A DNA stretch of 40,455 nt from Opitutia bacterium (GCA_002737275.1 NSIG01000014.1:45356-85810), one strand, 5' to 3'; positions 1 through 40,455 are shown, numbered from the stretch's first letter. The notes: a model not told the origin generated them from the sequence alone. Program-made: numbers and translations.

Positions 1-560
1 TTGATTAGATCGCCGGCATGAAGCGTAAAGGCGGCGCGGGGCGCATCACGAAAAGCCTCGCGGAAGACGCGCGACCAGTGGGTTTTGACGTCGTTTTTGG
101 CGTCGCCGAAATAGACGAAGGTGAAGGGCGCGGCCTCGCGTTTGGCGGTACGGAAGTGAAACCACTCGGACCAGTTGGCGCCGTCGCCGACCCGGTAGGC
201 GTAGATCGTATCGGGAGTAAGGCCGGTGAATTCGACGGAGTGGAGGTGGGCCTCGCCGAGATCGGAGGCGAAATCGGCGGTGCGCGCAGGGTGATCGGTG
301 GCCTTGAGCTTGGAATTGTCGGTGGCGAGAGCGAGTTGGGCCAGACTGCGCTCGACGCTGGTGGCGGTGCGCCAAGTGACGGCCTGGGTGGTCGCGGGAT
401 CGCCGGCCCACGTGAGCACGACGCGGTCGGGCAACGGCGTGGCGGCGTGGGCGAGTTTCTCGGCGTAAGGCGTGGGCTTCTAGGCGTGGGTGGCCGCGTC
501 GTGCGCGGAGGCGAGGCCGGCGGTGAGGAGAGCGGCGCTGGAGCGCAGAAGAGTCTTCAT
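1..560 (-). pseudogene. Purple-acid-phosphatase / metallophosphoesterase-like secreted protein, partial at window edge, with in-frame TAG after the signal peptide
   Basis: Minus frame from ATG at 560: MKTLLRSSAALLTAGLASAHDAATHA, then TAG at 480-482, then the same frame stays open to position 1: KPTPYAEKLAHAATPLPDRVVLTWAGDPATTQAVTWRT...YAYRVGDGANWSEWFHFRTAKREAAPFTFVYFGDAKND...FTLHAGDLIN. Confidence 0.7.
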
Positions 561-1102
561 CTTTGGAAACGTGGAGGTGAGACGGGCGAAATGCACGCCC
601 TCACGGGTGAATTTTGGGTTACGGCAGATGAGCGTCGGAAACGTGCGGTGGGAGATCTGGGGCGAACGTGGGCGGTCGGGAACGACGATGATTTTCTGGC
701 CCTCGCCGGCGGCACGGCGGCGAGAACGGATTATAACCGGTTTCAAACGGGTCGAACTCGACGAGTGAGAGGCGAAGGTGATCGGGGGCTAGGATCCGGC
801 GTTCAAAGGCGGGGGAGGGTAGCAGTATTCAGCGAAAATAGCGCCGGACGGAAGGAACGATTCGATCGACGCGAGCCCGCTACCTGCTCGGCTTCACGGT
901 GACGGACGAGTTGTCGCTGGTCTTTTTCGTCCGCGCTCTGGGTGGTGATGGGCCGTTTTCTTCAATCGCGAACCCCGCAGGCATGAGGGCTGGCTTTTCG
1001 GTACTCCCGGGTTGGGGGCAGGGGGCCTCTTCGCTCTGATAATAAGGCGCACAGACGCTCCGACACACGGTTTGGGCAAAATAAAAACTTGACGGTGATG
1101 CC

Positions 1103-1121
1103 TAAGACACATCATGTCTTA
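1103..1121. promoter_or_regulatory. Palindrome TAAGACA-CATCA-TGTCTTA near a TTGACG -35-like hexamer (1089-1094) upstream of recA; candidate SOS/LexA-type operator
   Basis: Perfect 7-bp inverted repeat with 5-nt spacer, 55-73 nt upstream of the likely recA start codon. Confidence 0.4.
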
Positions 1122-1175
1122 CCTATCGTCTATTTCGAAACCCGTAAGAACCCTCCGTCCTCATTCCCACCTCCC

Positions 1176-2246
1176 ATGTCCAAAGCCGCTCCCGCCAAAA
1201 CTGCCACCTCCGCCGTGGCTCCCGTCGCCCACGCCCGCGAGAAAAATATCGAGCTCGCCCTCTCCTCCATCACCAAACAGTTCGGTGACGGCTCCATCAT
1301 GCGTCTCGGCTCCAATGCCAAAATGAAGGTCGAGACCCTCTCTACCGGCTCCCTCGCCGTGGACCTCGCCCTCGGCGTCGGCGGCCTGCCCAAGGGCCGC
1401 ATCATCGAGATCTACGGACCTGAATCCTCCGGCAAGACGACCTTCTGTCTCAGCGTGATCGCCGAGGCCCAGAAAAAAGGCGGGCTCGCCGCCTTCATCG
1501 ACGTCGAGCATGCGCTCGACCCGAAATACGCCCGCGTTGTCGGGGTAAATCTCGACGACTTGCTCGTCTCCCAGCCTGATTCCGGTGAAGACGCCCTCAA
1601 CATCATGGAGACGCTCATCCGCTCCAACTCGATCGACGTCATCGTCCTCGACTCCGTCGCCGCCCTCATCACCAAGGCCGAACTCGACGGCCAGATGGGC
1701 GATATGACCATGGGAAGCCAGGCTCGCCTTATGTCTCAGGCCATGCGCCGCCTCACCGCCGTCGTTAGCAAGACCAACTGCGTCTGCATCTTCACCAACC
1801 AGATCCGCGAAAAGATCGGCGTCATGTTCGGCAGCCCCGAAACCACCTCGGGCGGCCGCGCCCTCAAGTTCTTCTCGTCCGTGCGTATCGACATCCGGCG
1901 CAAGGACCAGATCAAGACTCCCGACGGCAAAGTTATCGGCAACCGGACGAAGATCAAAATCGTCAAAAACAAAGTCGCGCCGCCCTTCACCGAGGTCGAA
2001 TTCGACATCATGTATGACGAGGGCATCTCCAAGATGGGCTCGCTCATCGACCTTGGCATCGAACACAAAATCCTCGAAAAGAAGGGCGCGTGGATCGCTT
2101 ACGAGGGCGCGCTCGTCGGCCAAGGCCGCGACGCCGCCAAAGCCGCCCTCAAAGAGAAGCCCGAGCTCGCCGAGAAAATCTCCAAGGCGATCATGGAAAA
2201 GGTCGTCATCACTGCCACCGGCCCCAAAGCCGACGACGACGTCTGA
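1176..2246 (+). CDS. recA: Recombinase RecA
   Basis: [81 protein letters not shown]. Start chosen at MSKAAPAK inside the longer ORF. Confidence 0.98.
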
Positions 2247-2284
2247 AGTTCTCCGTGATGCGGCCTGAAGCCGTGATCAGTCCA

Positions 2285-2315
2285 GTAGGGCAGGTCTCCG
2301 ACCTGCCCTTTTTAT
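2285..2315 (+). terminator. Rho-independent terminator downstream of recA (GGGCAGGTC-TCC-GACCTGCCC-TTTTTATT)
   Basis: 9-bp perfect stem followed by a T-run, 42 nt after the recA stop. Confidence 0.85.
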
Positions 2316-2387
2316 TGCCCATGTTTCGCCCCCGTGCTCACTTTCGCCTTACGATTCGTCCGGTCATTACGTTGAAAAAATAACCCT

Positions 2388-3233
2388 ATGAACCCGCTCT
2401 CCGCTCCTTCGGTTCGATTCCTCCTTTGCCTCGGTGTATTCACCTCGGGTCTGTCCAGTCTCACCACGAGCGTCACCGCCGCCAACGCCAACACCCCGGT
2501 CCCCGTCTTGATGAAGGCCGCTGACCGCGTGCCTTGGACCAACCTCGCCGAACTCGAGGCGTTCGCCGCCCGCGGTCACCTCCAGGCCTGCGCCCAACTC
2601 GGCGAACAGCTCCTGCGCGGCGACGGCGTCGCCCAAAACATCCCCTGCGCCCTGCCGCTCCTTGAACAAGCCGCTCGCGGTGGCGTTGGCTCGGCGATGT
2701 TTCGCCTCGGCATGGTTTACGAGGAGGGCCAAGGCGTCACCCGCGACCGTCTCCGCGCGCTCGAGTATTTCTGTGCCGCCGCCGCCGGCGAAGCCGAGGG
2801 TTTTTTCAACGTCGGTGCGGCTTACGTCGGCGCGCACGGCGTGAAACGCGATTACACCGAGGGTCTCGCGTGGATCATCCTCGCCGCCAAACGCGGTGTG
2901 GGCGGCAACACCGAGCAGACCGTGCGCGATCGCATCCTCAAGTTGCGCCGTCCCGAATGGATCCGCGCCGCCGAAATTCGCGCGCCCGCTATCGAAGGCG
3001 AACTCGCCGCCAAAAAAGCCGCGGCCTTTCTCCCGGCCTCTGCCGCCCTCGTGCCCCTGCGCGCCGTCGCTCCGGCCGCGCCCGCTCCCGTTATCACCGC
3101 CCCGGTTCAAAGAGCCCTCGTCCCCGTCAAAATTCAGCCCGCCGCGTCCGCGCTCTCGCTGCCCATCGCTCCTCCTCCAGCCTTCGATTTGCCCCCACCA
3201 CCGCTGCCGAAAACGGCACCGCTCAAACCCTAA
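2388..3233 (+). CDS. Secreted Sel1-repeat (SLR/TPR-like) protein
   Basis: GDGVAQNIPCALPLLEQAARGGVGSAMFRLGMVYEEGQGVTRDRLRALEYFCAAAAGEAEGFFNVGAAYVGAHGVKRDYTEGLAW; proline-rich C-terminus. Confidence 0.8.
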   Translation: MNPLSAPSVRFLLCLGVFTSGLSSLTTSVTAANANTPVPVLMKAADRVPWTNLAELEAFAARGHLQACAQLGEQLLRGDGVAQNIPCALPLLEQAARGGVGSAMFRLGMVYEEGQGVTRDRLRALEYFCAAAAGEAEGFFNVGAAYVGAHGVKRDYTEGLAWIILAAKRGVGGNTEQTVRDRILKLRRPEWIRAAEIRAPAIEGELAAKKAAAFLPASAALVPLRAVAPAAPAPVITAPVQRALVPVKIQPAASALSLPIAPPPAFDLPPPPLPKTAPLKP

Positions 3234-3585
3234 GCCTCGGGCGCACGCCGGCTTTCTCTGCTTGGCGCCCCGACCGAAGTCCGCGTCGCCCTGCCAACGC
3301 CCCGCGTTTTATTTCTGCGGCCGGGGCAATGCCGTCGGCCAAGGCTCTGCCAACTCCGGCTTCATCGTGCGGGGCCTCGAGGTCGCTCGCGCCATCTAGC
3401 CCGCTCCGGCGGAGGGTCAGCCCCTCACGCCCGCGATAAAAACCCTCCGTGCCTGAAAACGGAAAACCCGCACGGAACGGGAGCGACCCTGCTCGGCCCG
3501 GGATGAACCTCGCCCTTGCGCCGACGAATCCTTGGCGCACGCTTTTCCCCCGGCCTTCGCACCCACGCTCTACACCGCCGCCTCC

Positions 3586-4407
3586 ATGCCACCGCTCCTC
3601 TACGAATCTCACAGCCACACGACCCTCTGCAAACACGCGCACGGCACACCCGCCGAGTATGCCGCCCAAGCCGAGGCGCGGGGCCTAAAGGGCATCATCT
3701 TCACCTGTCATTGCCCGCTCCCCGATGGCCTCAGTCTTCAATACCGGATGAGCCCCGAAGAGTTTCCCGCTTACGTCGATCTCGTTGCCCGCACCCGCGA
3801 GGAATTCGCCGGCCGCGTCGATGTTCGCCTCGGCTTAGAAAGCGATTACTTGCCCGGTTTCGGCCTGGAAACTTGGCTCCGCGATCTGCACGCCCGCGTG
3901 CCGCTTCATCATGTGCTCGGTTCCGTCCACATGCAGATGATTCCCTACAAAGCCCGCTTTCTCACCGGCGACGCCTTTGCCTACCAGCGCACTTATTTTG
4001 ACCATGTCGCCGAGTCCGCCGAGTCCGGTCTCTTCGACACCGTGGCCCACCCCGATCTCGTGAAAAACGAGTCCCCCGCCGATTGGGATTTTGCCCGCAT
4101 CCAGCCCGACATCGAGCGCGCCCTCGACCGCATCGCCGCCACCGGCGTCGCGATGGAACTCAACACCAGCGGCCTCAATAAAACCTTCCCCGAGATGAAT
4201 CCCAGCTCCGCGATGCTCGCCCTCATGCGCGCACGCAACATTCCGGTCGTGATCGGCGCCGATGCCCATCGCCCCGGTCGCGTCGGCGAGAACTACCCCA
4301 CCGCCCTCCGCCACCTCCAGACCGCCGGTTACACTGAAGTCAGTTTCTTCCTCGACCGCCAACGTCAGAGCGTCGCCATCACCGACGCACTCGCCTCGCT
4401 GCGATAA
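3586..4407 (+). CDS. PHP-domain histidinol-phosphatase family protein
   Basis: YESHSHTTLCKHAHGTPAEYAAQAEARGLKGIIFTCH, VLGSVHM, DTVAHPDLVK, NIPVVIGADAHRPGRVGENY. Confidence 0.85.
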   Translation: MPPLLYESHSHTTLCKHAHGTPAEYAAQAEARGLKGIIFTCHCPLPDGLSLQYRMSPEEFPAYVDLVARTREEFAGRVDVRLGLESDYLPGFGLETWLRDLHARVPLHHVLGSVHMQMIPYKARFLTGDAFAYQRTYFDHVAESAESGLFDTVAHPDLVKNESPADWDFARIQPDIERALDRIAATGVAMELNTSGLNKTFPEMNPSSAMLALMRARNIPVVIGADAHRPGRVGENYPTALRHLQTAGYTEVSFFLDRQRQSVAITDALASLR

Positions 4408-4428
4408 CGCGCTTCACTCGCCCGCGTC

Positions 4429-5562
4429 ATGTCCGTTCCGCGCCTCAACCTCTACGATTTCACCCGCGAGCAACTTCGCGGGCAGCTCGTGCGTTGGGAG
4501 TTGAATCCGGTGCACGTCGCGCGGCTCTGGAACTACCTCTACATCGAACTCGCCGCGTCGCTCGACGCGATGCCCGAGCTCCCGCCGAAACTCCGCGCCC
4601 GTCTCGCTGCCGAGACGCGCCTCGGCGTGTTGCCCACGGCGCTCGAGACCGCCTCTAGCGACGGCTTCACCCACAAATATCTCCTCGCGCTCTCCGACGC
4701 CGAAAAAATCGAGACCGTGCTCATGCGCTTCACCGGCCGGGTGACAGCGTGCGTGAGTTCGCAGGTCGGCTGCGCGATGGGCTGCGTCTTCTGCGCCACC
4801 GGCCAGATGGGCTACACGCGTCATCTCACGCCCGGCGAAATCGTCGCGCAGGCCGTGCATGTGGCGCGGACGCTGAAGCTCTCCGCTCCTGTAGGCCCGA
4901 CCGTTGGTCGGGCTCCGGCTGGTTCGGAAACCGACCGGCGGGCGGTTCTGCGGCCCGGCCTACACCCACAACGCCTCCGGAACATCGTGCTCATGGGCAT
5001 GGGCGAGCCCCTGCATAACTACGACGCGGTCATGACCGCCATCGACATTCTCCGCGACGAGACCGGCCTCGCGCTCGGCGCCGAGAGGATCACGCTCAGC
5101 ACGGTCGGTGTCGTGCCGGGGATTTTGCGCCTCGCCCAAGAAATGCGCCCGCTCCACCTCGCTGTCTCGCTCCACGCCGCCACGCAGGCCGAGCGCGCCA
5201 CCCTCGTGCCCGCCGCAAAAAAGTGGCCGCTCGACGAACTCATGGCCGCCTGCCGCACCTACAGTGAGACGACCGGCCGCCGCATCTTTTACGAGTGGAC
5301 GCTGATCGAGGGGAAAAACGATTCCGAGGCCCACGCCCGCGCCGTCGGCGAACTGCTGAGGGGTCTCGACGCGCAGGTGAATCTGATCCCGCTCAATCCC
5401 ACGGATGGCTATGCCGGCGCGCCCACGCGCAGCGCGGCCGCAAAGGCGTTTCAACACGTCCTCGCCACGGAGTTCAAAATCCCCAGCACCGTCCGCCAAC
5501 GCCGGGGTATCGACATTGCCGCCGGCTGCGGGCAACTGGCGGTCGCTGAGAGCGCGGGTTGA
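4429..5562 (+). CDS. rlmN: Dual-specificity 23S rRNA/tRNA adenine-C2 methyltransferase RlmN, carrying an in-frame repeat insertion
   Basis: Radical-SAM CxxxCxxC (VGCAMGCVFCATGQMGYTRHLTPGEIV), NIVLMGMGEPLHNYDAVM, LHAATQAERATLVPAAKKWPLDELM, STVRQRRGIDIAAGCGQL. Confidence 0.95.
   Translation: MSVPRLNLYDFTREQLRGQLVRWELNPVHVARLWNYLYIELAASLDAMPELPPKLRARLAAETRLGVLPTALETASSDGFTHKYLLALSDAEKIETVLMRFTGRVTACVSSQVGCAMGCVFCATGQMGYTRHLTPGEIVAQAVHVARTLKLSAPVGPTVGRAPAGSETDRRAVLRPGLHPQRLRNIVLMGMGEPLHNYDAVMTAIDILRDETGLALGAERITLSTVGVVPGILRLAQEMRPLHLAVSLHAATQAERATLVPAAKKWPLDELMAACRTYSETTGRRIFYEWTLIEGKNDSEAHARAVGELLRGLDAQVNLIPLNPTDGYAGAPTRSAAAKAFQHVLATEFKIPSTVRQRRGIDIAAGCGQLAVAESAG
4890..4964. repeat. 75-bp palindromic (MITE/REP-like) element inside rlmN with terminal inverted repeats TGTAGGCC...GGCCTACA
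   Basis: Internal hairpin CCGACC-GTT-GGTCGG. The 29-mer CTGTAGGCCCGACCGTTGGTCGGGCTCCG (4889-4917) recurs exactly in reverse complement at 11372-11400. Confidence 0.75.
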
Positions 5563-5612
5563 AGCCACAAGGGGGCCACGGGCCGGCAGACTCGGGCGTG
5601 GCGATCGCCGAG

Positions 5613-5637
5613 GATCGCGGCTAAAGCCGCTCCTATA
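5613..5637 (-). repeat. REP-like palindrome, reverse strand TATAGGAGCGGCTTTAGCCGCGATC
   Basis: GATCGCGGCTAAAGCCGCTCCTATA; hairpin GCGGC-TTTA-GCCGC; intergenic, between rlmN and the alkD-like gene. Confidence 0.6.
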
Positions 5638-5663
5638 AAATACTCTGACTCGGCCCTACTGGC

Positions 5664-6314
5664 TCACTTCTTTAAGTCCGCGAGCGCGTCTTTGGCGATC
5701 CAGCGGGCGGAGGGGGCGGGAAGTTTGGCGATACGTTTTGCCTCGGCGACGGCCGCTTTGCGGAGCGCGGGGTTGCGCTTGCCGATTTGCCGCAGCGCCC
5801 AGCTCACCGCTTTCTTCACGTAGAGACGGTCGTCGCCCGACTCGCGCACGATGTCGGGCAAAAAGGCCAAAAACACATCGTCGGTAAGTTCTTTGCGATG
5901 GATCGCCATGCCGGCCATCACCGCAAACCCGGCGCGTTTCATGAACTCGCCTTGGCGCGTGCTCCAAAGGTGAGCCTTGGTCGCGGCGAAGGGCGTGCGG
6001 TCCACCAAAAATGCGAGCGCATCGGTGAGCGCCCAGGTATCGCACTCGCGCACCCAGCGCTCAGATTGGTCGCGGGTGAGGCGGGCAGGATCGGCGATGA
6101 ACGTGGCGAGAATACGGGCGTCATGGATGTCGGTGATCCAGAGGTCGAGCGCGAGCGGGTGATTAAGCCGATGGGCCTTAGCGAGGTCGCGCAGGACCGG
6201 AACAGCGACGCCCAAAAGTGGAGTCTTCGGCTCGATGCCGAAGCGTTTCTGGCCTGCAATGCCGGCCTCGCTGCCGAGCGAGCGGAGTTGGGAAATGAGT
6301 TCAGACGAGGTCAT
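5664..6314 (-). CDS. DNA alkylation repair protein (AlkD-like, HEAT-like repeats)
   Basis: MTSSELISQLRSLGSEAGIAGQKRFGIEPKTPLLGVAVPVLRDLAK..., RECDTWALTDALAFLVDRT, YVKKAVSWALRQIGKRNPALRKAAVAEAKRI. Confidence 0.85.
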   Translation of the reverse strand: MTSSELISQLRSLGSEAGIAGQKRFGIEPKTPLLGVAVPVLRDLAKAHRLNHPLALDLWITDIHDARILATFIADPARLTRDQSERWVRECDTWALTDALAFLVDRTPFAATKAHLWSTRQGEFMKRAGFAVMAGMAIHRKELTDDVFLAFLPDIVRESGDDRLYVKKAVSWALRQIGKRNPALRKAAVAEAKRIAKLPAPSARWIAKDALADLKK

Positions 6315-6441
6315 GAGCAGGACAAAGGGCGTTGCGGTAAAAAAACGAGTATCGTGATTATCGGGTCGCAGGCAAGAGTGTGAAATTGCCCAGAGGAAAA
6401 TTATTAAGGTCCGTCGGGCCACTTCGGCCGCGCTGGTAGGC

Positions 6442-7500
6442 TCACCGGCGGCGCTGCCGCACGGCGGCGGCGAGGTCTTCGAAGATCGGGAGCGTGTCGT
6501 CCCATGCGAGACAAGCATCCGTGACGCTTCGCCCGTAAACGAGCGGCGCGGCCTGATAGTCCTGCGCGCCGCCGAGGAGATTGCTCTCGATCATCACGGA
6601 GGAAATCGCGCGGTCGCCGGTGGCGATTTGCGCGGCGAGTTCGGCGACGACGGCGGGTTGGCGCGCGGGGTCTTTGCCGCTGTTGGCGTGTGAGCAGTCC
6701 ACCATGACGTGCGGCGGAAGTTGGTTTTTGGCGAGAAGCGCGGTGGCGGCCCGGATATCGGCGGCGGCGCAGTTGGGCCCGCGCGAACCGCCGCGGAGGA
6801 CGAGGTGGGTGTGGTCGTTGCCCGTGGTGCCCATGACCGCCGGCGCGCCATCGCGGGTGAGCGACGGGAACCAATGCGGATGCCGCGCGGAGCGGATGGC
6901 GTCGATGGCGACTTGGATATCGCCGTCGGTGCGGTTCTTAAAGCCCACGGGCATCGAAAGACCGGAGGCGAGCTCGCGGTGGATCTGGCTCTCAACGGTG
7001 CGTGCGCCGATGGCGCCCCAAGAAACGAGATCGGCGTAGTATTGGCCCAAGGTTGTATCAAGGAACTCGGTGGCGACGGGCAGGCCGCGGCCGGTGACAT
7101 CGCTCAACAACCGGCGGGCGAGGCGCAGGCCTTTGTTGATCTGGTAGGAGGCGTCGCGATCGGGATCATTGATGAGGCCCTTCCAACCGACCACCGTGCG
7201 CGGTTTCTCGAAATAGACGCGCATCACGAGCAACAGCTCGGCCGCGTAAGTCGGCGCGAGGGCGGCAAGCCGGTCGGCGTAGTCGAGGGCGGCAACCGGG
7301 TCGTGGATGGAGCACGGCCCAACCACCACGAGCAACCGATCATCGGCGCCCGTGATGATGGCGCCGACCTCGCGGCGCGTGCGGGCGACAAGTGCGGCAC
7401 GGGCGACGTCGAGGGGGATCTCCTCCTCTAGGATCGCGGGCGCGAGCAGCGGCTTGGTTGCGCGGATGCGGAGATCGGCGGTGGCAGGAGGCAGAGACAT
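6442..7500 (-). CDS. 3-deoxy-7-phosphoheptulonate (DAHP) synthase, class I
   Basis: VVGPCSIHDPVAALDYADRLAAL, MRVYFEKPRTVVGWKGLINDPD, ATEFLDTTLGQYYADLVSWGAIGARTVESQIHRELASGLSMPVGFKNRTDG, MVDCSHANSGKDPARQ. Confidence 0.96.
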   Translation of the reverse strand: MSLPPATADLRIRATKPLLAPAILEEEIPLDVARAALVARTRREVGAIITGADDRLLVVVGPCSIHDPVAALDYADRLAALAPTYAAELLLVMRVYFEKPRTVVGWKGLINDPDRDASYQINKGLRLARRLLSDVTGRGLPVATEFLDTTLGQYYADLVSWGAIGARTVESQIHRELASGLSMPVGFKNRTDGDIQVAIDAIRSARHPHWFPSLTRDGAPAVMGTTGNDHTHLVLRGGSRGPNCAAADIRAATALLAKNQLPPHVMVDCSHANSGKDPARQPAVVAELAAQIATGDRAISSVMIESNLLGGAQDYQAAPLVYGRSVTDACLAWDDTLPIFEDLAAAVRQRRR

Positions 7501-7570
7501 GGGCGGGGGAGCCAAGAGTAGCGCCCGTTCGGGGGCGAGTGAGGAGTGGCGGGCGCGGATGCAAAAAAAC

Positions 7571-7594
7571 GTCCGACCAGCGGTCGGTTCTACA
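7571..7594 (-). repeat. Diverged relative of the rlmN-inserted palindrome (reverse strand TGTAGAACCGACCGCTGGTCGGAC)
   Basis: GTCCGACCAGCGGTCGGTTCTACA; the TAG stop of the gene at 7590-8996 lies within its GTAG head. Confidence 0.55.
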
Positions 7595-8996
7595 AACCGA
7601 GCCACCCGCGCGCCTCAGTCACGGTCGGATTCGGCGAAAGCATCACCTCGGTCATCGCCGGCGCGAGGCCGAGAGCCTTTGCGCGGTGGAGCGTCGTGAG
7701 CCACGCCAGCGACGCGTGGGCGTTGTCCATCGCGTGGGGCGCAAATCCGTTAAACGTCGGTTCCAGCGGCGGGAGAATTTCCTTCGGCAATAGCGTTTTC
7801 TCTGCGAGAAACAACCCAAGCGCGGCTCCCAGCGTGTCGAGCCACACGCGGGGCGAGCCCGGCACCGCATAAGGCACGCCGGCTTTTTCAGGCGTCCACT
7901 CCATGAAAAGACGGAGTTGCTCGTGGAGCTTGGCCAGCTCGGCTTCGGCGGTGGCTGGGGTCCAGCGCACGATAAACTGTTTCCGCTCCCGGAACTTCTT
8001 TATCTCCCAGAGGCGCAAGATCAGCTCGAAGTCGCCCGCTTTGTGTCGGAGTGTGCCGGTCACCACGTAGTCGAGGCCTTCGCCGTTGGGCGAATCGACG
8101 AGCTGGCGGAGGTTTTCAGTGGTCCATTCGGACTCGAAAATCACCGGTTGCTTAGCTCCGCCTCCGGCCGGTTGAAACACACCGATGGCGGCGATGGGCG
8201 CGTAGTGCGGTGAAAAATAAAAAGTCTCGGCGAACCAGAGCGGCAGTGCGCGGGAGAGGCGGCCCAGTTCGTCTTCGGGCCGGGCTTGGGCGGCGAGCAC
8301 ATCGGGGTAAACGCCGGGCAGAGCCAACTGGGCAAAAGCGATGCGACGGAGCCGGGAGCCTTTGGGTGGGAGAATTTTATCCGCGAGCGGTTCGAGGCCG
8401 TAGAACCAGATCGGTTTGCTGATGCTGATGAGATCGACCTTGGCGATCGCGGGTGCGGTCAGCGCGGAACCGTCGGCCGAATCCGGGGCGGCGCCGTAGG
8501 CGGGTAAGGGCGCGGCCCCAGAGACGATGAGCTCGGCGATCGCATTGGAGAAGCCGTGGAGCCGGTCTTCGAGCTCGGGGCGATTGAGCTCGAAGAGCAC
8601 GTCGAGTACGTGTTGCGCGGCGTCGGCCTGGCGGAGCGCGAGGTAGGCTTGGAGAAGATTGAGGCCGGTGGCCGGGCCGTGGATCTGCGCGTCGTAGCGC
8701 GGGGCGACAAGCTCGACGATCTGGGCAACGTGCCCGGTGGAGCCGAGATCGCCGGAGACTGTGACGAGGACATCCGCGCGTTCCCCGGCCGCGGCGAGAA
8801 CCTCCTCATAAATGGTCAGAGCGCCGGGGAGATCTTTGGCCTCGAGTCGCTCGCGGGCGGCGGCGAGGCGCGGGAGGACGTTGCCGGCGGGGGCCGAAGG
8901 TTCGGGGGTCGGTGACGGCGCAGCCGCAGCCAGCTTGGACGCAGGCGCGGAGGCAGGCGATGATTTCTTTCCAGCGAAGCGGTTGAAGAATCCCAT
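7590..8996 (-). CDS. Hypothetical TPR-containing protein
   Basis: Start MGFFNRFAGKK; LAAARERLEAKDLPGALTIYEEVLAAAGERADVLVTVSGDLGSTG...; long open frame with amino-acid content typical of this genome. Confidence 0.75.
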   Translation of the reverse strand: MGFFNRFAGKKSSPASAPASKLAAAAPSPTPEPSAPAGNVLPRLAAARERLEAKDLPGALTIYEEVLAAAGERADVLVTVSGDLGSTGHVAQIVELVAPRYDAQIHGPATGLNLLQAYLALRQADAAQHVLDVLFELNRPELEDRLHGFSNAIAELIVSGAAPLPAYGAAPDSADGSALTAPAIAKVDLISISKPIWFYGLEPLADKILPPKGSRLRRIAFAQLALPGVYPDVLAAQARPEDELGRLSRALPLWFAETFYFSPHYAPIAAIGVFQPAGGGAKQPVIFESEWTTENLRQLVDSPNGEGLDYVVTGTLRHKAGDFELILRLWEIKKFRERKQFIVRWTPATAEAELAKLHEQLRLFMEWTPEKAGVPYAVPGSPRVWLDTLGAALGLFLAEKTLLPKEILPPLEPTFNGFAPHAMDNAHASLAWLTTLHRAKALGLAPAMTEVMLSPNPTVTEARGWLGL

Positions 8997-9037
8997 GAGC
9001 GGACAAAAGCGGTCTCTTACCCGGAGGCGAAGAGAAT

Positions 9038-9721
9038 TCAGCGCGGCTGGCCGCCGAGGAGTTTTGAGCGAAAACGCAGGCGCTGCACGTAGGTCGCGGC
9101 GAGCACGCCGGCGAGGTGGGCGAGGGGCACGGGCTGGATTCCTTCGGGGGCAAATCGCGCGAACAGCGGTGAACTCACGGCAAATTCCGCTGCGATCTTC
9201 AGGATGATCAGAGCCAACGCCGTCCGCCAAAACCAGCGGTCGGACGTCGGCGCGGACCGGGTCTCCGCGCCTGCCACCACCACGGCGGCCGCCGCCTCGG
9301 TTTCCGCAATCCGTGCGAGCTGGGCGAACGCTAAAAAAGTCAGCATCGCCGTCGTCAACCCCGAGAGTCCGCCATAGAATCCCAGGTCCGGATCGAGTCC
9401 GAAAAGCGCGACGCCGATAATCGGCGGAGCCACGATCAAAAGCACTCTCGCCCGGCGCGGAGCCACGCGCTCCGCCCAGATGCTCGCGACCGCGAAGACC
9501 GCGAGATTCCACAACAGGTGACTCAGCCCGAAGTGCACAAAGGGCCCCGTCCAAAGCCGCCAATATTCGCCGCGCTCCAGGGCGCCGCGGTCGTAGAGAA
9601 GTCCGGGGTTCAGGGCCGGCGCGGTGGCGACGCCGAGCGCGAGCACCACGACGCTGAGGCTGGCCCAAGGGACCGTGGCGAGCGCGGTGGGGTTACGGGA
9701 GGCGTTCGACGGTGCGGACAT
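9038..9721 (-). CDS. Rhomboid-family membrane protease, rhombosortase-like
   Basis: ERGEYWRLWTGPFVHFGLSHLLWNLAVFAVASIWAERV, GFYGGLSGLTTAML (GxSG serine), PLAHLAGVLAATYVQRLRF. Confidence 0.75.
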   Translation of the reverse strand: MSAPSNASRNPTALATVPWASLSVVVLALGVATAPALNPGLLYDRGALERGEYWRLWTGPFVHFGLSHLLWNLAVFAVASIWAERVAPRRARVLLIVAPPIIGVALFGLDPDLGFYGGLSGLTTAMLTFLAFAQLARIAETEAAAAVVVAGAETRSAPTSDRWFWRTALALIILKIAAEFAVSSPLFARFAPEGIQPVPLAHLAGVLAATYVQRLRFRSKLLGGQPR

Positions 9722-9961
9722 CCCTCAAACAAATCGCGCCGGAGCGTGACCCTGCAATCGCTGATTCGAGCCCGCATCCCGGGGGACGTTTCGTTTTGAA
9801 TTTTGCCGTTGGAGGCGCGACGTCGGACTGCCACCCGATAGCGTCGGCCACAGAAGATTTTGATTTAGCTGAGCTGAAAAAGCTCAAAAGCTGGGACATC
9901 TGGTTCTTCATTAGCATGGATTCGCGAAGATTCACAGTTAGCACTCTTTCCGTATCACCCC

Positions 9962-10750
9962 ATGGATCACCTTACGGTCGGAGATTATTGGAACGGCAAT
10001 GCCGAGGCTTGGACGAAGCTCGCGCGCGCGGGCTACGACACCTATCGCGACCACCTGAACACGCCGGCGTTCTTGGCGCTATTGCCGCCGGTCGAAGGGC
10101 TGGAGGGGCTGGATATCGGCTGTGGCGAGGGGCACAACACGCGCCTGATCGCGCAGCGCGGCGCGCGGATGACGGGGCTGGACATCGCGGAGATTTTTAT
10201 CCGCCACGCGCGCGAGGAGGAGCAACGCGCGCCGCTCGGGATCACGTATCACCACGCGAGCGCGGTGGAGTTGCCCCACAAGACGGCGTCGTTCGATTTC
10301 GCGGTCGGCTGCATGAGCCTAATGGATATTCCGGAGACGGCGCAGGTGGTGGAAGAGGCGTTTCGCGTGCTGCGGCCGGGCGGGTTTTTGCAGTTCTCGA
10401 TTCTTCACCCGTGTTTCAATCCGCCGCACCGCCGCAACTGCCGCGACGAACGGAAGCTTACGTTTGCGGTGGAGGTCGGAGATTATTTTTCGGAAACGCG
10501 CGGGCAGATCGACGAGTGGATTTTCGGGACGGCGCCGCTCGCGCTGCGGCAGCGGTTGCCGATGTTCAAGGTGCCGCGTTTCCACCGTCCGCTGGGGCAA
10601 TGGATCAATCTGCTGATCGCGGCGGGGTTTGTGATCGAGTGCGTGGAAGAGCCGCGGCCGGACGATGCGACGGTGCTGGCCAACCCGAGCCTACAGGACG
10701 CGCAGGTGGTCGCGTATTTTCTGCACGTAAGGGTAAGGAAGGCGGGCTGA
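9962..10750 (+). CDS. Class I SAM-dependent methyltransferase
   Basis: GLEGLDIGCGEGHNTRLIAQRGARMTGLDIAEIFIRHA, VEEAFRVLRPGGFLQFSILHPCF. Confidence 0.9.
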   Translation: MDHLTVGDYWNGNAEAWTKLARAGYDTYRDHLNTPAFLALLPPVEGLEGLDIGCGEGHNTRLIAQRGARMTGLDIAEIFIRHAREEEQRAPLGITYHHASAVELPHKTASFDFAVGCMSLMDIPETAQVVEEAFRVLRPGGFLQFSILHPCFNPPHRRNCRDERKLTFAVEVGDYFSETRGQIDEWIFGTAPLALRQRLPMFKVPRFHRPLGQWINLLIAAGFVIECVEEPRPDDATVLANPSLQDAQVVAYFLHVRVRKAG

Positions 10751-10766
10751 AGCTTGCGGCCGAGAA

Positions 10767-11063
10767 CTACTCCAGCCGCTCGCGCCAGTAATCGGGCCGG
10801 CGTTTGAAGTGAGCTACGGCGAGGAGCATAATCCGATCCGGCCGCTCCGCGTAGATCAGCGCATACGGAAATTCACGATTAAAGTGTCGTCGCGTGCCGT
10901 GGCGCCAAGGGCGCTGGAGTTGTGGCGCGGCTTCGATTTCAGCGATCAATCGGAGAACCGTGTCGTAAAAACGATCCCCAAATTCTGGGACTTTTCCAGC
11001 CTAGGAGGCCACAGCCTCCGCAAACTCGTCGTCGGCCTGCGGGTGGAAGATCGTAGGTTTCAC
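10767..11063 (-). pseudogene. RelE/ParE-family toxin, inactivated by an in-frame TAG plus a frameshift
   Basis: GTG at 11063 (overlapping the antitoxin TGA): VKPTIFHPQADDEFAEAVAS*AGKSP, then frame change to EFGDRFYDTVLRLIAEIEAAPQLQRPWRHGTRRHFNREFPYALIYAERPDRIMLLAVAHFKRRPDYWRERLE. Confidence 0.75.
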
Positions 11064-11293
11064 CGACCGAGAATCTGCCGAGCGCGGGCAAATACTTGTT
11101 CGGCGGGCACGCCTTGCACCCGACCACTGTCGAGTTCTTCGATGCGGCGTTTCACTTCATCGGACCACGCATCTTCGACGGATGAATCGGGGGCTAGGGG
11201 CGCAAGGCGGGTCTCCAGCCACGCGGCGACTTCTTGTAACTGCTCGGGAGGGAGTTTTTCCAAAGCGGCCTCGATTTCGGTCACGGTGCTCAT
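11060..11293 (-). CDS. Addiction-module antitoxin-like protein paired with the RelE/ParE remnant
   Basis: MSTVTEIEAALEKLPPEQLQEVAAWLETRLAPLAPDSSVEDAWSDEVKRRIEELDSGRVQGVPAEQVFARARQILGR; stop overlaps the toxin GTG. Confidence 0.75.
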   Translation of the reverse strand: MSTVTEIEAALEKLPPEQLQEVAAWLETRLAPLAPDSSVEDAWSDEVKRRIEELDSGRVQGVPAEQVFARARQILGR

Positions 11294-11371
11294 GGCGGGA
11301 ATCGTGGCGAAGATGAGGCGGAGAGCAAGGCTGCGGGCGGGGTTTGGGGTTGGAACCAATCTGGACGACCA

Positions 11372-11400
11372 CGGAGCCCGACCAACGGTCGGGCCTACAG
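11372..11400 (-). repeat. Inverted exact 29-bp copy of the rlmN-inserted palindrome
   Basis: CGGAGCCCGACCAACGGTCGGGCCTACAG is the reverse complement of 4889-4917. Confidence 0.85.
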
Positions 11401-11410
11401 CAAAGCGCAT

Positions 11411-12451
11411 TTAGCCGCGATTTGGTGCCGGGATTTTTTCGGGGCTCACGCCGCCGCGGACGGCGACCAAGGCGCAGACTTTCGGGACGTAGAGGCGGGT
11501 CTCGGCAGGGAGCGCGGACGCGATGCCGGCGTAGGTTTTGGTGGAGGTTTTTTCCAACAAACGGGTGACGCGGCCGGCGCCGGCGTTGTAGGCGGCGAGC
11601 GCGAGGGGCCAGGAGCCGAAGTTTTCATAGTTCGTGCGGAGAAGCCGAGCGGCGGCGCGGGCGGATTTTTCGGGGTCGGTGCGGTTGTCGGGCAAGAAGG
11701 TGCTTAAGCCGAGGCCGCGGGCGGTTTCGGGCATGAGTTGATAGAGGCCGCGCGCGCCGACGGGGCTGCGGGCGCCGGGGTTGAAAGTGGATTCGGCTTC
11801 GGCGAGCCAGACGAGTTCGGGCGGGACGCCCTCGGCGATGAAGGCGGCGCGGAGGACGGGAAGCAGCGCGGCGGCGCGACCCGGCGCGGGGGTGGTGCGG
11901 GCGCGGGCGAGGAAGAAATCGTAGTGAGGGAGGAAATTTTCGATTTTCGATTTTCGATTTTCGATTGGGGCGGAGGGTTTTCGCGGGAGCGGAGCGGGCT
12001 GGGGTTTGGGGGCGGGGGCCGGGGCGGTCGGGGCGGGCTTCGGCGCGACGATTTGTTCGGCGGCTTCGAGTTCGTCGAGACGGGCGGTGAGCCAATCGGC
12101 GTAGTCTGCGTAGTCGGGGAAAAGCTGGAGTGCGGGCAGCGCGGCGCGGGCCTGTGGCGCGTAGTCGGCGAGCGCGTTGAGGTCGTCGCCCTCGAGCGCC
12201 TTTTGGAGGCGGGTGGCGAATTCGTCCCACTGTTGTTTTGAAGGAAACTCATACTGCGCCTTGATCTCGGGCGGGGCGAGTTGGTCAAAGAGTTGTTGGC
12301 CGAGTTGGAGGAGGTCGTCGGTCGTGGGCGCGGCGGGTTGCGCGGAGGCCGGAGCGGGTGCAACCGGCGGGGAACCGAGCGATGGGGCCGGATGCGCCGC
12401 GAGGAACACGGGCGTGACGGCGAGGAATAAAAGGCGATGAAGCGGGTGCAT
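11411..12451 (-). CDS. Lytic transglycosylase (SLT domain), secreted
   Basis: GVPPELVWLAEAESTFNPGARSPVGARGLYQLMPETARGLGL...NYENFGSWPLALAAYNAGAGRVTRLL; signal peptide MHPLHRLLFLAVTPVFLAA. Confidence 0.92.
   Translation of the reverse strand: MHPLHRLLFLAVTPVFLAAHPAPSLGSPPVAPAPASAQPAAPTTDDLLQLGQQLFDQLAPPEIKAQYEFPSKQQWDEFATRLQKALEGDDLNALADYAPQARAALPALQLFPDYADYADWLTARLDELEAAEQIVAPKPAPTAPAPAPKPQPAPLPRKPSAPIENRKSKIENFLPHYDFFLARARTTPAPGRAAALLPVLRAAFIAEGVPPELVWLAEAESTFNPGARSPVGARGLYQLMPETARGLGLSTFLPDNRTDPEKSARAAARLLRTNYENFGSWPLALAAYNAGAGRVTRLLEKTSTKTYAGIASALPAETRLYVPKVCALVAVRGGVSPEKIPAPNRG
11937..11964. repeat. Heptanucleotide tandem repeat (TTTTCGA)x4 inside the lytic transglycosylase CDS
   Basis: TTTTCGATTTTCGATTTTCGATTTTCGA; encodes ENRKSKIEN on the minus strand. 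Confidence 0.9.
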
Positions 12452-12754
12452 GGTTAAGGGTCGGACAGGCGGAGCCAAGAAAAGTGCAGTGGAACAGGAA
12501 GAGGGGCGGGCAGGCGGCGACGGACTTCTACCATAAAATTCACAAAGAGCAGTGGGTCGCGGCGAAATGCGCGTTGTGCCTGGCAAAGCGAGGCAGGCGT
12601 GTTCGAGGGGCGAAAAAAAAAGCGCTTTTTTTCGGCGAAAAGTAGGGGTGCGGAATCAACGGTGAGGGAGCGTGGTTGATGGCGGCCAGACCCGCGCGAA
12701 TAGGTTTACCGTTTGACCCTCGGGGAGGCGTGTTTACTTAAACCCCTCCTACGG

Positions 12755-14176
12755 ATGAACCGGGTCCACATCAAAACCTACGGGTGTCAGATGAACGAGC
12801 GCGACAGCGAGGCGGTCGCGGCGATGTTGCGTGCCCGGGGCTATCGAATCGTGGCGAGCGAACACGATTGCGATGTGCTGTTGCTCAACACCTGCAGCGT
12901 CCGCGACGCCGCCGAGCAAAAGGCCATCGGCAAGGCCGCCAACATCGCGCATCGCAAGCGACACCAGCCCGACTTCGTGCTCGGGATCCTCGGTTGCATG
13001 GCGCAGAACCGCGGTGCCGAGCTCTTGGATAAGTTGCCCGACGTCGACCTGATCGTGGGCACGCAGAAATTTCACCAGGTGCCGGAGTATCTGGAAAATA
13101 TCCGGGCGGCGCGGGCTGCCGGGGTACCGTTGGCGACGAGCATCGTGGACATCGCGGAAGAAGCCGGCTCGCAGAACACGATTCGTGATCATGTGTTGTC
13201 ACAGGATGTGGCGGCGGAGAGCAACGCGGCCGGTGGGGCCGAAAACGCCGGCGTGGATCCGCCGCCGCAGATCAGTGCGTTCGTTTCGATTCAGCAGGGC
13301 TGCAATATGGACTGCGCCTTCTGCATCGTCCCGAAAACGCGCGGCGACGAGCGTTCGCGGCCGATGGAAGATATTGTGGCCGAATGCCGAGCGCTGGCCG
13401 AGCGCGGCGTGCGCGAGGTGACCCTACTCGGCCAGATCGTCACGAGTTACGGCCGGCGCGACTACGCGCACACCGACGGGATTTCGCCTTTCGTGCAATT
13501 GTTGGAACGCGTGAGTGCCATCGACGGGATCGAACGGATTCGGTTCACCTCGCCGCATCCGCGCGGCTTCAAGCAGGACCTCGTGGACGCCTACGGCCGG
13601 CTACCGAAGCTCTGCGGCTACGTGCACCTGCCCATGCAATCCGGCAGTGACCGCATCTTGCGGGCGATGAATCGGCCTTACACCCGCGAGCGTTATTTCG
13701 AGATCGTAGAGGCGCTGCGCGCGGTGCGGCCGGACATGTATTTTTCGACAGACATCATCGTGGGTTTTCCGGGTGAGACGGACGAGGAGTTCGAGCAGAC
13801 CCGCGAACTCTTTGAACGGTGCAACTACGACATGGCCTATGTCTTCAAGTATTCGATCCGCAGCGGCACACCGGCGGCGGAGATGGGCGACCAGATTCCC
13901 GACGGGGTAAAGGAGGCGCGCAACGCCACGCTGCTGGGCCTGCTCCAGCAAAACTCCGTGCGTCGCAACGCCACCCTCGTTGGCACGGTCGAAGAGGTCC
14001 TCGTCGAGGGACCGGACAAGACGGGCAAAAAATTCACCGGCCGCACCCGCGGCAATCGCGTCTGCATCTTCGACGCCCACCCCCGCCTCATCGGCCAGCT
14101 CGTGTCGCTCAAGATCGACCGCGCAAGCGTGAGCACGCTTTACGGCGAGCTCGTCCTTGCCGGCGTCGAAGCCTAA
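12755..14176 (+). CDS. miaB: tRNA-2-methylthio-N6-dimethylallyladenosine synthase MiaB
   Basis: VHIKTYGCQMNERDSEAVAAML, FVSIQQGCNMDCAFCIVPKTRGDERSRP, GCM motif LGCMAQNRG, FSTDIIVGFPGETDEEF, C-terminal TRAM. Confidence 0.97.
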   Translation: MNRVHIKTYGCQMNERDSEAVAAMLRARGYRIVASEHDCDVLLLNTCSVRDAAEQKAIGKAANIAHRKRHQPDFVLGILGCMAQNRGAELLDKLPDVDLIVGTQKFHQVPEYLENIRAARAAGVPLATSIVDIAEEAGSQNTIRDHVLSQDVAAESNAAGGAENAGVDPPPQISAFVSIQQGCNMDCAFCIVPKTRGDERSRPMEDIVAECRALAERGVREVTLLGQIVTSYGRRDYAHTDGISPFVQLLERVSAIDGIERIRFTSPHPRGFKQDLVDAYGRLPKLCGYVHLPMQSGSDRILRAMNRPYTRERYFEIVEALRAVRPDMYFSTDIIVGFPGETDEEFEQTRELFERCNYDMAYVFKYSIRSGTPAAEMGDQIPDGVKEARNATLLGLLQQNSVRRNATLVGTVEEVLVEGPDKTGKKFTGRTRGNRVCIFDAHPRLIGQLVSLKIDRASVSTLYGELVLAGVEA

Positions 14177-14214
14177 GTATCTTCCTCTTTCTCGTCCCTC
14201 TTTCTCCCCACTCC

Positions 14215-14628
14215 ATGCCCGCGCTCTTCGATCATGAACGCCTGAAAGCCTACCAAAGTGCGCTGCGTTTCGTGGCATGGGCGGCCCCGATCATCGAGGA
14301 TCTTTCCGGCAAGCTCGCAGCCAAAGACCAACTGGACCGCGCTTCTACCAGTATTCTTTTGAACCTCGCTGAGGGAAACGGCCAACGATCCCACCCCAAC
14401 CGTTGCCGATATTTCGATATCTCGCGCGGCTCAGGGTTGGAATGCGCCGCTTGCCTCGATGTCTTGGTTGCCCGAGGCAAGCTCCCCGCAGTGACGGCTG
14501 TCGAAGGGAAATCTATTCTGCTGGAAGTTGTCGCCATGACGGCGGGGTTAATCAGCCAATTTTCAGAAGAATTGCGCGAGGAGCCAGCCACTTATGACTT
14601 GGCCCCGCTCGGTGGGGATAAAGAGTAA
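14215..14628 (+). CDS. Four-helix-bundle protein (23S rRNA-intervening-sequence/S23 family)
   Basis: HERLKAYQSALRFVAWAAPIIEDL...DQLDRASTSILLNLAEGNGQRSHPNRCRYFDISRGSGLECAACLDVL. Confidence 0.85.
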   Translation: MPALFDHERLKAYQSALRFVAWAAPIIEDLSGKLAAKDQLDRASTSILLNLAEGNGQRSHPNRCRYFDISRGSGLECAACLDVLVARGKLPAVTAVEGKSILLEVVAMTAGLISQFSEELREEPATYDLAPLGGDKE

Positions 14629-14658
14629 GAGAAAGAGAAAAGAGAAAGATTTTTTACC

Positions 14659-15198
14659 ATGTCACTCACTCTCGCCACCATCATTCCCGGCCTGATTTTG
14701 CTCACGCTCGGTGTGCCGCTGTTGTTGGGCAACTCACTGGTCGGCGCGGCGCTGAAATCGTTTCCCCGGTCCACGGCGGCGGCTTACGTCTTCTTTGGCA
14801 CCGGAGCGGCGTGGTTCCTCTACAACATCTGGCACCTTTCGATGGCCGACATGGGTGAATACCGAAACATCCTCTTCGGCGGGTTTCTCATCGTCGCGGT
14901 GGCGGCGTTTAAATGCGTCCCGGATTTTCTCTCCGTGCGCGGACTTTGCGCGCTGATGTTGATGGCCGCGACGCCCTTGCTCGATGCCGCCTACATGGAG
15001 TGGGCCAAGCCTCAACGACTGCTGATGGTGAGCGTAGTCTACGCCGGGATCGCGGCCGCCATTTGGCTCGGAGCCCAGCCGTGGCGAATGCGTGACTGGC
15101 TGAACTGGCTCTTCATTGTGCCCGGTCGCGCCAAGGTCGTCGGCGGCATCGCCGCAGGCTACGGCCTGTTGCTCTGCGGCATCGCCTTCACCTATTGA
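14659..15198 (+). CDS. Small multi-pass membrane protein of unknown function
   Basis: MSLTLATIIPGLILLTLGVPLLLGNSLVGAALKSFPRSTAAAYVFFGTGAAWFLYNIWHL...; several hydrophobic segments. Confidence 0.75.
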   Translation: MSLTLATIIPGLILLTLGVPLLLGNSLVGAALKSFPRSTAAAYVFFGTGAAWFLYNIWHLSMADMGEYRNILFGGFLIVAVAAFKCVPDFLSVRGLCALMLMAATPLLDAAYMEWAKPQRLLMVSVVYAGIAAAIWLGAQPWRMRDWLNWLFIVPGRAKVVGGIAAGYGLLLCGIAFTY

Positions 15199-15204
15199 AC
15201 GGCG

Positions 15205-15831
15205 ATGTCGGTTTCAACTCCCCCGTCTCTCCCTGCCAACCCGCCGCCGGTGCTGCTCGTGCTCGCGGGCCCCGCCGGCTCCGGCAAGAGCACCCTCTGC
15301 GAGCGGATCGTGCGCGAAGTGCCGGGCTTTGTCCGCGTCATTACGACGACGACCCGCGCCCCGCGCCCGGGCGAGATCAACGGGGTTCACTATCATTTTC
15401 TCACCCCGGAGCAGTTCGACGCCAAGATCGCGGCCGACGATTTTCTTGAATGGGCCTGGGTCCATGGCGAGCGCCGCTACGGGACGTTGGCGGCCAGCGT
15501 GCTCGAGCCGCTGAAACGCGGACAAAGTCTCGCGATCAACCTCGACGTGCAAGGTGTGGCGAGCCTGCGCGAAGCGGCCGAGCACTCGATTGTGCTGCAA
15601 CGGGCGATGGCCACGATTTTCATTTTGCTCGATCATGAGCAACTCGTCGCCCGCATCCTCGACCGCGGCCAAGACGACGCCGCCGAGATCGCCCGGCGGA
15701 TGGCGACGGCCGAAGCGGAGTTGTTGGAGGCGCCGAAATTTGAATTCGTGATCAATAGCGGCTCGCGCGAGGAGGATTTCGCGGCGTTGCTGCAGATTCT
15801 GGCGACGGCGCGGGCGCGCGCGGCGGCGTAG
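15205..15831 (+). CDS. gmk: Guanylate kinase
   Basis: LLVLAGPAGSGKSTLCERIVREVPGFVRVITTTTRAPRPGEINGVHYHFLTPEQFDAKIAADDFLEWAWVHGERRYGT. Confidence 0.93.
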   Translation: MSVSTPPSLPANPPPVLLVLAGPAGSGKSTLCERIVREVPGFVRVITTTTRAPRPGEINGVHYHFLTPEQFDAKIAADDFLEWAWVHGERRYGTLAASVLEPLKRGQSLAINLDVQGVASLREAAEHSIVLQRAMATIFILLDHEQLVARILDRGQDDAAEIARRMATAEAELLEAPKFEFVINSGSREEDFAALLQILATARARAAA

Positions 15832-15860
15832 AACTTGATACGTTTTAGTGTCGGACAAAC

Positions 15861-16091
15861 GTGTCTGACGTGACGACCACTCTCCGAGAATTCAGCCGGA
15901 ATCTCGCTCGCCATCGCAAGGCAGCCGCCGGCGGTCAGGAGGTTTTAGTGCGGGACGCGAGTGACGGCGTCTATGTTTTCAAACGCGTAGATTCGGAGCA
16001 AAAATCGATGACTGACCTCGTCGGGGATCTTGCTGGCAGCGTGAAGACGGGGCGAAAAATCAAGTCGTTGGCCGGCTATGGCCGCGTCTAA
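15861..16091 (+). CDS. Antitoxin-like protein preceding a PIN-domain toxin remnant
   Basis: MSDVTTTLREFSRNLARHRKAAAGGQEVLVRDASDGVYVFKRVDSEQKSMTDLVGDLAGSVKTGRKIKSLAGYGRV; overlaps the PIN start by 14 nt. Confidence 0.65.
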   Translation: MSDVTTTLREFSRNLARHRKAAAGGQEVLVRDASDGVYVFKRVDSEQKSMTDLVGDLAGSVKTGRKIKSLAGYGRV

Positions 16092-16510
16092 CGGCATCTT
16101 GCTCGATACCGGGCCTCTCGTTGGATTTTTGGACGCGAGTGATCAGTGGCACACGTGGTCGGCAGCGCGTTTTGGAGAACTTCCGAGTCCGATGGTCACA
16201 TGCGAGGCCGTAGTATCGGAGGCGGTCTATTTGTTGGGCGGTGGCGCCGGCGCGAATTTTTGAAATAATAGAATTGGGTGTGCTCGACGTAGTGCCCCTA
16301 CTGTTGAAGGAGGCCGGAAGAATCCGCGCATTTATGACCCGCTATGACGGTCGTGCCCAATTGGCCGACGGCTGCTTGGTCCGCCTGAGCGAACTGCATC
16401 CGCGATGCCGCGTGCTGACGACCGATGGGTGGAATTTTAGGGTCTATCGGCGGAATCGCAACGAGTCTATTCCACTCATCGCTCCGCAACCACCGGTCGC
16501 CACGGGCCCC
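16078..16510 (+). pseudogene. PIN-domain toxin (VapC-like) split by a frameshift; 3' end approximate
   Basis: Frame 1: MAASNGILLDTGPLVGFLDASDQWHTWSAARFGELPSPMVTCEAVVSEAVYLLGGGAGANF*. Next frame: ARIFEIIELGVLDVVPLLLKEAGRIRAFMTRYDGRAQLADGCLVRLSELHPRCRVLTTDGWNFRVYRRNRNESIPLIAPQ. Confidence 0.75.
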
Positions 16511-17527
16511 TCACCCGCCGATGTAGCTCATCTCAATCTTGGCGCGGGATTCGCCAGCGGCGAGCAGGCCGGCGCGTTCGTCGCTGTAGCGGTCTTCGCG
16601 GCCGCGCCAGATGCGCGCGAGGTAGGCGGCGAGTTCGGAGTCGTCGGCTCCGGCGCGCAGGCAGCCCAGCACATCCCAGCCGAGGGAGGCGAAGAGACAG
16701 GTGAAAAGTTTGCCGTCGGCGGAGAGGCGCGCGCGGTGGCAGTCGCGGCAAAACGGCTCGGTCACCGAGCTGATCAAGCCGATCTCGCCGCGTCCGTCGG
16801 CGTAGCGGTAACGCGCCGCCACCTCACCGCGGTAGGCCGGACCGACCGGTTCAAGCGGCCATTTTTCCTCGATGCGGGCCACGAGTTCGCGGGCCGGCAC
16901 GACGCGCTCGGCCGTCCAATGGTTGGTGTTGCCGACATCCATGAACTCGATGAAGCGGAGGGTATGACCGCGGGCGCGGAAATAATCGCAGAGCTCAAGC
17001 AATTCGCCGTCGTTCACCCCGCGCTGGATCACGCAGTTGATCTTCACCGGCAAACCGACCGCCGCCGCGGCATCGACGCCGCGCAGCACGCGGGCTACGC
17101 TGAAGCCGAGGCCGTTGAGCTTGCCGGCGGTGGTATCGTCGAGCGAATCGACGGAGACGTTGAGGCGGTCGAGACCCGCCGCGCGGAGGGCCGGCGCGAG
17201 TTTTTCGAGTAGCCAGCCGTTGGTGGTCAGCGCGACATCGCGCACGCCCAGTTCCTGTTTGAGAGCGCGAATGAGGTCGGGGACATCGGGGCGCAGGAGC
17301 GGTTCACCGCCGGTGAGCCGGATTTTTTCTACGCCGAGCGTCGTGAATGCCCGCGCGATGCGGGTGAGTTCGCCGAGCGTCATCAGTTGCGGATCGCGCA
17401 AAAAGGCGTGGCCGGGGCCGAAAACCTCTTTCGGCATGCAATAGGGACAGCGGAAATTGCAACGGTCCGTCACCGAGATACGGAGATCGCGCAGCGGACG
17501 TTGGAATTGGTCGACGGGTCCGGACAT
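16511..17527 (-). CDS. moaA: GTP 3',8-cyclase MoaA
   Basis: LRDLRISVTDRCNFRCPYCMPKEVFG, EKIRLTGGEPLLRPDV, PFCRDCHRARLSADGKLFTCLFA, C-terminal YIGG. Confidence 0.96.
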   Translation of the reverse strand: MSGPVDQFQRPLRDLRISVTDRCNFRCPYCMPKEVFGPGHAFLRDPQLMTLGELTRIARAFTTLGVEKIRLTGGEPLLRPDVPDLIRALKQELGVRDVALTTNGWLLEKLAPALRAAGLDRLNVSVDSLDDTTAGKLNGLGFSVARVLRGVDAAAAVGLPVKINCVIQRGVNDGELLELCDYFRARGHTLRFIEFMDVGNTNHWTAERVVPARELVARIEEKWPLEPVGPAYRGEVAARYRYADGRGEIGLISSVTEPFCRDCHRARLSADGKLFTCLFASLGWDVLGCLRAGADDSELAAYLARIWRGREDRYSDERAGLLAAGESRAKIEMSYIGG

Positions 17528-17624
17528 GGGGAAGGAGAGAATGTGGCCAACGGACCAAAGCAAAGGAAACGACGAATTTTCGTTCGCACCGCGCACCGCC
17601 GGGCCGATAAACCTCACGTCCTCC

Positions 17625-18839
17625 ATGCTTACACCCGGCGAAGCCGAGCGGTTGATCCGCGAAAACATTTCCCTCCTTCACCGCGAGGATTGCCCGCTCG
17701 CGGCGGCCCACGGTCGCATTTTGCGCGCCGATCTGCGCGCGGACCGCGATTTGCCGCCCTTCGACCGCGTGACGATGGACGGCTACGCGTTGCGGGCGTC
17801 GGCCCTGGCGGCCGGCATGCGGACCTTTCGCATCGAAGGCGTGCAAGCGGCCGGCATGGTGCCGCGGACGCTCGGTGCATCGGCCGACGCGTGCGTTGAG
17901 ATCATGACCGGGGCCGTTTTGCCGAGCGGAGCGGATTGCGTCGTGCCTTACGAGGAAACCACCCGCGCCGCCCCGGGGACGACCGTGACGGTGAACGAAT
18001 CTGCGGCGAAGTTTTCCGCCGGCAACGCCGTGCATCGGCGGGGAGGCGATCACCGCGGCGGCGAAGCAATCGTGCGCGCCGGCACGCGCCTCACGGGTCG
18101 CGAGATCGCCGTGGCTGCGGCGTGCGGCTACGCGGCGCTCACCGTCGCGCATTCGCCTAAGATCGCGGTGGTCGCGACCGGCGACGAGCTCGTCGAGGTG
18201 GAAGCCGATGTCGCCCCGCACCAAATCCGACGCAGCAATGACCACGCGTTGCGTGCCTCGCTCATCCTCGCCGGTTACCCGCGCGTCGAACGGTTTCACG
18301 TCCGCGATGTGCGCCACGAGATCGAGCATCTGCTTTGGCACCTGCTCGCCGAATACGATGTGCTCTTGCTCACGGGCGGCGTTTCGAAGGGAAAGTTCGA
18401 TTTTCTCCCCGATGAACTCACTCGCCAAGGCGTGAAAAAAGTTTTCCACGGCGTCGCCCAGCGGCCGGGCAAACCGTTTTGGTTCGGTCTGAGCGCGCGC
18501 TCGACTCCGGTCTTCGCCCTGCCGGGCAATCCCGTCTCGAGCACCACCTGTCTCCACCGCTACGTGCTGCCGGCACTCGCGCACGCCAGCGGCGCCGCCC
18601 CGATCCAGCCACGCCTCGTCGCGCTGGCGGCTCCGGTGAATTTCCAGCCCAAGCTCGCCCGCCTGCTGCCGGTGAAACTCAGCAGCGGACCGGGCGCCGA
18701 ATTGCTCGCGACCCCGGACGAGGTAAATACCTCGGGCGATTTTGCCGGCCTCGTTGGGACCGACGGGTTCGTCGAACTGCCCGCCCATCAGGCGGAGTTC
18801 CCAGTGGGCACCGTGGTGGCATTTACCCCGTGGGTGTGA
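17625..18839 (+). CDS. moeA: Molybdopterin molybdenumtransferase MoeA
   Basis: DLPPFDRVTMDGYALRA, EIMTGAVLPSGADCVVPYEE, VAVVATGDELVE, LLTGGVSKGKFDFLPDEL, VFALPGNPVSSTTCLHRYVLPAL. Confidence 0.95.
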   Translation: MLTPGEAERLIRENISLLHREDCPLAAAHGRILRADLRADRDLPPFDRVTMDGYALRASALAAGMRTFRIEGVQAAGMVPRTLGASADACVEIMTGAVLPSGADCVVPYEETTRAAPGTTVTVNESAAKFSAGNAVHRRGGDHRGGEAIVRAGTRLTGREIAVAAACGYAALTVAHSPKIAVVATGDELVEVEADVAPHQIRRSNDHALRASLILAGYPRVERFHVRDVRHEIEHLLWHLLAEYDVLLLTGGVSKGKFDFLPDELTRQGVKKVFHGVAQRPGKPFWFGLSARSTPVFALPGNPVSSTTCLHRYVLPALAHASGAAPIQPRLVALAAPVNFQPKLARLLPVKLSSGPGAELLATPDEVNTSGDFAGLVGTDGFVELPAHQAEFPVGTVVAFTPWV

Positions 18840-18845
18840 ATTTGC

Positions 18846-18875
18846 GGCAGGAGCGGCTTTACGCCGGGACAATCG
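18846..18875 (+). repeat. REP-like palindrome GGCAGGAGCGGCTTTACGCCGGGACAATCG between moeA and moaC
   Basis: Shares AGGAGCGGCTTTA core with the 5613-5637 element. Confidence 0.45.
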
Positions 18876-18897
18876 AGGGCAAACTCCGCGCCACACT

Positions 18898-19395
18898 ATG
18901 CTTTCCCACCTCGACGCCCAAGGTCAGCCCGCGATGGTCAACGTCGGCCCCAAGGCCGTCACCCACCGTGTCGCCCGAGCCGTGGCCGTGGTCGTGCTCC
19001 CGCCGGCGCTGGCCGCGCTCCTGCGCGATGGCGACATCGCCACCAAAAAAGGCCCGGTGTTTCAGACGGCGATCCTCGCCGGAATTATGGGTGCCAAACG
19101 CACCTCCGACCTGATCCCTCTTTGCCACCCGCTCCCGCTCGACGATTGCAAAATCACCATCGAACAGCGCCCGGCTGCCGCCGATGGCTCGACCGAAGTC
19201 GTGATCACCTGCACGGCCGAAACCCACGCCAAAACCGGCGTCGAAATGGAAGCCCTGACCGGTGCCACCGTCGCCGCCCTCACGCTCTACGACATGGGTA
19301 AAGCGGTCTCGCACGATATCGTGATCAAAGACGTGCGCTTGCTTGAAAAAACCGGTGGAAAGAGTCATTTCGTCACGACCGGCGTCCGCACATGA
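18898..19395 (+). CDS. moaC: Cyclic pyranopterin monophosphate synthase MoaC
   Basis: MVNVGPKAVTHRVARA, AKRTSDLIPLCHPLPLDDCKI, KTGVEMEALTGATVAALTLYDMGKAVSHDIVIKDVRLLEKTGGKS. Confidence 0.97.
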   Translation: MLSHLDAQGQPAMVNVGPKAVTHRVARAVAVVVLPPALAALLRDGDIATKKGPVFQTAILAGIMGAKRTSDLIPLCHPLPLDDCKITIEQRPAAADGSTEVVITCTAETHAKTGVEMEALTGATVAALTLYDMGKAVSHDIVIKDVRLLEKTGGKSHFVTTGVRT

Positions 19396-19634
19396 TCACG
19401 GTCCACATCCAGTATTTCGCCATTCTTCGCGAGCAGCGCGGCGTCGCCCGCGAGACCCGCTCGACCCCCGCGGGCACCGCCGCCGCACTCTACGACGAGT
19501 TGCGCGCCCGCTATGGATTCTCACTGCCGCGGGACCGCGTGAGAGCAGCCGTAGATGAAAGCTTCGTCGCTTGGGACACGTCCTTGCGCGACGGGCAAAC
19601 CGTGGTATTCATCCCGCCCGTAGCCGGCGGTTAA
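19392..19634 (+). CDS. moaD: Molybdopterin synthase small subunit MoaD
   Basis: Ubiquitin-like MITVHIQYFAILREQRG...DGQTVVFIPPVAGG with C-terminal Gly-Gly; 4-nt overlap with moaC. Confidence 0.92.
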   Translation: MITVHIQYFAILREQRGVARETRSTPAGTAAALYDELRARYGFSLPRDRVRAAVDESFVAWDTSLRDGQTVVFIPPVAGG

Positions 19635-19668
19635 ACGACGCCGACAGCCGAGAGATTATTTTTCCAAA

Positions 19669-20112
19669 ATGTTTTGCATTTCGACTGAGCCTCTCGATCC
19701 CGCCGCTTTGCAACGCACGCTCGCCGACGCGCACGCGGGCGCCTGTGTGACGTTTGAAGGCTGGGTGCGTGACCATAACGACGGCCGTCCGGTCCTCGCG
19801 CTCGACTACGAGGCCTACGCGCCACTCGCCGAAAAAGAGGGCGCGCGCATTCTCGCCGAGGCCCGGGAGAAATTCGCCATCGTGGGTGCGGTCTGCATCC
19901 ACCGCGTGGGCTCCTTGCGCATCGGCGATCTTGCCGTTTGGGTCGGAGTTTCCGCCGCCCACCGGGGCGCGGCTTTCGATGCCTGCCGCTTCGTCATCGA
20001 CGAAACCAAGGCTCGCGTGCCCGTCTGGAAAAAAGAGCACTACGCCGTCGGGGATACTGCTTGGATCAATTGCGCCACAAGGGGCGACCACGCTGCGGCG
20101 GTGAAAAGTTAA
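19669..20112 (+). CDS. moaE: Molybdopterin synthase catalytic subunit MoaE
   Basis: GACVTFEGWVRDHNDGRPVLALDYEAY, CIHRVGSLRIGDLAVWVGVSAAHRGAAFDACRFVIDETKARVPVWKKEHY. Confidence 0.95.
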   Translation: MFCISTEPLDPAALQRTLADAHAGACVTFEGWVRDHNDGRPVLALDYEAYAPLAEKEGARILAEAREKFAIVGAVCIHRVGSLRIGDLAVWVGVSAAHRGAAFDACRFVIDETKARVPVWKKEHYAVGDTAWINCATRGDHAAAVKS

Positions 20113-20217
20113 GCCGGCGTTTCCATCCGCCGGTTCCCCCCTCGTCTCAATCGCCGGAGTCCCCTGGTCTTCGCTTGTCTCCACCGGCCTCGACTGAGTT
20201 CGGGAGCGTCCGAGCGC

Positions 20218-20466
20218 CTTTGGGTCAACAGTGGCGTCGCGGTTTTGCTGCTCATTCTGCTGGTGGTTATCGTGAGAAAACTAGCCGCGGTGAATAAAAT
20301 CGTGCTGGCCATGGCGGGCACCGGGGCGATTACCGGGCTCGGGTTCAGTTAGATTTACGAGCGCGACGAGCCGAAGTTTATGACTCCTTTGGTGGAGAAA
20401 ATCGCCCCGCTTTTCCCCTCGAAAATCACCTACAAGTCCAAGCAGCAAAACGCTCTGCGGCCCTGA
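20218..20466 (+). pseudogene. Small membrane-anchored hypothetical protein interrupted by in-frame TAG (20350-20352); 5' end uncertain
   Basis: LWVNSGVAVLLLILLVVIVRKLAAVNKIVLAMAGTGAITGLGFS*IYERDEPKFMTPLVEKIAPLFPSKITYKSKQQNALRP*, same frame on both sides of the stop. Confidence 0.55.
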
Positions 20467-20568
20467 GCGGGCCCCGCGGAGCATCTCGATCGGCCGAGAT
20501 TTTTTCCACCGCACCCGCAAAATCAGATTGGTTTCCCGCCAACCGATCGGTAATTCTCCCGCCTCTCT

Positions 20569-22077
20569 ATGGCCAAAACGCACTCCGACATTGGACTCAT
20601 CGGCCTTGCCGTCATGGGTCAAAACCTAGCCCTCAATATCGCCGACCACGGCTTCCAGATCTCGGTTTTCAACCGCACGGTCGAAAAGACGGAAAAATTC
20701 GTCGCGGAAAATCCCTCCACTCCCGGCGGCCTCATCGGCGCCAAAACCCTCCCGGAATTCGTCCAGTCTCTCGCCAAGCCGCGGAAGATGATTATCCTCG
20801 TCCAAGCCGGCAAAGCCACCGACGCGGTCATCGACAGCCTCATCCCGCTGCTCGAGGCCAACGATATCATCATCGACGGCGGCAACGCTCTCTGGACCGA
20901 TACCATTCGCCGCGAAAAATCCCTGAAGGGAAAAGGTCTCCGCTTCATCGGCTCCGGCGTTTCCGGCGGTGAAGAAGGCGCGCGCTTCGGCCCGTCGCTC
21001 ATGCCCGGCGGCGAATTCGAGGCCTGGAAAGAGCTCAAGCCCATCTGGGAAGCCGTCGCCGCGAAGGTCGACCGCAAGACCGGTCGCCCCATCATGGGCG
21101 CCACTCCCGGCAAGCCCGTCAAAGGCGGCGTGCCCTGCACCACCTACATCGGCGAAAACGGCGCCGGCCACTACGTCAAGATGGTCCACAACGGCATCGA
21201 GTATGGCGACATGCAGATGATCTGTGAGGCCTATTCTCTCATGCAGGGTCTCCTCGGCCTCAAACCCGCTGAAATGGGTGAGATTTTCTCCACTTGGAAC
21301 AAAGGCGCCCTCGACAGCTTCCTGATCGAGATCACCGCCGATATTCTCAAGCAGAAGGACCCGATGACGAAGAAGCCCTTTGTCGACATCGTCCTCGACA
21401 CCGCTGGCCAAAAAGGCACCGGCAAGTGGACCTCCGTCAACGCCCTCGACATGGGTGTGCCGGCTCCGACCATCGCCGAATCCGTGTTTGCGCGCTGTCT
21501 CTCCGCGATCAAAGAAGAGCGCGTCGCCGCTTCGAAAGTGCTCAAGGGTCCGAAGATCAAGAAAGTCTCCCCGGCCAAGAAGAAAGAGCTGATCAAAGCC
21601 ATCCACGACGCCCTCTATTGTTCGAAAATCTGTTCCTACGCACAGGGGTTTCAGCTCATGCGCACCGCGCAGGGCGAATACGGGTGGAAACTCAACTTCG
21701 GCCAGATCGCCCAGATCTTCCGCGGCGGTTGCATCATCCGCGCCGCGTTCCTCCAAAAAATCACCGAGGCCTACGCCCGCAACCCGAAGCTCGCGAATCT
21801 TCTCCTCGACGGCTATTTCAACAAAACCATCCAGAAGGCGCAGACCAACTGGCGCAAAGTCATCAGCCTCGCGGTGGAGAACGGCATCAGCATCCCGACG
21901 TTTGGATCGGCCCTGAGCTACTACGACGCCTACCGCTCGGCCCGCTTGCCGGCCAACCTGCTCCAAGCCCAGCGCGACTACTTCGGGGCCCACACTTACG
22001 AGCGCACCGACAAGCCCCGCGGCAAGTTCTACCACATCGACTGGCCCGAGCCCACACGCCCGCAGTTGGAGGCGTGA
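20569..22077 (+). CDS. gnd: 6-phosphogluconate dehydrogenase, decarboxylating
   Basis: [104 protein letters not shown]. Confidence 0.98.
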
Positions 22078-22201
22078 GGCCGGAGTTGTCGTGTTCGGTG
22101 ACAATGTAGAGCGGTAGTGGAGCAGAACGCCCTTACCTTCTAACTCGTTCTTTTGCGTTTTCCGGTCAGGCCTACACCCAAATAGGCTGGCCGGAAATTG
22201 C

Positions 22202-22648
22202 TCGGGTAAACGATTTCTCAGCGAAACGGCCATCGCGCTGCACGGCGCGCCCGAGTTCATCCGCTCCGACAACGGACCGGCGTTCATCGCTAAGGAACTC
22301 CAACGCTGACTGACCGAACAGAATATCAAGACCCTCTACATCACCCCGGCGAGTCCGTGGGAGAACGGCTTTGTGGAATCGTTCCACTCCCGTTTCCGCG
22401 ACGAATGCCTCAACCGCGAGCAGCTCTGGACCCTGACCGAGGCCCGGGTCGTGATCGAAGACTTCCGCCAGGACTACAACGCCGAGCGGCCCCACAGCTC
22501 GCTCGGCTATCTCTCTCCGCAACGCTTCGCCACGAAACAACCTTTACCAATCCCAAGCTCCAGGCCGGACCGCCAAGCCGGTCCGTCCCTTCGCTTGGAA
22601 TTGCCAACCACAACTGAAGTCAGCACAATAACCGAAGCTAAAGACTAA
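22202..22648 (+). pseudogene. Truncated IS3-family (OrfB, rve integrase) transposase remnant with internal TGA
   Basis: RFLSETAIALHGAPEFIRSDNGPAFIAKELQR*LTEQNIKTLYITPASPWENGFVESFHSRFRDECLNREQLWTLTEARVVIEDFRQDYNAERPHSSLGYLSPQRFA; TGA at 22307-22309; no catalytic N-terminal part upstream. Confidence 0.88.
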
Positions 22649-22704
22649 CACTCCACCTAGCCCAGTTTTCGGGCCCCGCTCACGCTCACGCTCTTGCTGC
22701 ACTC

Positions 22705-24294
22705 ATGCTCCCAAAACTCCCTATGAAAATACCTCGCCCGTTCATCGTCCTTGCCCTCGCACTCGCGCTCCTCCCGCCCGCCTGGGCCGAACTCAAGCTC
22801 CCCGCCATCTTCTGCGATCACATGGTCTTGCAGCAAAAGTTGGCCAACCCGGTCTGGGGTTGGGATACCCCCGGCACCACCGTCACCGTCTCGTTCGCCG
22901 GTCAATCCTATGCCGCCACCGCCGGCGCCGATGGGCGTTGGACCATCAAACTCGCCGCCCAATCCGCCAACAAAACCCCTCAAACCCTCACCATCGTTTC
23001 CGGCGCGGCTCGCCTTGAAATCAAAGACGTCCTCATCGGCGAGGTCTGGATGTGCTCTGGCCAGTCCAACATGCAATGGTCCGTCGGGCAGACCTACACC
23101 GGCGACCTCGAAGGCGCCGGCGCTCGCCGCCCGCACTTTCGCATTGTTTCCGTCCCGCAGGTCGGCACGCAGGATTTGAAAACCGATTTCAAGGGCAAGT
23201 GGGAGGTCGCCGATCCCGCCAACGTCAAAGACTTCAGCGCCATCGGCTACATTTACGGCCGCTATCTGCACGATATTCTCGATGTGCCGGTCGGCTTGAT
23301 CGACAACGCTTGGGGCGGATCCGCCGCCGAAGCATGGGTCCGCCGCGAGACCATCGAAAACGATCCGCGCTTTGCCCTCCTCATGGCCAACACCCGCCAA
23401 CGCGAGGCCAACCTGACCTCGGAGAAGAGTAAGGCCGATTTCGCCAAAGCCTTGGCCGACCAGAAAATCGCGGCCGAGAAAGCCAAAGCCGAAAAGAAGT
23501 CCGCCACCAAAGCCCCAGCCGATCCCGCCGCTTGGCTCACCGGCAATGCCCGCCCCGGAAATATCTTTGCCGGCATCGTCAATCCCACCCTCGGCTACGG
23601 CCTGAAGGGCGTCATCTGGTATCAGGGCGAATCCAACGCCGGCCGCGCCTACGAACACGCCGAGTTGTTCCCCTTCCTCATCGAGCAGTGGCGCAAGGAA
23701 CAGGGCCAGGGAGATTTCTCGTTTTACTGGGCGCAACTCGCCGACTTCAAAGCCGAGGCCGCCACGCCCGGCGAGAGTGACTGGGCCGAGCTCCGCGAGA
23801 CGCAGACTAAAACCCTGAGTCTGCCCAACACCGGCCAAGCCGTGATCACCGATCTCGGCGAAGCCCGAGACATCCACCCGCGCAACAAATACGATGTCGC
23901 CTCCCGGCTCGTGCGTTGGGCGCTCGTGAAAGATTACGGCCTGAAGTTCCCCTACCGCAGCCCCGAGTACCAGAGCATGAAGGTCGCCGGCGACAAAATC
24001 GTCGTTACCCTCGATTGCTTCGGCAGCACCCTGCGCGCGTTCGACGTGACTGAGGCCCGCGGCTTCGCGATCTGTGGCGCCGACCGCGTCTGGCGTTGGG
24101 CCGCCGGCAAAATCATCGCCGCGAACCAAGTTGAAGTCTCGCACTCCGAGGTGCCCGCGCCGGTCGCCGTCCGCTACGCCTGGGCCGACAACCCCGTCTG
24201 CAATCTCTTCTCCGCTGACGGACTGCCGGTCACGCCGTTCCGTACCGACGACTTCGAGATGACCACGAAGCCGAAGGCCGCCGCCAAGCTCTAA
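22705..24294 (+). CDS. Secreted sialate O-acetylesterase (SASA/SGNH family)
   Basis: LKLPAIFCDHMVLQQKLANPVWGWDTPGTTVTVSFAGQS, GEVWMCSGQSNMQWSV, GVIWYQGESNAGRAYEHAELFPFLIEQWR, DIHPRNKYDVASRLVRWAL. Confidence 0.93.
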   Translation: MLPKLPMKIPRPFIVLALALALLPPAWAELKLPAIFCDHMVLQQKLANPVWGWDTPGTTVTVSFAGQSYAATAGADGRWTIKLAAQSANKTPQTLTIVSGAARLEIKDVLIGEVWMCSGQSNMQWSVGQTYTGDLEGAGARRPHFRIVSVPQVGTQDLKTDFKGKWEVADPANVKDFSAIGYIYGRYLHDILDVPVGLIDNAWGGSAAEAWVRRETIENDPRFALLMANTRQREANLTSEKSKADFAKALADQKIAAEKAKAEKKSATKAPADPAAWLTGNARPGNIFAGIVNPTLGYGLKGVIWYQGESNAGRAYEHAELFPFLIEQWRKEQGQGDFSFYWAQLADFKAEAATPGESDWAELRETQTKTLSLPNTGQAVITDLGEARDIHPRNKYDVASRLVRWALVKDYGLKFPYRSPEYQSMKVAGDKIVVTLDCFGSTLRAFDVTEARGFAICGADRVWRWAAGKIIAANQVEVSHSEVPAPVAVRYAWADNPVCNLFSADGLPVTPFRTDDFEMTTKPKAAAKL

Positions 24295-24305
24295 GCCGGG
24301 TCGAG

Positions 24306-24381
24306 GACGAGGTAGGAGCCCGCTTGCGGGTGATCGTTGCGCTGCCACCGTGAGCTCGCGCGCTCCTGCCTTTACCTCGTC
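24306..24381. repeat. REPIN-like inverted pair of REP palindromes
   Basis: GACGAGGTAGGAGCCCGCTTGCGGGTGATCG ... CGCGCTCCTGCCTTTACCTCGTC; outer arms GACGAGGTA...TACCTCGTC, inner AGGAGC...GCTCCT. Confidence 0.6.
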
Positions 24382-24407
24382 ACTGCTCAACGGCGAGCGT
24401 TTATCAC

Positions 24408-25211
24408 ATGCTCCTTCGCCCATTCCTGATTGGGATCGCGGTTAGCTCCAACGCCGTCCTCACCCTTGCCGCCGCCGAATCTTCGCCTGCGGTTGCGACC
24501 CTCCGCGTTCTCACCTACAACATCCACCACGGCGAAGGGGTGGACGGCAAACTCGACCTCGTCCGCCTGGCCGGCGTCATCACCGCCGCCCGCGCCGACG
24601 TCGTCGCGCTCCAAGAGGTTGACCAGAAAACCACGCGCACCGGCGGCGTCGATCAGGCCGCCGAACTTGCCCGGCTCACCGGCCTGCATGTCGCCTACGG
24701 CAAAGCGATTGACTACCAAAGCGGCGCCTACGGCCAAGCCCTGCTCAGCCGCTGGCCGTTGGCTGACTTCACCATTCACCCGCTGCCTAACCCGGCGAAG
24801 GTCGAGCCCCGCATTGCCATCTCTACGATCGTGCGCCCGCCCGGCCAACCCGCGTTCCGCCTCGTCGGCACGCACCTCGATGCCACGCGCGACGACACCG
24901 CCCGCTGGCAACAAGCCGCGCGCCTGATCGAACTCTTCGGCGCCGATGCCACCCCCACGATTCTCATCGGCGATCTCAACGCCCGCCCCGAAACCCGCAT
25001 CATGCAGGCGCTACTCCAACCGTTCACCGATGCCTCCGCCAGCCAGCCGGCGCTCACGAGCCCGGCCGAAAACCCCAGGGCACGGATCGACTTCGTTCTC
25101 TTCCGCCCCGCGACCGCTTGGCGCGTTCTCTCCTCGAGTGTTATCCCCGAAGCCATCGCCTCCGATCACCGGCCGCTGCTGGTGGAGCTGGTTCTGGCTG
25201 CGGCCGACTAG
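24408..25211 (+). CDS. Endonuclease/exonuclease/phosphatase-family secreted protein
   Basis: LRVLTYNIHHGEGVDGKLDLVRLAGVITAARADVVALQEVDQ, LVGTHLDATRDD, TILIGDLNARPETRIM, ARIDFVLFRP, AIASDHRPLLVEL. Confidence 0.92.
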   Translation: MLLRPFLIGIAVSSNAVLTLAAAESSPAVATLRVLTYNIHHGEGVDGKLDLVRLAGVITAARADVVALQEVDQKTTRTGGVDQAAELARLTGLHVAYGKAIDYQSGAYGQALLSRWPLADFTIHPLPNPAKVEPRIAISTIVRPPGQPAFRLVGTHLDATRDDTARWQQAARLIELFGADATPTILIGDLNARPETRIMQALLQPFTDASASQPALTSPAENPRARIDFVLFRPATAWRVLSSSVIPEAIASDHRPLLVELVLAAAD

Positions 25212-25295
25212 CGATTCAGTTCATTTGTCGTGCAACGCCCTTTCAAACTTTTGAACCGGCCTTAAAATTATTTGGTGACAAACGGTAAATGTTTC

Positions 25296-25399
25296 AATTC
25301 TGCTTGCGGCCCCTAGCAAGTTTGGCATCGACCCGGTCATCCTAATTCTGTAAATTTTTTGGCAGCCCCTTCGAAATTCGTTTCCCAAAATTCTGTAAA
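25296..25399 (+). promoter_or_regulatory. Rhodopsin leader: three spaced AATTCTG motifs plus a small hairpin
   Basis: AATTCTG at 25296, 25344 and 25389 (spacing 48 and 45 bp; the last two extend to AATTCTGTAAA); hairpin CTTGC-GGCCCCTA-GCAAG at 25303-25320. Confidence 0.4.
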
Positions 25400-25490
25400 A
25401 ACCCGTTCAACCGTTCAGCCGATAGGCCCAAACGCCCAAGACTCACTTCTATCGCGCCACCGCGAGCTCGTCTCTCAAAAAAATTTCCCC

Positions 25491-26291
25491 ATGTTAACTA
25501 AATTAAAATCAAAAAAACTTAGGACCCTTTCAGTGGTTCTAATCGGTTTATTATCGTCGAGCAACGCCTTCGCTGCTGCGGGCTCCAACTTAAAATCCGA
25601 CGATTTTGTCGGGGTATCGTTTTGGATGATCTCAATGGCCCTTGTCGCCGCGACCGCCTTCTTCTTCCTCGAAACCCAACGGGTGACGGCGAAGTGGAAG
25701 ACTTCGCTGACGGTGTCCGGTCTGGTCACGATGGTGGCCGCGTGGCACTATTTCTACATGCGCGATGTGTGGGTAGCCACCGGCACTACACCAACGGTTT
25801 ATCGCTACATCGATTGGATTATCACCGTCCCACTGCTGATGGTCGAATTCTATTTGATTCTCTCGGCTATCACTAAAGTCCCGGCCGGTGTGTTTTGGCG
25901 TTTAATGATCGGAACGTTCGTCATGCTCATCGCTGGCTTCATGGGCGAGGCCGGTTACTTAGCTGTCTTGCCTGCATTTATCATCGGTATGGCTGGATGG
26001 GCTTTCATTGTTTGGGAAATTTACGCTGGCGAAGCTGGTAAGATCAACGCGGATTCAGCACCCGCCTCGGTGCAATCAGCCTTTAAGTTGATGCGTGCAA
26101 TTGTGCTTTTTGGTTGGGCAATTTACCCAATCGGTTATTTCCTCGGTTATCTAACCGGTGCCGGTCCGGAGAGCAGCATGAAGATGTTGAACATTGTTTA
26201 TAATCTGGCCGACGTCGTAAACAAGATCGCCTTCGGCGTGATTATTTGGACGGTCGCAGTTTCTGAGTCTGATAAAGCGTCCGCAAAGTAA
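25491..26291 (+). CDS. Proteorhodopsin, predicted green-absorbing outward H+ pump
   Basis: Seven-helix protein with signal peptide MLTKLKSKKLRTLSVVLIGLLSSSNAFA; WKTSLTVSGLVTMVAAWHYFYMRDVW; RYIDWIITVPLLMVEFYLI (D108/T112/L116/E119 = GPR D97/T101/L105/E108); FGWAIYPIGYFLGYL; NLADVVNKIAFGVIIW (retinal Lys). Confidence 0.97.
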   Translation: MLTKLKSKKLRTLSVVLIGLLSSSNAFAAAGSNLKSDDFVGVSFWMISMALVAATAFFFLETQRVTAKWKTSLTVSGLVTMVAAWHYFYMRDVWVATGTTPTVYRYIDWIITVPLLMVEFYLILSAITKVPAGVFWRLMIGTFVMLIAGFMGEAGYLAVLPAFIIGMAGWAFIVWEIYAGEAGKINADSAPASVQSAFKLMRAIVLFGWAIYPIGYFLGYLTGAGPESSMKMLNIVYNLADVVNKIAFGVIIWTVAVSESDKASAK

Positions 26292-26305
26292 TAGGCCCGC
26301 ACAAG

Positions 26306-26351
26306 TTCCGGTCGAAACGCTGCTTCTTTTTGGCGTTCGACCGGAATTTTA
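26306..26351 (+). terminator. Hairpin with T-tract between rhodopsin and crtE
   Basis: TTCCGGTCGAAACGC (26306-26320) pairs with GCGTTCGACCGGAA (26333-26346) with one bulge, followed by TTTTAT. Confidence 0.75.
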
Positions 26352-26363
26352 TCACCCCCAGTT

Positions 26364-27251
26364 ATGAACGCTCCCATGCAGCTCGCCGAATCGGCTGCGG
26401 ATTTTTCATCCACCGAGCATCTTTTGCGGGTTGAGCGTCTACTGGTGGAGTTAGTCTCTGAATCGACGGCTGCCCATCTTGATTCTTTTGATACCGATCG
26501 CGCGGCCTTGACGCACCTTGCATCCGGCGGCCATCGTGTTCGCGCCAAGCTCGGGCTCGACGCCGGAATTCGGGTGGGACTGTCCCAAGATGATGCTGTT
26601 GTCGTCGGTGCAACGGTGGAGCTCTTGCACAACGCCTCTCTGGTCCACGACGACTTCCACGATGGCGCGATGCTCCGTCGCGGAGTTCCTACAGTTTTAG
26701 CCTCCCACGGTGCAGATGTGGCCGTGCTGACAGGAGATTTGCTCCTCTCGGCGGCCTACGCGGCGATCGCCCAATTTTCCCGACCCGCTGTAATTGCGGA
26801 CATGGTCCGCCTGATTCATCGGCGGACTGCTCAAGTAATCCGTGGCCAATGCGGCGACCTATCGGCTCGCAAGCGACCCGTCACCGAACTAGCCCGCTAT
26901 GAGGCAATCGTTGCTGGCAAATCCGGAGCCTTACTCAGTCTTCCATTGGAACTGGCTTTACTGGGCGCGGGCGTCCGCGATTCGCTTGGTCTGGCCCAAG
27001 AAGCGGCCGAGTCATTTGGCATCGGTTATCAAATCGTCGACGATCTCGAAGATGCGGAAATCGACGGCCCTCTTTCTTTAAACATCTTAAATGTTCTTCA
27101 GATCGAGCACCCTCCGATTGAGGCTGCCCGTCTCGCGCGCCAAATCGGATCACGGCACCTACAATTTGCGATGGATGCAGCTGGCCGACTGCCGCTGGGC
27201 GCTGGCGAATTGCTGGGCAAATTGGCCCGAGTTATGAGTGAGCGTCTGTGA
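26364..27251 (+). CDS. crtE: Geranylgeranyl diphosphate synthase (polyprenyl synthetase)
   Basis: LLHNASLVHDDFHDGAMLRRGVPTVLASHGADVAVLTGDLLLSAAY; second Asp-rich motif GIGYQIVDDLEDAE. Confidence 0.9.
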   Translation: MNAPMQLAESAADFSSTEHLLRVERLLVELVSESTAAHLDSFDTDRAALTHLASGGHRVRAKLGLDAGIRVGLSQDDAVVVGATVELLHNASLVHDDFHDGAMLRRGVPTVLASHGADVAVLTGDLLLSAAYAAIAQFSRPAVIADMVRLIHRRTAQVIRGQCGDLSARKRPVTELARYEAIVAGKSGALLSLPLELALLGAGVRDSLGLAQEAAESFGIGYQIVDDLEDAEIDGPLSLNILNVLQIEHPPIEAARLARQIGSRHLQFAMDAAGRLPLGAGELLGKLARVMSERL

Positions 27252-27269
27252 CGGGTCGGGACACTCCGA

Positions 27270-28745
27270 ATGCAGGCAATTGTCGTCGGGGCCGGTTTCG
27301 GTGGGATCGCCTCGGCGCTGCGCTTACGCGCAAAAGGTTACGAAGTTCGCCTGATTGACCGGTGCGAAATGATCGGTGGGCGGGCTCAGGTCTACGTGCG
27401 GGAGGGCTTCCGCCACGACGCCGGTCCCACGGTGATCACGGCGCCGTTCTTGCTTGAAGAACTGTTCATATTGTTCGGCGAGCGGATGGAGAATTCCCTC
27501 AAATTAGTGCCACTCAAACCGTGGTATCGTTTTGAATTTTCCGATGGCGATCATTTTGATTATGGCGGGACGCTGGAGGATACGCTGGCCGAAATCAGCC
27601 GGATCGAACCGCGCGATCGCGAGGGCTACCTCGCGCTGCTAGCCCATTCCCGCCGTATTTTCGACGTAGGCTTCACCGAGCTTTCCGCTCAGCCATTTGA
27701 TCGGTTCTCGACCATGCTTAAGCAGGTCCCGCGCTTGGTCGGTTTGCGCAATTACGAGACCGTGTGGACCATGGTGAAGCGCCACTTGCATAGCGAGAAA
27801 CTGCGCCAAGCATTTTCAATCCAACCCTTGTTGGTTGGAGGCAATCCGTTTGATACGACCAGCATCTATGGGCTCATTCATTTTCTCGAACGGGCTTACG
27901 GCGTGCACTTCGCGATGGGCGGAACCGGGGCGGTCACGGCTGCACTCCGCGGTTTGATGCAGCGACACGGCATCGAGATTCAACTCAATACCTCGGTTGA
28001 TTCCATCGTTATCGAACAGGGGCGGGCCACGGGCATTTGCTTGGAGAATGGAACGAAACTGGAAGCCGACGTAGTCGTCTCGAATGCCGATGCCGCCCAC
28101 CTCTATCGCGCGATGATTCCTCCGGCGCAGCAGAGTGCCGCGAGCCGGTTGAAACTCGCGGCGGCGCACTATTCAATGGGACTTTTTGTGATCTATTTCG
28201 GGACGACTCGGACTTACCCGGCGGTGGCCCATCACACCGTTTGGATGGGTTCACGTTATCGCGAACTGCTCGTCGATATATTCCATCGTAAAATTCTGGC
28301 GGACGACTTCTCCCTTTATCTGCATCGACCGACCGCAACCGACCCAAGCTTCGCGCCTCCGGGATGCGACAGTTTTTACGTGCTTTGCCCGGTGCCAAAC
28401 CAGCAGGCAAAAATTGATTGGTCAGTCGAAGGACCCCGCTTGTGCAACCGGATTGTAGCGGCGCTTGATCGCACGATTCTGCCGGGATTGACCGCGACCA
28501 TCACCGCGGACTTTTACAAAACACCGGACGATTTCGCCCACGACTACCTGAGCGTGCACGGGGCTGGGTTTTCCGTCGCGCCGTTGTTTCGACAGTCCGC
28601 TTGGTTTCGCTTTCATAATCGGGCCGAAGGCATCCGTAATCTTTACCTGGCCGGTGCCGGAACTCATCCGGGCGCAGGGCTGCCCGGTGTGCTCTGCTCG
28701 GCCAAAGTCGTGGATACGCTCATCCCGGCGGCATCTTCAGCGTGA
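27270..28745 (+). CDS. crtI: Phytoene desaturase
   Basis: FAD motif AIVVGAGFGGIASALRLRAKGYEVRLIDRCEMIGGRAQVYVREGFRHDAGPTVITAPFLLEELF; C-terminal NLYLAGAGTHPGAGLPGVLCSAKVV. Confidence 0.96.
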   Translation: MQAIVVGAGFGGIASALRLRAKGYEVRLIDRCEMIGGRAQVYVREGFRHDAGPTVITAPFLLEELFILFGERMENSLKLVPLKPWYRFEFSDGDHFDYGGTLEDTLAEISRIEPRDREGYLALLAHSRRIFDVGFTELSAQPFDRFSTMLKQVPRLVGLRNYETVWTMVKRHLHSEKLRQAFSIQPLLVGGNPFDTTSIYGLIHFLERAYGVHFAMGGTGAVTAALRGLMQRHGIEIQLNTSVDSIVIEQGRATGICLENGTKLEADVVVSNADAAHLYRAMIPPAQQSAASRLKLAAAHYSMGLFVIYFGTTRTYPAVAHHTVWMGSRYRELLVDIFHRKILADDFSLYLHRPTATDPSFAPPGCDSFYVLCPVPNQQAKIDWSVEGPRLCNRIVAALDRTILPGLTATITADFYKTPDDFAHDYLSVHGAGFSVAPLFRQSAWFRFHNRAEGIRNLYLAGAGTHPGAGLPGVLCSAKVVDTLIPAASSA

Positions 28746-29686
28746 AGCCGGCAACGAACAACGTCGCCCTGGCCACCGCCGAAAACGCGCTGAAGAAGAA
28801 AGGTCGTAGTTTTTATTGGGCGCGACGTCTTCTCGGCCCAGTTCATGCCAGCCGAGCAACTCGCCTCTACGGCTTTTGCCGTCACCTCGACGATCTCGCA
28901 GATGAGGCAACCTCGGTTGCGAGCGCCCGGGTTAAACTGAGTGCGGCCAGCCAAGATATCGCCGCAGGAGTCTCTTCAGATCCAGTGATTCGAGATGGGA
29001 TTGAGCTCATGCAAGAGTGTCGAATTTCCCCAGTAATCGCCGTCGAGTTGGTAAAAGGGCTCCTCTCCGATCTCGATCTCGTGCGCTGCCCAGACGAAGC
29101 GGCCCTGCTCCAATATTGCTACCGGGTGGCCGGAACCGTCGGAGTGATGATGTGCGGCGTGCTCGATGTATCCGATCCGAAGGCGTTCGCCCATGCCATC
29201 GATCTGGGAATTGCCATGCAGTTGACAAATATCTGTCGGGACATCGCGGAGGACGCGGCCGCAAATCGCCGCTACCTTCCCGCGTCTCTCATCGGTGATC
29301 TCGGCCCGGAGGAACTGATCTCGCCCTCCTTGGCGAGCCGACCCCGGCTCCGGCAAGGGGTGGAGACGTTGCTGAATCGTGCGGATCGGCACTACGCCAG
29401 CGGTGAAATGGGGCTGGCTTACCTGCCGCTTCGCGCTCGGAGCGGCATCTTGGTCGCAAGCCGCGTCTATCGCGCGATCGGCACAAGGTTAAGAGCGCAG
29501 GGTTCGATTTTTTGGGAGGGTCGGATTATGGTTTCAGATCGTCGAAAGGCCGGGTTAACCGTCGGCGCCTTGATCAGCGCATCCGGCCAAGGATTTTTTT
29601 GGCGCAAGCCTTTCGGGCATGATGCCAGCCTGCATGATGCACTGTTCGGGCTTCCCTACATCAAACTGGGCCATGCGATCCGATAG
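28742..29686 (+). CDS. crtB: Phytoene synthase
   Basis: GTG start overlapping the crtI stop; FYWARRLLGPVHASRATRLYGFCRHLDDLADE; AMQLTNICRDIAEDAAANRRYLP. Confidence 0.95.
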   Translation: MKPATNNVALATAENALKKKGRSFYWARRLLGPVHASRATRLYGFCRHLDDLADEATSVASARVKLSAASQDIAAGVSSDPVIRDGIELMQECRISPVIAVELVKGLLSDLDLVRCPDEAALLQYCYRVAGTVGVMMCGVLDVSDPKAFAHAIDLGIAMQLTNICRDIAEDAAANRRYLPASLIGDLGPEELISPSLASRPRLRQGVETLLNRADRHYASGEMGLAYLPLRARSGILVASRVYRAIGTRLRAQGSIFWEGRIMVSDRRKAGLTVGALISASGQGFFWRKPFGHDASLHDALFGLPYIKLGHAIR

Positions 29687-30854
29687 CGATATTGCAATTC
29701 TTGGCGGTGGGTGTGCCGGCTTAAGTCTAGCCATGCGACTCGCAGACTCGGGCGCGGAAGGCCCAAACGTAGTGGTGCTTGAGGGTAGGGCGCTCTATGC
29801 CCCGGACCGGACTTGGTGTTTCTGGGATGATGGAAATGCGCGTCTGCGCCATCTCGTTCAGCATCGTTGGAGCTCGGTCGCGGTCGCAGACCACCGGCGT
29901 CGGGTCACGGTCGACTGTCGCGCAGCGCCTTATCAAATGATACCGGCGGCAGCCTTCTACGCTGCCGCTACCCAGACGATTGCTAGAACTTCTCGGATCG
30001 AACTCGCGATGAACGAGACCGTTATCGCTGAGCCTCAAAAAGAGGATCGTCGCTGGCGAATTGAGACGAGTACCGGCGTGCGATACGCAAAACAGATTAT
30101 TGATACCCGTCCCCAACCGCGGCCTGAGCGTGAATCCGTTATTTTGTGGCAATCCTTCTCGGGCCACGAAGTGACGTGTGACGCGGCTTGCTTCGATCCC
30201 GAATCCGCGACCCTCATGGATTTTTCTTCAAGTCATAAGGGCGAAATCACTTTTCTTTATCTGCTCCCTTTTTCAAAGCACCGCGCGTTGATTGAGGCTA
30301 CCGTCTTCGCGCCCAAGCCACTCGGTCCTAGCGAACTGGCGGACAGGTTAGGAGGCCTCGTTCGCCAGTGTGTGGGTGAAGCGAGTTTTTCCGTGCTGCG
30401 CTCCGAGCATGGCATACTGCCGATGGGCCAAGCCACTCCCGCTCAAAATATGGACGCTACCTTTGTCCGCGCCGGCATGGCTGGGGGCGCTGTGCGCGCG
30501 GCCTCGGGTTTCGCTTTCCAGCGGATTCAACGATGGGCTGAAGACTGCGCCGCCGCGCTGTTGGCCGGACACCCGCCAAGGGCGCATTCCCCGGACCCGT
30601 GGCTTCTTCGGACCATGGACGGCCTCTTTCTTCGCGTTCTTCGGGCGAGACCCGAACTCGCCCCGGACCTTTTTTTCAAACTGTTCGCGATGAAAAACTC
30701 CGGCCATATCATCCGCTTTATGAGCGATTGCCCAACTCTGGCCGACTACGCGGCCATCGTCTCGGTATTACCGGCTGGACCTTTCTTGAGGGAGATCCCA
30801 CGCAGCTTAACGGTTTCATCTCGAAGATCGATTAAGGGCCGTGCCGCCGGATGA
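29673..30854 (+). CDS. crtY: Lycopene beta-cyclase (CrtY family)
   Basis: DIAILGGGCAGLSLAMRLAD, APDRTWCFWDD, ILWQSFSGHEVTCDAACFDPESATLMDF, FLYLLPFSKHRALIEATVF, GILPMGQ; start overlaps crtB. Confidence 0.93.
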   Translation: MRSDSDIAILGGGCAGLSLAMRLADSGAEGPNVVVLEGRALYAPDRTWCFWDDGNARLRHLVQHRWSSVAVADHRRRVTVDCRAAPYQMIPAAAFYAAATQTIARTSRIELAMNETVIAEPQKEDRRWRIETSTGVRYAKQIIDTRPQPRPERESVILWQSFSGHEVTCDAACFDPESATLMDFSSSHKGEITFLYLLPFSKHRALIEATVFAPKPLGPSELADRLGGLVRQCVGEASFSVLRSEHGILPMGQATPAQNMDATFVRAGMAGGAVRAASGFAFQRIQRWAEDCAAALLAGHPPRAHSPDPWLLRTMDGLFLRVLRARPELAPDLFFKLFAMKNSGHIIRFMSDCPTLADYAAIVSVLPAGPFLREIPRSLTVSSRRSIKGRAAG

Positions 30855-31741
30855 AAGCTCAGAGAACCCAAGGTCTGGTCTTCAGTATCGCCGCCCTTGT
30901 TCTTGCGGCGGCGTCGTTGGTCCTTGGACGTTTCGACGAGCGGATCGAATTGATTGTGGTAGCCTCGCTCATCGTTGTTCTCGGCGTGCCTCATGGCGCA
31001 CTCGACACGCTTTTCGCCCATCGGCTTTACGGAATTAGCACCCTCGGAGGCTGGCTTCGGTTTGGCGTAATCTACCTGCTTCTCGCCGGTTTGGTGGTTG
31101 GTCTGTGGCTCCTCCAACCCGCGCTGTTTCTCATCGGCTTTCTCATCATCTCAGCCGCGCATTTTTCAGGCGATCCTACGGCTGGAACTCCGTGGCCCAC
31201 CCGCACCGTCTATGGCGGCGCGATCACAATCCTGCCCGCTCTTCTCCACGCTGCGGATATCGCGCGACTCTTTGCACTCCTTGCCGGAGAAGAGTCGGCC
31301 GCGATCATAGTGCCATGGCTCAGTCTGCTCGCTTGGCCGTGGGTCGTCGGCCTAGTTCTAGCCAGTCTGCAACGCGTACGCTCGGATTGGTTGACCGCGG
31401 TGGAACTAGGCGCCGTCGGTGTGCTCGCGATCGTGGCGCCGCCTCTCATCTCCTTCGTCGTCTTTTTCTGCGGCATGCATAGCGCCCGGCACATCCTTAG
31501 GTCGATGGACTATTCCGACCGGTCCTCCCTCTACCGACTCCTCGCCGCCGCCCTTTTACCGATGCTGGGAGTTTTGGGTGGGTCGGCTCTCGCTTGGTAT
31601 TTTCTTCGTGAGATTTCACTCGATGCCAAAATTATCCAGTTGGTCTTCGTTGGACTCGCCGCTTTGACGGTCCCGCACATGGCTTTGGTGGAACAAGTCC
31701 GGCTTTCCGGATGGAAAAAACCAACTACCACCCACCTTTAA
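30851..31741 (+). CDS. blh: Beta-carotene 15,15'-dioxygenase, Brp/Blh family (retinal-forming)
   Basis: VVLGVPHGALDTLFAHRL, IISAAHFSGD, FFCGMHSARHILRSMDY, LAALTVPHMALVEQ; ATGA overlap with crtY. Confidence 0.94.
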   Translation: MKAQRTQGLVFSIAALVLAAASLVLGRFDERIELIVVASLIVVLGVPHGALDTLFAHRLYGISTLGGWLRFGVIYLLLAGLVVGLWLLQPALFLIGFLIISAAHFSGDPTAGTPWPTRTVYGGAITILPALLHAADIARLFALLAGEESAAIIVPWLSLLAWPWVVGLVLASLQRVRSDWLTAVELGAVGVLAIVAPPLISFVVFFCGMHSARHILRSMDYSDRSSLYRLLAAALLPMLGVLGGSALAWYFLREISLDAKIIQLVFVGLAALTVPHMALVEQVRLSGWKKPTTTHL

Positions 31742-32034
31742 TTATATCCAAACGACGAAGTTGGGGCAGCGTTTGCCGCAGAGCAGATGTTCGAGGCAAA
31801 AAGCTGAACTGAGAAACGAGCCGCCGGCTTGGGGTCCTTCGCCACGAGAAGGAGATTTTTTGGCCAACGGGAGATCTCGAAACCTCGTCACGGGCGCCAG
31901 TCTCAAAACAGCTCAGAGGCGCGCGAGATGGATTTCTTACCTCGGGGTAATCCTGTCGGCCCAAACGCCAACTGGACACCTCTCCGGTCTTAATGGGCAT
32001 TTCGAAAATCACCGCCCCTGACTTTTTTAAAGGC

Positions 32035-33381
32035 CTATCTCATCGCCCTCACCACGGGCTGCGTCCACGCCGTTTCAAACTCGTTGGCTACACTGCCGTT
32101 CACTTTCGCCTGCGAGGAAATCACCCGGGCGCGCACGTAAATCTCGTCGCCGCGCAACGTGTAGCTCGCCGTCGACCCCTTAACTTCGGCCAACACCGCG
32201 CCCACGTCTTTGCTGTAGCGGCGGTGCGGCAGGGTCCTCGCCGCCGAGGCATCGCCGGTGCGCGGCGGCAGCAATTGGCTCGACGGATCGTAGCCTCGGC
32301 GTGTGCCGATGAACTGCGTTACGTAGGTCACGCCGGGATCCGCTTGGATTTCCAACCCTAGCGTCGTCGCCGTCCGGGTCACTTCTTTCAGCGTCACGCC
32401 CGACGTCGCGTAAAAATCTCCCGCTTCCATGGCCAAAATAATCGACTCCGGCGTGAGGTGGCGTGCCCGCACCATCACCCAGCCGCGGCCCGAATTGCTC
32501 TTCCCGAGCATTTGCTCGTGGTAGTGGTGCGAGTCATCGACGCCGATGCCATACATCACGTCGAGCTTGAGCTCGGCGAGCCGGCGCGTGAGCACCACGT
32601 CCCAAATCTCTTCGTTGCTCAGGTGCGCGACGTCGCCGGCATTATGAACTCCCGGATGGCCGTTATAAACTTCGAAGAATTTCTCGTGGTGCACCTGCAT
32701 CAATTCCTCCGCGGTTACCCCCCAAATAAAATTCGGGTGATTTAGATGCGGGAACATCGGCTGCCCCGTTTCCTCCCGCTGCACTCGCACGGCTTCGGCC
32801 GTGCGTTGCATGATTTCGAGCGCATTATCCGCCGCGACCGGCGCAACGAGGGTGCGCGGATTTATGAGATTCATGTGCACCGGCCCGCCTTGCGCCGGCG
32901 TCGTGGCCGTTGCCGGGCGCTTCCAATTTGCAGTCACCTCAAGACCCGGAATCATCAGAAACCGCCCCGGCTCCTCGAAGAGTGTACGATATTCGGTGAG
33001 CGGCTTGAGCCGCACTTCCTGCGTGCCCGCCGCCTCGCGTTGCTCGACCCAGTCGGCGCCGAAGCGCGCGACGTAGTTTTCCAATACGACCCCGCCGCCG
33101 CGCTGCACCACTTTGCCCGCCACGACCGCCGGGGGCTTGATCGCGAACCACCGCTGGCCCTCCGCCATGATGTTGTGATCCGACATCGCGAGGAAGTGAT
33201 AGCCAGCGCGTTTATACCAATCGGTGATCATTTCCGGGTAATCGTCGCCGTCGCTCCAGAGCGAGTGGGTGTGCAAATTGCCCTTGAACCAACGCGGTCC
33301 CGATTCGGCGGCGGGCAACGGAGTCATCGCTCCACCGACTCCGATCGCGCCGCAAAGCAGGAAAAGCCCGAGAGTTTTCAT
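32035..33381 (-). CDS. PHP-domain CehA/McbA-family metallohydrolase, secreted
   Basis: WFKGNLHTHSLWSDGDDYPEMITDWYKRAGYHFLAMSDHNIMAEG; HLNHPNFIWGVTAEEL; GVDDSHHYHE; start MKTLGLFLLCGAIGVGG. Confidence 0.88.
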   Translation of the reverse strand: MKTLGLFLLCGAIGVGGAMTPLPAAESGPRWFKGNLHTHSLWSDGDDYPEMITDWYKRAGYHFLAMSDHNIMAEGQRWFAIKPPAVVAGKVVQRGGGVVLENYVARFGADWVEQREAAGTQEVRLKPLTEYRTLFEEPGRFLMIPGLEVTANWKRPATATTPAQGGPVHMNLINPRTLVAPVAADNALEIMQRTAEAVRVQREETGQPMFPHLNHPNFIWGVTAEELMQVHHEKFFEVYNGHPGVHNAGDVAHLSNEEIWDVVLTRRLAELKLDVMYGIGVDDSHHYHEQMLGKSNSGRGWVMVRARHLTPESIILAMEAGDFYATSGVTLKEVTRTATTLGLEIQADPGVTYVTQFIGTRRGYDPSSQLLPPRTGDASAARTLPHRRYSKDVGAVLAEVKGSTASYTLRGDEIYVRARVISSQAKVNGSVANEFETAWTQPVVRAMR

Positions 33382-33454
33382 CAGACAAGATTCACGAACC
33401 GATTGGCCACGCGAGTAAAGCCACCAACCGTGACAATCCGGCTGCCCGCGCGCT

Positions 33455-33732
33455 CTATCCGCGCCGCCGGCGCCACGCCGCAAGGTCCAGCACCGCCAAG
33501 CCAAAATCACGCCCACGGGCGCCGGCTCCGGAATGGCCGTGCCGGTAAACGTCCCCATCTGGCTCCAATACGGAGCGAGGCTGCTCATGGGGGATAATCC
33601 ATGCCGCTCACCGTCGCGATTGGGCCCACGTCGTTCCAAGCCGGCCCGTTGTTCGGGTCGCTCGTGCTGCCCGCCGGACGGCCAAAAACGATCAGCGCCC
33701 GAGCCGATGGCACCGCGACCGGTCCAAATCAC
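33455..33732 (-). pseudogene. Decayed 3' end of a PEP-CTERM-anchored protein
   Basis: GTFTGTAIPEPAPVG in one frame, followed in another frame by GLAVLDLAAWRRRRG*; a third piece VFGRPAGSTSDPNNGPAWNDVGPIATVSGMDYPP upstream in a different frame. Confidence 0.55.
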
Positions 33733-33869
33733 GCGGCCAAAATGAACACCATAAACCGAAGTCTGGCCGACAAATCCATCGCAGGAATTTAGGGAGCGCT
33801 CGATGGGGACTCAGGCGCTCACCTTGATTTTGCAATGTCAGCGGCGCCGGCGGGCCGGGCGGCGGGGGG

Positions 33870-36800
33870 TTAAAACGTGCCCTTAATCCCGGCGGTCCAA
33901 AGCGAGCCGCCGTAGTCGTCGCGCTGGCGGAATTTCGCATAGACCGGCGTGTTCGGCCCATAGGTTTTCTGGTCTTCGGTGGCCCCGCCGAAATTGCGCA
34001 GGGCGACGAAAAAGCCGAGCTGGCGGGTGATAAAATATTCACCGCTGATATCGATGTAGAGACGTTTGGGGCGATAGTTGTAGGTGCCGGGCTCGATGCT
34101 GCGGCCAATGATGGCGGCGCGGCGCTGGAGACCGCGGTAGTTTTCATTGATGCGAAGATTCCACTTCGGCCGGGTGATGCTGAGGCCAAAGTTAGCGACA
34201 AAGGGATTCATATCTAGGAACTGGTCGAAGGACCGCTTCGCGCGTTGGGAGCTGGCATTCACGAAGAACCGCATCCCTCGCGCCCAGTGCGGCAGAAAGG
34301 TGAGCGGCTGCTGGTAGTCGAATTCTAGACCATGCATTCGCACGTTTTCGGGGTTATTGTAATTCGTGGAGACGTCGTACTCCGCATAGGTGTCGGGATC
34401 GAGGGCGTAGGTCGCGAGAAATTCGTCGGTGGGCCGCGCCACGGTGGTGACAAAGGCGTTTTGGTAATCGCGGATGAAGGCACCGGCGGAAACTTGGCCG
34501 CCGCCCACGAAGTAATATTCGAGGCGGGCGACGTAGCTCTCGGCTTGCCACGCTTTCAGGTTCACGTTGCCGAGGGTGATACGATTGCTCGAGCTGGGAA
34601 GATTCTCGGTGTTGGGGAGGGTCACGCCGCTGACGTAGTTGGTAAACTCCGGGCGGCCGACGGTCTGGTAGTAGGCGCCGCGCGCGATTAGATTTTCAGA
34701 AAGATTGTAGCCGAGGTTGATGCTGGGGAAGAGGCGGAGAAATTCCTTTTTTGCGGTGTAACCCCGGTCGATGAGTGTGCGTTGGAGCGCGCCGAGCGGA
34801 TCGGTGGCGCTGTTGACGATCTGGAGGGGAATGCCGTTCGGATCTTTGACGACGGTGCCGGCGGCATCGCGACGGAAGTTGCGCGTCGGATCGTTGAGCA
34901 CGCCTTGGGCGTTGATGTTGGTCTGCTCGGCGCGAAGGCCGGTGGTGAGTTTCAAGCGGTTGCTGAAAAACGCGGCATCGGCGCGGAAGTAGCCCGAGGA
35001 GATGATCTCCTGCACGCGGTTCGAGTTGTTGGTCTGGTTGGTGTAGTCGGCGTTGGCGTTGCGGGTCCAGTGGCTGGGGTTTGCGCGGTAGCTCTGCCAG
35101 AGTTGGCCGTTGTCCACGTGCTGCTGCTTGGGGAGGCCGAAGTCGGGGATGCGCGTCGAGTAGATCGCGTCCAGGAACGGGAGGGGATTGTCGTCGTTGA
35201 TCAGGCCGGCCTGGGTTGTGGGCGTGGTGCTGGCGCGGCCATCCGCGCCCACGTAGTTGTAGAGTTCGCCCGAGGTGCCCCGGCGGTCGCGGAGCACGGT
35301 GCGGAGATCGACGCCGGCCTTCAACGCGACCGGGATATCGCGCACTACGAAGTCGCGGCGGATGTTGCCGAAGGCTTGGCGGCGGGTCTCGTAGGCCTTT
35401 TGCCGGATGCTGTTGGCCGAGACGATCGAGTAGCTTTTGAGGTCGGATGGATCGACCTTATTGCCGGCGGGATCGGTCACCATGAAGCGGCCCGGGCGGA
35501 GATAAAAAATGTCGTCGAAGCGGATCGTCACGTGGGTGCGGCGCCCGATGAAACTGTTAAAAGCCCCGTCATCGATGTCCTGGTATACGATGCGCGACGT
35601 AGAGTAAGAGGCGCCAGCATCGAGCTTCCAAAGTGGGCCGTCATGGCGCCAGGTAAGCGTGGGCATGAGGGTGCGGCCGGGGCGGATGCGGCCGTTGTTC
35701 ACCAGCTCGATCTGGCCGGCGTTGATGGTGGGGCCGGTCGTGGGAAACGCGCTCTCGGTGCCGCGGGTGAACGTCGGACCCCAGTCGCCCGGGGCAACGC
35801 GGTTGATGGTTATATTCTGGGTGCGGGTGGCGAAGTGCTCGCGGAGGTAAGCATAGGAAAAACCGAAGGAGAGACGGTCGCGGGGGGCGAAACGCCAGTC
35901 CACCGTGGTCGCGAAAGAATAGCGGGTCGTGTCTTTGCCGGAGTCGCGCCACGAGTAGTTGGTCAGATAGGGTTTGTCGGGCGTGGTGTCGGGCAGTCCC
36001 GTGCTCGCCGTCGCCGCAGCGTTTGTGACGGCGGCGGCGCCGCGCCACTGGGTCGCCTGGTTGCTCTGCGGCGTATACTGCATCGAGTAGCCGGCGGAAA
36101 ACGTGAACCCGAAGTTTCGATTCACCGGCACGACCGCCGATACATCGAAGCCGGGATGAATCTTGTAAGTTTTTTCGCCCCAACCGGGACCGGGCGACTG
36201 GCGCAGAAAGGAGCGCTCGGCGTCCTTCATCAGGAAGGCGACGCTGTAGTTGTAGGACGGGCGGTTCCGCTCGAACGCGCTGCGCGGCACGAAATTCACC
36301 GAGCCGGCGAGGGCGGAGCCGGGTTGCTCGGGCGTGGGCGAGCGGTTCACCTCGACGCGCGAGACGCTATTGATGGAAACTTGGTCGAGCTCGACGGCCC
36401 GGGTGGTGCCGCCGCCGGCGGCGCTGGCCATATCAAAACCACCCATGGAAATCGGGACGTTGCCGGCCGGCACGCCACTGATGGAGAACCGTCGGGCATC
36501 ACCGCCGGTGTAGTCGCTTGTGATGCCGGGGAGAAACTTCATGAACTCACCCACGCTGCCGTCGGCAATGGTGCCGAATTCGTCGGCCGAGACGACGTTC
36601 GTGATGTTCTTCGCGAAGCGCTGCTCGTTGATCGCCAGCGAAGCCGCATCCAGCTCTTTCGACGAAGTGACGTTAAAAGCGTCGAGCTTGATCGTGTCGC
36701 CCACGGCGTTCCCCCTTGCCGACGGAGTCTCGCCGGTGAACGCGACGTCGCGTTGCACGGTCTGATTAGGGCTAACGGTCAACGCCTCGGTGAGAACGCC

Positions 36801-37061
36801 GCGCCCCGTGTAGAAAATGTTGAGGGTGACTTTCCCCACTGGGACCTCCGTGAGGCGATATTGGCCGATGGCGTCGGTAAACGTTTCCTGGTTTGAACCC
36901 GCGATGGCAACCCGGGCTTTCTCGAGATACTGGCCGCGGCGCGCATCGAACACGCGCCCTTCAATTGCGCCGGAGGCGGTAACCTGCGCGCCAGCCAAGC
37001 AGGCTGACGCCAGCGCGAAAAACAGGCCCAAGGCCCAGTGGAATAGGAATGCAGTTTTCAT
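33870..37061 (-). CDS. TonB-dependent receptor with N-terminal carboxypeptidase-like domain
   Basis: ASGAIEGRVFDARRGQYLEKARVAIAGSNQETFTDAIGQYRLTEVPVGKVTLNIFYTG; plug KNITNVVSADEFGTIADGSVGEFMKFLPGI; C-terminal beta-barrel ending WTAGIKGTF. Confidence 0.94.
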   Translation of the reverse strand: MKTAFLFHWALGLFFALASACLAGAQVTASGAIEGRVFDARRGQYLEKARVAIAGSNQETFTDAIGQYRLTEVPVGKVTLNIFYTGRGVLTEALTVSPNQTVQRDVAFTGETPSARGNAVGDTIKLDAFNVTSSKELDAASLAINEQRFAKNITNVVSADEFGTIADGSVGEFMKFLPGITSDYTGGDARRFSISGVPAGNVPISMGGFDMASAAGGGTTRAVELDQVSINSVSRVEVNRSPTPEQPGSALAGSVNFVPRSAFERNRPSYNYSVAFLMKDAERSFLRQSPGPGWGEKTYKIHPGFDVSAVVPVNRNFGFTFSAGYSMQYTPQSNQATQWRGAAAVTNAAATASTGLPDTTPDKPYLTNYSWRDSGKDTTRYSFATTVDWRFAPRDRLSFGFSYAYLREHFATRTQNITINRVAPGDWGPTFTRGTESAFPTTGPTINAGQIELVNNGRIRPGRTLMPTLTWRHDGPLWKLDAGASYSTSRIVYQDIDDGAFNSFIGRRTHVTIRFDDIFYLRPGRFMVTDPAGNKVDPSDLKSYSIVSANSIRQKAYETRRQAFGNIRRDFVVRDIPVALKAGVDLRTVLRDRRGTSGELYNYVGADGRASTTPTTQAGLINDDNPLPFLDAIYSTRIPDFGLPKQQHVDNGQLWQSYRANPSHWTRNANADYTNQTNNSNRVQEIISSGYFRADAAFFSNRLKLTTGLRAEQTNINAQGVLNDPTRNFRRDAAGTVVKDPNGIPLQIVNSATDPLGALQRTLIDRGYTAKKEFLRLFPSINLGYNLSENLIARGAYYQTVGRPEFTNYVSGVTLPNTENLPSSSNRITLGNVNLKAWQAESYVARLEYYFVGGGQVSAGAFIRDYQNAFVTTVARPTDEFLATYALDPDTYAEYDVSTNYNNPENVRMHGLEFDYQQPLTFLPHWARGMRFFVNASSQRAKRSFDQFLDMNPFVANFGLSITRPKWNLRINENYRGLQRRAAIIGRSIEPGTYNYRPKRLYIDISGEYFITRQLGFFVALRNFGGATEDQKTYGPNTPVYAKFRQRDDYGGSLWTAGIKGTF

Positions 37062-37331
37062 GAGGGGTAGATATTGGAATCAGGTCAGTAGGCCCGGTCA
37101 GAAGGCAGCCCGATTCAGGACAAATTGGAGCGGTGCGATTCTTATCGCTGGGCAAAACGCGCCGCGACGGAAAAAACAGCTTTCCGCGCGCCGCAAGCGA
37201 GGTAATTTTTCGGCGCTCGGGTGCCGTGCCTCGGCTTGTCAAGCGGCCGGGGGTCGCCCAGCTTTCCGCTCCGCAATCGTCCGGTTGCTACCCCGTTTTC
37301 TCCCCCTCTGCGTTTAATTTTTTTTCTGCCT

Positions 37332-38414
37332 ATGCTCCGCCGCACTTTTCTAAAAAACACCGCCGTCGCCGCGACCGCCACGGCGTTCGCCGGTCCCACG
37401 TTGCTTGCTGCCGCCGCGTCGCCCGCGCCCAAACTCGCCGTCGGTCTCGATAATTACGCGCTGCGCGCCATGGGCTGGAAGGCGCCGCAACTGATCGACT
37501 ACGCCGCGTCGCTCAAGTGCGACACGCTCTTCATCTCCGACCTCGACGCGCTGGAAAGCCTCGACGATCCCGCCCTCCGCCTCGTGCGCGGGCGTGCCGA
37601 AGCCGCCGGCCTCACGCTCTACGTCGGGAGCTGGAGCATCTGTCCGACATCAAAGACGTTTAAGAAAAATTGGGGCACCGCCGAGGAGCATCTCCGCCTC
37701 GGCCTGCGCGTCGCAAAAACTCTCGGCTCGCCGATCTTTCGCGCCGTCCTCGGCAACATGGAAGACCGCAAATCCGAGGGCGGTATCCAAGCCCGCATCG
37801 CGGATACGGTCGCCGTGCTCAAGGCTTGCCGCGCCGACGCGCTCAAAGCTGGTTTGAAAATCGCCATCGAGAACCACGGCGGTGATTTGCACTCGTGGGA
37901 GTGTCGCCAACTCATCGAGGCCGCCGGCACCGATTTTGTCGGCTGCAACTTCGACTCCGGCAACGCCGCCTGGACCCTCGAAGATCCAATGGACGCCTTC
38001 GAGACCCTCGGTCCTGTCACGATCTGCTCCAGTCTCCGCGACCAACAGATCTGGTCCACTCCGGAAGGTGCCGCCGTGCAATGGACCGCCACTGGCGACG
38101 GTCTCATGGATTGGAAAGCGCTCGCCGCCCGCTGGGCCCAACTTTGCCCCCACGTTCCGATCATGATCGAGACGATCTCCGGCGCCCAGCGCGCCTTCCC
38201 CTACCAGCAACCGGGCTTCTGGAAATTCTACGATCGCCGTCCGGAAAAACTCGCGAAATTCGAAGCCCTCGCTGCCCGCGGTCGCCCGCTCACCGCCTTC
38301 AAGGCCCCCGCCGGCCCCGAAGGAAGAACCGTCACCCAAGATTTCCAAAAAGCCGAAATCTCGAAATCCATCGCCTTCCTCCGCCGCGAAATCGGCCTCG
38401 GACTCCGCTCCTAA
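37332..38414 (+). CDS. Sugar phosphate isomerase/epimerase (xylose-isomerase-like TIM barrel) with Tat-like leader
   Basis: MLRRTFLKNTAVAATATAFAGPTLL; LKIAIENHGGDLHSWECRQLIEAAGTDFVGCNFDSGNAAWTLEDPMDAFETL. Confidence 0.85.
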   Translation: MLRRTFLKNTAVAATATAFAGPTLLAAAASPAPKLAVGLDNYALRAMGWKAPQLIDYAASLKCDTLFISDLDALESLDDPALRLVRGRAEAAGLTLYVGSWSICPTSKTFKKNWGTAEEHLRLGLRVAKTLGSPIFRAVLGNMEDRKSEGGIQARIADTVAVLKACRADALKAGLKIAIENHGGDLHSWECRQLIEAAGTDFVGCNFDSGNAAWTLEDPMDAFETLGPVTICSSLRDQQIWSTPEGAAVQWTATGDGLMDWKALAARWAQLCPHVPIMIETISGAQRAFPYQQPGFWKFYDRRPEKLAKFEALAARGRPLTAFKAPAGPEGRTVTQDFQKAEISKSIAFLRREIGLGLRS

Positions 38415-38517
38415 AGAACCCACCATTGGACGCGAAGGAACACGAATTCGAACTGATTCCGGTTCGCGTCCATTCGCCTCCATTCGTGGTTAAAAAATTC
38501 TCCCCGCCCCCAAAAAA

Positions 38518-39888
38518 ATGAATCGCCGCTCCTTCCTCCACACCTCCGCCGCCGCGACCGCCGTCGCCGCGTTTCCTTTTTCCCTCCGCGCCCAACCCAA
38601 ATCCGGCGGCCCCCGCTTCCGCACCGCGCTCATCGGCTGCGGGTGGTGGGGCAACAATATCCTCCGCGAAGCGATGGCCAGCGGCTCCTGTGAAGTCGTC
38701 GCCCTCTGCGACGTCGATTCACGCCAATACGAAGCCACCCTTAAGAACGTCGCTGCCGGCACCGGCGATACGCCGAAGCATTTTAAGGATTACCGCGAAC
38801 TCCTCGCCGCCGCCAAGCCCGAGATTGTCATCGTCGGCACGCCCGACCACTGGCACGCGCTGCCGATGATCGCCGCCGTCAAAGGCGGCGCCCACGTTTA
38901 CGTGGAAAAGCCCATCGGGCACACCGTGATGGAGGGCCGCGCGATGGTGAACGCCGCGCGCGCCACCGGCCGCGTCGTCCAGGTCGGCACGCACCGCCGC
39001 ATTTCCCCGCACAACATCAGCGGCCGCGACTTCATCCGCTCCGGCCAAGTCGGCGACATCGGCATGGTCCGCTGCTTCGTCAACTACGGCGGCGGCGGCC
39101 CCGAAAAGCCGCTCCCCACCGTCGACGTCCCGAAGGAGCTCGACTGGGACATGTGGTGCGGACCCGCCCCGCTCCGTCCGTTCAACGGCGGCGATCCGCG
39201 AACCCCCGCCGTCGGCGCCGGCAACCGCGGCATCCACCCCCGCGGTTTCCGTAACTACCTCGACTACGCCAACGGTACGCTCGGCGATTGGGGTATCCAT
39301 TGGCTCGACCAAGTCCTCTGGGTCACCGGCGAAAAGTATCCGAAACGCATCTTCTCCAGCGGCGGCCGCCCCATCGCCGGCGCGCCCGTTTTCACGGCCC
39401 AGGAGCAGACCACGGACGCCCCCGACCACCAACTCGCCACCTACGCGTTTGAAAAATTCAACGTGCAATGGGAGCACCGCCGTTTCGGGGCCAACAACAC
39501 CGACAAAGGCGAAAACGTCGGCTGCTATTTCTACGGCACGAAAGGCATCCTCCACATGGGCTGGCAAAAAGGTTGGACGTTTTACCCGACTGATTCAAAA
39601 GCCCCGCCGATCACCGAAGCCGCCCAGCTCAACTCGCCCGATTCGCAAAACATCAAGGAACTCTGGGCCGATTTCCTCACCGCCATCCGCAGCGATGGAA
39701 AAATCAAAGCCGTGTGCGACATCGGCGAGGTCCACTTGGCGAGCAACATGGCGCTCCTCGGTATGGTCTCGATGAAACTCGGCCGCAGCCTCGACTGGGA
39801 CGGTGCCACCGAGCGCGTCCTCAACGACGAAGCCGCCAACAAACTCCTCCGCCGCGACTACCGCAAAGGCTACGATTACCCGACCTAA
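38518..39888 (+). CDS. Gfo/Idh/MocA-family oxidoreductase with Tat-like leader
   Basis: MNRRSFLHTSAAATAVAAFPFSLRA; FRTALIGCGWWGNNILREAMASGSCEVVALCDVD; VIVGTPDHWHALPMIAAVKGGAHVYVEKPIGHTVMEG. Confidence 0.95.
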   Translation: MNRRSFLHTSAAATAVAAFPFSLRAQPKSGGPRFRTALIGCGWWGNNILREAMASGSCEVVALCDVDSRQYEATLKNVAAGTGDTPKHFKDYRELLAAAKPEIVIVGTPDHWHALPMIAAVKGGAHVYVEKPIGHTVMEGRAMVNAARATGRVVQVGTHRRISPHNISGRDFIRSGQVGDIGMVRCFVNYGGGGPEKPLPTVDVPKELDWDMWCGPAPLRPFNGGDPRTPAVGAGNRGIHPRGFRNYLDYANGTLGDWGIHWLDQVLWVTGEKYPKRIFSSGGRPIAGAPVFTAQEQTTDAPDHQLATYAFEKFNVQWEHRRFGANNTDKGENVGCYFYGTKGILHMGWQKGWTFYPTDSKAPPITEAAQLNSPDSQNIKELWADFLTAIRSDGKIKAVCDIGEVHLASNMALLGMVSMKLGRSLDWDGATERVLNDEAANKLLRRDYRKGYDYPT

Positions 39889-39891
39889 AAA

Positions 39892-39916
39892 GTAGGGCGT
39901 GGTCTCCGACCCGCCC
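39892..39916 (+). repeat. REP-like palindrome GTAGGGCGTGGTCTCCGACCCGCCC
   Basis: Close match to the recA terminator sequence GTAGGGCAGGTCTCCGACCTGCCC at 2285-2308. Confidence 0.6.
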
Positions 39917-39943
39917 TCCGCGCCTGAGCCCTCGTCGCCGCGC

Positions 39944-40455
39944 CTACTTCGCCGTCCCGATGTTAAAGAAAATCCGCACGTTCTTCGTCTGCCGCCCGGC
40001 GGCGATGATATCCAGTCGCCCGTCGCCATCGAGGTCCGCCAGTTTCAAATCCTCCACCGCGACTTCGGTCCCGCCGATCTCAAACCTCTGCGCGCCCACC
40101 CCCGCCGCGTCGCCCGGCACATAGAGCCGAATCCCCGGCGCCCCACGCGGATTCATGGCCCGCCAGCCCGCCACGATCTGCGGTGAGCCGAGCCCGAGCA
40201 CATCGCCCAACGCCAAGGCGTGACCGTCTTTCAGCGTCTCGTCGAGCACCCGCCGCGTCCACTTGCCGCCCGGGGCCCCGGGTTCGAGATAGAGAGCCAC
40301 GGTGATCCCGTGCATCGGCTCGATCGTCGCGAGGAATCGCCGGGTTCCACCCAGCCGCCCTTCGCGGATTTCCCCCGCCGGCTGGTCGGTTAACTGCCGG
40401 TTTTTCCACCCGCTGGCCGTCCGGCCAAAATACCAGATCCCTTCTTTGCCCGCCG
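39944..40455 (-). CDS. FG-GAP/VCBS-repeat protein, C-terminal part (5' end outside window)
   Basis: GIWYFGRTASGWKNRQLTDQ...LKDGHALALGDVLGLGSPQIVAGWRAMNPRGAPGIRLY...VEDLKLADLDGDGRLDIIAAGRQTKNVRIFFN. Confidence 0.8.
   Translation of the reverse strand, partial: AGKEGIWYFGRTASGWKNRQLTDQPAGEIREGRLGGTRRFLATIEPMHGITVALYLEPGAPGGKWTRRVLDETLKDGHALALGDVLGLGSPQIVAGWRAMNPRGAPGIRLYVPGDAAGVGAQRFEIGGTEVAVEDLKLADLDGDGRLDIIAAGRQTKNVRIFFNIGTAK

Follow-up and report, generated by a model that had tools for sequence, protein, structure and literature searches.

A predicted proteorhodopsin photosystem operon of apparently hybrid ancestry, probably inserted between two ordinary genes in a freshwater Opitutaceae genus

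Retinal is synthesized from FPP and IPP by way of GGPP (made by CrtE), phytoene (CrtB), lycopene (CrtI) and beta-carotene (CrtY), which Blh converts to retinal. Within the Verrucomicrobiota, rhodopsins have been reported from 215 of 2916 assemblies, and in most of the organisms concerned the crtE, crtI, crtB, crtY and blh genes adjoin the rhodopsin gene in an order common to prokaryotes (Bar-Shalom et al. 2023, PMC10284914). In carbon-starved Ca. Pelagisphaera phototrophica, whose PR-1-type cluster has a fused crtIB gene, energy from light supported the production of ATP and the uptake of sugar (PMC10284914). A metagenome-assembled genome (MAG) published in 2017, Opitutae-Tous-C4FEB, was described as photoheterotrophic, with a green-type proteorhodopsin (PR) and a complete carotenoid pathway (Cabello-Yeves et al. 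2017, PMC5673642). The heterotroph Vibrio campbellii likewise carries PR with crtE, crtI, crtB, crtY and blh in a transposase-flanked cassette that was gained laterally and is patchily distributed among isolates (PMC3380642).

Here, we describe a cassette of this kind in a 40,455-nucleotide stretch of DNA (hereafter the window) from an Opitutaceae MAG of 94 contigs and 68% completeness. Its six genes, PR-crtE-crtI-crtB-crtY-blh, lie in that order on the plus strand and have no internal stops (Table 1), so that all five retinal-synthesis enzymes adjoin PR on one strand; gene set and order are those of the Verrucomicrobiota clusters of Bar-Shalom et al. (2023, PMC10284914). Whereas crtI and crtB are fused in Ca. 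Pelagisphaera phototrophica, here each is a gene of its own, with an overlap of 4 bases (GTGA, 28742-28745). Further overlaps link crtB to crtY (14 bases, 29673-29686) and crtY to blh (4 bases, ATGA, 30851-30854), and the uninterrupted run from crtI to blh fits one translationally coupled transcript, which suggests that the cassette may be co-transcribed as an operon. No strong sigma70 consensus was found on the plus strand of the leader, the one promoter-like site in the region lying on the minus strand, and counts from the promoter and terminator scan were not above those for shuffled sequence. An earlier note on this DNA had placed the cassette at 25212-31741; the end of that span is the blh stop, but its start is simply the base right after the stop codon of the upstream phosphatase-like gene. 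The most likely start of PR is ATG 25491, the point from which its relatives align, and that of crtY is ATG 29673, within the 3' end of crtB, although the crtY ORF itself opens at 29619.

Table 1. Coordinates of the cassette, its flanking genes and the tracts discussed in the text, counted from the first base of the window
Feature	Position	Strand	Evidence or remark
Left flank: endonuclease/exonuclease/phosphatase-family gene	24408-25211	+	PF03372
Non-coding leader, presumed promoter region	25212-25490		~280 bp upstream of PR
Proteorhodopsin, 266 aa	25491-26291	+	PF01036 E 1.6e-43; PDB 8cqc E 7.6e-89
PR tract diverged from congeners L012/L013	25750-26130 (about)	+	nucleotide identity
crtE, prenyl diphosphate (GGPP) synthase, 295 aa	26364-27251	+	PF00348 E 2.2e-38; motifs; PDB GGPP synthases
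crtI, phytoene desaturase, 491 aa	27270-28745	+	TIGR02734 560 bits; PDB 4dgk
Recombination breakpoint interval	28542-28801		site-likelihood scan, 2-unit range; sliding identity; partition trees and AU tests
crtB, phytoene synthase, 314 aa, GTG start	28742-29686	+	PF00494 E 3.7e-59; PDB CrtM/phytoene synthase
crtY, lycopene beta-cyclase, 393 aa from ATG 29673	29673-30854	+	PF05834 E 9.9e-56
blh	30851-31741	+	PF15461 E 1e-39; TIGR03753 E 5.1e-50
Right flank: CehA/McbA-like metallohydrolase gene	32035-33732	-	NF038032 E 6.4e-13, under curated cutoff

The earlier note had read six same-strand genes here and proposed that they form a complete PR and retinal-synthesis cassette in a heterotroph-like genome. 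Pfam, relatives and catalytic residues agree on the six genes, and gene content and motifs support the prediction of a complete cassette in this Opitutaceae genome. As to the profile searches, five of the six products match Pfam models far over the cutoffs, with 149 bits for PR against a cutoff of 24.6 (PF01036, the seven-helix bacterial rhodopsin domain) and 132, 201, 190 and 137 bits, all far over the gathering scores, for CrtE (PF00348), CrtB (PF00494), CrtY (PF05834) and Blh (PF15461), respectively. The sixth, CrtI, is identified by TIGR02734 and matches a phytoene dehydrogenase in the PDB (4dgk, E 7e-135); CrtI and Blh both pass the curated NCBIfam cutoffs. CrtE, CrtB and CrtY also match NCBIfam models but under the curated cutoffs, and their exact product specificity is therefore assigned partly by context. 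Both Asp-rich motifs of CrtE are intact (DDFHD at 96, DDLED at 226), as are both DxxxD motifs of CrtB (DDLAD at 50, DIAED at 167) and the dinucleotide motif in CrtI and in CrtY, and five histidines of Blh (48, 104, 210, 214 and 276) are invariant across 19 aligned cassettes. Searches of the PDB with Blh and CrtY returned no match. In comparisons with three related cassettes (L012, L013 and L014), dN/dS ranged from 0.05 to 0.28 over all six genes (Nei-Gojobori), indicating that the pathway and pump genes are maintained by purifying selection in the window's group.

The closest solved match to the window's PR is green proteorhodopsin (GPR; PDB 8cqc, 2l6x), with which it has its functional residues in common, although its sequence has diverged and bears a signal-peptide-like leader of its own. 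Alignment to GPR gives H75, D97, T101, L105, E108, D227 and K231 in GPR numbering; the proton-pump set of Schiff-base Lys231, acceptor Asp97, donor Glu108, His75 and Thr101 is thus complete, and position 105 is Leu (green) rather than Gln (blue). These residues point to an outward, green-light-driven proton pump. The fold and the retinal are common to rhodopsin families and the pump role is itself a prediction here, such that a light sensor or a pump for another ion might be envisaged; yet D97, T101, E108, H75 and K231 are all in place, green and blue proteorhodopsins lead the PDB matches, far over sodium or chloride pumps, and no transducer-like gene adjoins PR, all of which makes such a function highly improbable.

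In the proposed working of the cassette, CrtE would form GGPP from FPP and IPP supplied by the host MEP pathway, CrtB would join two GGPP into phytoene, CrtI would desaturate phytoene to lycopene, CrtY would cyclise lycopene to beta-carotene and Blh would split beta-carotene into two retinals. Retinal would then bind Lys231 of PR, and green light would drive an outward proton flux, supplementing a heterotroph's proton-motive force. In the host genome, 68% complete, we found the MEP-pathway enzyme IspH, two additional prenyl synthases and, besides crtB, no other SQS_PSY gene. By analogy with Ca. Pelagisphaera phototrophica, light-supported ATP production and sugar uptake would be expected in the host. 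Beta-carotene is an intermediate of the pathway and the genome holds one FA_hydroxylase-family gene, both of which would suit crt genes serving mainly to make protective carotenoids or a carotenoid antenna instead of retinal for PR. We consider this quite unlikely: the pathway terminates in retinal via Blh, and the lone FA_hydroxylase gene, tried as a candidate crtZ and rejected, matches an ornithine-lipid hydroxylase model (below its cutoff) and no carotenoid hydroxylase, with no crtZ recognised in the 68%-complete genome. PR has Phe at GPR position 152, which by a hand alignment would be equivalent to bacteriorhodopsin W138, the putative antenna fenestration site occupied by glycine in xanthorhodopsin; if so, the Phe may also speak against an antenna.

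The setting of the predicted PR photosystem is that of an insertion. The earlier note's description of the neighbours as ordinary secreted hydrolase genes is about right, in that the two genes bordering the cassette (Table 1) are accompanied by a SASA-type esterase and a TonB receptor gene. In three genomes of the same genus (G018, G088 and G514), both bordering genes are adjacent: their matched ends lie 66-70 bp apart with no cassette in between, and the esterase and TonB-receptor sequences beside this empty site keep the same order. The empty site indicates that the cassette, at ~6.8 kb, is an insertion; several clean losses would account for the pattern less simply. Two other cassettes of the genus, L012 and L013, lie between the same flanking genes as in the window, and L013 (NEVA01000023.1) is that of Opitutae-Tous-C4FEB, with the same genes, order and insertion site and 92-97% protein identity over the six genes, although the window represents a different species or strain. 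PR was found in 4 of the 13 genomes of the genus. G018, whose RpoB is 97.9% identical to that of L013, has a different cassette of its own (L020) on another contig and in another setting. On a wider scale, rhodopsin is present in 11 of the 150 genomes sampled from the family, and a Blh-family match in 16 of 388 genomes of the phylum sample. We propose that the operon entered between these two genes in an ancestor shared by a few species, within one freshwater Opitutaceae genus.

No transposases were identified among the flanking genes, in contrast to the V. campbellii cassette (PMC3380642); tRNA and Rfam searches of the window gave no matches, and the insertion is accordingly not marked by a tRNA there. 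A plasmid search yielded no similar cassette; its matches, at 66-80% identity, were short and fell in carotenoid genes, among them those of Pantoea. The fragmentation of the MAG into 94 contigs, together with a GC content of 0.50-0.59 in the cassette and ~0.60-0.66 in its surroundings, could be taken to point to an artefact of binning or assembly. However, the window is internal to one 102-kb contig, and the cassette has the same neighbours on both sides in two congeners whose genomes were assembled separately (the Tous reservoir MAG and another lake MAG); an artefact is therefore extremely improbable.

The earlier note had called for phylogenies of PR and the Crt proteins, and these gave a divided answer in which the two halves of the operon have different closest relatives. 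We compared the window and L012-L014 with cassettes of other Opitutaceae (L019, L020, L021 and L025) and with Verrucomicrobiales-type cassettes (L015-L018 and L029). In the tree of PR, crtE and crtI, the window and L012-L014 fall with the cassettes of the other Opitutaceae (support 100/100), and a grouping with the Verrucomicrobiales type is rejected (lnL 176 lower, p-AU 7.8e-81). In the tree of crtB, crtY and blh, the same group joins the Verrucomicrobiales-type cassettes (support 95/96); forcing an Opitutaceae clade lowers lnL by 27 and is rejected (p-AU 0.0013). These AU p-values are optimistic, since the groups were named after the single-gene trees were known. Taken singly, PR, crtE and crtI favor the 5' tree by 56, 203 and 115 log units, and crtB, crtY and blh the 3' tree by 146, 152 and 55. 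In a quartet count, five genes agree with their half, while blh is divided at 6.0 vs 6.2 residues. The site-likelihood scan places the best single breakpoint at CrtI residue 487 of 491 (~28728), and nucleotide identity between the window and L019 falls from ~83% to ~55% at the end of crtI. The order name of the Verrucomicrobiales-type carriers comes from database names (Prosthecobacter, Akkermansiaceae), and names alone are an unreliable guide to taxonomy, as L021 is named Akkermansia yet is set among the Opitutaceae by RpoB; nevertheless, in the RpoB tree the Verrucomicrobiales-type carriers form a clearly separate clade, at 68% RpoB identity.

Such a conflict between halves could also arise from unequal rates or long branches, given that crtY and crtB evolve faster than crtI and that blh by itself is weak. 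But crtE, which evolves about as fast as crtY, strongly backs the 5' tree, the switch is abrupt and occurs at a single place, and L020, congeneric by rpoB (97.9%), is only ~44-62% identical in the 3' half; we thus regard a rate effect as unlikely. The trees instead support an operon that is probably a hybrid, with an Opitutaceae-type PR-crtE-crtI and a Verrucomicrobiales-like crtB-crtY-blh joined at the crtI/crtB boundary. As to which lineage recombined, the better fit comes from shifting the window's group (gain 357, vs 298 for shifting the other Opitutaceae), with donors sparsely sampled. By amino-acid identity, the relative distance between the other Opitutaceae and the Verrucomicrobiales changes little from one half to the other, but the window's group comes nearer to the Verrucomicrobiales in the back half, which makes the window's lineage the likelier recombinant, the direction of transfer being one that we infer from these distances. 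With these trees added to the empty site and the gene content, we consider it very probable that the locus is a complete PR photosystem operon that was inserted and is hybrid in ancestry. We found no published mosaic PR operon in the open-access literature, which does not show that none exists.

A smaller irregularity lies within PR itself. Over the tract listed in Table 1, which sets the window further apart from Opitutae-Tous-C4FEB than the rest of the cassette does, nucleotide identity to L012 and L013 is 72-92%, as against 89-99% over most of the remaining gene and 91-99% between L012 and L013 in the tract itself. The differences are mostly synonymous and nearly silent in the protein, and dS relative to L012 is 0.48 for PR vs 0.13-0.26 for the other cassette genes. 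The tract is probably a small recombination import from an unsampled PR.

As the earlier note had said, the class of locus was already known in aquatic Verrucomicrobiota (PMC10284914). The gene order was known as well, and so was a cassette at the same site, in the congeneric MAG (PMC5673642). The present comparison adds the documented empty site, the hybrid ancestry of the two operon halves and the mobility of the cassette. In freshwater Verrucomicrobiota, retinal phototrophy may spread not just as entire cassettes: different orders may also exchange one half of the operon, with the switch at the crtI/crtB boundary and with PR-crtE-crtI and crtB-crtY-blh each behaving as a module of its own, a proposal that we hold to be slightly more likely than not. 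A study whose title states that photosystem gene clusters co-evolve (McCarren and DeLong 2007) would, as far as that title conveys its view, be qualified by these results, in that the genes of such a cluster need not have one history. The cassette itself is ordinary, and its value lies in the comparison among congeners: some species of this one genus carry the cassette, in others the site is cleanly empty, and one has a different cassette at another place, so that the gain of phototrophy can be studied between closely related genomes.

In the RpoB tree, two loci that carry cassettes, L014 (genome G022) and L021 (genome G502, among the other Opitutaceae cassettes), are placed as sisters with support of 97/96, yet the cassette of L014 lies near that of the window in both its front (PR-crtE-crtI) and back (crtB-crtY-blh) halves. 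This discordance suggests that a whole cassette may have been transferred between genera. Within the window's proteorhodopsin (PR) gene, one tract is more diverged from the congeners than is the rest of the gene, and the differences there are mainly synonymous. In L051 (genome G099), whose host belongs to the same family, Opitutaceae, as that of the window and to a different genus, the crtI reading frame spans 794 aa and, judged by length, is long enough to be a crtIB fusion like that of the verrucomicrobial PR-1 clusters (Bar-Shalom 2023, PMC10284914).

Coordinates of the features discussed
Feature	Location	Strand	Remark
recA	window 1089-2246		ordinary in appearance
moeA-like gene	window 17457-18839		ordinary in appearance
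Diverged PR tract	window 25750-26130
crtI region of L051	L051, about 9391-10878	-

A full cassette is also present on a 10.6 kb contig labelled Methylovirgula sp., an alphaproteobacterium (L023). Its PR is 79% identical to that of the window, and the contig represents either mis-binning or a transfer across phyla. Among Betaproteobacteria, cassettes are carried by Glaciimonas immobilis (L026) and Janthinobacterium lividum (L028), whose CrtI proteins share 78-80% identity with the window's CrtI but whose rhodopsins share only 32-33% with its PR; the rhodopsin gene itself thus appears, from these identities, to have been exchanged beside a similar crt set.
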